A DNA stretch of 64,000 bases from the NCBI RefSeq assembly GCF_036038375.1, contig NZ_CP107935.1, positions 3,906,001-3,970,000 on the forward strand, in the 5' to 3' direction. Each line of letters starts with the position of its first letter. Positions within the stretch are counted from its first letter, which is position 1. The translations under genes and the position numbers were made by a program. This document shows positions 1 to 64,000 of this stretch, piece by piece. This stretch comes from Streptomyces sp. NBC_00414. GTDB taxonomy: Bacteria > Actinomycetota > Actinomycetes > Streptomycetales > Streptomycetaceae. The notes below the pieces were generated by a model. That model saw nothing but the letters and a program-made list of their open reading frames with translations, did not search any database and was not told where the DNA came from.

Positions 1-880
1 AGTTGAAGCCGTCCACGTACTGGTGGCGCACCGAGTCGGTCTTCGGGTCCCAGTTCTCGTTCTTGACGAGCTTGAGGGCCTTGCCGACCTTGTACTCGGA
101 GATCTTGTACGGACCGGTCGAGACCGGGGCCTTGTCGTACTTCGCCTTGGTGTCGGTCTTCTCCGTGACGACGGAGTAGCCCGGCATGGCGAGCGTCTGC
201 GGAAGGTCCGGGCGCGCCGTGTCGAAGTGGAAGACGACGGTCTTCGCGTCCGGGGTCTCCAGGACCGAGTCCGGCAGGTGCTTCTTGCCGAAGCCGCCGT
301 CCGGGAGCGCCTCGCGGTACTTGGCGCCGCTCAGCCAGGTCTGCAGGTAGGTCGGCCCGTCGAAGATGAACTCGGCGTACAGGCGCTCCACCGAGTGGCG
401 GATGTCGGCCGAGGTGATGACGTTGCCGTTCTCGTCCTTGATCCCGTCCTTCAGCGTGAAGGTCCAGGTCTTGCCGCCTTCGGAGGACTTGCCCGAGTCG
501 GTGGCGAGGTCGCCGACGACCGAGACGTTGCCCTTGCCGTCCTCCTCGAAGTTGGTCAGACCGCGGAAGAGCAGGTTGGCGACCTGGCCGGCGTCGGAGA
601 CGTAGATCTGGCCCGGGTCCAGGTGCGAGAGGCCCGCCTCCTGGTAGACCTGGATCGTGCCTCCGCTCTTGGCACCGGCGACCTCTTCGGCGGGACCGTT
701 CGACGCGGCGGCGTCGGCGTAGGTGACCGCCTTCGACTGCGTCGAGGCTTCCTTCTGGTCCTTCTTCGAGTCCTTGCCCGAACTGGTGCCCTTGTTCTCC
801 GAGCATCCGGTGAGCGCGAGGGACCCGGCCGCGACGGCGACCACTATGGCTCTGGCTCTGCGCGAGGTGAGCGACTTCAT
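1..880 (-). CDS. Peptide ABC transporter substrate-binding lipoprotein (BldKB-like), 3' end outside window
   Basis: Family 5 extracytoplasmic solute-binding protein that would capture an oligopeptide outside the cell for the neighbouring permease. The 293 visible residues start with a basic n-region, a hydrophobic stretch and a lipobox LTGC with the lipidated cysteine at residue 26, followed by a Ser/Lys-rich linker and the SBP_bac_5 fold. The gene runs off the left edge, so the C-terminal half is unseen. It lies 102 bp downstream of a DppC-type permease in the same direction. In S. coelicolor, as I recall, the bldK locus (permease then lipoprotein) adjoins typA; this order matches, so this is probably the BldKB orthologue that imports the extracellular signal needed for aerial growth. 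Family assignment is firm, the BldK identity is inferred from synteny. Confidence 0.85.
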   Translation of the reverse strand, partial: MKSLTSRRARAIVVAVAAGSLALTGCSENKGTSSGKDSKKDQKEASTQSKAVTYADAAASNGPAEEVAGAKSGGTIQVYQEAGLSHLDPGQIYVSDAGQVANLLFRGLTNFEEDGKGNVSVVGDLATDSGKSSEGGKTWTFTLKDGIKDENGNVITSADIRHSVERLYAEFIFDGPTYLQTWLSGAKYREALPDGGFGKKHLPDSVLETPDAKTVVFHFDTARPDLPQTLAMPGYSVVTEKTDTKAKYDKAPVSTGPYKISEYKVGKALKLVKNENWDPKTDSVRHQYVDGFN

Positions 881-982
881 AACGGTGTAAGCACCTACCT
901 GTCGGTTGTTATCCATGAGTACTGCCTGACGCGGCTGGTAGGCCGACGCGGGGGCGGCAGTCACCCCCCACCAATGGACGGT

Positions 983-2026
983 TCAGCGCCCGGACTTGGG
1001 GTCGAAGGCATCCCGTACGGAGTCTCCGAGGAGGTTGAAGCACAGGATGAAGATCACCAACGCCATGCCCGGGAAGAACATGAAGGCCGGGTCCTGCTCC
1101 GCGTACTTGGCGCCGGCGGCGAACAGGCGCCCCCAGTCCGGAGTCGGCTCGACGAAGCCCACTCCCGCGAAGGAGAGGAAGGCGATGGTGAGGATGGTGC
1201 TGGGCAGCTGATACGTGAACTGCACCAGGATCGGCGAGACCACGTTCGGCAGGATCTCCTTGCGGACGATCCGCCAGGGCGAGGCCCCGGAGACCTTGGC
1301 GGCCTCCACGAACTCCCGTTCGCGCAGGGACAGGACGGTGGAGCGGACGAGCCGCGCCATTCCCATCCAGCCCAGCACCCACAGCACGATCAGGATGGCA
1401 ACCGCCCGGAAGTACGTGGGGGTCTCTTCCTGGGGATCCACGAAGAACGCTGTGACGACGGGCATGAACGCGATGAAGAACAACTGCTGCGGGAAGGAGA
1501 GGAAGAAGTCGGTGACGCGACCGATCCAGTAGTCGGTACGGCCGCCGAAGTAGCCGCCGACGAGACCGATGAGGACACCGCTGAGCATCACCAGGACGGT
1601 CACACCGAGCGCCATGAACAGCGAGGTGCGCATGCCGTACATCAGCATGGAGAACAGGTCACGGCCGTACTGCGGCTCGACGCCGAACCAGTGCTCACCC
1701 GAGACACCGCCGAGGTAGCCCAGCGGCAGCCCGAACTCGTCGAGGACGGGGGAGTCCGCGTAGGTGGGGTCCTGGCCGTACAGCGTGTACGGGTCGGTAC
1801 CGCTGATGGCCGTCAGCACCGGTGCCAGAAGAGCGACCACGAAGAAGAAAATCACTACCGCGGCGCAGAACATGCCAGTACGGTCACGCTTGAAGCGCTG
1901 CCACATCAACTGCCCGGGGGAACGCCCCACGAGCTTTCGGCTCTTGGCGGCCTCGACGTTCGGCTCAAGCTCGGGGTCCAAGGCGATCGACGGCCCGGAG
2001 CCCTCGGCCTTGGTTGGACTGGTCAT
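983..2026 (-). CDS. Peptide ABC transporter permease, DppC/OppC type (BldKA-like)
   Basis: Inner-membrane permease of 347 aa for di/oligopeptide import. A soluble N-terminus of about 50 residues is followed by the first membrane helix at 52-72, a long extracytoplasmic loop, and the binding-protein-dependent transport domain from about residue 125 with further helices near 134-156, 176-196 and 207-226. The ATPase-coupling EAA loop is at 241-261 (EAAKVSGASPW). The ATG start is preceded by a GGGGGAAG ribosome site 7 nt away. It is the first gene of a minus-strand unit continuing into the binding lipoprotein. By position next to typA it corresponds to bldKA of S. coelicolor, but sequence alone shows only the family. 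Confidence 0.88.
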   Translation of the reverse strand: MTSPTKAEGSGPSIALDPELEPNVEAAKSRKLVGRSPGQLMWQRFKRDRTGMFCAAVVIFFFVVALLAPVLTAISGTDPYTLYGQDPTYADSPVLDEFGLPLGYLGGVSGEHWFGVEPQYGRDLFSMLMYGMRTSLFMALGVTVLVMLSGVLIGLVGGYFGGRTDYWIGRVTDFFLSFPQQLFFIAFMPVVTAFFVDPQEETPTYFRAVAILIVLWVLGWMGMARLVRSTVLSLREREFVEAAKVSGASPWRIVRKEILPNVVSPILVQFTYQLPSTILTIAFLSFAGVGFVEPTPDWGRLFAAGAKYAEQDPAFMFFPGMALVIFILCFNLLGDSVRDAFDPKSGR

Positions 2027-2474
2027 CTTTGTTCTTCCCCCGGGGGATGGAGAGTTGAGCGCAGCACAGATACCGGCAGGTTCTGTGGTTTCAGGGAACT
2101 TTCACCAAGTGGGTCAACGCGCGTCAAGGGCGGAAGACATAGGGATCTCCCTACCGTCGAAATTTTGAGCAAAAATTGCAGAGAATGACACCTACGCGCG
2201 CTTGACAGGTGAGATCAGATTCCGGCAATTCGGTCATCTATCAATAAAATTTCGTTTACGTGTCCGAAACTTGATTGGGCATTGACCGATATGCGAACGG
2301 CGCCGCACCCTTTCCGTCGTTGTCCGAACTGAGCCGTTTTCGGCATGCGGGTACGCCGAAGGCCCGGCTCCCCGCAATGCGGACAACCGGGCGCTTCGGT
2401 GAACAGTCGGCGAGGCCTCGTACAAGGCCCTCACGGGCCCCAGGAGCGTGCTCCCGGGGCCGGACGGGGCTGGG
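2027..2474. other. Intergenic region between typA and the peptide transporter unit
   Basis: This 448-bp gap carries no convincing gene. The part next to the permease (about 2140-2290) is noticeably AT-rich for this genome and probably holds the promoter of the minus-strand transporter unit. It includes the short inverted repeat AGGGA-TC-TCCCT at 2141-2152. No clear -35/-10 pair could be chosen. The typA end holds a terminator hairpin, listed separately. Confidence 0.5.
2436..2461 (-). terminator. Terminator hairpin of typA
   Basis: Inverted repeat with 12-nt arms (GGCCCCAGGAGC / GCTCCCGGGGCC, one mismatch) and a 2-nt centre, 14 bp after the typA stop codon. It is GC-rich with no U tract, as is usual in Streptomyces. 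Confidence 0.65.
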
Positions 2475-4382
2475 TCAGCCGTGCTTGGCGCGGCTCGCGG
2501 AGCGGGCGCGCTCACGGCCGTCCAGCTTGACCTTGCGGATACGGACGGCCTCGGGGGTCACCTCGACGCACTCGTCGTCGCGGCAGAACTCCAGGGACTG
2601 CTCCAGGGAGAGCTTGCGCGGCGGGACGATCGCCTCGAACGAGTCGGCCGCGGCCGACCGCATGTTGGTGAGCTTCTTCTCCTTGGTGATGTTCACGTCC
2701 ATGTCGTCGGCGCGCGAGTTCTCGCCGACGATCATGCCCTCGTACACCTCGGTGCCGGGGTCGGTGAACAGCACACCGCGCTCCTGGAGGTTCGTCATCG
2801 CGAACGCGGTGACGGAGCCGGAGCGGTCGGCGACCAGCGAGCCGTTGTTACGGGTCGTCAGCACGCCGAACCAGGGCTCGTGACCCTCGTGGATCGAGTG
2901 CGCGATGCCCGTGCCGCGCGTACCGGTCAGGAACTCCGTACGGAAGCCGATGAGGCCGCGGGACGGCACGACGAACTCCAGCCGGACCCAGCCCGAGCCG
3001 TGGTTCGACATGTTGTCCATCCGGCCCTTGCGGACGCCCATGAGCTGCGTGACCGCGCCCATGTGCTCCTCGGGCACGTCGATCGTCATGCGCTCGACGG
3101 GCTCGTGGACCTTGCCGTCGATCTCCTGCGTGACCACCTGCGGCTTGCCGATGGTCAGCTCGAAGCCCTCACGGCGCATCTGCTCGACCAGGATGGCCAG
3201 CGCCAGCTCACCGCGGCCCTGGACCTCCCAGGCGTCCGGGCGCTCGGTGTCCAGGACACGCAGCGAGACGTTACCGATCAGCTCGCGGTCCAGACGGTCC
3301 TTGACCTGCCGGGCGGTGACCTTGCGGTCCTTGACGGCGGCCTTGGCGTCCGCGCCCTTGCCGGTGGCACCGCGGCCGACCATCGGGGAGGTGTTCGTAC
3401 CGATGGTCATCGAGATCGCCGGCTCGTCGACCGTGATGAGCGGCAGCGCGATCGGGTTCTCGGGGTCGGCGAGGGTCTCACCGATCATGATGTCCGGGAT
3501 ACCGGCGACGGCACAGATGTCACCCGGGCCCGCCTTCTCGGCGGGCTTGCGGGTGAGCGCCTCGGTCATCAGCAGCTCGGTGATGCGGACGTTCGACATG
3601 GTGCCGTCACGCTTGATCCACGTGACCGTCTGGCCCTTGCGCAGCTCGCCCTGCTCGACGCGGAGCAGCGCGATACGGCCGAGGAAGTTGTCCGCGTCCA
3701 GGTTGGTGACGTGCGCCTGGAGCGGGGCCTCCTCGTCGTAGGACGGGGCCGGGACGTGCGACAGGATCGTGGAGAAGAACGGCTCCAGGCTGTCGCTGTC
3801 GGCCGGGACCGTGCCGTTCTCCGGCTTGGTCAGCGACGCGACACCGTCACGGGCGCACGCGTAGACGATCGGGAACTCGATCTGCTCCTCGTCGGCGTCC
3901 AGGTCGAGGAAGAGGTCGTACGCCTCGTTCACGACCTCGTCGATACGGGAGTCCGGGCGGTCCGTCTTGTTGATGCACAGGATGACGGGCAGGCGGGCCT
4001 GCAGCGCCTTGCGCAGCACGAAACGGGTCTGGGGCAGCGGACCCTCGGAGGCGTCGACCAGGAGGACGACCGCGTCCACCATCGACAGACCGCGCTCGAC
4101 CTCACCACCGAAGTCGGCGTGGCCGGGGGTGTCGATGATGTTGATGGTGATGACGTCGCCGCCATCCTTCGGGTGGTACTTCACCGCCGTGTTCTTGGCC
4201 AGGATCGTGATGCCCTTCTCACGTTCCAGGTCGTTCGAGTCCATCATGCGGTCGTCGAGCGACTCGGCGGCGTGCGCGGCGAAGGCACCGGCCTGCTTGA
4301 GCATGGCGTCGACCAGGGTGGTCTTGCCGTGGTCGACGTGGGCGACGATGGCGACGTTGCGGATGTCGTGGCGCGTGGCCAT
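2475..4382 (-). CDS. typA: Translational GTPase TypA/BipA
   Basis: Ribosome-binding GTPase of 635 aa, related to EF-G and LepA, that acts in ribosome assembly and translation under stress. The G domain shows G1 AHVDHGKT at 14-21, the switch threonine in REKGITI, G3 DTPGH at 84-88 and G4 NKTD at 138-141. These are followed by the EF-Tu-like domain II, two EF-G-like domains and the BipA-specific C-terminus. I chose the ATG giving MATRHDIRN because family members begin just before this motif; the reading frame is open for 47 codons upstream, but those residues are arginine/proline-rich and not family-like. A weak GGGAG site is about 11 nt upstream. Confidence 0.96.
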   Translation of the reverse strand: MATRHDIRNVAIVAHVDHGKTTLVDAMLKQAGAFAAHAAESLDDRMMDSNDLEREKGITILAKNTAVKYHPKDGGDVITINIIDTPGHADFGGEVERGLSMVDAVVLLVDASEGPLPQTRFVLRKALQARLPVILCINKTDRPDSRIDEVVNEAYDLFLDLDADEEQIEFPIVYACARDGVASLTKPENGTVPADSDSLEPFFSTILSHVPAPSYDEEAPLQAHVTNLDADNFLGRIALLRVEQGELRKGQTVTWIKRDGTMSNVRITELLMTEALTRKPAEKAGPGDICAVAGIPDIMIGETLADPENPIALPLITVDEPAISMTIGTNTSPMVGRGATGKGADAKAAVKDRKVTARQVKDRLDRELIGNVSLRVLDTERPDAWEVQGRGELALAILVEQMRREGFELTIGKPQVVTQEIDGKVHEPVERMTIDVPEEHMGAVTQLMGVRKGRMDNMSNHGSGWVRLEFVVPSRGLIGFRTEFLTGTRGTGIAHSIHEGHEPWFGVLTTRNNGSLVADRSGSVTAFAMTNLQERGVLFTDPGTEVYEGMIVGENSRADDMDVNITKEKKLTNMRSAAADSFEAIVPPRKLSLEQSLEFCRDDECVEVTPEAVRIRKVKLDGRERARSASRAKHG

Positions 4383-4544
4383 ATTGAGGCGCTTCTCCCG
4401 GAGTGAGTTGACGGCCATCCGCTTCGCGGGGCCCTGCCGGGCTGAAACGTGCCACGGCCTTACCCCCCATGGTACGGGTGCGCTGCCGCTTGGGCTTCGC
4501 GGGCCGGATCGGTCGGCCTTCACAGTGCGGGTGGGCGGGGGCTT

Positions 4545-4585
4545 GCCGCGCCGTTCCCCGCGCCCCTCACGGGGCCCGGGGAACG
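4545..4585 (-). terminator. Family B repeat forming a terminator-like hairpin
   Basis: A single inverted copy of the dispersed GGGGCGCGGGGAACGGCGCA repeat. Bases 4552-4566 and 4571-4585 pair as a 15-bp stem with one mismatch and a TCAC loop, 20 bp after the stop codon of the binding-protein gene. It probably ends that transcript before typA. Confidence 0.6.
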
Positions 4586-4604
4586 TCTGTCACCTGCGGT
4601 TTTG

Positions 4605-6851
4605 TTATTTCTTCAGGAAACCCATGTCCTCGTAGAAGGGGGTCTGGAAACCGAAGGCGCCTGCGTTGGCCAGACCGTTACGGGCCGCTGTGAGCTGGGG
4701 GCGCTGGTAGAGGGGGATCGAGCCCGCCGCGGCCCAGATGCGGGCGTCGGCCTTGCGGACCAGCGAGCGGGACTCGTCCGCGTCGAGTTCGGCGACGGCC
4801 TGGTCGAACAGCTGGTCCACCTGGTCGGTGCCGACCCTGGTGAAGTTCTGCTCGACGTTCAGGGAGCCGTCCGCCGCCGGGACCGGCTTGGCGTAGATGG
4901 GGCGGGCGTCGGTCGCGGGGAACGCGGACGCGGGCCAGGAGTAGAGCGCCAGGTCGTACTGGCCCGAGGCGATGTGGTCCTTGAAGTAGCTGTCGTCGGC
5001 GACCTTGGAGATCTCCGTGCGGATGCCGACGCGGTCCAGCATCCGGGCGATCCGGTCCCCGACCGCCCGCAGCGACTGGGATCCCGGGCCCGACGGGAGC
5101 ACGAAGCGCAGCGACAGCGGCTTGCCGTTCTTGGCGAGCGGCCCCGCCGCGGCACTCCCCGGGGCGCGGGTACCCCTCGGCGCGTACGCACCCGGGGCGC
5201 CCCCGGGCCTGAGCTGCTGCTTCCCGTCCTGGGCGAGGTGCTTCTCCGCCCGGCTCGCCCCGTCCCGCTTCCCGGGCGCGAGCACGGTGGGACTCTCGCC
5301 GTCCGCGGGCTTGTCGTCCGTCCCGCCGACGATGTACGTGCCGTCGTCCCCGGAGCCGTCCCCGTCGTCCGAGTCCTTGGCGTCCTTGGCGTCCTTGGCG
5401 TCCTTGGAGCCCTTCGACGCCTTCGAGCCCTTGGCTGCCCCGGAGGCCTCGGCACCGGCCGCCTTCTTGGGCTTCTTCTCCTCCTTGAGGGGGCCGCCCA
5501 CCACCCACCCGGCGTCGGAGAGCAGGGCCTGCGCCTCCGCGGTGTCCTGGCCGCCGAGCGCTCCGCTGTTGTCGGCGTACGCGCGCTGTCCGGCGAGCGC
5601 GAGATGGCTGCCGACCGGCTCGGCGGGCAGTCCCAGGGGCTCCAGCACGGCCTTGGCGAGCTCATCCCGGTCGAGGGCGCGGGCCACCGCCCGGCGGACC
5701 CGTTCGTCGGCGAGAGGGCCCTCCGAGCCGTTCAACGCGAGCTGGGTGAAGGCTGGTTCGAGGGACTTGCGGACCGTGAATCCGCGCAGGGAGGACTGCT
5801 GGCCCGCGTACTTCAGGGCCGCCTTGGCACGCTTCCTGCGGGCCGTGGTCTCCTCGTCGGCCGCCTCCTCGTCGGAGCCGTGCGCGATCGCCCAGGAGCG
5901 CAGTGCCCTGCCCGGTGTGAGGGCGGCGCCGGGGCCCTGGGCGAGCGGAGCGCCCTCGGCCGCCTTCCCCTCCCGGCCGGCGGTGGTGATGCGGTGGGCC
6001 TCGGCCGCGTCGATCTCGGCCAGGTCGAGCCGGCCGGCGGCGAGTGCGGCGGCACGTTTCTCCCGGGGCACGGCGCGCAGGACCAGCTCGGAGAGCTTGG
6101 CGGGGCGGCCCCACCAGCGGGGGTTGCGCTTGAGGGTGACGTCGCCCGACCTGCGGTCGACCGTGTCGATGGCGAAGGGCCCCGCGGTGACCTTCAGCCT
6201 GCGGCGGGCGCTGTCGTTGAAGGCGTCCGGGGTACCCATGACGTCCTTCGGGTACAGCGGCGAGAACAGCGACTGCCAGTCCGCGTACGGCTTCTTGAAG
6301 GTGACCCGCACCTCCAGGTCGTTCGCACCGCGTTCGATCTTCTCGATGCGGTCGTAGCCGGCGTTGCGGGCGGTCCAGTACGCGGTGTCCTTGCCGGACA
6401 GGGCCCGCCACTGGGCGGTGAAGTCCGCGGCGCCGATCTCGCGGCCGTCGCTCCAGACGGCCTGCTGGTCGAGCTTGTAGAGCACGACCTGCCGGGGCTC
6501 GCGCTCGACGACCTTCGCCGACTCCAGGTAGTCGGGGTTGCGCTGCGGCCGGCCGTTCGCGTCGAGCCGGTACAGGGCGGGCAGTACGGCGCCGGCGACC
6601 CGGGAGGTGGCGGCGTCCGCGTCCGCCTGGAAGGTGTTCAGGGTCTCCGGGACGTTGTCCACGGCCCAGTGCACGGTGCCGCCGTCGGCGACCAGGTCGC
6701 GCTTCGCGGACGCGATGTCCTGGCCGGCGGCGGGCTTGCCGGCCGCGTCCTGCTCACTGCACCCCGCGAGAGCGGGCACCGCGAGGACGCCCGCCGTGAG
6801 GAACGCTACCGAGCGCGTCACCGCGCGCAGTCCGACGCCGTCGTGGGACAT
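4605..6851 (-). CDS. Peptide ABC transporter family lipoprotein (SBP family 5)
   Basis: Extracytoplasmic solute-binding lipoprotein of 748 aa with lipobox LAGC (Cys31). The SBP_bac_5 fold is split by an extra charged, low-complexity segment at roughly residues 455-575, rich in Lys, Ala, Asp, Ser and Gly, including a KDA triplet repeat. Family members are usually 530-600 aa, so the insertion explains the extra length. No permease or ATPase gene is adjacent, so it is an orphan binding protein. The ATG start follows a GGAGG site at 8 nt. Ligand unknown; the neighbouring BldK-like transporter is one possible partner (inference). Confidence 0.85.
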   Translation of the reverse strand: MSHDGVGLRAVTRSVAFLTAGVLAVPALAGCSEQDAAGKPAAGQDIASAKRDLVADGGTVHWAVDNVPETLNTFQADADAATSRVAGAVLPALYRLDANGRPQRNPDYLESAKVVEREPRQVVLYKLDQQAVWSDGREIGAADFTAQWRALSGKDTAYWTARNAGYDRIEKIERGANDLEVRVTFKKPYADWQSLFSPLYPKDVMGTPDAFNDSARRRLKVTAGPFAIDTVDRRSGDVTLKRNPRWWGRPAKLSELVLRAVPREKRAAALAAGRLDLAEIDAAEAHRITTAGREGKAAEGAPLAQGPGAALTPGRALRSWAIAHGSDEEAADEETTARRKRAKAALKYAGQQSSLRGFTVRKSLEPAFTQLALNGSEGPLADERVRRAVARALDRDELAKAVLEPLGLPAEPVGSHLALAGQRAYADNSGALGGQDTAEAQALLSDAGWVVGGPLKEEKKPKKAAGAEASGAAKGSKASKGSKDAKDAKDAKDSDDGDGSGDDGTYIVGGTDDKPADGESPTVLAPGKRDGASRAEKHLAQDGKQQLRPGGAPGAYAPRGTRAPGSAAAGPLAKNGKPLSLRFVLPSGPGSQSLRAVGDRIARMLDRVGIRTEISKVADDSYFKDHIASGQYDLALYSWPASAFPATDARPIYAKPVPAADGSLNVEQNFTRVGTDQVDQLFDQAVAELDADESRSLVRKADARIWAAAGSIPLYQRPQLTAARNGLANAGAFGFQTPFYEDMGFLKK
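5376..5412. repeat. In-gene 9-bp tandem repeat (GTCCTTGGC)
   Basis: Four copies of a 9-bp unit inside the binding-protein gene, encoding repeated Lys-Asp-Ala triplets in the low-complexity linker. Length variation here would stay in frame. Confidence 0.7.
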
Positions 6852-7192
6852 GACTGGTACCTCCGGGGGGCCGCTCCACGGGTGAACACGGATGGTCTGA
6901 TCACGTTTGGCGGTATTTGGAGTTGATCAGATCTATGCGGCCACTGAAGAGGAAAGGTTCCGGCACCGGGCGGCGACACGGCGGCGGGCGCGGGGAAGCC
7001 CACCCGTGCGGCGCAATGCCCCGGGCCCACGCGCCGGAGTGCCGCCGCACCCGCACGCCCCCTGGCGGGCTTCTGCCGGATCTCCCCAATCCATGCACGT
7101 CCCTTCCCACCAGCTGGTGTGACGCGCGACACTCGCAGGCGCATGAACGTTGCCGCCTTGGGCCGATGGGTCCGCGGAAGTGAGGGCAAGTC
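6852..7192. other. Divergent intergenic region
   Basis: This 341-bp region separates the minus-strand lipoprotein gene from the plus-strand sdh operon and should hold both promoters. The only clear structure is the inverted repeat listed next. I see no gene, RNA or terminator in the remainder. Confidence 0.5.
6896..6931. promoter_or_regulatory. Perfect inverted repeat TCTGATCA-N20-TGATCAGA
   Basis: Two perfect 8-bp arms separated by 20 bp, centred about 63 bp upstream of the lipoprotein start codon in an AT-rich patch. The spacing suits a dimeric regulator or a promoter bracketed by half-sites. Regulator unknown. Confidence 0.4.
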
Positions 7193-7483
7193 ATGTCCGT
7201 GCACGACGACCTGACGTCAGTCCAGCGCTGCCTCGACGACCTGGTGAGGTCGGTGAAGCGCCTGGAACAGCAGCTGAGTGGCGGCGGCCTGGAGATGCGC
7301 AGAGTGCGTACCGACGCCGATCACCTGCGCGAGAGCGTGGCACTGCTGCGCGAGGCCGCGCCCGGCCTCGCCAAGCCGAAGCGCCCCGACCTCGTCTCCA
7401 TCCCCGACACCCCGTACGACACGACCCTGTGGACGGACTCCGACGACGAGGGTCTCGGCGCCCGCGACCGCCACGCACCCTGA
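7193..7483 (+). CDS. Small conserved hypothetical protein, coiled coil
   Basis: Soluble acidic protein of 96 aa with no signal peptide or membrane segment. The first 60 residues form heptad-rich helices (SVQRCLDDLVRSVKRLEQQL and a following helix) likely to coil, and the C-terminus is extended and Asp-rich. The ATG is preceded by GAGGG at 6 nt. It ends 25 bp before the membrane subunit of succinate dehydrogenase in the same direction, so it may be co-transcribed with sdh. I do not recognise a function. Confidence 0.7.
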   Translation: MSVHDDLTSVQRCLDDLVRSVKRLEQQLSGGGLEMRRVRTDADHLRESVALLREAAPGLAKPKRPDLVSIPDTPYDTTLWTDSDDEGLGARDRHAP

Positions 7484-7508
7484 TCCCGATCCCCGACCGG
7501 AGCTCTCC

Positions 7509-8330
7509 TTGGCCACTGGTACGGAACCCCATCTGAAGAGCGGCGGCGTACGGAACCGTACGCGCGCCGCGATCACCGCCCCGCATCTGCGGACCGACCG
7601 CTGGTGGCTGGCGCCCGCCGCGACCGCGGCCGGGCTGCTGGCCTTCGTCGTCTACTCGACCTGGCGGGCGTTCTCGAACAGCGACTACTACGTGGCCCCG
7701 TACGTCTCGCCGTTCTACTCCCCGTGTCTGGCGGAGAACTGCGAGCCGATGAGGAACGGGCCCAACTGGGAGATCTTCGGCAGCTGGTGGGGCCTGTCCC
7801 CCGCCCTGCTCGTGCTGATCTTCCCGCTCGGCTTCCGGCTGACCTGCTACTACTACCGCAAGGCCTACTACCGGGGCTTCTGGGCCTCGCCGCCGGCCTG
7901 CGCGGTCGCCGAGCCGCACAAGAAGTACTCCGGTGAGACGCGCTTCCCGCTGATCCTGCAGAACATCCACCGCTACTTCTTCTACGCGGCGGTGCCGGTC
8001 GCCGGGATCCTCACGTACGACACGGTCCTCGCCTTCCGCAACGAGGACTACGAGTGGGGCCACATGGGGCTCGGCACCCTCGTGTTCCTCGTCAACATCG
8101 TGCTGATCTGGGCGTACACCTTCTCCTGCCACTCCTGCCGGCACATCGTGGGCGGCAAGCTCAAGCACTTCTCCAAGCACCCCGTGCGCTACCGGACCTG
8201 GCAGCTGGTCGGCCGGCTGAACGCCCGTCACATGCAGCTCGCCTGGGCGTCCCTGGTGAGCGTGGCACTCGCCGACTTCTACGTGTACCTGGTCGCGTCC
8301 GGCGTCTTCGACGATCCGACCTTCTTCTAG
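7509..8330 (+). CDS. Succinate dehydrogenase membrane anchor subunit, Sdh1 type
   Basis: Integral membrane protein of 273 aa, the same length as the mycobacterial Sdh1 anchor (Rv0249c family), delivering electrons from SdhAB to menaquinone. Five membrane helices lie near 33-51, 94-114, 154-177, 187-206 and 244-264. A CHSCRH motif sits at 207-212 at the end of helix 4, and other cysteines are at 73, 78, 113 and 131. The start is a TTG at 7509 with GGAG 6 nt upstream; an ATG far upstream in the same frame would overlap the preceding gene. It is followed by sdhA 61 bp later. Classical SdhC/SdhD heme-anchor sequences are absent, consistent with the Sdh1 class. Confidence 0.85.
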   Translation: MATGTEPHLKSGGVRNRTRAAITAPHLRTDRWWLAPAATAAGLLAFVVYSTWRAFSNSDYYVAPYVSPFYSPCLAENCEPMRNGPNWEIFGSWWGLSPALLVLIFPLGFRLTCYYYRKAYYRGFWASPPACAVAEPHKKYSGETRFPLILQNIHRYFFYAAVPVAGILTYDTVLAFRNEDYEWGHMGLGTLVFLVNIVLIWAYTFSCHSCRHIVGGKLKHFSKHPVRYRTWQLVGRLNARHMQLAWASLVSVALADFYVYLVASGVFDDPTFF

Positions 8331-8391
8331 ACGATCCGGCCCTCCTCCCTCAGATAACTCAGACAACTCCGACAGATAAAAGGTGCATCTG

Positions 8392-10338
8392 ATGTCCGTG
8401 GTCGACCGGCAGGAGTGGGACGTCGTCGTGGTCGGTGCCGGAGGAGCCGGCCTGCGCGCGGCGATCGCGGCGCGGGAACGCGGCGCGCGTACGGCCGTCA
8501 TCTGCAAGTCGCTGTTCGGCAAGGCCCACACCGTGATGGCCGAGGGCGGCATCGCGGCGGCCATGGGCAACGTGAACTCCGGCGACAACTGGCAGGTCCA
8601 CTTCCGCGACACCATGCGCGGGGGCAAGTTCCTCAACCAGTGGCGGATGGCCGAGCTGCACGCCCAGGAGGCCCCCGACCGCGTGTGGGAGCTGGAGACC
8701 TGGGGCGCCCTCTTCGACCGTACGGCGGACGGGCGCATCTCCCAGCGCAACTTCGGCGGGCACGAGTACCCGCGGCTCGCACACGTCGGCGACCGTACGG
8801 GCCTGGAGCTGATCCGCACGCTCCAGCAGAAGATCGTGTCGCTCCAGCAGGAGGACTTCAAGGAGACCGGCGACTACGAGTCGCGCCTGAAGGTCTACCA
8901 GGAGTGCACGGTCACCCGGATCCTCAAGGAGGGCAGCCGGGTCTCCGGGGCCTTCTGCTACGCGCGGGAGTCCGGCCGCTTCTTCGTCCTCGACGCGCCC
9001 TCGGTCGTGGTCGCCACCGGCGGCATCGGCAAGTCCTTCAAGGTGACGTCGAACTCGTGGGAGTACACCGGCGACGGGCACGCGCTGGCGCTGCTCGCCG
9101 GGGCGCCGCTGCTGAACATGGAGTTCGTGCAGTTCCATCCGACGGGCATGGTCTGGCCGCCGTCCGTGAAGGGGATCCTCGTCACGGAGTCGGTGCGCGG
9201 GGACGGCGGGGTGCTCAGGAACTCCGAGGGCAAGCGGTTCATGTTCGAGTACATCCCGGACGTGTTCAAGGAGAAGTACGCGCAGTCCGAGGAGGAGGGC
9301 GACCGCTGGTACGAGGACCCGGACCACAACCGGCGCCCGCCCGAACTGCTCCCCCGCGACGAGGTGGCACGGGCCATCAACTCCGAGGTGAAGGCGGGCC
9401 GCGGCTCGCCCCACGGCGGTGTCTTCCTCGATGTCTCGACCCGGATGCCCGCCGAGGTGATCCGGCGCCGGCTGCCGTCCATGTACCACCAGTTCAAGGA
9501 ACTCGCGGACGTCGACATCACCGCCGAGGCGATGGAGGTCGGGCCGACCTGTCACTACGTGATGGGCGGGATCGCGGTCGAGTCGGACACCGCGGCGGCC
9601 CGCGGGGTGCCCGGCCTTTTCGCGGCCGGTGAGGTCGCGGGCGGCATGCACGGCTCCAACCGGCTCGGCGGGAACTCGCTCTCCGACCTGCTGGTGTTCG
9701 GGCGGCGGGCCGGACTGCACGCCGCTGAGTACGCCACCGGCCTCGCCGGGGTACGTCCTCTCGTGGACGACGCCGAGGTCGACGCCGCCGCCGCGGAGGC
9801 ACTGCGGCCCTTCTCCGCCGAGGGGCCCGCGCCCGGCGAGGTGGAGGACGGCCGGCCGGCGGAGAACCCGTACACCCTCCATCAGGAGCTCCAGCAGACG
9901 ATGAACGACCTCGTCGGCATCATCCGCCGGGAGGCGGAGATGGAGGCGGCCCTGGAGAAACTCGCGGACCTGCGGGTACGGGCCAGGCGGGCCGGGGTCG
10001 AGGGGCACCGGCAGTTCAACCCGGGCTGGCACCTCGCGCTGGACCTGCGGAACATGCTGCTCGTCAGCGAATGCGTGGCACGGGCCGCGCTGGAGCGCAC
10101 CGAGTCGCGCGGCGGCCACACCCGGGAGGACCACCCGGCGATGGACCGGCAGTGGCGGCGCGTCAACCTGCTCTGCCAACTGACCGATCCGACCGGCGGC
10201 CTGGCGGCGACCGACCCGGTGCACGGCCAGATCGACCTCGTCCGGGAGACCACCGAACCCATCCGACCCGACCTGCTCGCTCTCTTCGAGAAGGAAGAGC
10301 TGGTCAAGTACCTCGCCGAAGAGGAGCTCTACGAGTGA
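8392..10338 (+). CDS. sdhA: Succinate dehydrogenase/fumarate reductase flavoprotein subunit
   Basis: Catalytic FAD subunit of 648 aa that oxidises succinate to fumarate on the cytoplasmic side. The N-terminal dinucleotide fold reads VVGAGGAGLRAA, followed by AHTVMAEGGI, whose His is the expected covalent flavin attachment site. HPTG and RGDGG active-site segments are in the middle, and the fumarate reductase C-terminal domain closes the protein. I start at the ATG at 8392, which has AAAGG 9 nt upstream; a GTG three codons earlier overlaps that site. It overlaps the iron-sulfur subunit gene by GTGA. Length and organisation match mycobacterial Sdh1 (Rv0248c). Confidence 0.95.
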   Translation: MSVVDRQEWDVVVVGAGGAGLRAAIAARERGARTAVICKSLFGKAHTVMAEGGIAAAMGNVNSGDNWQVHFRDTMRGGKFLNQWRMAELHAQEAPDRVWELETWGALFDRTADGRISQRNFGGHEYPRLAHVGDRTGLELIRTLQQKIVSLQQEDFKETGDYESRLKVYQECTVTRILKEGSRVSGAFCYARESGRFFVLDAPSVVVATGGIGKSFKVTSNSWEYTGDGHALALLAGAPLLNMEFVQFHPTGMVWPPSVKGILVTESVRGDGGVLRNSEGKRFMFEYIPDVFKEKYAQSEEEGDRWYEDPDHNRRPPELLPRDEVARAINSEVKAGRGSPHGGVFLDVSTRMPAEVIRRRLPSMYHQFKELADVDITAEAMEVGPTCHYVMGGIAVESDTAAARGVPGLFAAGEVAGGMHGSNRLGGNSLSDLLVFGRRAGLHAAEYATGLAGVRPLVDDAEVDAAAAEALRPFSAEGPAPGEVEDGRPAENPYTLHQELQQTMNDLVGIIRREAEMEAALEKLADLRVRARRAGVEGHRQFNPGWHLALDLRNMLLVSECVARAALERTESRGGHTREDHPAMDRQWRRVNLLCQLTDPTGGLAATDPVHGQIDLVRETTEPIRPDLLALFEKEELVKYLAEEELYE

Positions 10339-11111
10339 GCAGCTATGAGGCCCGCTTCAAGGTGTGGCGCGGGGACGTCGAGGGCGGCGGCCTGGAGGAC
10401 TTCGGGGTCGAGGTGAACGACGGCGAGGTGGTCCTCGACATCATCCACCGGATCCAGGCGACCCAGGCCCCGGACCTCGCCGTGCGCTGGAACTGCAAGG
10501 CGGGCAAGTGCGGTTCGTGTTCGGCGGAGATCAACGGCCGGCCGCGGCTGCTGTGCATGACCCGGATGTCGGTGTTCACCCGGGAGGAGACGATCACCGT
10601 CACTCCCCTGCGGGCGTTCCCCGTGATCCGCGACCTCGTCACCGACGTCGGCTTCAACTACACGAAGGCGCGGGAGGTGCCCGCGTTCGTGCCGCCGGAG
10701 GGCCTCGGCGCCGGTGAGTACCGGATGATGCAGGAGGACGTGGACCGGTCGCAGGAGTTCCGCAAGTGCATCGAGTGCTTCCTGTGCCAGGACACCTGCC
10801 ATGTGGTGCGCGACCACGAGGAGAACAAGACCGCGTTCGCCGGTCCGCGCTTCCTGATGCGGGTGGCCGAGCTGGACATGCATCCGCTGGACGCGGCCGA
10901 CGAGAGCGGCCTCGACCGAAAGAAGACCGCCCAGGACGAGCACGGCCTCGGCTACTGCAACATCACCAAGTGCTGCACCGAGGTCTGCCCCGAGGGCATC
11001 AAGATCACGGACAACGCGCTGATCCCCCTGAAGGAACGCGCGGTCGACCGCAAGTACGACCCGCTGGTCTGGCTGGGTTCGAAGATCATGAGGCGTTCTT
11101 CGGGCGAGTGA
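10335..11111 (+). CDS. sdhB: Succinate dehydrogenase iron-sulfur subunit
   Basis: Electron-transfer subunit of 258 aa. Three cluster motifs are visible: the [2Fe-2S] set CKAGKCGSC with a distal Cys about 60 residues into the protein, the [4Fe-4S] motif CIECFLCQDTC, and the C-terminal set CNITKCCTEVCPEG for the third cluster. The GTG start overlaps the sdhA stop (GTGA), indicating translational coupling. It ends the sdhC-A-B operon. Mycobacterial Sdh1 has the same C-A-B order and a similar small size (Rv0247c family). Confidence 0.95.
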   Translation: MSSYEARFKVWRGDVEGGGLEDFGVEVNDGEVVLDIIHRIQATQAPDLAVRWNCKAGKCGSCSAEINGRPRLLCMTRMSVFTREETITVTPLRAFPVIRDLVTDVGFNYTKAREVPAFVPPEGLGAGEYRMMQEDVDRSQEFRKCIECFLCQDTCHVVRDHEENKTAFAGPRFLMRVAELDMHPLDAADESGLDRKKTAQDEHGLGYCNITKCCTEVCPEGIKITDNALIPLKERAVDRKYDPLVWLGSKIMRRSSGE

Positions 11112-11135
11112 CCCGCCGGGGCGCGGCCCGGCGGG

Positions 11136-13832
11136 TCAGAACAGGCTCAGCAGGGCCTCCGCCGGGTCCGCGAGGCCCGCTCCGCCGTTGGGCAGGGGCA
11201 GTTCGAACCACACCGTCTTGCCCCGGGGTGTGCGGCGCGAGCCCCAGGCGGCGCTGAGGAGGCCCACCAGCTGGAGTCCACGGCCGCCCTCGTCCGTGTC
11301 GCGGGCCCGGCGGCGGCGCGGCTGGACGAGGCCGGCGTCCCAGACCTCGCAGACCAGCGTGCGGTCCAGGAGGAGACGCAGGCGGATCTCGCCCTCGCCG
11401 TAGCGCAGGGCGTTGGTGACGAGTTCGCTGACGAGCAGTTCGGCCGTGTCGACGAGCGGCTCCAGGTCCCAGCCGACCAGTTGGTTGCGGGCGAACTCCC
11501 GTGCGCGGCCCACGCTTCTCGGCTCACGCGGCAGCGTCCAGTCGCCCACCGACTCGGCGGGCAGCCCCTGGACCCGGGCCATCAGCAGGGCGATGTCGTC
11601 CTCGCCGTGATGGGTGTCGAGGGTGTTGAGGACGTGGTCGCAGACGTCCTCCAGCGGGGCCGAGGGGTCGGTCAGGGCGCCCACGAAGGCCTGCAGGCCC
11701 TCGTCCAGGGGGTGGTCGCGGGATTCGACGAGCCCGTCCGTGTAGAGCGCCAGGAGGGCGCCCTCGGGGAGTTCGACCTCCACCTCCTCGAAGGGCTCAC
11801 CGCCGACGCCCAGAGGCATGCCCGGCGGTACGTCGAGCATGAGCGCGCTCTCGCCCGGTTCGACCAGGACCGGCGGGAGATGGCCGGCGTTGGCGAACGT
11901 ACAGCGGCGGGTCACGGAGTCGTAGACCGCGTACACGCAGGTGGCGAGGTACACCTCGGAAAGGTCGGCGTCGCGGGACTGGCGGGCACCGCGCGTAGAC
12001 TGCTGGGTGCCGCCGGGCGTGCCCAGGCCGCGGGCGATCTCGTCCAACGCGGAGAGCACCTCCGCCGGTTCGAGATCGAGCAGTGCCAGCGTGCGTACGG
12101 CCGTGCGCAGTTCACCCATCGCGACGGCCGCCCGCAGGCCGCGCCCCATCACGTCACCGACGACCAACGCCGTGCGGTGACCGGGCAGTTCGATGACGTC
12201 GAACCAGTCGCCGCCGACCTCCGTGGCCGCGTTGCCGGGCAGGTAGCGGCAGGCGATGTCCAGGCCGGAGGCCTCGGGGTCGCCGGGCGGCAGCAGGGAG
12301 CGTTGGAGGATCAGGGCGCGTTCGTGCTCGCGGCGGTACAGGCGCGCGTTGTCCATACAGACGGCGGCGCGGGCGGCCAGCTCGACCGCCAGGGCCCGGT
12401 CGCGTTCCCCGAAGGGCTCGCTGCCCTTCGTACGGGAGAACTGGACGATGCCGACGACCGTGTCGTGGGCGACCATCGGCACCGCGAGCGTGGACTGGAT
12501 CAGCCCGCCCTCCTCGGCGGCGACGAACTGCGGCTTGGCGGTGCGCAGGGCGTCCGCGCAGGAGGAGTTGAAGGAGAAGCGATGGACCGCGCCGACGCTG
12601 ACGGGCTTGCGGCCGCCGATGAAGGGCGCGTCGGACACGGCGCTCGCGTACGCCACCCGGCGCAGTTCGGCGCTCCCGTCCGCGAGGCCGGGCGGGGTCT
12701 CGTCACCGGCGAGCAGACCTTGGTAGAGGTCGACGGAGGCCAGGTCGCAGAAGCCGGGGACGGCCACGTCGAGAAGTTCGCGGGCCGTGGTCTCCAGGTC
12801 GAGCGAATTCCCTATACGCGCTCCCGCCTCGTTCAGGAGGGCGAGATTGCGCCGGGCCTGCGCGGCCTCCCGGGCGGCGGCGCGGCGCGCGGTGATGTCC
12901 GTACCCAGCCAGGCGATGCCGATCGGACGGCCCGAACCGCCGTGCACGCGGTAGAGGTTGATGGACCAGTGGCGGCGCTCGGTGGAGCCGGGCACGGTGC
13001 CGGTGACCAGCATCTCGGTGACGGAGTCGCCCGTCTCCAGGACCCGGCGCAGTATCGCCGACACGCGATCGGTCTCGCCCGGCGACAGATAGTCCTTGAC
13101 CGTGCGTCCGCGGTGGTCGTCGACGGTGCCGCCGAAGATCGAGGCGAACCGCTGGTTGGCGCGGCGAATCCGCAGGTCCGGGTCGATCAGGAGGAAGCCG
13201 AAGGGAGATTGACCGAAAATGGCCTGTGAGGCGGCGAGGTCCGTTTCGATGCTGCGGAGCGTGCGTACGTCCACGACGATGCACACGGCGGCCCGTTCGC
13301 CCTCCTCGGTCCGCGTCGGCATGACGTAGACCTCGGCGAGTCCCTCGATGATCCGGCCGCTGCCCTCGGGGTCGGGCAGCCGGAAGGGGACGACACCGGT
13401 CCACTCCCTGCCGTCGAGGACCTCCGCCATCTTCCGCTGGCCGAAGTCGCGCCGGTCCTCGGCGACGAAGGCCTCGATGGGGTCCATGCCCACGGCGCGG
13501 TCGGTCGGGATGCCGAAGAGCTGCTCGGCGCGCAGGCTCCACTGGTCGACGAGGCCGTCGGGGCCGATCGAGAACGAGGCGACCTTGATGTAGTCGTAGA
13601 TCGATCCGGGCGGGCTGCTCTGCCACACGACCTCACCGGGCACGTCGCCCGGCGCTCCGTCCGACGGTCCGCCCCGCGCTCCGTCCGACGATCCGTCCCG
13701 CGTTCCGTCCGATGCCGCGCCCGCCGCCGCGCTGTCCGCCGCGGGCGTCGCGTCATCGCCTGTCGTCGCATCAGCCATCGCGCCGCCCGACGGGTCCTCG
13801 GACTCCGTGGCCTTCGCTGGTATCTCGCTCAC
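11136..13832 (-). CDS. PAS-PAS-GAF-SpoIIE phosphatase with C-terminal HATPase kinase domain
   Basis: Cytoplasmic signalling protein of 898 aa expected to dephosphorylate an anti-anti-sigma factor and, through its C-terminal domain, to act as an anti-sigma-type serine kinase. After a disordered Ser/Gly/Asp-rich leader (about 20-66) come PAS domains near 75-190 and 200-320, a GAF domain near 340-495, the PP2C/SpoIIE domain near 510-740 (GGDWFDV, VVGDVMGRG, LYTDGLVE), and an RsbW-like HATPase domain to the end (ELVTNALRYG, DEGGRGLQLV). The GTG start at 13832 has GGAGGGG at 9 nt; the open frame upstream is not family-like. Sensor ligand and partner sigma factor are unknown. It converges with sdhB, 24 bp between the stops. 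Confidence 0.92.
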   Translation of the reverse strand: MSEIPAKATESEDPSGGAMADATTGDDATPAADSAAAGAASDGTRDGSSDGARGGPSDGAPGDVPGEVVWQSSPPGSIYDYIKVASFSIGPDGLVDQWSLRAEQLFGIPTDRAVGMDPIEAFVAEDRRDFGQRKMAEVLDGREWTGVVPFRLPDPEGSGRIIEGLAEVYVMPTRTEEGERAAVCIVVDVRTLRSIETDLAASQAIFGQSPFGFLLIDPDLRIRRANQRFASIFGGTVDDHRGRTVKDYLSPGETDRVSAILRRVLETGDSVTEMLVTGTVPGSTERRHWSINLYRVHGGSGRPIGIAWLGTDITARRAAAREAAQARRNLALLNEAGARIGNSLDLETTARELLDVAVPGFCDLASVDLYQGLLAGDETPPGLADGSAELRRVAYASAVSDAPFIGGRKPVSVGAVHRFSFNSSCADALRTAKPQFVAAEEGGLIQSTLAVPMVAHDTVVGIVQFSRTKGSEPFGERDRALAVELAARAAVCMDNARLYRREHERALILQRSLLPPGDPEASGLDIACRYLPGNAATEVGGDWFDVIELPGHRTALVVGDVMGRGLRAAVAMGELRTAVRTLALLDLEPAEVLSALDEIARGLGTPGGTQQSTRGARQSRDADLSEVYLATCVYAVYDSVTRRCTFANAGHLPPVLVEPGESALMLDVPPGMPLGVGGEPFEEVEVELPEGALLALYTDGLVESRDHPLDEGLQAFVGALTDPSAPLEDVCDHVLNTLDTHHGEDDIALLMARVQGLPAESVGDWTLPREPRSVGRAREFARNQLVGWDLEPLVDTAELLVSELVTNALRYGEGEIRLRLLLDRTLVCEVWDAGLVQPRRRRARDTDEGGRGLQLVGLLSAAWGSRRTPRGKTVWFELPLPNGGAGLADPAEALLSLF

Positions 13833-14105
13833 GCGAACCGTCCCCTCCAGCTCACCGCGCCCGGCACCGGTCACCGACAGCGGCTGCCCGCAGTATCCAG
13901 CACTACGGAGCCGCACAACACGGTGTTCACGATCACAGCACGGTCCCGATGCTTTTAGGCCCGGCTGCGACAAACACTCCCAGTCTTCTAACCACGTGGC
14001 ACCCCGTCGAACCACCGTCCCGGTCCGTCTCTGCACGCGAGACGGACCCGACCGCTCGCGGCCCCCTCCCGGCAGGCCGCCGATCAGTCGTCGATCGGCC
14101 GCCGA

Positions 14106-14504
14106 TCAGCTGGGAACGGCCAGCTCGAACCAGACCGTCTTGCCCGTTTCACCTGGTCTGGTACCCCAGCGGCGCGAGGAGTTCGCCACCAGCTGGAGCC
14201 CGCGGCCGGTCTCGTCGTCGGGCTGGGCGGCGCGCTCCCTGGGCGGGTCGGGCAGCGGGTCGGAGACCTCCACCAGCAGGGCGTCGAAGTGAGCCGAGGG
14301 GCGTATGAGGCGTACACCGATGGGACCGGTCGCGTGCCGCAGGGAATTGGTCACCAGCTCGCTGACCAGCAGCACCGTCACATCACTCAGGAGATCGAGT
14401 CCCCAGGCGCGCAGTTGGCCCCGGACGACGGCGCGCGCGGTCCTGACGGCGCCCGGCTCCGCAGGGAAGGTCCACTCGGCGACATCGCCCTCGGTGTGAA
14501 TCAC
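14106..14504 (-). CDS. RsbW-like ATP-binding regulatory protein (HATPase_c_2)
   Basis: Stand-alone GHKL kinase domain of 132 aa, the fold used by anti-sigma factor/serine kinases. N-box LLVSELVTNSLRHA and G-box DDETGRGLQLVA are intact, so ATP binding is likely. The C-terminus (GKTVWFEL) is nearly the same as in the adjacent large phosphatase-kinase (GKTVWFELPL), suggesting related origin. I start at the GTG at 14504, which has GGGAG 8 nt upstream; a GTG three codons earlier is the alternative. No partner sigma or STAS gene is adjacent, so it may act in trans. Confidence 0.82.
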   Translation of the reverse strand: MIHTEGDVAEWTFPAEPGAVRTARAVVRGQLRAWGLDLLSDVTVLLVSELVTNSLRHATGPIGVRLIRPSAHFDALLVEVSDPLPDPPRERAAQPDDETGRGLQLVANSSRRWGTRPGETGKTVWFELAVPS

Positions 14505-14877
14505 GCAGCTCACTCCCAGGCCTGAAGCGGACCATGTCCGGTTTCATGGGGTTAATGGGCACATACCCGATATCCTGGGCGAAGTACCGTGGGTGCGGGC
14601 GTGCTGTGGCACGAACGGCGTACTCCGGGCTCGCATCACTCTCCACACGCGCCCCGCGAGGGGGAGCGTCCCACGTACGGTGCGCGTATCGCACCCCTGC
14701 AGACTTGAGTGCACGAAGTTGCGATGGTCACACCTGTTGTGGAGTGCGTGTTTTGCGGCGGGGCCTTTTTCCGCCCCCGCCGCCCCTACCCTCCCCCATC
14801 GTTACCGCATGGGGGCTGCGCCCCCTCGCCCCGTATCGCGCTGACGCGCTCGTCCTCAAACTCAAACGCCGGACGGG
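14505..14877. other. Intergenic region occupied mostly by repeat element
   Basis: The first 250 bp, next to the RsbW-like gene, are moderately AT-rich and should contain its promoter. The remainder is a family A repeat element listed separately. No gene seen. Confidence 0.5.
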
Positions 14878-14957
14878 CTAGGAGACAGCCCGTCCGGCGT
14901 TTGAGGACCGGGGGTTCGGGGGCTGGCCCCCGAGGCAGGTAGGGGCGGCGGGGGAAA
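14766..14957. repeat. Family A palindromic element, copy 1
   Basis: Copy of the dispersed intergenic element. One end reads CCGCCCCCGCCGCCCCTACC and the other is its near inverse complement. The core is a 19-bp perfect stem (14861-14879 with 14887-14905) built on AACGCCGGACGGGCT, with a 7-nt loop. It overlaps the last 25 codons of the Nudix gene. Confidence 0.85.
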
Positions 14958-15357
14958 CACCCCACACGCCTCGCGCGACTTCGCGCACCGCGGGTACGTC
15001 CTGGTCCAGCCAGTCGACGTCCCAGAGCTCGTCGGCGGACAGCCAGCGCAGCTCGTCATGGTCCTGAAGGGCTGCCGGCGCAGGCGACCCGGGCAGCAGC
15101 CGGACGGTCCAGACGCGCAGGACGTACGGCGCCCGAAGGGCGAACTCCCCCGGCACCCGCTCCACCGGCTCGGCCTCGACCCCCAGCTCCTCACGGAGCT
15201 CCCGCACCAGGGCCTGCTCGGGACCCTCCCCGGACTCGACCTTCCCCCCGGGCAGTTCCCAGCGCCCGGCCAGCTCCACGGGCGCACTGCGCCGCGCGGC
15301 GAGAAGGCGCCCGCCGCTCAGCACGGCGGCCCCCACCACGACGATCCGTTCGGTCAT
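14878..15357 (-). CDS. Nudix hydrolase (MutT family) with repeat-encoded C-terminus
   Basis: Nucleoside-diphosphate-X hydrolase of 159 aa, probably cleaning oxidised or non-canonical nucleotides. The Nudix box spans 37-60 (GGKVESGEGPEQAL then REL..EELG) with all catalytic glutamates. The last 25 residues or so (ending [12 protein letters not shown]) are encoded by a family A repeat and show no family similarity; the native stop was probably upstream. There is no Shine-Dalgarno sequence. A TAGGCT hexamer lies 7 nt before the ATG, suggesting a leaderless mRNA. Substrate unknown. Confidence 0.9.
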   Translation of the reverse strand: MTERIVVVGAAVLSGGRLLAARRSAPVELAGRWELPGGKVESGEGPEQALVRELREELGVEAEPVERVPGEFALRAPYVLRVWTVRLLPGSPAPAALQDHDELRWLSADELWDVDWLDQDVPAVREVARGVWGVSPAAPTCLGGQPPNPRSSNAGRAVS

Positions 15358-15364
15358 GCGCCGG

Positions 15365-15370
15365 AGCCTA
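15365..15370 (-). promoter_or_regulatory. Leaderless -10 hexamer of the Nudix gene
   Basis: TAGGCT followed by 7 nt and the ATG, with no ribosome-binding site between. Confidence 0.45.
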
Positions 15371-15449
15371 CGGGAGCCGCAGGAACCCTCCCGCGCCGAT
15401 CACGGGGCGGCGGTCACCTGGCGGTCGGCAGTCACCTGACGGTCGGCAG

Positions 15450-15632
15450 TCACCTGGCGCCGTTCTGCGCGATCCGCTCGACCAAGTACAACTGCTTGTG
15501 TCCGCGGCCGTCGAGGCTGTCCGCGATCTTCTGGGCCTCGGCCCTGGTCGCGTACCTGCCGATGCGATAGCGGTTGCCGTTGTCGTCCTGCCGTATGACG
15601 AGCCAGGGCAGTGTGATCGTGCCGTCGTTCAT
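15450..15632 (-). CDS. SPOR-like small protein
   Basis: Basic protein of 60 aa (start MNDGTITLPW, end VERIAQNGAR). It carries the RYRIGRYATRAEAQKIADSL pattern of SPOR domains, which bind denuded peptidoglycan glycans, but no signal peptide or membrane segment, so a peptidoglycan role is uncertain. GGAGGGG lies 4 nt before the ATG. Small proteins of this type are, from memory, common in Streptomyces. Function unknown. Confidence 0.75.
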   Translation of the reverse strand: MNDGTITLPWLVIRQDDNGNRYRIGRYATRAEAQKIADSLDGRGHKQLYLVERIAQNGAR

Positions 15633-15927
15633 CGCGCCCCTCCACTCCCCGCCCCCGGTTCGCGCCCGACCCCGTCCGATAAGGAAACCGCAATCCGCAT
15701 ATGCCCGAGCCTACGCCTAACCTTCACGCAGCGAATACGGCTTTTCACAAAGAGGTATGCGCTAGGTAAGCAACCGGCCAGGGCTCGGAGGGCGCATCCT
15801 CCTGGATACGCCCTCTGACGCCCCGTCGGCACCCCGTGAGGGTCCTGTCAGCAGGCCGGAGACCGGTCCCGGCGGTGTCACGAGAACGACCGGAATCCAC
15901 CGGCACGGGCCCACCGCCGGGCGGGCC
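15633..15927. other. Intergenic region between GntR regulator and SPOR gene
   Basis: This gap of 295 bp has an imperfect hairpin at 15789-15814 (11-nt arms AGGGCGCATCC / GGATACGCCCT, one mismatch, TCCT loop), which could terminate the regulator transcript or lie in the SPOR gene promoter region. An AT-richer patch at 15690-15770 is the likely promoter of the SPOR gene. No gene seen. Confidence 0.45.
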
Positions 15928-16680
15928 CTACCTCACCGGCAGGTGGTACGCGATCCGGTACCGGTCCGCCGGCACGACGACGTCCGCCGTCTCCACCGGC
16001 CGGCCCGACGCGTAGTACGTGCGCTGGATGACGAGCACGACATGGCCCGGCACTCCCCCGAGCGCCGACAGCTCCTCGGCGAGACCGGGCCGGGCGCCCA
16101 CCTCCTCCGTGACGTTGTCCACGACCACGTCGATGGCGGCCATCCGCTCGACCACTCCCATCCCGCCGAGGGGGCCCTCCTCGGGGAGCATCACCGGAGT
16201 GCGGCCCGTGACGACGAGGGGCTCCCAGGAGGTGGAGAGCATCATCGCCTCGCCCGCGTCCCGGAAGACGTACTTGGTGCACATCACCCGCTCACCGGCC
16301 TGGATGCCGAGCCGCTCGGCGACGGCACCGCTCGCCTCCGCCTGCGCGCTGTGCGACTCCCACGTACCGCGCGCGGCCGGGTCGGCCTGCTCCTGGCGGA
16401 ACGGGGTCGAGCCGTTGTCCGACCGGTATCCGGAGCGGGCGACACGGCGGGGCACCGGGCGCTCGCGCACATACGTGCCCGACCCGGACCGGCCTTCGAC
16501 CAGCCCCTCGGCCATCAGCACCTTGCGGGCCTCCAGGGCGACCGTGTCCGAGACCCCGTACTCCTCGCGGATTCTCGCCTGGGAGGGGAGTCGGGTGTGC
16601 GGTGGCAGCGATCCGTCGACGATCTTCTTGCGAAGATCGCCTGCGACGCGCAGATACGCCGGCTGCTCACCGAATGTCAC
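15928..16680 (-). CDS. GntR family transcriptional regulator with UTRA domain (HutC type)
   Basis: DNA-binding regulator of 250 aa. The winged helix occupies about residues 6-72 (YLRVAGDLRKKIVDG, LPSQARIREEYGVSD, GLVEGRSGSGTYV), followed by a UTRA ligand-binding domain from about 95 to 245. The start is the GTG at 16680 with GGGAG 6 nt upstream; 27 codons of open frame before it are not family-like. No metabolic or transport gene is adjacent, so the effector cannot be guessed; it may control genes elsewhere. Confidence 0.88.
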   Translation of the reverse strand: MTFGEQPAYLRVAGDLRKKIVDGSLPPHTRLPSQARIREEYGVSDTVALEARKVLMAEGLVEGRSGSGTYVRERPVPRRVARSGYRSDNGSTPFRQEQADPAARGTWESHSAQAEASGAVAERLGIQAGERVMCTKYVFRDAGEAMMLSTSWEPLVVTGRTPVMLPEEGPLGGMGVVERMAAIDVVVDNVTEEVGARPGLAEELSALGGVPGHVVLVIQRTYYASGRPVETADVVVPADRYRIAYHLPVR

Positions 16681-16871
16681 TGGCCACTCCCTCAGGTTGT
16701 ACAGACAGCAACAGGGTGGCAACCGTGGGTTGTGCCAGGCAAGTGAAGGCCAAAGAATCACTCGATGTGATGACGGAAGAGCGCCGGGAAACCGTCGGAA
16801 GCCGTCGCGAGGGCCGCCGGGTGAGCCCTCGGGGCGTTACGCAGGCACTTTCTCCCCTACTGCGGGTGGCT

Positions 16872-18101
16872 TCACACCTCCGCGCCGCCCCCTCCCGAAC
16901 CGTCTCCCGTACCGCCCCCTGTACCGGCGTCCTCACCGGTGCCGTCCTCGTACTCGGGCGGCGGGGTCGACTCAAGCCCCAGGGCCTTGCGCGCGGTGAC
17001 CGTCTTCTTCGCGTCGGTGAGGTCCAGTGCCGTGCCGTAGTGCTCGTAGAAGGTGTCCGCGTCGGAGGTCTTCGCCGCGTCGGCCCACTCCTTCTTCGCG
17101 GACTCCAGATGCCTGACGAGCGTGGCGACCGGCTCCTCGGCGTCGGCGGGCCACTCGTGGCCGCGGAGCATGCCGACCTGCTCGGTGATCGCACCCGAGA
17201 CCCTGGTCGCCCACGCCTTGTGACCGGGCAGGTCGTCCTCGACGTACTCCTCCTCGGGCGCCGCGTCCATCGCCTCGTTGAGGATCCGGGCCGCCTTCAG
17301 ATAGGTGAGCTGGTGGGCGTCGAGGGTCGTCGAGTCCTGGCGCAGGGAGCCGGTGAGACTGCCCTTCTCGTCCACGTTGCCGAACACACAGCTGATCTCG
17401 CGGTCCCCGAAACCCCAACTGCCGCTCGTGGGCGTGAAGTAGTAGATGTCGACGTCGTCCGGGATGGCCCAGGAGTCCATCGCGTAGGCGTACTGGAGCG
17501 AGTAGCACTTGTCGTCGGCGGCCTCGGTGACGGCGTCGTCGCCCGGGTAACCGCCGTCCGCCATCTCGAAGTTCGCGTAGACCTCGCCGTCGTGCTCGTC
17601 CTCGCAGGGCACCGTGTCCACGTCGTAGGCCATGCCCTCCAGGGAGCCGCCCGGCGTGTCGAAGCACTGGCCCTTGTCCAGGGAGAAGGCGGCGCCGCTG
17701 CCGCCCGCGTCCCGCGCGCCCTCCTTGAAGCCCTCCCAGAACCCGGCCGCGCCGCCGGTGGCCAGCGCGAGTGTGAGGAGCGCGGCGCCGACACCGGACA
17801 GGATCATCCCTGCGACGGCCATGCCCTTGCCGCGTTCGCCCTTCTTCTTGATCTGCACCAGCGCTACGGATCCGAGGATCAGGCCTATCAGGGGCAGGAA
17901 GCAGAGGATGCCGAGGACCAAGGCGGAGATGGCGAAGCCGTTGATGGGGGCGGGGCGGTTGTACGGGGAGTAGCCGTGCCCCCAGGGCTGGTATCCGTAC
18001 GGGCCCGGGGCCGGGGCTTGTCCCTGGCCGGGGTACGCACCGTACGGGCCTGGGCCCGGGCCCTGTGGCTGCTGGGGCCCGGGGGGCGGGGGTATCTCCA
18101 C
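16872..18101 (-). CDS. DUF4190/septum-formation-like membrane protein
   Basis: Protein of 409 aa with a Pro/Gly/Tyr/Gln-rich cytoplasmic N-terminus (1-50), two membrane helices at about 53-84 and 93-118 (DUF4190 pattern), and a large extracytoplasmic domain with paired cysteines (KGQCFDTPG, TVPCEDEHDGEV, DDKCYSL, ISCVFGN). The CEDEHDGEV motif resembles septum-formation/DUF4190 lipoprotein-type domains. It ends in a Gly/Asp/Thr-rich tail. The GTG start at 18101 has GAGGAG 10 nt upstream. Role unknown; an envelope function is inferred from topology. Confidence 0.8.
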   Translation of the reverse strand: MEIPPPPGPQQPQGPGPGPYGAYPGQGQAPAPGPYGYQPWGHGYSPYNRPAPINGFAISALVLGILCFLPLIGLILGSVALVQIKKKGERGKGMAVAGMILSGVGAALLTLALATGGAAGFWEGFKEGARDAGGSGAAFSLDKGQCFDTPGGSLEGMAYDVDTVPCEDEHDGEVYANFEMADGGYPGDDAVTEAADDKCYSLQYAYAMDSWAIPDDVDIYYFTPTSGSWGFGDREISCVFGNVDEKGSLTGSLRQDSTTLDAHQLTYLKAARILNEAMDAAPEEEYVEDDLPGHKAWATRVSGAITEQVGMLRGHEWPADAEEPVATLVRHLESAKKEWADAAKTSDADTFYEHYGTALDLTDAKKTVTARKALGLESTPPPEYEDGTGEDAGTGGGTGDGSGGGGAEV

Positions 18102-18122
18102 TTGTACGGTGCTCCTCGTCCG

Positions 18123-18177
18123 GGTGGTGTGGTGCGTGGTGGTGTGGTGCGTGTTGTGGTGCGTGGTGGTGGTGTGG
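18123..18177. repeat. 15-bp tandem repeat in the leader of the DUF4190 gene
   Basis: Two perfect copies of GGTGGTGTGGTGCGT followed by degenerate ones. In the gene's sense strand this reads as a CACCAC/ACACC-rich stretch ending about 22 nt before the start codon. Confidence 0.75.
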
Positions 18178-18232
18178 AACTGGCGTGCGACAAAGCGCAT
18201 GTTAAGCGCGGTGTGGACGGGGGCGGAACAGC

Positions 18233-18480
18233 CTTTCTCCGCCCCCGCCGCCCCTACCCGTCCCGTCACCGACTCGGGGGCGCCGCCCCCGAACCCCCGG
18301 TCCTCAAACGCCGGACGGGCTGAAGGATGTCGCCGGACCGGCGGACATCTCTCAGCCCGCCCGCGAATCTTCAGCCCGTCCGGCGTTTGAGGACGAGCGC
18401 GTCAGCGCGATACCGGGGGCGAGGGGGCGCAGCCCCCGTGCGGGACGGGAACGGGTAGGGGCGGCGGGGGCGAGGAAAAA
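18233..18480. repeat. Family A palindromic element, copy 2 (full length)
   Basis: Complete element of about 248 bp. The ends (CTCCGCCCCCGCCGCCCCTA and its inverse complement) are inverted repeats, and two internal AACGCCGGACGGGCTGAA arms face each other. It is nearly the reverse complement of the copy at 62889-63136. Confidence 0.9.
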
Positions 18481-18519
18481 CCCTCGTCCCCGCGGCGGGC
18501 CGTACCGCGGGGGCGAGGG
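18481..18519 (-). terminator. Terminator hairpin of the subtilisin gene
   Basis: CCCTCGTCCCCGCGG at 18481-18495 pairs with CCGCGGGGGCGAGGG at 18505-18519 (15-bp stem with one G-T pair, 9-nt loop), 17 bp after the protease stop. Confidence 0.65.
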
Positions 18520-18536
18520 GGTCAGGGGGCCTCAGG

Positions 18537-20108
18537 TCAGAACTGCAGGCCCCACGAGTTGATGTATCCGGTGTCGAGCGACGCGTTGTCGCTCACCCGC
18601 AACGTCCACGTCCCGTTCGCGACCTCGGACGACGCGTTCACCGTGTACGTGGTGCTGATGTTGTCCGTGGACCCACCGGCCCCGTACGCCTTCAGCGTGT
18701 ACGCCGTCCCGTCGGGAGCGACCAACTGCACCTGGAGGTCACCGATGTACGTGTGGACGATGTTCACCGGCACGCTGAGCGCAGCGGGCGCGTTCCCGGT
18801 GACCCCGCTCACCGTGACGGGCGAGTTCGCGGTGGAGTTGTCGGCGATGGCGTAGTCCGCCGTGTTCTCGAAGTACGAGCCGGGCGGCGGCGTCGTACCA
18901 CCGCCGACGCGCAGCAGCCGGTTCGGCGAACCGGTGCCGGGGCTGGTGACGACCCCGGTGGTGGCGGCGGCGACCAGCGCGCTCTGGACGGCGGCCGGGG
19001 CGGCGGTGGGGTTGTCCGCCAGATAGAGGGCGGCGGCCCCGGCGACATGCGGGGTCGCCATCGACGTACCGGAGATGGTGTTGGTCGCGCTGTCGCCCGT
19101 ACCCCATGAGGAGGTGATGGACGAGCCGGGGGCGAAGAGGTCGAGGACGGTGCCGTAGTTGGAGTAGCTGGCCTTGGCGTCGGTGCTGGTGGTGGCGCCG
19201 ACGGTGATGGCCTCGGTGACCCGGGCGGGTGAGCGGGTCGAGGCGTTGGTGCTCTCGTTGCCGGCCGCGACGGCGTAGGTGACGCCGGAGGCTATGGAGT
19301 TGCGTACGGCGGTGTCGATCGCGGTGTCGGCGGTGCCGCCGAGGCTCATGTTGGCGACGGCCGGCTTGACGGCGTTGCCCGTCACCCAGTCGATGCCCGC
19401 GACGACCTGGGCGGTGGTCCCGGAGCCCGAGTTGTTGAGGACGCGGACGCCGACGATCCTCGCCTTCTTGGCGACGCCGTACGACGTGCCGCCGACCGTG
19501 CCGGCGACGTGCGTGCCGTGGCCGTGGCCGTCCTGGGCGGTGTTGTCGTTGTCGACGGCGTCGTAGCCGTAGGAGGCCCGGCCGCCGAAGTCGGTGTGGG
19601 TGATGCGGACGCCGGTGTCGATGATGTAGGCGGTGACGCCCTCACCCGCGGTGTCGTCGTAGGTGTAGCTCTGGTTCAGCGGGAGGGCCGCCTGGTCGAT
19701 GCGGTCCAGGCCCCAGGAGGGCGGGTTGGGCTGGGTCGTCTCGATCGAGAAGACGCGGTTCTGGACGACGGAGTCGACGGCCGGGTCGGCGGCGAACCGC
19801 TTCGCCTCGGCCGCGCTCGCCTCGACGGCGTAACCGTTCAGGGCCTTCTTGTACGTGCGCTCGACGGTGGCGCCGTACTCCGCGGCCAGGGCCCTGCCCT
19901 CCGCCGAACCGGCCTTCGCGGCGTCCGCGTGGAGGGTCACGATGTAGCTGTTGGCGATCGCGCCGGGCGCGCCCGCGTACTGGATCCGGCCTTCGGGGCC
20001 CGCGGCGTGGGCCTGGGCCGGGAGCGCGGTGACCAGGCCGGCGACGAGAGCCGCGGAGCCGAGACCGATACCGGCAAGTCTTCGCCGGGCATGACGCATC
20101 ACTGCCAT
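18537..20108 (-). CDS. Secreted subtilisin-like serine protease (S8) with inhibitor I9 prodomain and P-domain
   Basis: Exported protease of 523 aa. A twin-arginine-free signal peptide ends near residue 35 (ALPAQAHA). It is followed by an I9 propeptide (about 53-120) and the S8 catalytic domain with Asp164 (IIDTG), His197 (HGTHVAG), oxyanion Asn284 and Ser349 (GTSMATPH). A short Pro-rich linker leads to a C-terminal proprotein-convertase P-domain (about 411-523). The prodomain marks it as an extracellular zymogen. The ATG at 20108 has GAGGAGG 9 nt upstream; the longer open frame upstream lacks a signal sequence. Likely role is extracellular protein digestion. Confidence 0.93.
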   Translation of the reverse strand: MAVMRHARRRLAGIGLGSAALVAGLVTALPAQAHAAGPEGRIQYAGAPGAIANSYIVTLHADAAKAGSAEGRALAAEYGATVERTYKKALNGYAVEASAAEAKRFAADPAVDSVVQNRVFSIETTQPNPPSWGLDRIDQAALPLNQSYTYDDTAGEGVTAYIIDTGVRITHTDFGGRASYGYDAVDNDNTAQDGHGHGTHVAGTVGGTSYGVAKKARIVGVRVLNNSGSGTTAQVVAGIDWVTGNAVKPAVANMSLGGTADTAIDTAVRNSIASGVTYAVAAGNESTNASTRSPARVTEAITVGATTSTDAKASYSNYGTVLDLFAPGSSITSSWGTGDSATNTISGTSMATPHVAGAAALYLADNPTAAPAAVQSALVAAATTGVVTSPGTGSPNRLLRVGGGTTPPPGSYFENTADYAIADNSTANSPVTVSGVTGNAPAALSVPVNIVHTYIGDLQVQLVAPDGTAYTLKAYGAGGSTDNISTTYTVNASSEVANGTWTLRVSDNASLDTGYINSWGLQF

Positions 20109-20425
20109 CTGAGGGATCCTCCTCGATCGATGGTGCGCGGGTGGTGCGGTGACGTGCGCGGACGGTGCGCTGGTGGAGACGGTGCGGATGAGGCACACAC
20201 GGTGGTGCGGTCGTGCACTCACGAGGTGGTGCGGGTCGCACAGGCACACCGGAGGCAGGTTCACTCCGGCTCGTTCGGCGCACCGAACCGTGCGCCCAGC
20301 CGAAAGATTGCGGCTCGCACAGGAAATGCACAAGAGTCCTGCACGGACGCAACACAGCTGCCATATGCCAGTCATGACAGCCCGTCACCGGCCGAGGTGC
20401 CCGGGACCTGTCCTAACCTGCGCAG
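20109..20425. other. Divergent intergenic region
   Basis: This 317-bp region separates the protease gene (minus) from the threonine-synthase-like gene (plus). The half near the protease is GTG/GGTGCG-rich without clear repeats. Apart from the leaderless hexamer listed next I cannot assign promoters. No gene seen. Confidence 0.45.
20414..20419 (+). promoter_or_regulatory. Leaderless -10 hexamer of the PLP-enzyme gene
   Basis: TAACCT, then 6 nt, then the ATG at 20426. No Shine-Dalgarno sequence is present. Confidence 0.45.
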
Positions 20426-21538
20426 ATGACTCCCTTGCCGGATTGTTTCTGCCCGGTGGACGGCACGCGCGTCCCCACGGACTCGCTCGCGTGGTGCTGC
20501 CCGGTCTGCCGCGGCCCCCTCGACCTGGACTTCGCGCCGACGCCCGCGACCCTCAAGTCCCTCACCGGGAGGGTGAATTCGCTCTGGCGTTACACGGAGT
20601 GCCTGCCGCTGTCGGCGCCCTCGGTGTCGCTGGGCGAGGGCCGCACCCCGCTGGTCCCGCTCCGGGAGGGCGTTTCGGCCAAACTGGACTTCCTCATGCC
20701 GACGCTCTCCTTCAAGGACCGCGGGGCCGTCGTGCTCGCCGAGCTGGCCCTGCGGCTGCGGCCCCGACGGGTCGTCGCGGACAGCAGCGGCAACGCGGGC
20801 ACGGCCGTCGCCGCGTACTGCGCCCGGGCCCGGCTGTCGTGCACGGTGTACGTCCCCGAGGGCACGTCCGCCAAGAAGCTGGAGCAGATCGGCGCGCACG
20901 GGGCCCGTCTTGAGGTGGTCCCGGGCGACCGGGAGGCGACCGCGTGGGCGGCCAGGAAGGCGGCGGACGAGGAGGGCACGTTCTACGCCTCGCACGTCTT
21001 CAACCCGTACTTCCTGCACGGTACGAAGACGTACGTCCACGAGGTGTGGGAGGAGCTCGGCGGACGGCTCCCCGAGGTGCTGGTCGTGCCCGTCGGGAAC
21101 GGCACGCTCCTGCTCGGCGCGGCACTCGCCGTCGCCGAGCTGCACGCGGCGGGCCTGATCGACCGCCGACCCGCGCTGTACGCGGTCCAGTCCGCCGCGG
21201 TCGCCCCGCTCGCCCGTGCCTGGCAGGACGGCGCGGACGATCTGGTGGGGGTCACCCCGGCGGCCCCCACGTTCGCCGAGGGCATCGCGATCCCCCACCC
21301 GCCGAGGGCACGCCAGATCCTGCGGGCGGTACGCGAGTCGGGCGGCGCGTTCCTCACCGTGACGGAGGACCAGATCCGCCACGCCCAGACCGACCTGGCC
21401 TCCCAGGGCCTGTACGTGGAGTCGACGGGCGTCGCCTGCTGGGCAGCGGTCCGAGACGGCGCCCTGGGCCCCCGCACAGCAGTAATCCCCCTATGCGGCG
21501 CAGGCCTGAAATCAGGCCCGGCAACCCCCCACCACTAG
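20426..21538 (+). CDS. Threonine synthase-like PLP-dependent enzyme
   Basis: Fold-type II pyridoxal-phosphate enzyme of 370 aa. An N-terminal zinc-ribbon-like stretch has CPVDG and CCPVC. The PLP lysine is Lys97 in SFKDRG, the phosphate-binding loop is SSGNAGTA, and a glycine loop (PVGNGTLLLG) follows. The closest family is threonine synthase, but no hom or thrB neighbour exists, so this is probably a paralogue acting on another hydroxy-amino-acid derivative. Substrate not determined. It converges on the SNF2 gene across a cluster of family B repeats. Confidence 0.85.
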   Translation: MTPLPDCFCPVDGTRVPTDSLAWCCPVCRGPLDLDFAPTPATLKSLTGRVNSLWRYTECLPLSAPSVSLGEGRTPLVPLREGVSAKLDFLMPTLSFKDRGAVVLAELALRLRPRRVVADSSGNAGTAVAAYCARARLSCTVYVPEGTSAKKLEQIGAHGARLEVVPGDREATAWAARKAADEEGTFYASHVFNPYFLHGTKTYVHEVWEELGGRLPEVLVVPVGNGTLLLGAALAVAELHAAGLIDRRPALYAVQSAAVAPLARAWQDGADDLVGVTPAAPTFAEGIAIPHPPRARQILRAVRESGGAFLTVTEDQIRHAQTDLASQGLYVESTGVACWAAVRDGALGPRTAVIPLCGAGLKSGPATPHH

Positions 21539-21692
21539 GGGCGCGGGGAACGGCGCAGTCTTTCGGCTTTCGGCTTTCAGGGGCGCGGGGAACGGCGCAA
21601 TCCTTCGGCTTTTACCTCTGGCTCCTGGGGCCGCGGCGAACGACGCGGCCTTCCGCCTTTCGGCCTTCAGGGGCGCGGGGAACGGCGCAATC
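21537..21692. repeat. Family B repeat cluster (three good copies, one degenerate)
   Basis: Fills the whole gap between two convergent genes. Copies of GGGGCGCGGGGAACGGCGCA start near 21539, 21581 and 21670, with a degenerate copy near 21629, all in one orientation and separated by short CTTTCGGC-type spacers. Confidence 0.85.
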
Positions 21693-21693
21693 C

Positions 21694-23913
21694 TTAAGGC
21701 CCGCCAGGAACCACGCGGCCCGTCAAAGCCAACCGCTCCTGCTCCTCCTCCACGATCCGCCGGGCGATCGCCCCGTCGGAGACATCAACCGCGTCAGGCG
21801 TGGCCTCAGCCACATCACTGCGCCGCGCATACGCGTCGAAGAGCCGCGCCTTGCTCTCAAGAATCCGCAGCAGCCGATCGTCCACACTGTCCGCCGCCAG
21901 CAACCGGTGCACCTGAACCGACCGTACCTGCCCCATCCGATGGGCCCGCGCGACAGCCTGATGCTCAAGCGTCGGCTTGACCTGCGGCTCGCACAGGATC
22001 ACCACGGACGCCGCCTGCAGATTGAGCCCGACCCCGCCCGCCTCGATCTGACAGAGCAGCACCGAGTGCCCCGCCGCGGCGGCGAACTCGTCGACGAGCT
22101 GCTGCCGCCGCACGGCCGGCACCCCACCGGCCAGCGGCCCCAGCACCACATCGCCCAGAGCGTGGTGCACGGTGGCGAGCACGTCACGGAAGTACGAGAA
22201 GACGACGACCTTCAGCTCGTTCGCGGCGGCCTCGGTCACCAGCTCCCGCAGCCGCTGCAGCTTCGCCGACTTCTCCGCGTGCACGTACGCGGCCCTGCGC
22301 ATCGCCATGAAGTTCCCCGCGGCGACCGCCTCCCGGTAGGCGTCCTGGTCGGCTGCGCCGAACTCCTCCCACTCGTCGACCTGGACCAGGGCGGGCAGTT
22401 CGGTGAGCACGTCCTGCTGGTTGCGCCGCAGGTAGGCGGGGGCGACGGACCTGCGGAAGGTGTGCGGGCCCGCGACGGCGTCGCTGCCCTGGATCTTCGG
22501 CACCAGGTCGGGCTGGAGATAGCGGACGAGCGTACGGAACTCCTCGACGCGGTTCTCCATGGGCGTGCCCGTGAGGAACAGGACGCGCTCGCAGCGGTTC
22601 GTCCAGCGCGCGACGGCACGGGAGCGGCGGGCCTCGGGGTTCTTGACGTAGTGGGCCTCGTCGACGACGAGCGCGGCGGGCGCGTCCAGCGGGTTCTTCT
22701 CGGCCTTCTTGGGGTCCGGCAGGCTGTGGAGGACGTCGAAGGTGGTGACCGCGACACCCCCGTGCTCACGCCACTCGGCGTACGCGTCCAGCCGGTCGGG
22801 GCCGTGCACGGGCACCGCGCGCAGGGTGCTGCGGGAGCCGATCTCCCGCGTCCAGTTGATCAGTACGCTCGCCGGGCACACCACCAGGAAGTGGCGGTGC
22901 CCGTCGGCGGCGAGGTGCGCGAGTACCGCGATGGCCTGGATCGTCTTGCCGAGCCCCATCTCGTCGCCGAGGACCACCCGGCGCTGGGCGAGCGCGAACC
23001 GCGCGCCGAAGGACTGGTAGCCGCGCAGCGAAACCCGGCGGTGGGTGTCGTCGAGCCCCTGCGCGTGCACCCGGTCGGCGACCTCCGCCGGCAGGAAGCC
23101 CTCGGACGCCTCGACGTCGGGCGTGCTGCCGGCGATCTCGGCGAGCTGGCTGTAGTACTCCGCGGACCGCAGCTCGAAGTCCACCCACGCCTCGGCGTCG
23201 GACGCGGACTCCCGCAGCAGGTCGGTGGAGGCCTGACTGAGCAGCATCGGTACGTTCTTGGAGACGGCGTCGGCCACGAGCGAGCGCAGTTCGCCCACCG
23301 CCGCGAGCGCGCTCTCGCGCCCGGCCCTGCCCACGAGGGCCATCCGCAGTCGCCCGCCGGCCGGCCGCGCCACCGGGAGGAGTCCCGCGAGCTTCCGCCG
23401 CAGCTCGGTGGCGGCGTCCACGGCCCGGCGCAGGTCGGGCCCCGCCTCGACGATCCGCCGCAGCGCGATGACCAGGGCGGTGGTCCGCGGCTCCGGGCGG
23501 TCGATGTCGATCCGTACGGACACGGTCTCTTCCAGCGCGCGGGCGATCTGCCGGGCCGCCGCGAGGGCCTGGTCGGCGGTCTGCGCCCCGACTCCCGGGA
23601 TCTGCCGCAGCTCGTAACGGCTCGCCTCGAACACCGGCCGCACGCTGCCGAATCCGGCGCTCTCCAGGGCTCCGAGCCGCAGCCGTCCCTCGGTGACGTC
23701 CTTGAGCCGGGCGACGGGAATGCCTTCCAGTTCCTGGGCGACCAGTTCGGCGAGGAGCGGCGCGAGGGCGGCCCGTACCTGATCGACCGCCCTGACGTGG
23801 TCGGCGAGCACGTTGCGCGCGAGCCCGCCCAGCCGCTCGCCCCGCGCGACGACCTCCCGCGCCTTGCGCCCCGCCGTCACGGGGCTGCCGACCGCCCTCT
23901 CGCCCTCCGCCAT
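21694..23913 (-). CDS. SNF2-family DEAD/DEAH helicase
   Basis: DNA-dependent ATPase of 739 aa. The N-terminal 250 residues are alpha-helical with a helix-hairpin-helix at about 103-121 (LRQIPGVGAQTADQALAAA). The SNF2 ATPase follows with Walker A (GDEMGLGKT, about 315-323), a DEAH box near 416 and the GTPMEN motif, then a helicase C-terminal lobe ending in QAVARAHRMGQ. Bacterial SNF2 proteins act in chromatin-free DNA remodelling or RNA polymerase recycling; the exact role is unknown. The ATG at 23913 has AGGGG 4 nt upstream; an ATG four codons earlier is the alternative. Confidence 0.9.
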   Translation of the reverse strand: MAEGERAVGSPVTAGRKAREVVARGERLGGLARNVLADHVRAVDQVRAALAPLLAELVAQELEGIPVARLKDVTEGRLRLGALESAGFGSVRPVFEASRYELRQIPGVGAQTADQALAAARQIARALEETVSVRIDIDRPEPRTTALVIALRRIVEAGPDLRRAVDAATELRRKLAGLLPVARPAGGRLRMALVGRAGRESALAAVGELRSLVADAVSKNVPMLLSQASTDLLRESASDAEAWVDFELRSAEYYSQLAEIAGSTPDVEASEGFLPAEVADRVHAQGLDDTHRRVSLRGYQSFGARFALAQRRVVLGDEMGLGKTIQAIAVLAHLAADGHRHFLVVCPASVLINWTREIGSRSTLRAVPVHGPDRLDAYAEWREHGGVAVTTFDVLHSLPDPKKAEKNPLDAPAALVVDEAHYVKNPEARRSRAVARWTNRCERVLFLTGTPMENRVEEFRTLVRYLQPDLVPKIQGSDAVAGPHTFRRSVAPAYLRRNQQDVLTELPALVQVDEWEEFGAADQDAYREAVAAGNFMAMRRAAYVHAEKSAKLQRLRELVTEAAANELKVVVFSYFRDVLATVHHALGDVVLGPLAGGVPAVRRQQLVDEFAAAAGHSVLLCQIEAGGVGLNLQAASVVILCEPQVKPTLEHQAVARAHRMGQVRSVQVHRLLAADSVDDRLLRILESKARLFDAYARRSDVAEATPDAVDVSDGAIARRIVEEEQERLALTGRVVPGGP

Positions 23914-24008
23914 GACGCCCCTCATACCCCCGCAGAACCCACGGACCCCGATCGAGCGGTCATCCTTGCACGGGGGTCCGACACCGGGGCCGGACCGTGG
24001 ACGCGCGC

Positions 24009-25862
24009 TCAGTCCCGGCCGGTGTCCCCGCCGGTGTTCCCGCTGGTGTTCTCGTCGGCGTTCCGGCCGGTGTTCTGACCCGCGTCCTCGTCGGTGTTCG
24101 CCAGGAGCGGCGCGCACTGTGCCGCGAGGCCCGCCATGCCGTAGGCCCGTGCGCTGCGCAGCGCCTCCCGCAGGAGGTGCCGTGCCTGGGCCTCGTCGCC
24201 GGGACGGCCGAGCCGGCGCAGGGCGCGGGCCTGGGCCAGCCGGAGGCGGGCGAGTTCCGGCTGCGACGAGCGGGCCGGTACGGCGGCCTGCCGGAAGTGG
24301 CCGAGGGCGGTCTCCGGCTCCCCCGCGGCCAGGGCCAGCAGACCGCGGGCCCGCGCGGTCGAGCCGACCAGCACGGTGGGCCAGCCGGCGAGCGCGATCT
24401 GCTGCCCGTCGTGCGGTGCCAGCCGCTCGCGGAGCCCCGGCAGAAGCTCCCTCAGCCGGGCCTCGTAACCCCCCTGGACGTCCAGGGCCGCGCAGACCTC
24501 GGCGAGTACGACGAGGGTGGGGACCGCCCAGCCGGACGGCGGGAAACGGCTGAAGGCGACGGTGTCGGCGGCGAAGCCCGCCAGCAGGTCGGCGCCCTCG
24601 GCGTGCTGCCCCGTCTCGCAGAGGGCGAGCGCGAGGCCCGCCCGCCAGATGGGGAAGTAGGCGTGCCGTTCGACGTCCTCGGCCAGGTCCGAGGTGAACA
24701 GCTCCGCCATCCGGCCCTGTTCGCGCAGCAGCCAGAAGGCCTGGCCGAGGCGGGTCTGGCGCAGGGTGTCGGCGGGTACCGCGAGATCGGCGTGCAGGCC
24801 CTCGATGTATCTGGACGACTCGACGAGGATCCAGTCCGCCGCTCCGTCGAACCTGCCGTGCCACAGGTCGAGCAGGGCGTCCAGGGTGTGCCGCTGCCAG
24901 GTGGCGAGGACACTGTGGGTGTCGGCCGCGTACTTGCGGTACTGGCTCGCGGTGGCCAGTGCGCTGTAGACCCTGCCGGTGCGCAACTGGTCGATGACGA
25001 GGGCCATGAGCGCCTCGCCGCGGAAGTACGGGGAGTCGAGCCGGACCGCCGCGTCGTGCAGTTTCTGGGACAGGGTCAGGGCGTCGGCGGCCGGGGTGAA
25101 GTCGTATCTCGCCCAGCGGCATTCGGTGAGCACTTCGCAGCGCACCTCGTCGTCCCGGCCGTCCGCCGATAATCGGCTCAGTGTGTCGTCGGCCAGCCTG
25201 GCCCCTTCCTCGGGGCCCACCCGGCCGGCCGCGGTGTCCTCGCTGACCGCCATGGACACCTTCTTCGCCAGGTGTGCGGTGAGGCGCAGCCGCAGGCCGG
25301 TCGCCTCCGCTCCGCCGTCGCCCTGTAACTCGGCGAGGTTGTTCCTGATCAGATGCAGCAGTTCGTGGTCGACCTGCCCGGGGTCCGACCAGCGGCGGGC
25401 CATCCTGATCACGGCCTCGGCCTGGGCCCGCGGATTGCCTGCGGCGCCGTGCAGCGCGGCCCGGTAGAGGCGGTCGGCCTCCCGCATGTCGCCCGTGGTG
25501 TGGCTCAGGTCGCCGCGTCTGAGGAGCCGCTCGAACTCGTGGTGGCGCCGGGTGCCGGCCTTGAGCCCGTCGCCTGCCCGGGCCGCTCCGGCCGCTCGTC
25601 CGCCGGGCCCGGCCCGCCCCGGTAAGGGCCTCGGTAAGGGGTCGAGGCTGGGCGGAACCAGGCCCTTCAACGTCCCCTTGGCGTCCAGCACCTGGTCGCA
25701 CAGCTGTGCCAGCTCGACGGACGCCCGTCGCTGACCGGTCTCGACCCGGCTCAGGAAGCTGCGGCTGCAGTGCACCTTGTGGGCCAGTTCGCTGAGCGAA
25801 AGCCCTGCTGCAACCCGGCGGCGGCGCAGCTCGGCACCCAAGGCGTTGTCTTCGATGGTCAT
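24009..25862 (-). CDS. XRE-family regulator with TPR-like C-terminal region
   Basis: Protein of 617 aa with an HTH_XRE DNA-binding domain at about 10-65 (LGAELRRRRVAAGLSLSELA, CSRSFLSRVETGQR). A basic, glycine-rich linker is followed by an all-helical region of about 450 residues with tetratricopeptide-like repeats. This is the architecture of many Streptomyces regulators that sense peptides or act with small co-encoded partners. The extreme C-terminus is a low-complexity Asn/Thr/Gly/Asp tail (NTGRNADENTSGNTGGDTG). A GGGGGG run abuts the ATG. A perfect inverted repeat lies 28 bp upstream and may be its operator. Confidence 0.87.
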   Translation of the reverse strand: MTIEDNALGAELRRRRVAAGLSLSELAHKVHCSRSFLSRVETGQRRASVELAQLCDQVLDAKGTLKGLVPPSLDPLPRPLPGRAGPGGRAAGAARAGDGLKAGTRRHHEFERLLRRGDLSHTTGDMREADRLYRAALHGAAGNPRAQAEAVIRMARRWSDPGQVDHELLHLIRNNLAELQGDGGAEATGLRLRLTAHLAKKVSMAVSEDTAAGRVGPEEGARLADDTLSRLSADGRDDEVRCEVLTECRWARYDFTPAADALTLSQKLHDAAVRLDSPYFRGEALMALVIDQLRTGRVYSALATASQYRKYAADTHSVLATWQRHTLDALLDLWHGRFDGAADWILVESSRYIEGLHADLAVPADTLRQTRLGQAFWLLREQGRMAELFTSDLAEDVERHAYFPIWRAGLALALCETGQHAEGADLLAGFAADTVAFSRFPPSGWAVPTLVVLAEVCAALDVQGGYEARLRELLPGLRERLAPHDGQQIALAGWPTVLVGSTARARGLLALAAGEPETALGHFRQAAVPARSSQPELARLRLAQARALRRLGRPGDEAQARHLLREALRSARAYGMAGLAAQCAPLLANTDEDAGQNTGRNADENTSGNTGGDTGRD

Positions 25863-26267
25863 CCCCCCAACAGCCCGCCGTCCGCCTCGTGTTGCCAAAT
25901 ACGCGCTGGCAACAGCCGGCCACTCCACACAGCCGCGAAAACGAACGAACCTGTCCGTGCGGAGCTTATCGGGAGCAAGGGCTTGGTCACCGGCAGACAG
26001 GAGCACCGGCCACCGGCGGCACCAGCGTGCCCGCACGGTGTCGGCCCGGCCCTGTCGAACGGTGCCGGTGACCCGCACAGGTGCGGCCCATCCGGACGGG
26101 CCGCACGAGATCGTCGCCGGCGAGCGCTCTTTGGGGGAAGAGGCTCGTCGGCGGCGCCCTGTCCGACCTGGGGCGAAGCGGGGGCGGGGCATTCGGTCCG
26201 GGGCGCACGGGGGGCGCTCCGGACCAGCGCTCGTACGCCGTCCTCGCGGGTCCTAGACTCGCGGGTC
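25863..26267. other. Intergenic region upstream of the XRE regulator
   Basis: This gap of 405 bp has a strong inverted repeat near the regulator (listed next) and a 15-bp tandem duplication at its far end. The middle (25930-26240) shows no gene, RNA or repeat that I can support, although several overlapping short frames are open. Confidence 0.5.
25890..25914. promoter_or_regulatory. Perfect inverted repeat TGTTGCCA-N9-TGGCAACA
   Basis: Two perfect 8-bp arms separated by 9 bp, starting 28 bp upstream of the XRE regulator start codon. Centre-to-centre spacing is 17 bp. Position suggests autoregulation by a dimeric regulator. Confidence 0.55.
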
Positions 26268-26272
26268 CTAGA
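26243..26272. repeat. 15-bp tandem duplication over the rhomboid stop codon
   Basis: CTCGCGGGTCCTAGA occurs twice in direct tandem; the copy on the gene side includes the TAG stop of the rhomboid gene. It looks like a recent slippage or duplication scar. Confidence 0.75.
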
Positions 26273-26876
26273 TACGGGCGCCGCGCGGCCGTCGGAACGC
26301 GAAGGCCGCGACCACTCCGCCCAGCAGCCCGAAGAGATGTCCCTGCCAGCTGACCCCGGTCGCCGTCGGCAGTACGCCCCACAGGATCGAGCCGTACACC
26401 GCGCCGACGAGCAGTCCCACGACCACGTCACCGATGCGGCGGTCCACGAAGCCGCGGACCAGCAGGTAGCCGAAGAGACCGAACACGACACCGGAGGCGC
26501 CCGCGGTCAGGGAGTGTTCGGGCGCGGTGAGCCAGACGCCCAGGCCGCTGACGAGGACCGTCACGGTGACGACGGCGAGGAAGCGGCGGGTGCCGGACAG
26601 CGCGGTGAGGAAGCCGAGGACGAGCAGCGGCAGGCTGTTCGCCGCGAGATGGTCGAAGCCGAAGTGCAGGAAGGCGGCGGGCACGATGTCACGCAGCTCG
26701 CCGAACTCTCGCGGGGTGATGCCGAAGGTGTCCAGGGCGTGGCCGGTCACCGCGTCGATGCCCTCAAGCACCCACAGCAGGGCGACCCAGCCGCCCGTCA
26801 GCAGGGCCGCGCTCTTGGCCCGCTCACCGCGCGACACCGGGGCGGGCAGGCTCACACCGTGCGGTCCGTACGCCAT
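26268..26876 (-). CDS. Rhomboid-family intramembrane serine protease
   Basis: Six-helix intramembrane protease of 202 aa. Catalytic Ser128 is in GASG (126-129) and catalytic His180 is in WQGHLFG; the HFGFDHLAANS segment at 71-81 matches the oxyanion-site helix. It cleaves transmembrane segments of unknown substrates. AGGAGG lies 5 nt before the ATG. It starts a cluster in which two CPBP-family intramembrane proteases and a two-component system follow within 4 kb. Confidence 0.92.
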   Translation of the reverse strand: MAYGPHGVSLPAPVSRGERAKSAALLTGGWVALLWVLEGIDAVTGHALDTFGITPREFGELRDIVPAAFLHFGFDHLAANSLPLLVLGFLTALSGTRRFLAVVTVTVLVSGLGVWLTAPEHSLTAGASGVVFGLFGYLLVRGFVDRRIGDVVVGLLVGAVYGSILWGVLPTATGVSWQGHLFGLLGGVVAAFAFRRPRGARI

Positions 26877-27115
26877 GAAGACCTCCTGACGGCCCTTGGG
26901 CGCCCACGCGTCGGGTACCGCTGTGTACCGCTCAACGCGCGGGAGGCTCCCCCCGGTTCCCGCCCGCGGTGCCCCTCGGCCCCGGTCGCGCGCGGCTGTC
27001 CCCCGTCCGAGCTACGCGCAGGTGTCCACCGAGCGGTGACGATTCCCGGTCCACGGATCCATAGCTTTCTACCCAGCCCGCGGCGCTCCGGCCGCGACCT
27101 GGAGTAGGAGTTCTG

Positions 27116-27952
27116 ATGAGGCTGGTCCGGCAACTCGTGGCCGTCGCGGCGGTCGCTTTCATCGGCGGTCAGGGAGTCACCGCGGCGAAGGGCGAACCGT
27201 GGCTCCAACTGGCCATCGGGATACCGGCGGCCGTGCTCGCGGTGTTCGTCTACCGGTGGGTGGTGGGGCGCACCGAGCGGCGCCCGGTCACCGAACTGGC
27301 CCTGGAGGGCGCCCCCGCCGCGCTGGGCCGCGGAACACTGATCGGCGTCGCGCTGTTCGGGGCAGTCATCGTGAACCTCTTCACCTCCGGGTACTACGAG
27401 GTCGACGGCCTGCACCCGGTGACGGGCGCGGTGGGTCTGCTCGGCTTCATGGCCGCCGCCGCGGTGACGGAGGAACTGGTCTTCCGCGGCGTCCTGTTCC
27501 GTGTCACCGAGGAACACACCGGTACCTGGATCGCGCTGCTGCTGACCGGCACGCTGTTCGGCCTGTCGCATCTGCTCAATCCGAACGCCTCCGTGTGGGG
27601 CGCCGCCGCCATCGCCGTCGAGGCGGGCGGCATGCTCACCGCCGCGTACGTCGCCACCCGAAGCCTGTGGCTGCCCATCGGCCTGCACTTCGGCTGGAAC
27701 TTCGCCGCGTCCGGCATCTTCAGTACCGAGGTCTCGGGCAACGACACCCCGCCGGGGCTGCTGGACTCCTCGATGTCGGGCCCGTCGCCGCTCACCGGCG
27801 GCGACTTCGGCCCGGAGGGAAGCGTGTACTCGGTGCTGTTCGGCGTGCTGACGACGATCGCCTTCATGTGGCTGGCCCGCCGGCGCGGCCATGTGGTGCC
27901 CCGTGGCGGGCGCGCCGATCGGGCCGGCACCACCGCTACACTCCCCCGATGA
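27116..27952 (+). CDS. CPBP family intramembrane glutamic endopeptidase (copy 1)
   Basis: Polytopic membrane protein of 278 aa in the CAAX-protease/bacteriocin-processing (Abi) family. Catalytic motif 1 is EELVFRG (Glu119, Glu120, Arg124), with His152 in SHLLNP and His191 in LHFGWNF. GGAG lies 6 nt before the ATG. Its stop overlaps the histidine kinase start (ATGA), so it is probably transcribed with the two-component system. The second half is closely similar to the CPBP protein at 29965-30894 (LWLPIGLHFGWNF shared exactly). Substrate unknown. Confidence 0.92.
   Translation: MRLVRQLVAVAAVAFIGGQGVTAAKGEPWLQLAIGIPAAVLAVFVYRWVVGRTERRPVTELALEGAPAALGRGTLIGVALFGAVIVNLFTSGYYEVDGLHPVTGAVGLLGFMAAAAVTEELVFRGVLFRVTEEHTGTWIALLLTGTLFGLSHLLNPNASVWGAAAIAVEAGGMLTAAYVATRSLWLPIGLHFGWNFAASGIFSTEVSGNDTPPGLLDSSMSGPSPLTGGDFGPEGSVYSVLFGVLTTIAFMWLARRRGHVVPRGGRADRAGTTATLPR
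27937..27942 (+). promoter_or_regulatory. Leaderless -10 hexamer of the histidine kinase, inside the upstream gene
   Basis: TACACT, then CCCCCG, then the ATG at 27949. The kinase start has no Shine-Dalgarno sequence, so an internal promoter is plausible in addition to coupling through ATGA. Confidence 0.4.
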
Positions 27953-29199
27953 TCGGGATGATCAGCCTGCGGCGGGCCCCGCAGTGGTGGCGGCAGGCCC
28001 CGGAACGGTGGCGGCGGGCCCCGAAGTGGTGGCGCCGGGCCGACGTCACGACCCGGGATCTTCCGCTCGGGCTGTTGTGTCTCGCGCTGTCGTTCCTGCC
28101 CGACTTCCACGGGACGCAGATCGGCGGCCTGCCGAACCGCCCCTTCGACGGCCTGGCCCTGGTGGCGGTCGCCCTGGAAAGCCTGCCGCTCGCCGTGCGC
28201 CGCCGGTGGCCCGTCGTCTGTCTCGCCCTGGTGTCGGCCGGCTTCGCCGTGGACCAGCTCCGCGGCTACCACGCGTTCGCGGGCACCGCGCTGCCGATCG
28301 CGCTGCTGAGCGCGGGGGCCCACCTGCGACGGTACCGGCGTACCGCCGCGGTCGTCTTCTCCGTGGCGTACGTGCCGTTGGCGGTCGCGTTCTCCCGGGT
28401 CGTCCAGGGCGAGCCGGGTGAGCCGCCGAGCGAGCTGGTGACGTTCTATCTGGCGCTGGTCCTGGCGTGGGGGCTCGGGGCGTGGCTGCACTCCACCCGG
28501 GTCGCGAACGCCGAACACCGGCTGCGTATCGCCGAGGACACCCGCGCCACCGAACGCGCCCGCATCGCACGCGAGTTGCACGACGTCGTGACCCATCACG
28601 TGACGGCGATGGTCGTACAGGCCGAGGCCGCGCGCTATCTCACCGCCTCGCCGGAACGCCTCGACCAGTCCCTGACGGCCGTCACCGACACCGGGCGGCG
28701 GGCCATCACCGATCTGCGGCACCTGCTCGACCTGCTCAACCCCGACCACGGCACAGGCACAGGCACCGGCGCCGGCCAGGGCGCCGGTCACGCCCCCGGG
28801 GCGAGGACGCCGCCCGTCGGCAGGCTGCTCACGCTCGTGGAGCGGACGCGCCAGGCAGGGCAGCCGGTGGAGTTCACCGAGGAGGGCACCCCGGCGGAGT
28901 CGACCGGCAGCGCGGAACTCGTCGCGTACCGGGTCGTGCAGGAAGCCCTGACCAACGCACTCAAATACGCTCACGGCAGCCGCACCTCGGTCCGGGTGCG
29001 GTACACCGAAAGGGAGATCACCGTGGAGGTCGGTACGGACGGTGCCGGCTCGGGGGCCGGGTCCCCCGGCGGGAGCGGGCGGGGACTCGCCGGTCTCCGC
29101 GAGCGGGTCGACGTCCTGGGCGGCGACTTCAGCGCGGGCCCGCGGCCGGCCGGCGGCTTCGTCGTACGGGCGCGCATACCCGCGGGGAGCCCTTCGTGA
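27949..29199 (+). CDS. Sensor histidine kinase (HisKA_3/NarL-type partner)
   Basis: Membrane kinase of 416 aa. An N-terminal cytoplasmic stretch repeats an AP-x-WWR unit (res 10-30), then about four membrane helices (38-180) lead to a HisKA_3 dimerisation domain with phosphorylated His211 (RELHDVVTHHVTAMV) and a HATPase domain (LTNALKYA, GRGLAGLRERV). It overlaps the response regulator start by GTGA and the CPBP stop by ATGA. No extracellular sensor domain is visible, so it may sense through its membrane part or through the CPBP protease (inference). Confidence 0.92.
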   Translation: MIGMISLRRAPQWWRQAPERWRRAPKWWRRADVTTRDLPLGLLCLALSFLPDFHGTQIGGLPNRPFDGLALVAVALESLPLAVRRRWPVVCLALVSAGFAVDQLRGYHAFAGTALPIALLSAGAHLRRYRRTAAVVFSVAYVPLAVAFSRVVQGEPGEPPSELVTFYLALVLAWGLGAWLHSTRVANAEHRLRIAEDTRATERARIARELHDVVTHHVTAMVVQAEAARYLTASPERLDQSLTAVTDTGRRAITDLRHLLDLLNPDHGTGTGTGAGQGAGHAPGARTPPVGRLLTLVERTRQAGQPVEFTEEGTPAESTGSAELVAYRVVQEALTNALKYAHGSRTSVRVRYTEREITVEVGTDGAGSGAGSPGGSGRGLAGLRERVDVLGGDFSAGPRPAGGFVVRARIPAGSPS

Positions 29200-29882
29200 C
29201 CGCACCCGTGACGGCACCCGCGACCTCACCGATCCGGGTCCTGGTCTGCGACGACCAGGTACTGATCCGCACCGGCCTGGTGACGATCATCGACGCCCAG
29301 CCCGACCTGGAGGTGGCGGGCGAATGCGGGGACGGCCGGGCCGCGGTCGACCTCGCCGCCCGGGTGCGCCCGGACGTCGTGGTGATGGACGTACGCATGC
29401 CGGTGCTCGACGGCATCGAGGCCACCCGCCTGCTGGCCGGCGCCGGGGTGCCGCATCCCGTCAAGGTCCTCGTGGTGACCACGTTCAACCTGGACGAGTA
29501 CGTGTACGAGGCGCTGCGCGCGGGGGCGAGCGGCTTCCTCCTCAAGGACGCGCCCCCGGCCCAACTCCTGCACGGGATCAGGACGGTGGGCGCGGGCGCG
29601 GCCCTGCTGGACCCCGAGGTGACCCGCCGGCTGGTCGGCAGGTACGCGGCCCGTATCCGCCCCGCCGACAGCGGCGCTCCGCAGGACGTCCCGCTGACAC
29701 CGCGCGAGCTGGAGGTCCTGCGCCTCATCGCGAACGGCCTCTCCAACAGCGAGATCGCCGCGACCCTCGTGATCAGCCCGGAGACGGTCAAGACCTTCGT
29801 CTCCCGCATCCTCGCGAAGCTCAACCTGCGCGACCGGGTCCAGGCGGTCGTCTACGCGTACCGCCAGGGACTGGTGACCTGA
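29196..29882 (+). CDS. NarL/FixJ-type response regulator
   Basis: Two-domain regulator of 228 aa. The receiver has phospho-acceptor Asp65 (VVMDVRMP) with acidic residues in VLVCDDQ and Lys in LLKDAPP. The LuxR-type HTH near 160-220 reads LTPRELEVLRLIANG and NSEIAATLVISPETVKTFVSRI. The GTG start overlaps the kinase stop. It is the partner of the upstream kinase; target genes may include the two neighbouring CPBP genes (inference). A strong hairpin terminator follows. Confidence 0.94.
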   Translation: MTAPVTAPATSPIRVLVCDDQVLIRTGLVTIIDAQPDLEVAGECGDGRAAVDLAARVRPDVVVMDVRMPVLDGIEATRLLAGAGVPHPVKVLVVTTFNLDEYVYEALRAGASGFLLKDAPPAQLLHGIRTVGAGAALLDPEVTRRLVGRYAARIRPADSGAPQDVPLTPRELEVLRLIANGLSNSEIAATLVISPETVKTFVSRILAKLNLRDRVQAVVYAYRQGLVT

Positions 29883-29893
29883 GGCCGTACGAC

Positions 29894-29931
29894 GTGAGGG
29901 GCGCCCACGGACTTCCGTGGGCGCCCCTCAC
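29894..29931. terminator. Bidirectional terminator between response regulator and CPBP gene
   Basis: Perfect 17-bp stem (29894-29910 with 29915-29931) and a 4-nt ACTT loop in the middle of an 82-bp convergent gap. It can serve both strands. Confidence 0.8.
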
Positions 29932-29964
29932 TTGCGGTGGCCGGGGTCCGCGGCCCCGGTGGGG

Positions 29965-30894
29965 TCAGGACGAGGCGGACGTCCCCGCGGACCGGAGCTG
30001 GTGGCGCGTGCAGAGGCGTCCCCGGCGCTTGGCCAGGCGCAGGAACACGACCGTGGGGACGGTGCAGACGAGGATGGCGAAGATGCTGGCCTCCGGTCCG
30101 AAGCCGCCTCCGGTGATCGCCTCGGGGCCCGACAGGACACCGTGGAGCAGGCCGGTGGGCTGGTCCTCGTTGCCGGAGACCGTGACGCCGAAGATGCCGC
30201 TCAGGGCGAAGTTCCAGCCGAAGTGCAGGCCGATCGGCAGCCACAGCGTGCGGGTGGCTGCGTAGACGGCGCCGAGCATCAGACCGGCCTCGACGGCGAT
30301 GGCCAGCGCGCCCCACACGGTGGCACCGGAGTTGACCAGGTGAAGGCCCCCGAACAGCAGGCCCGAGATCACCATCGCGCCCCGCGTACCGGCGAGTTCC
30401 TCGACGAGGCGGAAGATGATGCCGCGGAAGAGGATCTCCTCGACGACCGCGACCCCCGCCATCATCCCGAGGACGGTCACCGCGCCGCCGACGGACACCC
30501 CGCCCTTCGTGCCGTATCCGCCGAACAGGGCGATCAGCGCGAGAGTCGCGACGAAGAGTCCGAGGCCGGTGGCGGCGCCGACGCGCAGGCCGGACGCGGC
30601 CACGGTGGTGTCCAGCTCGACGGCGGGGCGCTGTTCGAGGATCCGTACCGCCGCCGCGTACACCGTCAGGGCGAGCACGGCGGCTGCCGCGCCGAACAGC
30701 AGGGACAGCACCGGGTTGTCGCCCGCCACGCTCCTCATCCCCGCGGCGAGGCCCGTCACCAGGACGAACAGCACCACCATGACCACCAGCCGCACGCCGG
30801 CCGGCCACACCCTGCGCGTGCGCGTCGGCTCGAACGGTGTCCGCGAGTACTGGTCCTTGACCCACCGCACTGCCTGCGTGTTCCAGAGCGACAT
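29965..30894 (-). CDS. CPBP family intramembrane glutamic endopeptidase (copy 2)
   Basis: Polytopic protease of 309 aa with motif EEILFRG (Glu152, Glu153, Arg157), His185 (LHLVNS) and His224 (LHFGWNF). It is a paralogue of the CPBP protein at 27116-27952; the regions TLWLPIGLHFGWNF, SGIFG and TGGGFGPE are shared. It faces the two-component operon across a shared terminator. I chose the ATG at 30894 with a weak GGGA 7 nt upstream; earlier ATGs at 30906 and 30936 lack any ribosome site. Target protein unknown. Confidence 0.9.
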   Translation of the reverse strand: MSLWNTQAVRWVKDQYSRTPFEPTRTRRVWPAGVRLVVMVVLFVLVTGLAAGMRSVAGDNPVLSLLFGAAAAVLALTVYAAAVRILEQRPAVELDTTVAASGLRVGAATGLGLFVATLALIALFGGYGTKGGVSVGGAVTVLGMMAGVAVVEEILFRGIIFRLVEELAGTRGAMVISGLLFGGLHLVNSGATVWGALAIAVEAGLMLGAVYAATRTLWLPIGLHFGWNFALSGIFGVTVSGNEDQPTGLLHGVLSGPEAITGGGFGPEASIFAILVCTVPTVVFLRLAKRRGRLCTRHQLRSAGTSASS

Positions 30895-31036
30895 GACGTT
30901 TCCCATCGTCGACCGGCGGCCCGGCCGCCCCTGCATCTGGGGAAACGCTATGAGCGGGACCCACTCCGGAACGTCCCGCCGGGGTGGGCATTGCTTGTCG
31001 CTCGCGTGGGGGACAACGGGGCGCCGCCGCCGACGA

Positions 31037-31524
31037 TCAGGCGCCGCTGTCCGGGATCAGGAACAGGTGGATGGACTGGTCCTTCGTGCGGAACCGCTTG
31101 TTCCGTGCGTCTTCTTCGCCCGGTCGGACACGATCACCGCATGGTCGGCCGGGACCCAGGACACGCCCTCCGGATTGCCGTAGGCCGTACGCCCTTCGCC
31201 GTCGGTGGGGAGGCGGTGGACCGTGCCCTCGTCGACCTCCCACTTCCTGGTGGAGACGCGGCCCACCCAGAGCGCGGACGACGCCTGCGACAGGACGGCG
31301 ATCCGTCCGTCGCGCACCGACACGCTGCTGTAGTCCTCGAAGGGCAACGACCGGGGCAGCCGGATCACGTCCGTCCTGATCCAGCGCTCGCCGTCACGCC
31401 GGAAGACCTGGATACGGCCGCCGCCCGGCTTCCTGCCCTTCTTTCCGCCCGCACAGCGGTTTCCCTCGCACAGGGCGAGGAGGTACCCCGTGCCGGAGCG
31501 CTCGACCGGCTCCAGACGCTCCAT
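31037..31524 (-). pseudogene. Frameshifted C-terminal remnant of a secreted hypothetical protein
   Basis: The first 142 codons or so read as a beta-rich domain without signal peptide (SGTGYLLALCEGN, LPFEDYSSVSVRDG, GNPEGVSWVPAD). Near 31110 the frame shifts: the open frame then ends in unrelated SARRTSPSTCS, whereas the +1 frame gives NKRFRTKDQSIHLFLIPDSG and a stop at 31037, a natural-looking end. A single missing base near KKTHG explains this. An in-frame TAG sits two codons before the first ATG, and the N-terminal part is absent because an unrelated gene remnant abuts it. Domain identity not certain; it resembles phytase-like esterase C-termini. Confidence 0.6.
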
Positions 31525-31541
31525 GCCCTAAGACGTGGAAC

Positions 31542-32231
31542 GTGAGCGGCGACGGGGTACCCCGTTCCTGGGGCGACAGGAGCAACTACGCCAGCGGCGA
31601 GGGCCAGTTCCACGAGATGTCGCAGGTGGAATCGGGCGTGCTGACCCCGGACACCACACTGGTGACCCTGACCATCGGAGGCAACGACGGCGCCGCCTTC
31701 CAGGACGCCGTCATCGCCTGCTACGCCATCGGCGTCTGTGAGACAGGCGACTACACGGCGAGGATCGACAAGGCGGTCGCCGACACCAAGATGCTCATCG
31801 AGAAGATCGACGATCCCGGTTACGCCGAGACCGCCCAGATCGTCCTCATGGGCTATCCGAGCATCGTCGGGGACGAGAGCTGCAACGGTGCCGACGTCGC
31901 GGTACTGAACGACCTCGCCGACCATCTCCGGGACAAACAGGCCGCCATGGTCGCCGACCTCAAGAAGGCCGGCGTCAAGGTGGCGTACGCGGACTCCATC
32001 GCCAAGTTCGAGGGCCACGGTCTCTGCGACAGCGACGAGTGGGTCAACGGCATAGTGACGGGCCCCGAGGGGGAGGGCGACTTCCACACGGGAGACGACG
32101 TCCAAAAGGTCTGCTGGTGGTTCAACACCTGCCTGAGCCGTGAGGCCTTCCACCCGAAGCCGTCCGGCACGACCGGATACGCTGCGGTCATGCGCGACAC
32201 ACTGGACTCCATCGGCTACAAGGGAAGTTGA
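31542..32231 (+). pseudogene. N-terminally truncated SGNH/GDSL hydrolase remnant
   Basis: The 229 codons match the middle and end of a secreted Streptomyces SGNH esterase. Block III GGND is present (TLTIGGNDG), as is the C-terminal catalytic His (REAFHPKPSGTTGY), but the signal peptide and the block I GDS motif with the nucleophilic serine are missing. The frame begins at a GTG (SGDGVPRSWG) with no ribosome site, 17 bp from the opposing remnant. Cysteine pairs of the secreted enzyme persist. It cannot be active without the serine. Most likely a deletion or inversion joined two truncated genes here. Confidence 0.75.
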
Positions 32232-32241
32232 ACGGCCGCCG

Positions 32242-32685
32242 GTGAGCCACGGATCTGACGCGCCCGAGGACGGGAAGCGGGGACACCGCTTCCTGTCCTC
32301 GGGATGTCTTGTCGTACTGGTCGTCGCGCTCTGCCTGCTGGGCGCGCTCGTCTGCAACCTTGTCTCCCAACGGAAGAGCGCCGACCACCGGGCCCTCGAT
32401 CAGATTCAGGCCTCCGTCGAGGACGCGCGCGAGCGGCTGCGCTCGGCGGCCTCGGACGGAACCCTGACGGACGAGGAGATCCAGCAGGCGCTGCGGCTGT
32501 CCCAGGCGTCCGCGCGGGACACCGTGCGCACCGAGGACACGGTGACCGTCAAGGCTCTGGTGCGCGGGACGCACGCGTCCGCGGTCGGCGGCGGGGAAGT
32601 GACACGCTGCCACCGGTTCCGGGTGGTGTTCTCCGCGAAGGGGACGACGGTCGGCGACGGGCCGGCGAAGAACTGCGACGAGTGA
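32242..32685 (+). CDS. Hypothetical single-pass membrane protein
   Basis: Protein of 147 aa with a short polar N-terminus, one membrane helix (about 18-38, CLVVLVVALCLLGALVCNLV) and an extracytoplasmic helical-plus-strand domain with two cysteines (EVTRCHRFRV, PAKNCDE). The GTG start is 11 bp after the hydrolase remnant and has no strong ribosome site, so it may once have depended on coupling to the lost upstream gene. Function unknown. Confidence 0.6.
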   Translation: MSHGSDAPEDGKRGHRFLSSGCLVVLVVALCLLGALVCNLVSQRKSADHRALDQIQASVEDARERLRSAASDGTLTDEEIQQALRLSQASARDTVRTEDTVTVKALVRGTHASAVGGGEVTRCHRFRVVFSAKGTTVGDGPAKNCDE

Positions 32686-32845
32686 TCGCCCAGCCGCCAC
32701 GAGCACCTCGGGACCACACGCACCCCGAGGGGGAAACCAGCAGGGGCCCGCCCTCACCGGCGAACCCCCGCTGACCTGAGTCCTTCTGACCTGCACCCTG
32801 CCGACCTGCGCTTTCCGAAGCCTCGGAAAGCAGCGCGGCCTCCGG

Positions 32846-33934
<1,089 letters not shown>

Positions 33935-34106
33935 GTTGCGACTTCCCGTACGTGAGGTTGTGGGGCGAGGACTGGGGCCAGGAGGGATGCTCGGGCCGAT
34001 CCACCAGTCTACGGCGTGCGGCACCTCGCACCGGCGACGTATCGAACGCTTGGCCAAGGTCGGCCAAAGCGCGTGTCTAGGGGGTCATTCCGCACATAAC
34101 CCGACC

Positions 34107-34112
34107 TAAGTT
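34107..34112 (+). promoter_or_regulatory. Leaderless -10 hexamer of the DUF6542 gene
   Basis: TAAGTT, then GGACCA, then the GTG at 34119, with no ribosome site. Confidence 0.45.
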
Positions 34113-34118
34113 GGACCA

Positions 34119-34676
34119 GTGGAGCAACACAGGACACGTCCTCCCCAGTCACAGCCGTCACGAGGCGGCTCACCGCTTCCCCCGCAGGCCGGGCGGGGCG
34201 GTGCCCGTACGGCCCGGCAGGCCGGGGCCGGTGTCCCCCGTACCGCGAAGTCCGTCTCCCCGCTCGTGCAGGCGGTGCGCCGGTTTCCCAACCCCCGGCT
34301 CACCGGACTGGGCAGCGGGCTGTTCTGCACCGCGTCGATGTTCGCGCTGGCCTGTCTGATCCAACTGCTGTTCGGGGCGTCACTCGTCGTCTACGGGGTG
34401 CTCTTCCTGCCGGTCTGCGTGCTGACCGCGGTGTGGGTGCGGCGGGCCGACCTCGTCACCGCGGTCGTCGCCGTGCCGATCGCCTTCGCCGTCGGCCTGC
34501 TGCCCATCGCCGACAGCGACGGCGGCTTCGGCGGCCGGCTGATGGGCCTGGTCACCGCCCTCGCGATGCACGCGGGCTGGCTGTACGGCGGCACCCTGCT
34601 GGCCGGGGCCATCGTGACCGTGCGCAAGGCGCGGATGATGACCCGCAAGGCCGCACAGCGACGCCGTACGACCTGA
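34119..34676 (+). CDS. DUF6542-type membrane protein
   Basis: Protein of 185 aa with a 55-residue basic, Pro/Gly-rich cytoplasmic N-terminus and four hydrophobic segments (about 66-88, 90-107, 112-130, 143-165) ending in a basic tail. Streptomyces proteins with this profile carry DUF6542. It lacks a ribosome site and appears leaderless. It is transcribed away from ychF and converges with ppgK across a tandem repeat. Function unknown. Confidence 0.75.
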   Translation: MEQHRTRPPQSQPSRGGSPLPPQAGRGGARTARQAGAGVPRTAKSVSPLVQAVRRFPNPRLTGLGSGLFCTASMFALACLIQLLFGASLVVYGVLFLPVCVLTAVWVRRADLVTAVVAVPIAFAVGLLPIADSDGGFGGRLMGLVTALAMHAGWLYGGTLLAGAIVTVRKARMMTRKAAQRRRTT

Positions 34677-34695
34677 CGCCCTTCGACCCGACGAC

Positions 34696-34753
<58 letters not shown>

Positions 34754-34757
34754 CGGG

Positions 34758-35504
34758 CTAGTCCTTCTGCGCCGCCCGCATCGCCGCGCCCACGATCCCC
34801 GCGTTGTTCTGCAGCTGGGCCGGCACGATCTCCGCCTTGATGCCCTCGATCAGCGGCAGGAACTTCTGCGACTTGCGGCTGACGCCGCCGCCGATGATGA
34901 AGAGCTCGGGCGAGAAGAGCATCTCCACATGGGCGAGGTACTTCTGGACGCGGTGGGCCCAGTGCTCCCAGGAGAGGTCGTGGTCCTCCTTGGCCTTCGT
35001 GGAGGCGTGCTTCTCGGCGTCGTGGCCGTTCAGTTCGAGGTGTCCCAGCTCCGTGTTCGGGACGAGGATGCCGTCCACGAAGAGGGCGCTGCCGATCCCC
35101 GTACCGAAGGTCAGGAGGAAGACCGTGCCCTTGCGGTCCTTGCCGGCGCCGAACTGCATCTCGGCGACGCCCGCCGCGTCCGCGTCGTTCAGCACCGTCA
35201 CCGGCAGGCCGCCCAGCCGGTCGCCGAGCAGGGCGCGCGCGTCGGTGTCGATCCAGTCCTTGTCCACGTTGGCCGCCGTGCGGATGGTGGCGCCGCCGGT
35301 GACCACACCCGGGAAGGTGATACCGACCGGGCCCGTCCAGCCGAAGTGGCCGACGACCTCCTTCACGCCGTCCGCCACCGCGTCGGGTGTCGCAGGGTGC
35401 GGCGTGAGCACCTTGTAGCGCTCCTCCGCCAGGTCGCCCCTGTCCAGGTCCACGGGAGCGCCCTTGATCCCTGATCCGCCGATGTCCACGCCGAAGATCT
35501 GCAT
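34758..35504 (-). CDS. ppgK: Polyphosphate-dependent glucokinase
   Basis: ROK-family sugar kinase of 248 aa that phosphorylates glucose with polyphosphate (or ATP). The N-terminal phosphate-binding motif is DIGGSGIKG, the general base is Asp107 in VLNDADAAG, and the second phosphate motif is [12 protein letters not shown]. Actinobacterial PPGK features ([13 protein letters not shown]) are present; the ROK zinc cluster is absent as expected. The ATG is preceded by TAACGT at 6 nt and no ribosome site, suggesting a leaderless mRNA. Confidence 0.95.
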
Positions 35505-35510
35505 GGCTCT

Positions 35511-35516
35511 ACGTTA
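35511..35516 (-). promoter_or_regulatory. Leaderless -10 hexamer of ppgK
   Basis: TAACGT followed by AGAGCC and the ATG at 35504. Confidence 0.45.
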
Positions 35517-35533
35517 CGTCGTGGGACGGACAG

Positions 35534-36541
35534 TCACTCGGCCGAGGGGGTGGTTCCCGTGCGCTCGGCCACCAGGGCCGCCGCCTCCGCGCGCAGGTCG
35601 CGGCGCAGCTCCTTGGGCAGGGAGAACGTGATGGACTCCTCGGCGGTCTTCACCGTCTCCACGTCCCCGTAGCCGCGCTCGGCCAGCCACTCCAGAACGC
35701 CGTCCACCAACACGTCCGGGACCGAGGCGCCGGAGGTCAGGCCGACCGTGGTGACGCCCTCCAGCCAGGCCTCGTCGATCTCCGAGGCGAAGTCCACCAG
35801 GTGCGCGGCGGAGGCGCCGGCGTCCAGGGCGACCTCGACCATCCGGATCGAGTTCGAGGAGTTCTTCGAACCCACCACGATCACCAGCTGAGCGTCCTCG
35901 GCGAGCTTCTTCACCGCGATCTGACGGTTCTGCGTGGCGTAGCAGATGTCGTCGCTCGGCGGGGAGACGAGCTGCGGGAACTTCTCCTTGAGGGCGTCCA
36001 CCGTCTCCATGGTCTCGTCTACCGACAGCGTGGTCTGGGAGAGCCAGACGACCTTGGACGGGTCCCGGACCTCGACCTTGGCGACGTCCTCGGGGCCGTC
36101 GACCAGTGTGATGTGGTCGGGTGCCTCACCGGACGTGCCGATGACCTCCTCGTGGCCCTCGTGGCCGATCAGGAGGATGTCGTAGTCGTCGTTCGCGAAC
36201 CGGACGGCTTCCTTGTGGACCTTGGTGACCAGCGGGCACGTCGCGTCGATGGTGGCGAGCTTGCCGGCCGCGGCCTCGTCGTGGACGACGGGGGCGACGC
36301 CGTGCGCGGAGAACATGACGATGGCCCCCTCGGGGACCTCCGCGGTCCGCTCGACGAAGATCGCGCCCTTCTTCTCCAGGGTCTTCACGACGTACTTGTT
36401 GTGGACGATCTCGTGGCGGACGTAGATCGGGGCCCCGTACTGCTCCAGGGCTTTCTCGACGGCGATCACGGCACGGTCGACACCCGCGCAGTAGCCACGG
36501 GGGGCGGCGAGGAGGACACGGCGGCCAGTCGAAGCAGTCAT
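35534..36541 (-). CDS. ispH: 4-hydroxy-3-methylbut-2-enyl diphosphate reductase
   Basis: Last enzyme of the non-mevalonate isoprenoid pathway, 335 aa, making IPP and DMAPP with an iron-sulfur cluster. The three cluster cysteines are Cys18 (PRGYCAGV), Cys102 (DATCPLV) and Cys200 (DDICYATQ). I start at the ATG at 36541 because a TACGAT hexamer lies 7 nt upstream and a TTGACC box before that, giving a leaderless promoter. An ATG three codons earlier lies inside that hexamer. Confidence 0.95.
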
Positions 36542-36548
36542 GCGTCCC

Positions 36549-36575
36549 ATCGTAAGGCCGCGCCCGACAGGTCAA
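36549..36575 (-). promoter_or_regulatory. Promoter of ispH, leaderless
   Basis: TTGACC (36570-36575), a 15-bp spacer and TACGAT (36549-36554), with transcription predicted to start at or just before the ATG. The spacer is a little short. Confidence 0.5.
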
Positions 36576-36655
36576 AGATCGCGTCCGCGGGGAGACTGGT
36601 CGGGGGCCGGGGAGCTGAGCGGGGGCGGGCGCGTCACGACTCTCGGGAGGCATGG

Positions 36656-38020
36656 ATGTCCGGCACGGATTCACCGGCCCGCGCGGCCGACGGCGAGCAG
36701 GGGCTGCGGCGCAGCCTCGGCTTCCGTGACCTGGTCGTCTACGGGCTGCTGTTCATCGCCCCCATGGCGCCGGTCGGTGTCTACGGGACCCTCGACGCCA
36801 GGTCGCACGGGGCGGTCGCGCTGGTCTACGTCGTCGCCACGGTCGCGATGGCGTTCACCGCGTTCAGCTACGCGCAGATGGTGCGGGTGGTCCCCCAGGC
36901 CGGTTCGGTGTTCGCCTACGCGCGCGCGGGGCTCGGCAAGGAGGCCGGGTTCATCGCCGGGTGGATGGCGATGCTGGACTACCTCCTCATCCCGGCGGTG
37001 GCGTACCTCTTCTCCGGGATCGCGATGAACTCCCTGGTCCCGGGCGTCTCGCGGTGGGTGTGGACGGCGCTCGCGGTCGTCGTGACGACGCTGCTGAACC
37101 TGTGGGGGGTACGGGCCGCCGCGCGCGTCGGTTTCCTGGTGCTGGCGATGGAGATCGTGGTCCTCCTTGTCTTCTTCGTGTCGGCGATCGTGGTCCTCGC
37201 GCGCGACGGGGCGCAGCGGGGGTGGCTGTCGCCGTTCTCCGGAGACGGGTCGCAGGGGGCGTTCGCGCTGTCCGCGGTCCTCGGAGCGGTGTCGATCGCG
37301 GTGCTGTCGTACCTCGGTTTCGACGCGATCGCCTCCTTCGCGGAGGAGGTCACCGGCAGTTCGGAGAAGGTCGCGAGGGCGGTGCTGTTCTGTCTCGCCC
37401 TCGCCGGTGTGCTGTTCATCGCGCAGACGTACCTCATCGCCCTTCTGGAGCCGATGTCGTCGGCGCAGCTCGCCGACGATCCGGTCCGGCAGGGGTCGGC
37501 CTTCTACGACGCCGTGGACGCCTCGGTCGGTACGTGGCTGCACGACCTGGTGGCCGTGAGCAAGGCGATCGGGGCGGCGTTCGCGGCGCTGGCCGGGCAG
37601 GCGGCGGCGGGACGGCTGCTGTTCGCGATGTCCCGGGACAGGCGGCTGCCGCGGGTCCTGTCGAGGACGGACTCCGGGGTGCCGCGTGCCGCTCTGCTCT
37701 GCGCGGCCGTCATCACGCTGGTCGCGGCGGTGTGGGCCGCGCGGCGCGACGACGGGATGGACCACCTGGTGTCTGTGGTCGACGTCGGCGCGCTGACCGC
37801 CTTCACACTGCTGCACGCGAGCGTGGTGGGGTGGTTCGCCGTGCGGCGGCGGGGCGGGGCGGTCGTGTGGTGGCGGCATGTGCTGGTGCCGGTCGTCGGG
37901 GCGGCGATCACCGTCCTGGTGATCTTCGAGGCGTCGGGGGCGGCGCAGGTGGTGGGGGCGGTGTGGTTCGTGGCGGGGGTCGCGGTGCTGATGGCCCAGC
38001 GGACCCCTGCGGGTGCCTGA
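36656..38020 (+). CDS. APC-family amino acid permease
   Basis: Membrane transporter of 454 aa with about 12 helices. The first helix carries the APC pattern FRDLVVYGLLFIAPMAPVGV with an unwound glycine/proline region. The FDAIASFAEEV segment in the sixth helix is typical of the YfnA/AAT-like branch. GGGAGG lies 5 nt before the ATG. It is divergent from ispH. Substrate unknown; small amino acids or amines are usual for this group. Confidence 0.88.
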   Translation: MSGTDSPARAADGEQGLRRSLGFRDLVVYGLLFIAPMAPVGVYGTLDARSHGAVALVYVVATVAMAFTAFSYAQMVRVVPQAGSVFAYARAGLGKEAGFIAGWMAMLDYLLIPAVAYLFSGIAMNSLVPGVSRWVWTALAVVVTTLLNLWGVRAAARVGFLVLAMEIVVLLVFFVSAIVVLARDGAQRGWLSPFSGDGSQGAFALSAVLGAVSIAVLSYLGFDAIASFAEEVTGSSEKVARAVLFCLALAGVLFIAQTYLIALLEPMSSAQLADDPVRQGSAFYDAVDASVGTWLHDLVAVSKAIGAAFAALAGQAAAGRLLFAMSRDRRLPRVLSRTDSGVPRAALLCAAVITLVAAVWAARRDDGMDHLVSVVDVGALTAFTLLHASVVGWFAVRRRGGAVVWWRHVLVPVVGAAITVLVIFEASGAAQVVGAVWFVAGVAVLMAQRTPAGA

Positions 38021-38063
38021 ACTCGTGTGCATCCCCACCCCCGGGGCTCCGCCCCGGCCCCCA

Positions 38064-38368
38064 CCGGACGTCCGAGCGCCTCGCTCGGGAGCACCCCGGC
38101 CCCCGCCGGGACGGCCGAGCATCTGGGTCGGCTGCGGCCCGGCCCCCGTGCCGGGACGGCTGAGCGTCTGGGCCGGGCACGCCCCGAACCCCGCCGGAAC
38201 GGCCGAGCGCCTGGGTCGGCTGTGGCCCGGCCCCCGTGCCGAACAGCTGAGCGTCTTAGCCGGGGCGCGCCCCGACCCCGCCGGAACGGCCGAGCGTCTC
38301 AGTCGGGCGCGCCCCGGCCCCCCGCCAGAACGGCCGAGCGCGTTGGCCGGCTGCAGGCCGGTGGGGGG
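38064..38368. repeat. Minisatellite, seven 41-45-bp units
   Basis: Degenerate direct repeats each beginning CCGGRACGGCYGAGCGYCT and ending in a CCCCG-rich stretch; boundaries near 38106, 38151, 38194, 38239, 38281 and 38325. Alternate units are more similar (for example the 38106 and 38194 units), indicating a higher-order dimeric repeat. Confidence 0.85.
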
Positions 38369-38369
38369 C

Positions 38370-38540
38370 TGATCGCGCAGTTCCCCGCGCCCCTGACGGG
38401 GCACGCCCACCTTTAGGGGCGCGGGGAACGGCGCAGTCTTTTCGCCTTTCAGGGGCGCGGGGAACGGCGCAGCCTTTTCGCCCTTCAGGGGCGCGGGGAA
38501 CGGCGCAGTCTTTTAGGGGCGCGAGGAACTGCGCGGCCGG
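38370..38540. repeat. Family B repeat cluster (five copies, one inverted)
   Basis: One inverted copy (GCGCAGTTCCCCGCGCCCCT near 38376), then four direct copies starting near 38416, 38453, 38488 and 38515, separated by short CTTTTCGCC-type spacers. Confidence 0.85.
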
Positions 38541-38597
38541 CCCCCACCGGCCCGCACCCGGCCAAGGAAGACAACCGACCCTGTCGGAGCCGCCCGC

Positions 38598-38603
38598 TAG
38601 GCT
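38598..38603 (+). promoter_or_regulatory. Leaderless -10 hexamer of xseA
   Basis: TAGGCT, then CACCGC, then the ATG at 38610. No ribosome site. Confidence 0.45.
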
Positions 38604-38609
38604 CACCGC

Positions 38610-39854
38610 ATGGCTCTCAACACGTCCGCCGACACCCCCCTCCCCGTCGGCGAGGTGTCGCGGCTCATCGGGGGATGGATCGACCGGCTCGGCGCGGTGT
38701 GGGTCGAGGGACAGATCACCCAGCTGTCCCGCCGCCCGGGCGCCGGCGTCGTCTTCCTGACGCTGCGCGACCCGTCGCACGACATCTCCGTGGGAGTGAC
38801 CTGCTACCGGCAGGTGTTCGACGCCGTCGCCGACGTGGTGAGCGAGGGCGCCCGCGTCGTCGTCCACGCGAAGCCCGAGTGGTACGCACCGCGCGGGCAG
38901 CTGTCGCTCCGGGCCGTCGAGATCAAGCCGGTGGGCGTCGGCGAACTGCTCGCCCGGCTGGAGCGGCTGAAGAAGTCCCTCGCCGCGGAAGGCCTGTTCG
39001 CCGCCGACCGCAAGAAGCCGCTTCCGTTCCTGCCCCAGCTCGTCGGTCTGGTCACCGGTCGCGCCTCCGCCGCCGAGCGTGACGTCCTGGAGAACGCGCG
39101 CCACCGCTGGCCGGCCGTCCGCTTCGAGGTGCGCAACGTCGCCGTGCAGGGCGTCCACGCCGTTCCGCAGGTCGTCCAGGCGGTGAAGGAGCTGGACGCC
39201 CTCGATGACGTCGACGTGATCATCGTGGCGCGCGGCGGCGGCAGCGTGGAGGACCTGCTCCCGTTCTCGGACGAGCAGCTCGTACGGACGGTCGCGGCCT
39301 GTCGTACGCCTGTCGTCTCGGCCATCGGTCACGAGCCCGACAACCCGCTCCTGGACCACGTGGCCGACCTGCGCGCCTCCACCCCGACCGACGCCGCGAA
39401 GAAGGTCGTGCCGGACGTCGGCGAGGAGTACGAGCGCGTCCGGTTCCTGCGGGACCGTGCCCGCCGGTGCGTCGGGAACTTCATCGAGCGCGAGGAGCGG
39501 GGCCTCGCGCAGGCGCTGGCCCGCCCCTCGATAGAGGATCCGCACCGGATGGTGGACGAGCGGGCCGACCACGTCGCCGCGCTCCTGGACCGCGGCCGTC
39601 GCACGCTCGGCCATCTCCTCGACCGGGCCGGCTCGGAGCTGACCCACACGCACGCGCGCGTGGTGGCCCTCTCCCCCGCCGCGACCCTCAAGCGGGGTTA
39701 CGCGGTCCTGCAGAAGCCCGACGGCCACGCCGTCCGGTCCCCGGACGAGGTGACGGCGGACGAGCCCCTGCGGGCGCGGGTCTCCGAGGGCGAGTTCACG
39801 GTCCGGGTCGCACAGGTGGAACAGGCCGAACAGGCCGAACGGGTCGACGGCTGA
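38610..39854 (+). CDS. xseA: Exodeoxyribonuclease VII large subunit
   Basis: Catalytic subunit of 414 aa of the single-strand-specific exonuclease. An N-terminal OB-fold ([20 protein letters not shown]) is followed by the catalytic domain with [30 protein letters not shown] and [26 protein letters not shown], then a coiled C-terminal region. It is followed 40 bp later by xseB. No ribosome site; appears leaderless. Confidence 0.95.
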
Positions 39855-39866
39855 GGCAGGACTCGA

Positions 39867-39890
39867 TGTCCGAGGCAGGATCTAGGGTGG
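39867..39890 (+). promoter_or_regulatory. xseB promoter motif shared with fumarase upstream region
   Basis: TGTCCGAGGCAGG followed by ATC and TAGGGT (39883-39888), 6 nt before the xseB ATG. A 21-of-24 match occurs upstream of the class I fumarase at 44215-44238. GAGGCAGGA is also duplicated at 39853-39861. Confidence 0.5.
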
Positions 39891-39894
39891 GCGC

Positions 39895-40155
39895 ATGACC
39901 AGCGTGACCAGCAAGACGGACGAGGCTCTGGGGTACGAGCAGGCGCGGGACGAACTCATCGAGGTCGTCCGGCGCCTTGAGGCGGGCGGTACGACGCTCG
40001 AGGAGTCGCTCGCCCTGTGGGAGCGCGGCGAGGAGCTGGCGAAGGTGTGCCGGCGGTGGCTCGACGGCGCCCGCGCCCGCCTGGACGCGGCGCTGGCGGA
40101 GGAGGAGAACGACGACAACGACGACTCGGCCGCGGCGGACGCCGACTCCCGGTAG
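39895..40155 (+). CDS. xseB: Exodeoxyribonuclease VII small subunit
   Basis: Small subunit of 86 aa that binds the large subunit's coiled region. The conserved helical hairpin ([36 protein letters not shown]) is complete, followed by an acidic low-complexity tail. It is 40 bp after xseA. A leaderless start is likely, although AGGGTGGG could also act as a weak ribosome site. Confidence 0.95.
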
Positions 40156-40252
40156 ACCGGGGCGGCGCAGGGCCGAGGGCGCTCGGTCCCCTCGCTCCGA
40201 GGTGAATGGTCTGGCCATGTATCTGTGAAGCGGATCACTCTGGTCCACTTTT

Positions 40253-40268
40253 GGTTGAAGCTTAAACC
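40253..40268. promoter_or_regulatory. Near-perfect 16-bp palindrome GGTTGAAGCTTAAACC
   Basis: Palindrome with a single mismatched pair in an AT-rich island about 90 bp upstream of the nitroreductase gene. TTGAA/TTTAA arms around AGCT are typical of MarR-family operators, so this is a candidate regulator site. Regulator not encoded nearby. Confidence 0.5.
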
Positions 40269-40358
40269 TAATCGGCGTACGGTCGGCCGTGTCAGCCGAT
40301 CCCTCACAGGAGTTGATCCCCACGGGATCCGACGCACGCTCCGAAAAGGTTTTTCCTC

Positions 40359-40949
40359 ATGTCTCTCGTTCTTGACCCCGCCGCCCAGGACCTGCTGTTC
40401 CGCGAGGCCCGCACCGCCAACGCCTTCACCGACGAGCCGGTGACCGACGAGCAGGTGCAGGCGATCTACGACCTGGTCAAGTACGGCCCGACCGCCTTCA
40501 ACCAGTCGCCGCTGCGCATCACCCTGGTCCGCTCCGCCGAGGCCCGCGAGCGCCTCGTGCAGCACATGGCCGAGGGCAACCGGCCGAAGACGGCCACCGC
40601 GCCGCTCGTCGCGATCCTCTCCGCGGACAACGAGTTCCACGACGAGCTGCCGCAGCTCTTCCCGCACTTCCCGCAGGCCAAGGACGTCTTCTTCGCCGAG
40701 CGCCCGGCCCGTGAGGGTGCCGCCGCGCTCAACGCCGCGCTGCAGGCCGCGTACTTCATCATCGGTGTCCGGGCCGCCGGCCTGGCCGCCGGCCCGATGA
40801 CGGGCTTCGACTTCGCGGGCGTCCAGAAGGAGTTCCTCGACGGTGACCACACCCCGCTGATGGTCGTCAACATCGGCAGGCCCGCCGAGGACGCCTGGTT
40901 CCCGCGCTCCCCCCGCCTTGCGGCCGACCAGGTCATCACGACGGTCTGA
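40359..40949 (+). CDS. Nitroreductase family protein (malonic semialdehyde reductase-like)
   Basis: FMN-dependent oxidoreductase of 196 aa in the RutE/HadB branch. The flavin-binding N-terminal region (FTDEPVTDEQVQAIYDL then KYGPTAFNQSPLR), central AAALNAALQAAYFIIGVRAAGLAAGPM and C-terminal RPRLAADQVI-like pattern fit. Members reduce malonic semialdehyde in pyrimidine breakdown or detoxify quinones and nitro compounds; no rut genes are adjacent. A possible MarR-type operator lies upstream. A strong hairpin follows. Confidence 0.88.
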   Translation: MSLVLDPAAQDLLFREARTANAFTDEPVTDEQVQAIYDLVKYGPTAFNQSPLRITLVRSAEARERLVQHMAEGNRPKTATAPLVAILSADNEFHDELPQLFPHFPQAKDVFFAERPAREGAAALNAALQAAYFIIGVRAAGLAAGPMTGFDFAGVQKEFLDGDHTPLMVVNIGRPAEDAWFPRSPRLAADQVITTV

Positions 40950-40974
40950 CCCGGCCCGCCCCGGCAGGACCGAA

Positions 40975-41021
40975 GGACGTGCGAGAGGCCCCCGGCACTG
41001 CCGGGGGCCTCTCGCACGTCC
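40975..41021. terminator. Strong bidirectional terminator
   Basis: Arms at 40975-40997 and 40999-41021 are perfect complements (23 bp, effective stem about 21 with a CACTG-type loop). It lies between the convergent nitroreductase and DUF4245 genes. Confidence 0.8.
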
Positions 41022-41066
41022 TGTCGACCGGGAAGCGGCGCTCAGGAGCGCGTCACCCAGGAACGC

Positions 41067-41585
41067 TCAGGACGTCCTGAGCGATTGCGCCATCTTCGTC
41101 AGCTGCGCGAACGACGCCGTGCCGGTGACCACGGTCGTGGAGTTCTTCTCCCGGAGCACCAGGGCGTCGTACTTCGCGCCCTTGTACCGCTTCCAGGACT
41201 TCTCGCCGATGCGCTGGGTGACGTTCGTCTCCTCGGCGCCCTGGCTGGTGTCGTCGATGAACGTGCCGGGCTTCTGAGTGGACTGCTCGATCGCCACGTA
41301 CTCCCCGTCGGGGTCGTGGAAACCGAGGTGCCACGCGTCGAAGTCGTCTCCCCGGAACCTCACCGAGGTCGCCTTCCAGTCCGCGGACAGACCCTCGGGC
41401 GCCGCCACCGGATACGTGGCCGCGCGACGTGCCGTGAGGAGCTCCACGCGGTAGTCGACCCGTTCGAGAGGGGGCTCCGAGTCGTCATTGGGGATGAACA
41501 CGTAGATGAAGCCCACGACGATGCCGATCAGGCCCAGCGACAACACCATGTCCCGGACCGTCTGCTTGCCTTTCATACCTGCCAC
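41067..41585 (-). CDS. DUF4245 domain membrane-anchored protein
   Basis: Protein of 172 aa with a short cytoplasmic N-terminus, one membrane helix (about 13-31, [19 protein letters not shown]) and an extracytoplasmic DUF4245 domain ([35 protein letters not shown]). Family is actinobacterial and uncharacterised. Divergent from glpX, a pairing I recall as conserved in Streptomyces. The GTG start at 41585 has GGGG very close; the ATG three codons later is the alternative. Confidence 0.85.
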
Positions 41586-41710
41586 GACCCCATCGTCGCA
41601 GGTGTACTGGTCCGCTCATCCGTGGGGCCCCCTGCTCATTTTGTCGGACTGAGGATAGAGTCGGCCCGAACCCTCATCCGGCCGTCGCCGTATCAGAAAG
41701 GTGCGCTCCG

Positions 41711-42742
41711 ATGACCGAGCATCACTTGCCCTCCGAACTCGTGGTCCCCCCGGAGGCTCCCGACCGCAACCTCGCGCTTGAGCTCGTGCGGGTCACCGAG
41801 GCCGCCGCGATGGCCGCGGGCCGCTGGGTCGGCCGCGGCGACAAGAACGGCGCCGACGGCGCCGCCGTGCGGGCCATGCGGACCCTCGTCTCCACCGTCT
41901 CGATGAACGGCGTCGTCGTCATCGGGGAGGGCGAGAAGGACGAGGCCCCGATGCTCTTCAACGGGGAACGCGTCGGGGACGGGACCGGACCCGAGTGCGA
42001 CATCGCCGTCGACCCCATCGACGGGACGACGCTCGCCGCGAAGGGCATGACCAACGCGATCGCGGTGCTGGCCGCCGCCGACCGCGGCACCATGTTCGAC
42101 CCGTCCGCGGTCTTCTACATGGACAAGCTGGTCACCGGCCCCGAGGCCGCCGACTACGTCGACATCAACGCCCCCGTGTCCGTGAACATCCGCCGGGTCG
42201 CCAAGGCCAAGCGCGTCACGCCCGAGGACGTCACGGTCGTCATCCTCGACCGGCCGCGCCACGACGGCATCATCAAGGAGATCCGGGAGACCGGCGCGCG
42301 CATCAAGCTCATCTCCGACGGTGACGTCGCGGGCTCGATCCTGGCGCTGCGCGAGGGCACGGGCATCGACCTGCTGCTCGGCATCGGCGGTACACCCGAG
42401 GGCATCATCTCGGCCTGTGCCGTGAAGTGCCTCGGCGGCACCCTCCAGGGCAAGTTGTGGCCCAAGGACGACGAGGAGCGGGCGCGCGCGGTCGACGCGG
42501 GGCACGACCTGGACCGCGTGCTGCTCACCGACGACCTGGTCTCCGGCGAGAACGTCTTCTTCGTGGCCACCGGGATCACCGACGGCGAGTTGCTGCGGGG
42601 AGTGCGGTACCGGCCCGAGACCGCTACGACCGACTCGATCGTGATGCGGTCCAAGTCGGGGACGGTGCGGCAGATCAACTCCGAGCACCGGCTGGCGAAG
42701 CTGCGGGCGTACAGCGCGATCGACTTCGACCGGGCGAAGTAG
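41711..42742 (+). CDS. glpX: Fructose-1,6-bisphosphatase class II
   Basis: Gluconeogenic phosphatase of 343 aa. Metal-binding motifs [11 protein letters not shown] and [26 protein letters not shown] near the middle and the C-terminal domain are all present. It is the main FBPase class of actinobacteria, which usually lack class I. An AAAGG site lies 8 nt before the ATG. A hairpin terminator shared with the opposing wbl gene follows. Confidence 0.95.
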
Positions 42743-42794
42743 CTCCGCCGGTCGAACCGTTGCCGCGGGCCGTTGCCGGCTGCGGGGCCGCCGT

Positions 42795-42845
42795 GGCACA
42801 CCGATGGGGCGTCCCTTGTGCGGAGGGGCGCCCCATCGGTGTGCC
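42795..42845. terminator. Bidirectional terminator between glpX and wbl gene
   Basis: Arms of 21 nt (42795-42815 and 42825-42845) pair with one G-T wobble around a 9-nt loop. It lies in the convergent gap, 5 bp before the wbl stop. Confidence 0.8.
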
Positions 42846-42850
42846 AGGCC

Positions 42851-43228
42851 CTAGCCGGCCGCGGCTATCGTCCCCGAGGTGTGGGCCGCCTTCTGGAGGT
42901 CGAGGTCACGGCGCCGGCGCCGGGCCAGGACCACACGGCGCTCGGCGGCGGTGAGGCCGCCCCAGACGCCGTACGGCTCGGGTTGCAGCAGTGCGTGTTC
43001 CCGGCACTCGATCATCACCGGACAGCGCGCGCAGACCCGCTTCGCCGCTTCCTCGCGGGACAGCCGGGCCGCTGTGGGTTCTTTCGAGGGTGCGAAGAAC
43101 AGCCCGGCCTCGTCGCGGCGGCACACGGCCTCCGTGTGCCAGGGGGCGTCCTGATCCCTCTCACGCACCGGCACCGGCTGGGGCGGAACGGCAGCGACCT
43201 GCAGGGACTGATGCGGCGGATGCAGCAC
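42851..43228 (-). CDS. wblI: WhiB-family iron-sulfur transcription regulator
   Basis: Wbl protein of 125 aa. Four cluster cysteines are at 36, 66, 69 and 75 (spacing C-x29-C-x2-C-x5-C), followed by the GVWGG turn at 87-91 and a basic C-terminus (RRVVLARRRRRDLDL) for DNA contact. Its long N-terminus with a Pro-rich lead is unlike WblE/WhiB. The GTG start has AGGAG 6 nt upstream. Position next to glpX fits wblI of S. coelicolor (from memory). Targets unknown; Wbl proteins usually act with the housekeeping sigma factor. Confidence 0.9.
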   Translation of the reverse strand: MLHPPHQSLQVAAVPPQPVPVRERDQDAPWHTEAVCRRDEAGLFFAPSKEPTAARLSREEAAKRVCARCPVMIECREHALLQPEPYGVWGGLTAAERRVVLARRRRRDLDLQKAAHTSGTIAAAG

Positions 43229-43390
43229 GGTCTACTCCTGACGACGGCTTCGCGAGCGAGAGACGATGCAGCAAGGCCTACCCGCTGTGCGCGCGCCTAT
43301 GCACTCAGTTCGCAAGCGCGGGAGATCCCGTCCGGCACTCGACCGCCGCTCCTGGACCGCGGCCTTCCGGTAGCCGGCGATTCGCGACCG

Positions 43391-44110
43391 TCAATGCCCG
43401 AGATGTTTGCGCAACCGGGCGTTCACCTTGTCGCTGACGCGGTCGAGGATGTCCTCGATCAGCTTGCCCCGCTTGGGTTTCGCCTCGATGCTCCCCAGCA
43501 CGGCCAGTCCGTCCACGTAGACCACGGGAGCGTCCTGCTCTCCCGAATCCAGCGTGTCCACCTCGAAACTGCCGAGGACTCCGCCACCGCTGCCGCGCAG
43601 CGACACGTTCTCCGGGACGCGGATCTCGACGCTGCCGAAGACCGAGATCGCCTTGATCACGACCTGCTGGTGCTCGAAGAGCGCCTCGCTGAGGTCTATC
43701 TCCACGCTGCCGAAGATCGCGTACGCGTGCGTGCGGCGGCCCACGCGCCAGCGGCCTCTGCGCACGGCCGCGCTGAACACCGCCACCACGTTCTCGTCGG
43801 CCACCGGGGGGATCGCGCCCGGGGCGGGGCGGTTGGGGGCTGCCGTGAACGCGGTCGACGGGCCGGTGCGGTGGGCCGCGGGCAGGTCCCGCACCAGCGG
43901 TTCCAGCTCGCCCACGGTCTTCGCGCGGAAGACCTCCTCGACCCGCTCCGCGTGCTCCTCCGCGGTGAGGCGGCCCTCGGCGTGAGCATCGCGCAGCATG
44001 TCCGCGATCCGGTCGCGGTCCGCGTCCGAGGCCCGCAGGTCCGTGTGCTTCCTCACGTCGGGCTCGGTGCGCTTCCGAAGGTCGGGCTCGGTGTGCTTCT
44101 GAAGGTCCAC
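43391..44110 (-). CDS. DUF1707/DUF2154-type membrane-stress-like protein
   Basis: Soluble protein of 239 aa with no membrane helix. A short N-terminal run repeats (K/R)xTEPDxRK, then a DUF1707 domain (26-75, LRASDADRDRIADMLRDAH, AEGRLTAEEHAERVEEVF) leads through a Pro/Ala linker to a beta-helical LiaF/DUF2154-type domain with AIFGSVEIDL, SVFGSVEIRVP and VLGSIEAKP repeats. LiaF relatives regulate envelope-stress systems, but no LiaRS pair is adjacent. TACGCT lies 6 nt before the GTG without a ribosome site. It precedes fumA divergently. Confidence 0.85.
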   Translation of the reverse strand: MDLQKHTEPDLRKRTEPDVRKHTDLRASDADRDRIADMLRDAHAEGRLTAEEHAERVEEVFRAKTVGELEPLVRDLPAAHRTGPSTAFTAAPNRPAPGAIPPVADENVVAVFSAAVRRGRWRVGRRTHAYAIFGSVEIDLSEALFEHQQVVIKAISVFGSVEIRVPENVSLRGSGGGVLGSFEVDTLDSGEQDAPVVYVDGLAVLGSIEAKPKRGKLIEDILDRVSDKVNARLRKHLGH

Positions 44111-44116
44111 GGCAGC

Positions 44117-44142
44117 AGCGTACCCAAACGCGATAGATCGCG
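44117..44142 (-). promoter_or_regulatory. Leaderless -10 and palindrome upstream of the DUF1707 gene
   Basis: TACGCT (44117-44122), then 6 nt and the GTG. Immediately upstream is the inverted repeat CGCGAT-AG-ATCGCG (44129-44142), lying where a spacer/-35 region would be; a repressor bound here would block the promoter. Confidence 0.45.
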
Positions 44143-44214
44143 ACTAGAGGGTGTGGACGGCGGGTGTGGACAGCGAGTGCGGAAGACGAACTGAGCCTTA
44201 CCTCACAAGCCCGG

Positions 44215-44238
44215 TGTCCGAGGCAGGTTCTACGCTGG
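44215..44238 (+). promoter_or_regulatory. Predicted promoter of the class I fumarase gene
   Basis: TGTCCGAGGCAGGTTC followed by TACGCT (44231-44236). It matches 21 of 24 bases with the element before xseB. Expected transcript start near 44243 gives a leader of about 48 nt with an AAGGA site before the ATG. Confidence 0.45.
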
Positions 44239-44290
44239 TGGCGCCGCCAACGGAGGCCGGCCGCTGTCTGTCGATGAAGGATTTGGCGAG

Positions 44291-45955
<1,665 letters not shown>

Positions 45956-45956
45956 G

Positions 45957-46178
45957 GTTTTTCGCCCCCGCCGCCCCTACCCTCCCCCAGTCTCGGCTTC
46001 GCTCGACCGGGGGGACCCCCATCGTCACTGCATGGGGGCTGCGCCCTCTCGCCCCCGTTGTCCTCAAACGCCGGACGGACTGAATACGTTTCAGCCCGTC
46101 CGGCGTTTGAGGACCGGGGGTTCGGGGGCGGCGCCCCCGAGGCAGTGGACGGGAATGGGTAGGGGCGGCGGGGGCGAT
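45957..46178. repeat. Family A palindromic element, copy 3
   Basis: About 220-bp copy filling the gap between the two fumarases. Ends CGCCCCCGCCGCCCCTACCC and inverse; internal arms AACGCCGGACGGACTGAA and its complement separated by a few bases. The distal end stops 10 bp before the fumC start codon. Confidence 0.85.
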
Positions 46179-46187
46179 ATACCTCGT

Positions 46188-47573
46188 ATGACCGACTACC
46201 GCATCGAACACGACTCCATGGGCGAGGTCCGCGTCCCCGCGGACGCGAAGTGGCGGGCCCAGACCCAGCGCGCCGTCGAGAACTTCCCGATCTCCGGGCA
46301 GCATCTGGAGCGCGCCCACATCGAGGCCCTGGCACGGATCAAGGCGGCCGCGGCCAAGGTGAACGCGGGCCTCGGCGTGCTGGACAAGGACATCGCGGAG
46401 GCCATCCAGGAGGCGGCGGGCGAGGTCACGGACGGCAGGTGGGACGAGCAGTTCCCCGTGGACGTCTTCCAGACCGGTTCCGGGACGTCGTCCAACATGA
46501 ACACCAACGAGGTGCTCGCCACGCTGGCGACGGAGCGGCTCGGCAGGGACGTACACCCGAACGACCACGTCAACGCCTCCCAGTCCAGCAACGACGTCTT
46601 CCCGTCCTCCATCCACATCGCGGCGACGGCCGCCGTCACCCGCGACCTCATTCCCGCGCTGGACCATCTCGCCGCCGCGCTGAGCCGTAAGTCGCAGGAG
46701 TTCGCCGATGTGGTGAAGTCGGGGCGGACCCATCTCATGGACGCCACCCCGGTGACGCTCGGCCAGGAGTTCGGCGGGTACGCGGCCCAGGTGCGGTACG
46801 GGATCGAGCGGCTGGAGGCCTCGCTGCCGCGGCTCGCCGAGCTGCCGCTCGGAGGGACGGCCGTGGGGACCGGCATCAACACGCCGCCCGGGTTCTCCGC
46901 CGCCGTGATCGCCGAGGTGGCGCGGGCCACCGGGCTGCCGCTCACCGAGGCGCGCGACCACTTCGAGGCGCAGGGCGCGCGGGACGGGATCGTCGAGACC
47001 AGCGGGCAGCTGCGGACCATCGCCGTGGGCCTCACGAAGATCGCGAACGATCTGCGGTGGATGGCCTCCGGGCCGCGCACGGGTCTCGCGGAGATCGCTC
47101 TGCCCGACCTGCAGCCGGGCTCCTCGATCATGCCCGGCAAGGTGAATCCGGTGATTCCCGAGGCCGTGCTGATGGTGGCCGCGCAGGTGACCGGGAACGA
47201 CGCCACGATCGGGGTCGCCGGAGCCTCCGGCAACTTCGAGCTGAACGTCATGCTGCCCGTCATCGCGAAGAACGTCCTTGAGTCGGTCCGGCTGCTCGCG
47301 AACGTCTCCCGGCTGCTCGCCGACCGGACCGTCGACGGGATCACGGCCGACCGCGAGCGGGCCCGGGAGTACGCCGAGTCGTCGCCGTCGGTCGTGACCC
47401 CGCTGAACAAGTACATCGGGTACGAGGAGGCCGCCAAGGTCGCCAAGAAGACCCTGGCCGAGCGGAGGACCATCCGTGAGGTCGTCCTGGAGTCGGGGTA
47501 CGTCGAGCGCGGCGATCTCACCCGCGAGCAGTTGGACGAGGCCCTGGATGTCCTGCGGATGACACGGCCGTAA
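46188..47573 (+). CDS. fumC: Fumarate hydratase class II
   Basis: Iron-independent tetrameric fumarase of 461 aa from the aspartase/fumarase superfamily. Active-site elements are [37 protein letters not shown] and the signature [11 protein letters not shown]. The ATG at 46188 follows a repeat element almost directly, so the leader is under 20 bp or inside that element. No good ribosome site; a GATATA hexamer is 6 nt upstream but is not a clean TANNNT. Complements fumA under oxidative or iron stress. Confidence 0.95.
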
Positions 47574-47633
47574 CGTCGGCCGGCCATCGGGCGAACCATG
47601 GCGCTTACCGCAGCGTCGTATGCCTCGGGCACC

Positions 47634-47639
47634 TAATAT
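47634..47639 (+). promoter_or_regulatory. Leaderless -10 hexamer of the DUF402 gene
   Basis: TAATAT, 6 nt and the ATG at 47646. This is the best consensus hexamer of the set. Confidence 0.5.
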
Positions 47640-47645
47640 CTGTTC

Positions 47646-48338
47646 ATGGCAGAGGGTGGAGCGGTGACACATGTGGAAGCGGGCGGTTCGGCGGCGTACT
47701 GGAACCCCGGGAGTCAGATCCTGTGGCGTTACCGGGAGAACGCCGGCGATCGCCTCCACATCGTCCGTCCCGTGACCGTCGTGCGGGACGACAGCGAGCT
47801 GCTCGCCGTGTGGCTGGCCCCGGGGACGGAGTGCGTGAAGCCCGTCCTCACGGACGGGACGCCGGTGCACGCGGAGCCGCTGGAGTCCCGCTACACCAAG
47901 CCGCGGACCGTGCAGCGCGACCGCTGGTTCGGCACGGGTGTCCTCAAGCTGGCGCGGCCGGGCGAGCCCTGGTCGGTGTGGCTGTTCTGGGAGCCGGGCT
48001 GGCGGTTCAAGAACTGGTACGTCAACCTGGAGGAACCGCTGGCCAGATGGGACGGCGGGGTCGACTCCGAGGACCACTTCCTCGACATCTCGGTACATCC
48101 CGACAGGACTTGGGGCTGGCGCGACGAGGACGAGTTCGCGCAGGCCCAGCGGGACGGCCTGATGGACGCCCGGCTGGCCGCGCGCGTGGGGGAGGCCGGG
48201 CGTGCGGCGGTGGAGGTGATCCGGGGCTGGGGCCCGCCGTTCTCGGACGGCTGGCAGCGCTGGCGCCCCGATCCGGCCTGGTCCGTACCGTCCCTGCCGG
48301 ACGACTGGGATCGCACGCCCGCGCACGTGTCCACATGA
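47646..48338 (+). CDS. DUF402 domain protein (FomD/Ntdp-like)
   Basis: Soluble protein of 230 aa with the DUF402 beta-barrel (YWNPGSQILWRYRE, WSVWLFWEPGWRFKNWYVNLEEP, DEDEFAQA). Characterised relatives hydrolyse nucleoside di/triphosphates (Sa1684) or act in fosfomycin biosynthesis (FomD). The acidic residues DSEDHFLDI and DEDEF are likely metal ligands. Appears leaderless (TAATAT). Specific substrate unknown. Confidence 0.85.
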   Translation: MAEGGAVTHVEAGGSAAYWNPGSQILWRYRENAGDRLHIVRPVTVVRDDSELLAVWLAPGTECVKPVLTDGTPVHAEPLESRYTKPRTVQRDRWFGTGVLKLARPGEPWSVWLFWEPGWRFKNWYVNLEEPLARWDGGVDSEDHFLDISVHPDRTWGWRDEDEFAQAQRDGLMDARLAARVGEAGRAAVEVIRGWGPPFSDGWQRWRPDPAWSVPSLPDDWDRTPAHVST

Positions 48339-48513
48339 GACCCTTGATGCGCCCCCGTGGTAGAACCGTAGGATCGTCCTCCGCAACGAACAGTCAGGGT
48401 CGGTGTCCAGCACCGGCGTTGAGGAGTGGTGGTCGGGTGGCGGGCGGGTGCGCTACGGCAACTCCCGCAACGGGCGCTGGGCTTGACCGAACGTCACCGA
48501 GGGGCGGCAGGAC
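48339..48513. other. Leader region with a possible 27-codon ORF
   Basis: GTG 48403 to TGA 48486 encodes a Trp/Gly/Arg-rich 27-mer (GVEEWWSGGGRVRYGNSRNG in the middle) with only a weak AGGG before it. It is in the same frame as the 69-codon ORF that follows. Coding status unproven. Confidence 0.3.
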
Positions 48514-48723
48514 GTGAGCGAGCGGCACGAGGGTCACAGCGGTACGGACCGGAGCCGGCGAATCAGACCGTTCCCGCCGGTGTCCGAAGGTCATTCTTCT
48601 GAGAGGCTGTCTGATCACGCGGGGATTCCGTTCCTGGGGCACGCATTCCGGGTATCGGGTTCTCTGCGGGACGAACTGCACGCACGGCGCGCAGCACCGG
48701 ACGGATGGATTCGACACGCGTGA
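48514..48723 (+). CDS. Small ORF coupled to the SpoIIE phosphatase gene
   Basis: 69 codons (SERHEGHSGTDRSRRIRPFP, ..., DELHARRAAPDGWIRHA) starting at a GTG with GAGGGG 9 nt upstream. Its TGA overlaps a GTG (GTGA) of the downstream phosphatase gene in another frame. It is basic and hydrophilic without recognisable domain. It could be a coupling leader peptide or a small partner protein. I do not recognise it. Confidence 0.4.
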   Translation: MSERHEGHSGTDRSRRIRPFPPVSEGHSSERLSDHAGIPFLGHAFRVSGSLRDELHARRAAPDGWIRHA

Positions 48724-50918
48724 CGGAGCACCCCACCTCTCATGAGCGCCGACAGCCGAACGCTGCCAGGCCGGCGGCCCCCGCGGACCCTCGCGGGGCG
48801 CTCCTGCGTACCCCGGAGCAGCCCGTACCGGGCTCACCCGGTTTACCGGCGCAGGGACGATCTGCCGGGACCCCCGCATCGCCGGGGGCCGTCGGTGTGC
48901 CCGGTCCCGACAGCCCGGGCCCGATCGGCACGCCCGTGACCGCGGACGCACGTGCCGCCGCCACGGGCACGCCCGCCGCGTCGGGGTCCCCGGCCGGCAG
49001 CCAGGGCCCGCCCGCGCCCTCGGGAGGGCACGGGCCGACCGACGCGCCCGCCGGTTCCGGGCCCGAGCACGCCCAGACGTCGGCCACCGAGCCCGATCCG
49101 CACCGGCCGCGGCCCGCGCCCGAGGCCATGGGCGCCCAGTCCGGCGCCGAGGCCACCGGCCGGCAGGGCGGCATGGACCGGCGTACGGGGCAGAGTTCGC
49201 AGGCGCCCGGCACACCCATGCCCATGCGCCGGGACGGTGACCGGCTGCGCTTCGTGGGGGCCGCCACCCGGCGGATCGCCCGCGGCATCGACCTCGACGA
49301 GATCGTGATGGGTCTGTGCCGGGCGACCGTGCCGACCTTCTCGGACGCGATCCTGGTCTATCTGCGCGACCCGCTGCCGGTGGGCGACGAGCGGCCCACC
49401 GGGCCCGTCGTGCTGCGGCTGCGGCGCACCGACCGGATCCCGGAGGACCGGGACACCGAGGGCTTCCTGCTGCCCGCGCTGCAGCCCGAGCCCGACGTCG
49501 GCATCACCGCCGAGCTGTGCACCGTACGACCCGGTGGCGCGCTGAACGAGGTGCTGCGCGGCGTGCGGCCCGTGTTCGCCGACGCGCCCGCCGCCCGGGC
49601 CGCGCTGCCCGAACTGATCGGCGACGACCTGACCGTGCCGGGCGGCCAGCGCGCGATCCTCGCGCCCCTGCGCGGGCGCCGTCGGGTGATCGGGGCCGCG
49701 CTGTTCCTTCGCCGCCCCGACCGGCCCGCCTTCGAGACCGACGACCTGCTGGTCGCGGCCCAGCTCGCCACGCACAGCGCGCTCGGCATCGACAAGGCCG
49801 TGCTGTACGGCCGCGAGGCGTACATCGCGGACGAGCTGCAGCGCACGATGCTGCCCGAGACCCTGCCCCGGCCGACCGGTGTGCGGCTGGCGTCCCGCTA
49901 TCTTCCGGCCGCCGAGACCGCCCGGGTCGGCGGCGACTGGTACGACGCGATCCCGCTGCCCGGCAGCCGGGTCGCCCTCGTCGTCGGTGACGTCATGGGC
50001 CACTCCATGACCTCGGCGGCGATCATGGGCCAGCTGCGCACGACGGCGCAGACCCTCGCCGGGCTCGACCTGCCGCCGCAGGAGGTCCTGCACCACCTGG
50101 ACGAGCAGGCCCAGCGCCTGGGCACCGACCGCATGGCGACCTGCCTGTACGCGGTGTACGACCCGGTCGCGCACCGCATCACCATCGCCAACGCGGGTCA
50201 CCCGCCGCCGGTGCTACTGCATCTGGGCGGGCGGGCCGAGGTACTGCGCGTACCGCCCGGCGCCCCCATCGGCGTGGGAGGCGTGGATTTCGAGGCGGTC
50301 GAGCTGGACGCGCCCGCCGGCGCCACCCTGCTGCTCTACACCGACGGCCTGGTCGAGTCGCGGCTGCGTGACGTGTGGACCGGGATAGAGCAGTTGCGCG
50401 AGCGGATCGCCGCGACCGCCCAGCTGACGGGACCGGACCATCCGCCGCCCCTGGAAGCGCTGTGCGACGAGGTGCTCGACATGCTCGGCCCGGGCGACCG
50501 GGACGACGACATCGCGCTGCTCGCCGCCCGCTTCGACGGGATCGCGCCGAGCGATGTCGCCCTGTGGCACCTGGAGCCCGAGGACGCGGCGCCCGGCCGG
50601 GCCCGCCGGCTGGCCCGCAAGGCGCTGTCCCGCTGGGACCTGGAGGAGCTGACGGACTCCGTGGAGCTGCTCGTCAGCGAGGTCGTCACCAACGCCGTGC
50701 GCTACGCGACGCGGCCCGTCACGCTGCGTCTGCTGCGTACCGACGTGCTGCGCTGCGAGGTCGGCGACGACGTTCCGCAGCTGCCGCGGCTGCGGCAGGC
50801 GCGTGCCACGGACGAGGGCGGGCGCGGCCTCTACCTGGTGAACAAGCTGGCCAGGCGGTGGGGCGCGACCCGGCTCAGTACCGGAAAGGTCGTCTGGTTC
50901 GAGCTGAACCACAGCTGA
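48720..50918 (+). CDS. GAF-SpoIIE phosphatase with C-terminal HATPase kinase domain
   Basis: Signalling protein of 732 aa (737 from the ATG at 48705). The first 150 residues are disordered and Pro/Gly/Ala-rich. A GAF-like domain (about 160-330), SpoIIE/PP2C domain (about 340-590; VGGDWYDAIPL, VVGDVMGHSM, LLYTDGLVES) and an RsbW-like HATPase (LLVSEVVTNAVRYA, DEGGRGLYLV) follow. It lacks the PAS domains of the paralogue at 11136-13832 but shares its SpoIIE plus HATPase order. I favour the GTG at 48720 because it overlaps the stop of the upstream small ORF. Partner STAS protein unknown. Confidence 0.88.
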   Translation: MTEHPTSHERRQPNAARPAAPADPRGALLRTPEQPVPGSPGLPAQGRSAGTPASPGAVGVPGPDSPGPIGTPVTADARAAATGTPAASGSPAGSQGPPAPSGGHGPTDAPAGSGPEHAQTSATEPDPHRPRPAPEAMGAQSGAEATGRQGGMDRRTGQSSQAPGTPMPMRRDGDRLRFVGAATRRIARGIDLDEIVMGLCRATVPTFSDAILVYLRDPLPVGDERPTGPVVLRLRRTDRIPEDRDTEGFLLPALQPEPDVGITAELCTVRPGGALNEVLRGVRPVFADAPAARAALPELIGDDLTVPGGQRAILAPLRGRRRVIGAALFLRRPDRPAFETDDLLVAAQLATHSALGIDKAVLYGREAYIADELQRTMLPETLPRPTGVRLASRYLPAAETARVGGDWYDAIPLPGSRVALVVGDVMGHSMTSAAIMGQLRTTAQTLAGLDLPPQEVLHHLDEQAQRLGTDRMATCLYAVYDPVAHRITIANAGHPPPVLLHLGGRAEVLRVPPGAPIGVGGVDFEAVELDAPAGATLLLYTDGLVESRLRDVWTGIEQLRERIAATAQLTGPDHPPPLEALCDEVLDMLGPGDRDDDIALLAARFDGIAPSDVALWHLEPEDAAPGRARRLARKALSRWDLEELTDSVELLVSEVVTNAVRYATRPVTLRLLRTDVLRCEVGDDVPQLPRLRQARATDEGGRGLYLVNKLARRWGATRLSTGKVVWFELNHS

Positions 50919-51062
50919 GCCGGACCGGAGCCGAGTCGGATCCCGGCTGAGGGGTACCCAGGCGTCACGCCCCTCAGCAGTCACTCGGCGACCCCGGAAC
51001 CGAGCCGGAATCCAACCGGAATCGGACCCCGTCCAAATGTTGCCGACATCTCGTCGGCGGAG

Positions 51063-51068
51063 TTGACT
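51063..51068 (+). promoter_or_regulatory. Possible -35 of the catalase gene
   Basis: TTGACT 53 bp before the catalase start. The matching -10 is weak (ATCAAT or TCAATC at 17-18 bp). A peroxide-responsive regulator site was not identified. Confidence 0.3.
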
Positions 51069-51120
51069 GCTGGGTGTGCGAAGCGATCAATCGACTCTCT
51101 TCTCGAACGGGAGGACGCTC

Positions 51121-52584
51121 GTGACGCAGGCCCCCGACAAGGCTCCGTACACCACGAACAACGTCGGGATTCCGGTGGAGAGCGACGAACACTCGCTCAC
51201 CGTCGGCCCCGACGGCCCGATTCTGCTCCAGGACCACTACCTCATCGAGAAGATGGCCCAGTTCAACCGGGAGCGGGTGCCGGAGCGGGTGGTGCACGCC
51301 AAAGGCAGTGGCGCGTACGGATTCTTCGAAGTCACCAACGACGTCAGCCAGTTCACCCGGGCCGATCTCTTCCAGCCCGGCAAGCGCACGGACATGCTGG
51401 CGCGCTTCTCCACCGTCGCGGGTGAGCAGGGCTCCCCCGACACCTGGCGCGACCCCCGTGGTTTCGCGCTGAAGTTCTACACCGAGCACGGCAACTACGA
51501 CATGGTGGGCAACAACACGCCGGTCTTCTTCGTCCGTGACACGATCAAGTTCCAGGACTTCATCCGCTCGCAGAAGCGCCACCCGGTCACCGGGCTGCGC
51601 AGCAACGACATGCAGTGGGACTTCTGGACGCTCTCGCCCGAGTCGGCACACCAGGTGACGTGGCTGATGGGCGACCGGGGCGTGCCGAAGACGTACCGCC
51701 ACATGAACGGCTACTCGTCCCACACGTATATGTGGATCAACGGCGCGGGTGAGCGGTTCTGGGTGAAGTACCACTTCAAGACGGACCAGGGCATCGACTT
51801 CCTGACCCAGGCCGAGGCCGACGAGCTGGCCGGTTCGGACGCGGACAAGCACCGCCGTGACCTGTACGAGTCGATCGAGTCGGGGAACGCGCCGAGCTGG
51901 TCCCTCAAGGTCCAGGTCATGCCGTTCGAGGACGCGGCGGACTACCGCTTCAACCCCTTCGACCTGACCAAGGTCTGGCCGCACGGCGACTACCCGCTGA
52001 TCGACGTCGGCCGGATGGTCCTCGACAAGAACCCCGAGGACTACTTCGTCCACATCGAGCAGGCCGCCTTCGAGCCGTCCAACCTGGTGCCCGGCATCGG
52101 CCCCTCGCCGGACAAGATGCTGCTCGGCCGGCTCTTCTCGTACCCGGACACCCACCGGTACCGGATCGGCCCGAACTACGCGCAGCTGCCGCCGAACCGG
52201 CCGCACTCGGCGGTGAACTCGTACGCCAAGGACGGCCCGATGCGGTACGTGCCGTCGAACGCGGCGCGGCCGTACGCGCCGAACTCGTACGGCGGTCCGG
52301 CGGCCGACTTCGGGCGGTTCGGCGACCCGGCGAGCTGGCAGACCGCGGGTGAGCTGGTGCGCGAGGCGACGAAGCGGCATCGCGAGGACGACGACTGGGG
52401 GCAGGCCGGCACGATGGTCCGGCAGGTCCTCGACGACGCGCAGCGGGAGCGGCTGGTGACGAACGTCAGCGGGCATCTGTCTGCCGATGTGTCGCCGCCT
52501 GTGCTGGAACGGGCGTTCCAGTACTGGCGGAACATCGACAAGGAGATCGGGGACCGGATCGCCAACGCGGTCAGGGAGGGCTGA
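51121..52584 (+). CDS. katA: Monofunctional heme catalase
   Basis: Small-subunit catalase of 487 aa that converts hydrogen peroxide to water and oxygen. Catalytic His59 is in [13 protein letters not shown], the conserved Asn follows in [13 protein letters not shown], and the heme-ligating tyrosine is in [12 protein letters not shown]. The start is a GTG with GGGAGGA 5 nt upstream. It sits 8 kb from the oxyR/ahpCD locus, so it is part of the same oxidative defence group. In S. coelicolor the analogous catA is controlled by a Fur-like CatR; no regulator gene is adjacent here. Confidence 0.94.
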
Positions 52585-52585
52585 G

Positions 52586-52608
52586 CGCCGCTCTTCGTTC
52601 GAGCGGCG
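52586..52608 (+). terminator. Hairpin after catalase
   Basis: CGCCGCTC-TTCGTTC-GAGCGGCG, an 8-bp perfect stem, immediately after the katA stop. Confidence 0.6.
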
Positions 52609-52651
52609 TCGTGGCTCGTGCCGGTGGGGAACTGCGGGCCGATCGTGGCCG

Positions 52652-52715
52652 GTCGCGCAGTTCCCCGCGCCCCCTGAAGGTGACAGATTGCGCCTTTCCC
52701 CGCGCCCCCTGACAG
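52652..52715. repeat. Family B repeats (two copies, inverted orientation)
   Basis: GCGCAGTTCCCCGCGCCCCC near 52654 and a variant GCGCCTTTCCCCGCGCCCCC near 52691, in the convergent gap between katA and the PBP gene. Confidence 0.8.
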
Positions 52716-52723
52716 GGCGCGGG

Positions 52724-55015
52724 TCAGTCGTCCGAGCGTGGGTCGTCGGGGTCCGGGGGTAGTTCTATGCCGCTCGGGGATGACGGGGCGCTCGTCGTCG
52801 GGGTCGGGTCCTCGTCCGACGGGGTCTCCTCCGGGGTGCTCTCCGGGGCGGAGGTGCTCGTCGGCGGCTTCGTCGTCGGATCCTTGGTGGACGGTTCCGC
52901 GGACGGGGTCGTCGGCGTCGGCGTGACCGTCGGCGTCGGGGTGGGCTTGACCGCCGCACCCTGGTCCGTGTCCAGGTCGAACTTGGTGACGTCACCCATC
53001 GCGTCGAAGGTGTACGCGGCCCAGATCTGCGCGGGATAGCCACCGCCGTTGACGCGGCCCTTGCCGGGCAGGAGGCCGGTGGCACCCTGCATCGTGACCT
53101 GCGCGTGGCTCTTCGCGTCCTCGCCGAACATCCCGACCGAGGTGACGAGGTCCGGTGTGTAACCGGTGAACCAGGCCGACCGGTTGAAGTCGGACGTACC
53201 CGTCTTGCCCGCGACCTGCTGGCCGTCCCGGGCCGGGTTGTCACGTACCGACGTCCTGGCCGTACCGTCGTCGACCACGCCCGTCAGGATCGAGGTGACC
53301 GTGTCGGCGGCCTCGCGGCTGATGACCTGATCACCGATCGCCTCCGGGATCTTGACCGCGCGGTCCTTGTGCTCGACCGACTTCACGAGGGCCGGGGTGA
53401 CCTTCTTGCCGTGGTTGTCGAGTGTCGCGTAGACACCGGCCATCTCCAGCGGGCTCGCGCCCATCGTGCCGAGGGTCTGGGCGGGCACCGACTTGACGCC
53501 CTCGACGTCCATGCCGAGCTCGCCCGCGGTCTTCATCACCTGGTCCATGCCGACGTCGACACCCATCTGGGCGAAGACCGAGTTGATGGACTTGTTCATC
53601 GCCGTCTGGACGTCGACGTCGCCGTAGTCGACGTCGTCCTCGTTCGGCGGGGAGAAGCCGACCTTCGACCCGTTGTCCAGGACGGGACGCTTGCTCGTGC
53701 CGTCGTAGATCGTGTTCGCCGTGATCGGGTCGTCGTCCTGGGTCGTGGCGTCCTTGTCGACGGCCGCGGCCAGGATGACCGGCTTGAAGGTGGAGGCGGG
53801 CTGGTAGTCGCGGCGCGTGGCGTTGTTCGTGAAGTGCTTCACGTAGTCCACGCCGCCGTACATCGCCAGGACCCGGCCCGTCTTCGGGTCGACGGAGACG
53901 GCGCCGGCCTGGATGTCGGCGTCCACGTCCCGCTTCTTCCCGTCGAGCTTGCTGGTCAGCTTGGCCTTGACGGCCTTCTCCAGCTGGGCCTGCTTCTTCT
54001 TGTCGATGTTCAGCGTGATGGTCCAGCCGCCCGCCTTGACCAGCCTCGCGGCCTCGTCCATGTCGGTGGCCGTGCCCTCCTCGACGAGCCGCTTCTCCAG
54101 CGTCGTGTTGGCTGCCTCCACCAGGTAGCCGGCCTGGCCCTCAAGACCGGGTGCGCCCTTGGGGTCCTTCGGCACGGGGAACGTCATGTCGTCGCGCTTG
54201 GCGGAGTTCAGCCAGCCCTCCTCGACCATGTTGTCGAGGACGTAGTTCCAGCGGTCCTTGACCAGTTCCTTGCTGGTGTCGCTGGCCACCGCCCAGTCGT
54301 ACTGGCTCGGGGCCTGCAGCAGGGCCGCGAGATACGCGCTCTGGGCGACGTTGAGCTTGTCCGCGTCGACCTGGTAGTACGCCTGCGCCGCGGCCTGGAT
54401 GCCCCACGCGTTACGGCCGTAGTAGCTGGTGTTGATGTAGCCGGCGAGGATGGCGTCCTTGGACTGCTGGCGGTCCACCTTCAGCGAGATGACCAGTTCC
54501 TTCAACTTGCGCGTGACGGTCTGGTCCTGCGTGAGGTAGTAGTTCTTGACGTACTGCTGGGTGATCGTCGAGCCGCCCTGCTTGCCCTTGCCGGACAGGG
54601 TGTTGAGCAGACCGCGGGCCGTGCCCCTCAGGTCGACGCCGGAGTCCTTGTAGAAGGACTTGTTCTCGGCGGCGACGAAGGTCATCCGGACGCCCTTGGA
54701 GACCTGGTCCAGGTCGACCAGTTCGCGGTTGACCTCACCGTCGCGGGCGAGCGTGTCGCCGTTGCTGTACTTGTAGACGTTGCTCTGCTGCACCGCGGCG
54801 GCGTTCCCCTTGGGAACGTCGATCATCAGGTAGAGCCCGACGAAGGCGGCCATCACGAGCAGGCAGAGGCCGAAGAACGTGCCGAGCATCTTCTTCCAGG
54901 TGAAGAAGCGGCGTATACCGCTCTTGCCACTCTTGCCTTCCGCCTTGGACGAGCGTTTCGGCGCGCCGCGGTGTCCACCGCGCTGCCGCGCTCGTCTCTC
55001 ATCCGCTCGTCCCAT
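52724..55015 (-). CDS. Bifunctional class A penicillin-binding protein
   Basis: Cell-wall synthase of 763 aa anchored by one membrane helix (43-64). The glycosyltransferase 51 domain has the catalytic Glu117 in AAENKSFY and GSTITQQYVKN. The transpeptidase domain has STFK near residue 410, a KSINSVF (SxN) motif and KTGT near residue 600. The C-terminus is a long Pro/Thr/Ser/Glu-rich tail of about 90 residues. GGAG lies 11 nt before the ATG. A beta-lactam target; role in growth or sporulation wall not known from sequence. Confidence 0.93.
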   Translation of the reverse strand: MGRADERRARQRGGHRGAPKRSSKAEGKSGKSGIRRFFTWKKMLGTFFGLCLLVMAAFVGLYLMIDVPKGNAAAVQQSNVYKYSNGDTLARDGEVNRELVDLDQVSKGVRMTFVAAENKSFYKDSGVDLRGTARGLLNTLSGKGKQGGSTITQQYVKNYYLTQDQTVTRKLKELVISLKVDRQQSKDAILAGYINTSYYGRNAWGIQAAAQAYYQVDADKLNVAQSAYLAALLQAPSQYDWAVASDTSKELVKDRWNYVLDNMVEEGWLNSAKRDDMTFPVPKDPKGAPGLEGQAGYLVEAANTTLEKRLVEEGTATDMDEAARLVKAGGWTITLNIDKKKQAQLEKAVKAKLTSKLDGKKRDVDADIQAGAVSVDPKTGRVLAMYGGVDYVKHFTNNATRRDYQPASTFKPVILAAAVDKDATTQDDDPITANTIYDGTSKRPVLDNGSKVGFSPPNEDDVDYGDVDVQTAMNKSINSVFAQMGVDVGMDQVMKTAGELGMDVEGVKSVPAQTLGTMGASPLEMAGVYATLDNHGKKVTPALVKSVEHKDRAVKIPEAIGDQVISREAADTVTSILTGVVDDGTARTSVRDNPARDGQQVAGKTGTSDFNRSAWFTGYTPDLVTSVGMFGEDAKSHAQVTMQGATGLLPGKGRVNGGGYPAQIWAAYTFDAMGDVTKFDLDTDQGAAVKPTPTPTVTPTPTTPSAEPSTKDPTTKPPTSTSAPESTPEETPSDEDPTPTTSAPSSPSGIELPPDPDDPRSDD

Positions 55016-55198
55016 GGATCCGTCCGCTCCGCTTCCGTCTCTCGTGTCTCACAGGTTCATCGCTCGGGTCAGCTCAGCAAACTAACACCGCAGCTGAGGA
55101 CAAACGTCTGCCGATCCGGCCTTTTACGGACGTGAGAATCAGCACCCACCCCTATGGAACCGACGATTCAAGGGCTTGGAAGGTTGCTGTGACGGGTA

Positions 55199-55212
55199 AA
55201 GTGATATCACTT
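55199..55212. promoter_or_regulatory. Perfect 14-bp palindrome AAGTGATATCACTT
   Basis: Symmetric AT-rich palindrome 70 bp before the SPFH gene and 184 bp before the PBP gene. It probably binds a dimeric regulator; the RHH protein encoded downstream is a candidate. Confidence 0.6.
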
Positions 55213-55281
55213 AGCTAGCCAGCAGGACCGGGCCGGACGTCCGCACGCCGGCCGAAAGCACCACGAAACGGGGGAACACCC

Positions 55282-56265
55282 ATGTCCACACACGACTCTC
55301 CAGGCACGGACACAGGCGCGGGGGCAGGCGCGGGGGCGGGAACGGGGGCGGACACCGCCGATGTGCCCGCGATGCCCGCTCCGCGCGTACGGGAGGTCTC
55401 CGCGCACAGCATCGGTGGCGGGCTCGCGCTGCTGCTCGGGCTCGTCGGACTGCTGCTGGGCGCCGCGATGGTCGTCTCCGCGACCGCGGTGGACGCCACC
55501 GGCGGCAAGGCCGTGCTCATCGTGGCCGGCATCCTGATCGGCCTCGCGGCCTTCGTCGCCATGTGCGGTCTGAACATGGTGGCGCCCGGCGAGGCCCGCG
55601 TCGTCCAGCTCTTCGGCCGCTACCGCGGCACCATCCGCGAGGACGGGCTGCGCTGGGTCAACCCGCTCACCTCCCGTACGAAGATCTCGACGCGGGTCCG
55701 CAACCACGAGACGGCGGTCCTCAAGGTCAACGACGCCTACGGCAACCCGATCGAGCTCGCCGCCGTCGTGGTGTGGCGGGTGGAGGACACCGCGCAGGCG
55801 AGCTTCGAGGTGGACGACTTCCTGGAGTTCGTCGCCACCCAGACCGAGGCGGCCGTGCGGCACATCGCCATCGAGTACCCGTACGACGCCCACGACGAGG
55901 AGGGCCTGTCGCTGCGCGGCAACGCGGAGGAGATCACCGAGAAGCTCGCGATCGAGCTCCGGGCACGCGTGGACGCGGCGGGCGTGCAGATCATCGAGTC
56001 GCGCTTCACGCATCTCGCGTACGCCCCCGAGATCGCCTCGGCGATGCTCCAGCGGCAGCAGGCGGGTGCGGTCGTCGCAGCGCGGCGCCAGATCGTGGAC
56101 GGCGCGGTCGGCATGGTCGAGGCCGCGCTCGCCCAGATCTCCGAGCGGGACATCGTCGAGCTGGACTCCGAGCGGAAGGCGGCGATGGTGTCGAACCTGC
56201 TGGTGGTCCTGTGCGGTGACCGGGCGCCGCAGCCCGTCCTGAACACGGGGTCCCTCTACCAGTGA
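55282..56265 (+). CDS. SPFH/Band 7 (slipin/stomatin-like) membrane protein
   Basis: Membrane microdomain scaffold of 327 aa. A disordered Gly/Ala/Thr-rich N-terminus (10-30) is followed by two membrane helices (about 43-65 and 74-93) and the SPFH domain ([49 protein letters not shown]), then a coiled region (RLTHLAY-like [37 protein letters not shown]). GGGGGAA lies 5 nt before the ATG. Coupled by GTGA to an RHH-like gene. Known SPFH proteins organise lipid rafts and proteases; the present one has no NfeD partner nearby. Confidence 0.9.
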
Positions 56266-56525
56266 CCTCACCTGCGGAGGAGACCCCTCCGACTCCCCCT
56301 ACGCCCCCTCGGCGTCCGCAGCAGCGCAAGCAGGTGCTGCTGCGGTTGGATCCGCTGGTGTACGAGGCGTTGGCGCGGTGGGCCGGGGACGAGCTGCGGT
56401 CCGCCAACGCGCAGATCGAGTTCCTGCTGCGGCGGGCGCTGGGCGAGGCGGGGCGCCTGCCCGGCGGGGCGGGGCCGATCCCCCGGCGGGGGCGACCGTC
56501 CCTCTCCGAGGAGGACGAGGAGTAG
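56262..56525 (+). CDS. Ribbon-helix-helix (Arc-type) small protein
   Basis: Protein of 87 aa. After a Pro/Thr-rich leader, residues 22-60 read KQVLLRLDPLVYEALARW and NAQIEFLLRRAL, the strand-helix-helix pattern of Arc/MetJ DNA-binding proteins. The C-terminus is Gly/Pro-rich and acidic. The GTG overlaps the SPFH stop. It could repress its own operon through the palindrome at 55199-55212; a non-toxin regulatory role seems likely since no toxin gene follows. Family call moderately certain. Confidence 0.75.
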   Translation: MTSPAEETPPTPPTPPRRPQQRKQVLLRLDPLVYEALARWAGDELRSANAQIEFLLRRALGEAGRLPGGAGPIPRRGRPSLSEEDEE

Positions 56526-56561
56526 CGCGCCGTCGTTGACCGCGGGCCCGGTGAGGGCCGG

Positions 56562-56584
56562 CCGCGCAGTTCCCCGCGCCCCTG
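56562..56584. repeat. Family B repeat, single inverted copy
   Basis: GCGCAGTTCCCCGCGCCCCT immediately after the RHH gene and abutting a family A element. Confidence 0.8.
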
Positions 56585-56585
56585 A

Positions 56586-56731
56586 AAAACGGGGCTGCGC
56601 CCCCTGTCGCGCTTGCGCGCTCGTCCTCGAACGCCGGACGGGCTGAAGATGCCGCCGGGCCGGCTGCGTCTCAGCCCGTCCGGCGTTCGAGGACCGGGGG
56701 TTCGGGGGCAGCGCCCCCGGGCAGGTGCTCC
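56586..56731. repeat. Family A palindromic element, copy 4 (partial)
   Basis: About 145 bp. The outer ends are missing but the core is kept: AACGCCGGACGGGCTGAA and its inverse, plus GGGGGTTCGGGGGCAGCGCC. A family B copy is joined to it. Confidence 0.85.
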
Positions 56732-56807
56732 ACCCCCAGTCACAGAACCGTGACAATCACCTCTGACCTGCGAACCCGTACGCCCCGAAAGCAGCTATCC
56801 ACCACGC

Positions 56808-56835
56808 GTATACACACGGTGTATACGCCGTGTGT
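56808..56835. promoter_or_regulatory. Overlapping inverted repeats, predicted PadR operator
   Basis: GTATACAC-ACG-GTGTATAC (56808-56826) and ACACACGG-N8-CCGTGTGT (56812-56835) overlap and both have perfect 8-bp arms. They lie just upstream of the TAGAGT hexamer, so bound PadR would block initiation. Confidence 0.65.
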
Positions 56836-56840
56836 AGAGT
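56835..56840 (+). promoter_or_regulatory. Leaderless -10 hexamer of the padR gene
   Basis: TAGAGT, 7 nt and the ATG at 56848, with no ribosome site. Confidence 0.5.
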
Positions 56841-56847
56841 GCTCCGC

Positions 56848-57372
56848 ATGTCCATCGGTCACACGCTCCTAGGACTCCTGGAGTCCGGCCCCCGACACGG
56901 TTACGACCTGAAGCGGGCCTTCGACGAGAAGTTCGGTCACGACCGGCCGCTCCACTACGGCCAGGTCTATTCGACGATGTCCCGACTGCTGAAGCACGGC
57001 CTCGTGGAGGTCGACGGGATAGAGGCGGGCGAAGGCCCCGAGCGCAAGCGGTACGCGATCACCGAGGCCGGCGTCACCGACGTCCAGCAGTGGCTCGCGA
57101 CGCCGGAGAAGCCGGAGCCCTACCTCCAGTCGACCCTCTACACGAAGGTCGTCCTCGCCCTCCTGACGCACCGCGACGCGTCCGAGATCCTCGACACCCA
57201 GCGCTCGGAACACCTGCGCATGATGCGCATCCTCACCGACCGCAAACGCAAGGGCGATCTCGCCGACCAGCTGATCTGCGACCACGCGCTCTTCCATCTC
57301 GAAGCCGACCTGCGGTGGCTGGAACTCACCGCCGCGCGTCTCGGCAAACTCGCTGAGGCGGTGACCCGATGA
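56848..57372 (+). CDS. PadR-family transcriptional repressor
   Basis: Winged-helix repressor of 174 aa. The N-terminal DNA-binding domain reads LLGLLESGPRHGYDLKRAF and GQVYSTMSRLLKHGLVE, followed by a helical dimerisation domain (Vir_act_alpha_C type). Its ATG at 56848 appears leaderless; the open frame extends six codons upstream to a GTG. Stop overlaps the ABC ATPase start (ATGA). It should bind the palindromes in its own promoter and be released by the compound exported by the downstream transporter. Confidence 0.93.
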   Translation: MSIGHTLLGLLESGPRHGYDLKRAFDEKFGHDRPLHYGQVYSTMSRLLKHGLVEVDGIEAGEGPERKRYAITEAGVTDVQQWLATPEKPEPYLQSTLYTKVVLALLTHRDASEILDTQRSEHLRMMRILTDRKRKGDLADQLICDHALFHLEADLRWLELTAARLGKLAEAVTR

Positions 57373-58055
57373 CCCCTGCAGGCTCCCTGCTCGTGGCCCA
57401 CGACCTGCGCAAGGCGTACGGCCCCACGAACGCCCTCGACGGCGCCGAGTTCTCCATCCACCCGGGCGAGGTCGTCGCCGTGATGGGCCCCTCGGGCTCC
57501 GGCAAGTCGACCCTCCTGCACTGCCTCGCCGGCATCGTGACGCCCGACTCGGGCTCCATCATGTACAACGGCCGCGAGATGGCGACCATGAACGACTCCC
57601 AGCGCAGCGCGCTGCGGCGCTCCCAGTTCGGGTTCGTCTTCCAGTTCGGCCAGCTGGTGCCGGAGCTGACCTGCGTCGAGAACGTGGCCCTGCCGCTGCG
57701 CCTGAACGGCACCTCCCGCAAGGAGGCCGAGCGCACCGCCCTGGCCTGGATGGAACGCCTGGAGGTCGACGACCTGGCGGGCAAGCGGCCCGGCGAGGTC
57801 TCCGGCGGCCAGGGCCAGCGCGTCGCCGTGGCCCGCTCACTGGTCACCAGCCCGCGGGTGCTGTTCGCCGACGAGCCCACCGGCGCCCTCGACTCGCTCA
57901 ACGGCGAGCGGGTGATGGAGCTGCTCACCGACGCCGCCCGGTCCACCAACGCGGCCGTCGTCCTCGTCACCCACGAGACCCGGGTGGCCGCCTACTCGGA
58001 CCGCGAGATCGTCGTACGCGACGGCAAGTCCCGGGACATGGAGCGCGCCGTATGA
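57369..58055 (+). CDS. ABC transporter ATPase (MacB/LolD-type)
   Basis: ATP-binding subunit of 228 aa. Walker A is GPSGSGKST, the Q-loop FQFGQLVPELT, the signature SGGQGQR, Walker B VLFADEP and the H-loop VTHET. Coupled by ATGA to padR upstream and to the permease downstream. Type suggests lipid, lipoprotein, macrolide or antimicrobial peptide export. Confidence 0.95.
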   Translation: MTPAGSLLVAHDLRKAYGPTNALDGAEFSIHPGEVVAVMGPSGSGKSTLLHCLAGIVTPDSGSIMYNGREMATMNDSQRSALRRSQFGFVFQFGQLVPELTCVENVALPLRLNGTSRKEAERTALAWMERLEVDDLAGKRPGEVSGGQGQRVAVARSLVTSPRVLFADEPTGALDSLNGERVMELLTDAARSTNAAVVLVTHETRVAAYSDREIVVRDGKSRDMERAV

Positions 58056-60463
58056 GCGCCCGCCCGTCGACCGCCGTCGCCCCGCCCGAGGCTCCGCCGC
58101 GACCGGACGGCTGGGAGGACCGCGACACCCCCAGGCTGCGGCAGTGGTCCAGGGACCTGGCCATGGGCGTCAAGTTCGCGTTCACCGGCGGCCGCGAGGG
58201 GTGGGTACGTGTCCTGCTCACCGGTGTCGGTGTGGGACTCGGCGTGGCGCTGCTGCTGCTCACCACCGCCATCCCGAGCGCGATGCAGGCACGGTCGGAC
58301 CGTGAGTACGCGCGGATGGACCTGGTGATGAACGGCGCCGAGCCGGCCAAGTCCGACAACACGGTGCTCGTCGCGAACGTCGGCACCGAGTTCCACGGCC
58401 TGGACGTGCGCGGCCGCCAGTTGGAGCCCGAGGGGGCGCGGGCGCCGCTGCCGCCCGGGATCGACGAGTTCCCGGCGCCGGGCGAGATGATCGTGTCTCC
58501 CGCGCTGAAGGAACTGCTGGACTCGAAGGAAGGCAGCCTGCTGCGCGAACGGCTTCCGGACCGCGTCACGGGGACCATCGGCGAGAGCGGCCTGATCGGC
58601 CCGGCCGAACTCGCCTACTACGCGGGCGGCCAGAACCTGGCCAAGTACGACGAAGGCTCCCGCATCACACGGATCGACACCTTCCACGGGGTGAAGGCGC
58701 CCTCCGAGGAGATGGACCCGGTCCTTCTCCTGCTCGTCCTCACGGTCTTCGTGGTGCTGCTGATGCCCGTCGGCGTCTTCATCGCCGCCGCCGTACGCTT
58801 CGGCGGCGAGCGGCGCGACCGCAGGCTCGCGGCGTTGCGGCTGGTCGGCGCCGACGGCCGGATGACCCGCCGGATCGCCGCGGGCGAGGCGCTCGCCGGG
58901 GCCGTCCTCGGGCTGCTCTTCGGCGTCGGCTTCTTCCTGATCGGCCGCCAGATCGCCGGTTCGGTCGAGCTGTTCGAGATCAGTGTCTTCCCGAGTTACC
59001 TCGACCCGACGCCCGTACTCGCCGTCCTGATCGCCGTCGCGGTCCCGGCCGCCGCGGTCGCGGTGACGCTGCTCGCCCTGCGCGGAGTCGTCATCGAGCC
59101 GCTCGGCGTGGTGCGTACGGCCAGGCCCGCGCGGCGCCGGCTGTGGTGGCGACTGCTGCTGCCGCTGGGCGGTCTCGGCCTGCTCGCTCCGATGATCGGC
59201 AAGGGCAACGAGAACGGCGACTTCAACGAGTACATGGTGACCGGCGGTGTCGTCCTGCTCCTCGTCGGCATCACCGCGCTGCTGCCGTGGGTCGTGGAAG
59301 CCGTCGTGGCCCGGCTGAACTCGGGGTCGGTCTCCTGGCAGCTGGCCGTACGCAGGCTGCAGTTGAGCAGTGGCACCGCGGCCCGCATGGTCAACGGCAT
59401 CGCGGTGGCGGTGGCCGGTGCGATCGCCCTGCAGATGCTGTTCGCCGGTGTCCAGGACGACTTCACGAAGCCCACCGGCCAGGATCTCTCGCGCGTCCAG
59501 ATGGAGGTCTACGTACCGAAGTCCGTCTCTCTCGCCGACGCCGGGCGGAAGCTCGCGGACACCCGCGGTGTGCGCGGCGCCGTCGCGCTGTCCGACGCCA
59601 CGCTGGGCGAAAAGGCGAAGAACCCCGACACGTCCTCGCTGATCACGGTCGGCGACTGCGCCGCCCTGCGCGAGGTGGCGAAGCTGCCCTCGTGCCGTGA
59701 GGGCGATGTGTTCGCCGTGCAGGGGGTCGAGTACGACTCGGAGACCCCGAGGTTCGCCAAGCCCGGCAAGAAGCTGATCATCGACCCCTCGTACGACGAC
59801 GTCACGAAGGGTGCGGAGGTGCCCTGGACCGTGCCGCAGGACATCAAGAAGGCCGATCCGCGCAAGGACCCGTCGGGTTGGGAGCGGGGCGGCTTCCTGA
59901 TCACCACGAGTGCGCTGCCCGCCGCCGCGACCCCGGCCACCAGCGGGGTGATCCAGCTCAAGCTCGACATGACGGTCCCGGACGTGCGCGAGATCGTGCG
60001 CAACACCGCCGCGAAGGTCAGCCCGCTCACGGAACCCGTGACGTTCACGGGAAGTGAGCGGTCGGAGCGCTTCGACTCCATCCGCACCGGGCTGTTCGTC
60101 GGCGCGGCCTGTGTCCTCGCGCTGATCGGGGCGAGCCTGCTGGTCTCGCAGCTGGAGCAGCTGCGCGAGCGCAAGAAGCTGCTCTCGGCACTGGTCGCCT
60201 TCGGCACCCGGCGCCGCACGCTGAGCCTGTCGGTGCTGTGGCAGACCGCGATCCCGGTCGCGCTGGGCCTGCTCCTCGCCGCGGTGGTGGGCCTCACCCT
60301 GGGCGCGGTCCTGCTGAAGATGACGGACACCGCGGTGACGGTGGACTGGCTGAGCGTCCTGGCGATGACGGGCTTCGGCGCAGCGGTGGTCCTGGCCGTG
60401 ACAGCCCTGAGCGTCCCCCCACTCCTACGCCTGATGCGCCCGGACGGCCTACGCACGGAGTAG
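58052..60463 (+). CDS. FtsX/MacB-type ABC transporter permease
   Basis: Large permease of 803 aa with two FtsX-like halves, the usual actinobacterial MacB-like arrangement. Membrane helices cluster near 60-80, at 225-250 and following in the first FtsX region (about 225-400), then again near 450-470 and in the C-terminal FtsX region (about 690-795). Two extracytoplasmic domains lie between. The ATG overlaps the ATPase stop. With PadR, this forms a repressor-efflux operon, probably for antimicrobial peptides or lipids (inference). Confidence 0.93.
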   Translation: MSARPSTAVAPPEAPPRPDGWEDRDTPRLRQWSRDLAMGVKFAFTGGREGWVRVLLTGVGVGLGVALLLLTTAIPSAMQARSDREYARMDLVMNGAEPAKSDNTVLVANVGTEFHGLDVRGRQLEPEGARAPLPPGIDEFPAPGEMIVSPALKELLDSKEGSLLRERLPDRVTGTIGESGLIGPAELAYYAGGQNLAKYDEGSRITRIDTFHGVKAPSEEMDPVLLLLVLTVFVVLLMPVGVFIAAAVRFGGERRDRRLAALRLVGADGRMTRRIAAGEALAGAVLGLLFGVGFFLIGRQIAGSVELFEISVFPSYLDPTPVLAVLIAVAVPAAAVAVTLLALRGVVIEPLGVVRTARPARRRLWWRLLLPLGGLGLLAPMIGKGNENGDFNEYMVTGGVVLLLVGITALLPWVVEAVVARLNSGSVSWQLAVRRLQLSSGTAARMVNGIAVAVAGAIALQMLFAGVQDDFTKPTGQDLSRVQMEVYVPKSVSLADAGRKLADTRGVRGAVALSDATLGEKAKNPDTSSLITVGDCAALREVAKLPSCREGDVFAVQGVEYDSETPRFAKPGKKLIIDPSYDDVTKGAEVPWTVPQDIKKADPRKDPSGWERGGFLITTSALPAAATPATSGVIQLKLDMTVPDVREIVRNTAAKVSPLTEPVTFTGSERSERFDSIRTGLFVGAACVLALIGASLLVSQLEQLRERKKLLSALVAFGTRRRTLSLSVLWQTAIPVALGLLLAAVVGLTLGAVLLKMTDTAVTVDWLSVLAMTGFGAAVVLAVTALSVPPLLRLMRPDGLRTE

Positions 60464-60477
60464 CCCCCGCTGCTTTA

Positions 60478-60602
60478 AGGGGCGCGGGGAACGGCGCAAT
60501 CTTGTCGCCTTTAGGGGGCGCGGGGAACGGCGCAATCCTTCGCCCTTAAGGGGCGCGGGGAACGGCGCAATCTTTTCAGGGGGCGCGGGGAACGGCGCGA
60601 CC
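60478..60602. repeat. Family B repeat array (four direct copies)
   Basis: Copies of GGGGCGCGGGGAACGGCGCA start near 60480, 60517, 60551 and 60582, period 31-37 bp, filling the convergent gap between the permease and oxyR genes. Confidence 0.9.
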
Positions 60603-60667
60603 AGCCACGACGCGCCCGCACCCGCACCGCCCCCACGCCTCCCAGGCGAAGCCGTTGCCATACCGGG

Positions 60668-61603
60668 TCACAACACCCGCACAGGCAACGGCTTCACCGC
60701 TTCCCGAAGCGCCCCCGCCAACTCCTCGTACTCCCCCGCCCGCGCAGCCCCACCCCGCATCGCAAGCGCCACCCGCCGAGTCGGAGCCGGCTCCGCGAAA
60801 TACCCCGTGAGCAACTGATTGCTGCGCGCCGTCTCGACCCTGACGGCCGTACGGGGCAGCAGCGTCACCCCGAGACCGCCCGCGACCAGTTGTACGAGGG
60901 TGGAGAGCCCCGCGGCGGTCGTGGTGACCGGCGCGTCCGCCCGCCCGGCCTCCCGGCAGATGTCGAGGGCCTGGTCCCGCAGACAGTGCCCCTCGTCCAG
61001 CAGCAGCAGATTGAGCTCGCGCAGCGCCTCGCGCGGGATGCCCTCCCTGCCGCCCAGCCGGTGGTCGAGCGGTGTCACCAGCACGAAGTCCTCGTCGAAC
61101 AACGGCAGTTCGACGACCCCGGGCACCCCGAGGGGCACCGCGAGCAGCAGCAGATCGAGCCGCCCCGTGGTGAGCCCCTCCAGCAGGTTCGACGTCTGCT
61201 CCTCGTGGACCTGGAGGTCGAGCGCCGGATAGCGGTCGTGGACGAGCCGCAGAACGGTCGGCAGCAGATACGGCGCCACCGTCGGGATCACCCCGAGCCG
61301 CAGCACCCCGGTGAACGGCGCCCGCACCGCCTCGGCCTCCTCCATCAGCGCGCCCACCTCGTCGAGCACCGCCTTCGCCCGTACGGCCAGCCGCTCGCCC
61401 GCCGGCGACAGGAGCACCTTGCGGGTCGTGCGTTCCAGCAGCGTCACCCCGAGGGTCTCCTCCAGCGTCGAGACCGCGCCGGACAACGCGGGCTGGCTCA
61501 TGCCAAGGGCCGCCGCCGCATCCCGGAAGTGCAGATGTTCGGCCACCGCGGTGAAGGCGCGCAGCTGCGAGAGGCTGGGCTGCCTCTTCCTGACGGGGGG
61601 CAC
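60668..61603 (-). CDS. oxyR: Hydrogen-peroxide-sensing regulator OxyR (LysR family)
   Basis: LysR regulator of 311 aa with HTH at 10-65 and an effector domain with redox cysteines Cys207 and Cys216 (DEGHCLRDQALDICREAG), the OxyR pair with the 9-residue spacing of E. coli C199 and C208. Divergent from ahpC. GTG start, GAGGA 6 nt upstream. Oxidised OxyR activates ahpC-ahpD; a tetrad binding site is in the shared promoter. Confidence 0.95.
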   Translation of the reverse strand: MPPVRKRQPSLSQLRAFTAVAEHLHFRDAAAALGMSQPALSGAVSTLEETLGVTLLERTTRKVLLSPAGERLAVRAKAVLDEVGALMEEAEAVRAPFTGVLRLGVIPTVAPYLLPTVLRLVHDRYPALDLQVHEEQTSNLLEGLTTGRLDLLLLAVPLGVPGVVELPLFDEDFVLVTPLDHRLGGREGIPREALRELNLLLLDEGHCLRDQALDICREAGRADAPVTTTAAGLSTLVQLVAGGLGVTLLPRTAVRVETARSNQLLTGYFAEPAPTRRVALAMRGGAARAGEYEELAGALREAVKPLPVRVL

Positions 61604-61640
61604 GGGCGGTCCTCTCGCTTGTCGCGCTCACATGCACTGA

Positions 61641-61677
61641 TAGCTGTTTTCGATCAACAAGAGCGAGTGTAGCTATT
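61641..61677. promoter_or_regulatory. Predicted OxyR tetrad site
   Basis: ATAG at 61641-61644 and CTAT at 61674-61677 span exactly 37 bp, with CGAT and AGCG at the positions expected for the inner CTAT and ATAG elements (spacing N7, N7, N7). Outer arms also read ATAGCT/AGCTAT. It lies in the oxyR-ahpC gap. Confidence 0.6.
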
Positions 61678-61726
61678 TCCCTAATCAATGCACTCTGTGC
61701 CACGATCGAGAGCGTCCAACCCATGA

Positions 61727-61752
61727 GGAAACCCCTTAAAAGAGGGGTTTTC
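61727..61752 (+). promoter_or_regulatory. Hairpin with U-rich tail in the ahpC leader
   Basis: GGAAACCCCT-TAAAAG-AGGGGTTTTC (10-bp stem with one wobble) followed by TTTG, 20 nt before the start codon. It has the shape of an intrinsic terminator or attenuator. Confidence 0.5.
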
Positions 61753-61771
61753 TTTGTTGCAAGGAGAGCGC

Positions 61772-62326
61772 GTGCTCACTGTCGGTGACAAGTTCCCCGA
61801 GTTCGATCTGACTGCCTGTGTCTCGCTGGAGAAGGGCGAGGAATTCGAGCAGATCAACCACAAGACGTACGAGGGTCAGTGGAAGATCGTCTTCGCGTGG
61901 CCGAAGGACTTCACCTTCGTGTGTCCGACCGAGATCGCCGCTTTCGGCAGGCTGAACGACGAGTTCGCCGACCGTGACGCCCAGGTCCTCGGCTTCTCCG
62001 GCGACTCCGAGTTCGTGCACCACGCCTGGCGCAAGGACCACCCGGACCTGACCGACCTGCCCTTCCCGATGATGGCCGACTCGCGGCACGAGCTCATGCG
62101 TGACCTCGGCATCGAGGGCGAGGACGGCTTCGCCAAGCGCGCCGTCTTCATCGTCGACCAGAACAACGAGATCCAGTTCTCCATGGTGACCGCCGGCTCC
62201 GTCGGCCGTAACCCCAAGGAGGTCCTGCGGGTTCTGGACGCGCTGCAGACCGACGAGCTGTGCCCCTGCAACTGGACCAAGGGCGAGACCACCCTTGACC
62301 CGGTCAAGCTGCTGGCCGGTGAGTGA
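61772..62326 (+). CDS. ahpC: Alkyl hydroperoxide reductase AhpC
   Basis: Peroxiredoxin of 184 aa. The peroxidatic Cys51 is in FTFVCPTEI and the C-terminal cysteines are Cys164 and Cys166 in ELCPCNW. It is reduced by AhpD rather than AhpF in actinobacteria. The GTG at 61772 with AAGGAG 5 nt upstream is the start; TTG triplets upstream are spurious. Expressed with ahpD under OxyR. Confidence 0.96.
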   Translation: MLTVGDKFPEFDLTACVSLEKGEEFEQINHKTYEGQWKIVFAWPKDFTFVCPTEIAAFGRLNDEFADRDAQVLGFSGDSEFVHHAWRKDHPDLTDLPFPMMADSRHELMRDLGIEGEDGFAKRAVFIVDQNNEIQFSMVTAGSVGRNPKEVLRVLDALQTDELCPCNWTKGETTLDPVKLLAGE

Positions 62327-62329
62327 CCC

Positions 62330-62863
62330 ATGTCCCTCGACGCGCTGAAGTCCGCGATTCCGGACTACGCCAAGGACCTTCGGCTGAACCTCGGTTCGGT
62401 CATCGGCAACTCCGATCTTCCGCAGCAGCGGCTGTGGGGCACGGTGCTCGCCTGCGCCATCGCCTCGCGGTCGCCCCGGGTTCTGCGTGAGCTGGAGGAG
62501 GAGGCCAACGCGAAGCTTTCGCCCGAGGCCTACACCGCGGCGAAGTCCGCCGCGGCGGTCATGGCGATGAACAACGTCTTCTACCGGACACGGCATCTGC
62601 TCTCCGATCCGGAGTACGGGACGCTGCGGGCCGGTCTGCGGATGAACGTGATCGGGAACCCGGGGGTGGAGAAGGTCGACTTCGAGCTGTGGTCGCTCGC
62701 CGTCTCCGCGATCAATGGGTGCGGGCAGTGTCTTGACTCGCACGAGCAGGTGCTTCGAAAGGCCGGGGTCGATCGGGAGACGATTCAGGAAGCGTTCAAG
62801 ATCGCAGCGGTTGTGCAGGCCGTGGGGGCCACGCTGGACGCGGAAGCCGTTCTCACGCAGTAG
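62330..62863 (+). CDS. ahpD: Alkyl hydroperoxidase AhpD
   Basis: Thiol-disulfide partner of AhpC, 177 aa. The redox centre is Cys131, Cys134 and His138 ([11 protein letters not shown]), with helices forming the AhpD core. Three bases after the ahpC stop, so co-translated. Electrons come from dihydrolipoamide via lipoylated proteins in mycobacteria. Confidence 0.95.
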
Positions 62864-62888
62864 CCTGCGGCTCGCTCAACTGGCCCCG

Positions 62889-63136
62889 TTTCTCTCGCCC
62901 CCGCCGCCCCTACCCGTTCCCGTCCCGCACGGGGGCTGCGCCCCCTCGCCCCCGGTATCGCGCTGACGCGCTCGTCCTCAAACGCCGGACGGGCTGAAGA
63001 TTCGCGGACGGGCTGGAGATGTCCGCCGGTCCGGCGACATCCTTCAGCCCGTCCGGCGTTCGAGGACCGGGGGTTCGGGGGCAGCGCCCCCGAGTCGGTG
63101 ACGGGACGGGTAGGGGCGGCGGGGGCGAGGAAAAGC
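62889..63136. repeat. Family A palindromic element, copy 5 (full length)
   Basis: About 248 bp between the convergent ahpD and AI-2E-family genes. Nearly the reverse complement of the copy at 18233-18480, including internal variants GATATC-like GAGATGTCCGCCGGTCCGGC. Confidence 0.9.
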
Positions 63137-63137
63137 C

Positions 63138-64000
63138 CTAAGCCGGGGGCGGCGGCGGAGCGTCAGCCGGAGGCGGGGGCTCCGGCGTCGCCGTGGAGCC
63201 GTGGGGCGCCGGCGCGTACCGGAGTGACGCCTCGCTGGAGTGCGACCGCAGGTATCCCACCACCGTGTTGGTGACCGCGACGAGTGGCACGGCGACCACC
63301 GCGCCACCGATCCCCGCGACCATCCCACCCGCCGCCACGGAGAGGACGACCGCGAGCGGATGCACCCGCACCGCCCGCCCGAGGATGAACGGCTGCAGGA
63401 TGTGGCCCTCGATCTGCTGGACGGCGAGCACCACGGCCAGCGTCATGAGGGCGGTGAAGACCCCCTGCGTCACGAGCGCGACCACCACCGCCAGTGCCCC
63501 GGAGATGACGGCACCGACCAGCGGGATGAACGCGCCCAGGAAGATGAAGACGGCGAGCGGGACGGCCATCGGGACATCGAGGAAGAAGATGCCGAGGCCG
63601 ATGAAGATGGCGTCGATCAGAGCGACTATCACCGTGCCGCGGACGTACGCGGTGAGGGTGCGCCAGGCCCGCGGTCCCGCTCCCGCCACACCCGGCCGCG
63701 CCGCCGCCGGGACGAGCTTGAGCGTCCACTCCCAGATGCGCTTGCCGTCGTAGAGCAGGAAGAGCGTGGAGAACATCGTGAGGAGGATGCCGGTGAGCGC
63801 CTCGACGATGACGGTGACGCCTTCGAGCCCCGCGGACGTGATCTCGTCGGTGTTCGCCCCGACCGCCTCGCGCAGACTCTTGGCGATGTCCCTGATCTGG
63901 TCCTCGGTGACATGGAACGGGCTGTTCAGCAGCCACCGCTGCAGCTCGTCGATGCCGTCCTGGATCTGGTCGGCGAGGTTGTTGATGTTCTCCATGACCT
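63138..64000 (-). CDS. AI-2E family membrane protein, 5' end outside window
   Basis: C-terminal 285-287 residues of a polytopic protein of the AI-2E/UPF0118 family. Visible helices include EALTGILLTMFSTLFLLYDG, IFIGLGIFFLDV, IFLGAFIPLVGAVISG and VLAVQQIEGHILQPFILG, the last being the conserved family motif. The C-terminus is Pro/Ala-rich. Members export autoinducer-2 or act as Na+/H+ antiporters; the role here is unknown. Its N-terminus lies beyond the right edge. Confidence 0.9.
   Translation of the reverse strand, partial: VMENINNLADQIQDGIDELQRWLLNSPFHVTEDQIRDIAKSLREAVGANTDEITSAGLEGVTVIVEALTGILLTMFSTLFLLYDGKRIWEWTLKLVPAAARPGVAGAGPRAWRTLTAYVRGTVIVALIDAIFIGLGIFFLDVPMAVPLAVFIFLGAFIPLVGAVISGALAVVVALVTQGVFTALMTLAVVLAVQQIEGHILQPFILGRAVRVHPLAVVLSVAAGGMVAGIGGAVVAVPLVAVTNTVVGYLRSHSSEASLRYAPAPHGSTATPEPPPPADAPPPPPA

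Follow-up and report, generated by a model that had tools for sequence, protein, structure and literature searches.

To our knowledge, most bacterial proteases of the CPBP family have neither a known substrate nor a known trigger; CPBP/Abi genes occur in bacteriocin immunity loci. As to the two-component systems closest to the one described here, WalR is a regulator of the OmpR type, WalK has an outer domain, and the abx1 gene is not known to lie in the covRS operon. One study places the CPBP/Abi protein SpdC in the WalR regulon and describes its contact with, and action on, the kinase WalK (PMC5854430). Another describes control of a histidine kinase by the CPBP/Abi protein Abx1, which binds CovS and whose catalytic residues are dispensable for its function (PMC3578759). 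The locus analysed here, part of a window of 64,000 nucleotides from Streptomyces sp. NBC_00414, combines a CPBP protease, a histidine kinase and a response regulator in a cassette with its own conserved promoter element.

The locus and its conserved three-gene unit

Open reading frames and domain profile searches recovered in the window all five genes named by the first-pass annotation (Table 1). The kinase and regulator display the HisKA_3, HATPase_c and receiver-GerE domains that define NarL/LuxR-type two-component systems, and in the window the CPBP-A/kinase and kinase/regulator junctions are ATGA and GTGA, respectively. Both CPBP proteins score far above the curated PF02517 cut-off (67.9 and 67.1 versus 22.4 bits). 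The 10.35-Mb genome encodes four CPBP genes above this cut-off, and two of the domains lie 2.8 kb apart here; when four positions were drawn at random, 0.36% of the trials had two of them no more than 3 kb apart, and the clustering is more than chance. Every NCBIfam name match shown for the five proteins was below its cut-off, and searches of phage and defence libraries gave, besides the CPBP-B match described below, two matches confined to the DNA-binding domain of the regulator.

Table 1. Genes and sequence elements of the locus (window coordinates)
Feature	Position	Strand	Evidence or sequence
Rhomboid-family gene	26268-26876	-	PF01694, E 1.5e-27; divergent neighbour, outside the conserved unit
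Conserved promoter/operator element	26998-27067	+	GTCCCCC-N4-GAGCTAC-N7-TGTCCAC-N5-GGTGACGATT-N17-TAGCNT, ~70 bp
Inverted repeat	27078-27096	+	CCGCGG-N8-CCGCG; near the expected transcription start; common in relatives
CPBP-A, CPBP/Rce1-like (Abi) intramembrane protease, first cassette gene	27116-27952	+	PF02517, E 9.6e-19
Histidine kinase, DUF7134 membrane domain + HisKA_3 + HATPase_c	27949-29199	+	E 6.5e-8 / 7.1e-18 / 1.3e-10
NarL/LuxR-family response regulator	29196-29882	+	Response_reg + GerE
CPBP-B, second CPBP protease, convergent to the cassette	29965-30894	-	PF02517, E 1.7e-18
Degenerate element variant before CPBP-B	30945-31014	-	GTCCCCC-N4-GAGCGAC-N6-TGCCCAC ... TAGCGT

In the best 80 of 204 relatives, CPBP-A, kinase and regulator occur together and in the same order throughout (80/80, the kinase being no more than a fragment in L067); in this respect the conserved gene order, which the first-pass annotation had suggested checking, supports it. 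These loci range from Streptomycetaceae to Micromonosporaceae, Nocardiaceae and Ruaniaceae, and their regulators are 79-98% identical. The CPBP stop and kinase start overlap as A/GTGA in 79/80 loci, and a natural CPBP-kinase fusion was found in none of the 80. Of the five genes, the conserved unit comprises three: CPBP-A, the DUF7134 kinase and the NarL-type regulator. The rhomboid gene adjoins it in 2/80 loci and was rejected as a member on this count, although a few of the 80 loci stop less than 1 kb upstream, where a rhomboid could escape detection; CPBP-B adjoins it in 3/80. With four genes per side and a simple gene caller, no flanking gene family was common to more than 8/80 loci, and a wider operon including a substrate gene was likewise rejected. 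The cassette is self-contained and occurs in many genomic contexts. Among the papers listed for CPBP/CAAX proteins and Streptomyces two-component systems, none describes it in its title or abstract opening.

The EExxxR, FxxxH and HxxxN motifs of CPBP-A (E119, E120, R124, F148, H152, H191 and N195) are invariant in 82/82 sequences, namely those of the 80 loci, CPBP-A and CPBP-B. The predicted CPBP-A model has a pLDDT of 91.2, and its top solved structure is SpdC (6u0o; Foldseek probability 1.00, E 0.011). The kinase had been described as lacking a sensor domain; this stands insofar as neither domain profiles nor its model (pLDDT 73.7, weak) displayed an extracytoplasmic domain, but its DUF7134 membrane region is polytopic and contains residues at least 95% conserved across 77 kinases (L008, L018, L067 and L075, with broken or cut frames, were left out of the alignment).

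CPBP-B and CPBP-A share 50% identity across 232 residues. CPBP-B falls in a separate clade, clustering with the CPBPs of a sister two-component system (with L313 at 99/100), and a local duplication of CPBP-A was rejected. Its presence at this locus is lineage-specific. The start at 30894 is preferred because L001 and L002 share both this ATG and the sequence ahead of it; longer in-frame starts are also present. The variant element before it lies 120 nt from its ATG, a distance close to that in the cassette (118 nt), and about 50 bp of this region are retained in L001 and L002. The 15-base core occurs twice in the window versus 0.28 expected (1/100 shuffles reached 2), and the variant scored below the threshold of a 48-column matrix. 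Against phage and defence libraries CPBP-B gave one weak PHROG match with no assigned function (E 9.3e-4).

The promoter element and its partner genes in Streptomyces

The ~70-bp element upstream of the cassette, newly described here, lies 118 nt from the CPBP-A ATG, and in the window its -10-like hexamer is TAGCTT (27062-27067). Of 80 upstream regions, that of the window and those of 79 loci, all but the one from L019 contain it (79/80). Across the 10.35-Mb genome the cassette's own copy is the sole match at up to 2 mismatches; at 3 mismatches, 11 matches versus 9 in the reversed control amount to chance. The exact element had 0 matches in viral contigs. A structured RNA leader formed by the neighbouring inverted repeat was rejected, as RNAalifold returned 0 pairs on 45 sequences chosen from the 80.

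Among 295 Streptomyces genomes the regulator is patchily distributed (48/295). The exact element occurs in 42, of which 41 encode the full regulator; in the last, G217, 86% of it remains where a contig breaks off. Seven of the 48 regulator genomes lack the exact element and 246/295 have neither, their lack of exact sites serving as the only control for such sites (Fisher 1e-41, a value that overstates independence because the genomes are related). With up to 2 mismatches allowed, the reversed control was rich in matches as well, and sites with 2 mismatches were therefore not counted as evidence. At a distance from the kinase-regulator locus there are 16 exact copies in 13 genomes, all 13 with the regulator. 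The element is a putative binding site of the regulator.

Of the 56 exact elements (55 loci plus the window), 36 are followed first by a CPBP gene, 18 by the gene of a secreted alpha/beta-hydrolase and 2 by some other gene. CPBP-A is present in 38/295 genomes, all 38 with the regulator, and is missing from 10/48 regulator genomes, in six of which an unrelated hydrolase occupies its position. The hydrolase is present in 10/10 regulator genomes without CPBP-A versus 10/38 with it (p 2.8e-5, subject to the same relatedness of genomes), and 0/48 regulator genomes have neither enzyme. Five of the 25 hydrolase genomes, G217 included, lack a full regulator. Lone CPBP-A type copies stand behind the element in L217 and without it in L133. 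In the window genome the best candidate for a hydrolase orthologue had E 1.2e-10 and was rejected.

In the kinase-regulator tree the hydrolase replaced the CPBP before the kinase-regulator pair at least twice; this is a quick tree without bootstrap that forces two swaps only, built from 76 rows of best relatives with the window plus 26 chosen rows as a selection of the genus loci, omitting the four broken or cut loci noted above and L063, whose regulator does not begin at the stop codon of the kinase. In the six kinases partnered by a hydrolase, 24/25 checked membrane positions match that of the window. Of all the kinase membrane domains compared, the two that have diverged furthest (52% to the window) belong to the partnerless L272 and L274. 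Of six sister systems examined, four have a CPBP beside the pair, in other gene orders. In one of these four, a copy of the element with 1 mismatch immediately precedes the CPBP; in five of the six, the strict pattern gave at best 5 mismatches (L314) or no match up to 5.

A candidate envelope-response circuit and its alternatives

These observations suggest, with a probability of roughly 60%, an envelope-response system that controls its own expression and would have a membrane-surface hydrolase as its main output. The polytopic membrane domain of the kinase would pick up a signal located in or at the membrane, and the phosphorylated regulator would bind the element and turn on its own operon, CPBP-A first; in this genome CPBP-B is probably also switched on, via the variant element. 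The CPBP would be an active membrane peptidase acting on what causes the signal or on what follows from it, and might also damp the kinase as feedback, possibly as SpdC and Abx1 do. In other Streptomyces the lipoprotein-like secreted alpha/beta-hydrolase would be a second or substitute output. CPBP-A is more likely to be switched on by the circuit than to feed it, given that the protease is swapped for an unrelated hydrolase in relatives while the membrane residues of the kinase are kept nearly alike. It is conceivable, if unlikely, that protease and hydrolase are non-homologous, interchangeable enzymes erasing the ligand or lesion sensed by the same kinase, with the effector swapped and the sensor, regulator and operator fixed.

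The translational coupling of CPBP and kinase would fit a physical partner, and a plain output needs none. CPBP-A might be mainly a membrane partner of the kinase, tuning by direct contact the balance between its kinase and phosphatase activities, as Abx1 does for CovS and SpdC for WalK; its protease activity would then possibly be irrelevant to this role, which is compatible with the output circuit. The fixed adjacency and A/GTGA overlap suit a stoichiometric complex, and the behaviour of Abx1 and SpdC, as well as the SpdC-like fold, argue in the same direction. However, CPBP-A is absent from 10/48 regulator genomes, the hydrolase-partnered kinases keep 24/25 membrane positions, a purely structural role would not demand catalytic residues invariant in 82/82, and the L217 copy stands alone behind the element, making this unlikely, though not strikingly so, as its main function. 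Loss of the CPBP may not be neutral for the kinase, since the membrane domains of the partnerless L272 and L274 kinases are the most diverged of those compared.

As a special case of the output circuit, the cassette could confer resistance or immunity to a membrane-active peptide or lipopeptide, with the kinase sensing the compound and the CPBP or hydrolase destroying it. The patchy distribution (48/295), the self-contained organization in many contexts, the choice between two surface hydrolases of unrelated families as output and the presence of CPBP/Abi genes in bacteriocin immunity loci are consistent with this, but no flanking family recurs in more than 8/80 loci, and we consider it possible, on the doubtful side. 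The first-pass annotation had instead proposed a dedicated module of three proteases, in which cleavage of the kinase, or of a ligand of it, might be the signal input. Although the genes are physically clustered and the CPBP-A part is conserved, the rhomboid and CPBP-B (2/80 and 3/80) fall outside the cassette, and CPBP-A is replaced or absent in 10/48 genomes that keep the kinase-regulator pair, with nearly unchanged kinase residues in the six with the hydrolase in its place; proteolysis as input is not supported, and the three-protease module with such an input is very improbable.

Across many actinobacterial families, one CPBP subfamily is associated with just one kinase-regulator pair and one long conserved promoter element, which makes trigger, binding site and target set testable together. 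The hydrolase swap further offers a route to the substrate, as something that both enzymes could remove.

Comparison with known systems

The pairing of a classic kinase with a NarL-type regulator is shared with AbrA and AbsA of S. coelicolor, where the genes are likewise ordered HK-RR, and CAAX/CPBP terms are absent from the main text of a review on its NarL-family pairs (PMC9739842). With the Rce1/CPBP proteases (PDB 4cad) CPBP-A shares the family, the EExxxR/FxxxH/HxxxN motifs and the fold (Foldseek E 0.038, probability 0.99), whereas the subfamily of the cassette has a distinctive conserved SGN...GLL...GP..TGG.FGPE.S stretch after HxxxN. Abx1-CovSR differs in that passages describing it mention neither a fixed cassette nor a promoter element in common (PMC3578759). 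SpdC is the nearest solved fold to CPBP-A, but spdC lies outside the walRKHI operon (PMC5854430), whereas the CPBP of the cassette heads its own operon, is joined to a NarL-type pair, retains its catalytic residues and has an alternative hydrolase in some genomes.

The locus and its conserved unit

All five genes that the first-pass annotation had recognized at this locus are present. CPBP-A, a PF02517 membrane protease, overlaps the kinase start by ATGA, and the kinase in turn overlaps the NarL-type regulator by GTGA. Two of the four above-cut-off CPBP genes of this genome lie here (chance of two of four falling within 3 kb, 0.36%).

Genes of the locus and the predicted control element (window positions)
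Feature	Position	Strand
Rhomboid	26268-26876	-
Conserved element (predicted promoter/operator)	26998-27067	+
CPBP-A	27116-27952	+
Histidine kinase	27949-29199	+
Regulator	29196-29882	+
CPBP-B	29965-30894	-

A scan of a species-level genome collection recovered 204 CPBP-A relatives. The best 80 were examined, and in all 80 of these loci matches to the kinase and regulator lie directly downstream on the same strand. The CPBP stop overlaps the kinase start in 79 of them (GTGA in 64, ATGA in 15), the exception, L073, sharing one base only, and the overlapping start and the kinase match share a reading frame in 78 (all except L018 and L075). Represented among these best 80, by record title, are Streptomyces, Kitasatospora, Pseudonocardia, Amycolatopsis, Goodfellowiella, Nonomuraea, Microbispora, Sphaerisporangium, Glycomyces, Rhodococcus, Nocardiopsis, Actinorugispora, Micromonospora, Nucisporomicrobium and Occultella. 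Among 148 genomes drawn across the class, 10 carry the regulator (at least 82% identity), nine of them with CPBP-A beside it; the tenth is G131, discussed below.

The rhomboid adjoins this unit in 2/80 loci (L008, L035 and L049 being among those that end less than 1 kb upstream) and CPBP-B in 3/80, one of which is cut by a contig end, while no flanking gene family recurs in more than 8/80. Thus, the conserved unit is a three-gene cassette placed in many genomic contexts. Gene order, which the annotation had named as a check on its proposed signalling module of three proteases, is kept for CPBP-A, kinase and regulator and not for the rhomboid and CPBP-B, leaving that module unsupported.

Some individual arrangements deserve mention. 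The divergent intergenic region 26877-27115 is common to the rhomboid and the cassette, an adjacency seen in two close relatives only. In L067 (Streptomyces violaceorubidus) about 500 bases (8840-9342) separate CPBP and regulator, and only a kinase fragment matches; in L196 (G228) CPBP and kinase are separated by an additional stretch of about 1.4 kb, possibly an insertion.

A conserved upstream element and the genes behind it

The boxes GTCCCCC, GAGCTAC, TGTCC and GGTGACG recur at fixed spacing upstream of the cassette. Of the 80 upstream regions compared, one from the window and the others from the 79 loci offering 250 bases, 79 have this element; that of L019 lacks it. Because sites were anchored on GTCCC, these five bases are invariant by construction; in the GAGCTAC box T and A are invariant in 79/79, and most other box positions are kept in at least 72. 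One of the 79 sites scores poorly (-8.9 bits). About 17 bases beyond the boxes comes a TAGCNT hexamer. The window site, whose first base lies 118 bases from the start codon, scores 76.6 bits over 48 columns, as against at most -27.8 for the top-scoring site in any of five shuffled windows. No other site in its genome has 2 mismatches or fewer; allowing 3 gives 11 matches versus 9 for a reversed control. In most relatives a CCGCGG inverted repeat (27078-27096 in the window) coincides with the expected start of transcription; an RNA structure is not supported for it, and it is perhaps a DNA operator.

A degenerate variant precedes CPBP-B, with the same box order and hexamer distance and nearly the same start-codon distance. 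It falls short of the 48-column matrix threshold; the window has two copies of the 15-base core, one at the CPBP-A and one at the CPBP-B promoter (0.28 expected). About 50 bases of this variant are kept in the relatives L001 and L002, and the sequence upstream of those differs.

Across 295 Streptomyces genomes the occurrence of the element follows that of the regulator. The 56 exact elements fall in 42 genomes, 41 of which have a full regulator, the remaining one, G217, carrying an 86% regulator fragment at a contig end. The regulator, called at E up to 1e-98, is present in 48 genomes, seven of which are missing the exact element, and 246 genomes have neither. Sixteen of the exact elements are not at the kinase-regulator locus; the 13 genomes in which these occur all have the regulator. 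As species share ancestry, p values for this co-occurrence are indicative only.

Fifty-five exact sites (the 56th being the window) and five of 11 one-mismatch sites were inspected. The exact elements precede CPBP-kinase-regulator in 31/55 cases, hydrolase-kinase-regulator in 6/55, a hydrolase alone in 10/55 or beside the pair in 2/55, and a CPBP without the pair in 4/55 (three about 40% identical, one 68%). The hydrolases are about 300 residues long (Abhydrolase_1 in the L200 protein, E 1.5e-16), with a hydrophobic N-terminal stretch and, in several members, an LVGC that by eye looks like a lipobox. The one-mismatch sites precede the cassette (L241), a TAP-like secreted hydrolase (L243) and only a broken hydrolase start (L240); two of the five have no clear gene behind them. 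Two further one-mismatch sites, one in G149 and one in G167, lie by their coordinates ahead of kinase-regulator pairs without an enzyme gene in front.

The three lone CPBPs of about 40% identity (L214, L227, L229; three genomes) belong to a distant subfamily and look like a separate recruitment. Two further targets were each seen in 1/55: in L201 (G303; 1693-2817) a PrmA-like methyltransferase gene, unlike the other targets, and in L224 (G261; 1808-2500) a gene for a DUF4232 protein starting about 300 bases past the element.

Exchange of the partner enzyme and its bearing on signalling

Directly ahead of the kinase at the 48 Streptomyces regulators stands a CPBP in 38 cases, a hydrolase in six and neither in four. 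CPBP-A occurs in 38 Streptomyces genomes, always with the regulator; beyond these, G190 and G393 have the CPBP-B type only. The hydrolase occurs in 25, 20 of them with a full regulator, and is found in 10/10 regulator genomes without CPBP-A versus 10/38 with it; no regulator genome (0/48) is without both. On a kinase-plus-regulator tree (102 rows, built by a quick search with SH-aLRT support only) the hydrolase arrangement must have arisen twice even if only well-supported branches are counted, and the early-branching rows are partnered by CPBP, excepting G131, where a short CPBP-like start is left in front of kinase-regulator and a second, divergent element precedes a hydrolase.

The kinase comprises DUF7134, HisKA_3 and HATPase_c domains. 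Its AlphaFold model, weak at pLDDT 73.7, shows helices long enough to cross the membrane, short loops and no outer domain. The membrane part is likely to be the sensor, since G55, T56, G59, D67, F99, D102, Q103, Y107 and H108, in or near the first two loops, are among the residues at least 95% conserved in an alignment of 77 kinases.

The annotation had further suggested that proteolysis may be part of signal input, a reading that the partner exchange does not support. Signal reception is unlikely to need CPBP because an unrelated hydrolase replaces it while the kinase is unchanged at 24/25 checked positions in 6/6 cases; the 25th shows the same change in a CPBP-partnered relative. Against this stand the kinases with neither enzyme in front: they show changes at two or three of the 25 positions, and the membrane domains of two of them (L272, L274) are the most diverged of those compared. 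The simplest account would be a regulator driving both its own operon and a surface hydrolase. Feedback of CPBP on the kinase is possible by analogy with two Abi proteins, SpdC acting on WalK and Abx1 on CovS. The CPBP catalytic residues are all invariant in 82/82 sequences, and the CPBP-A model (pLDDT 91.2) is closest to SpdC (E 0.011, probability 1.00, TM 0.52), followed by Rce1 (E 0.038, probability 0.99, TM 0.41), with no structure match at E 0.001 or better.

Regulators 64-74% identical to that of the window occur with more distant kinases, and are nearly identical to it in what we take to be the recognition helix. A B-clade CPBP lies beside the pair in four of the six such sister loci examined: it follows the pair in L313, L134 and L135 and is divergent from it in L314. 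There is none in L136, the second system of this genome, or in L137. The element directly precedes the L313 CPBP with one mismatch; in L314 a match with 5 mismatches separates CPBP from kinase, resemblances by eye only are seen in L134 and L135, and L136 and L137 have no match at up to 5 mismatches. Given these neighbors and the grouping of CPBP-B with the L313 protein (support 99/100; the wider B clade is less sure, 89/88), a sister system is the probable source of CPBP-B, and the partnership of CPBP and kinase may predate the cassette.

New here are the element, the set of genes that it apparently controls and the exchange of CPBP for a hydrolase; among the papers listed by searches on CPBP/CAAX, Streptomyces and two-component systems, none describes the cassette in its title or the start of its abstract. 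WalR is reported to control SpdC, which acts on WalK (PMC5854430), and catalysis is reported not to be needed for the action of Abx1 on CovS (PMC3578759). A link between Abi proteins and kinases is thus already known from SpdC and Abx1.
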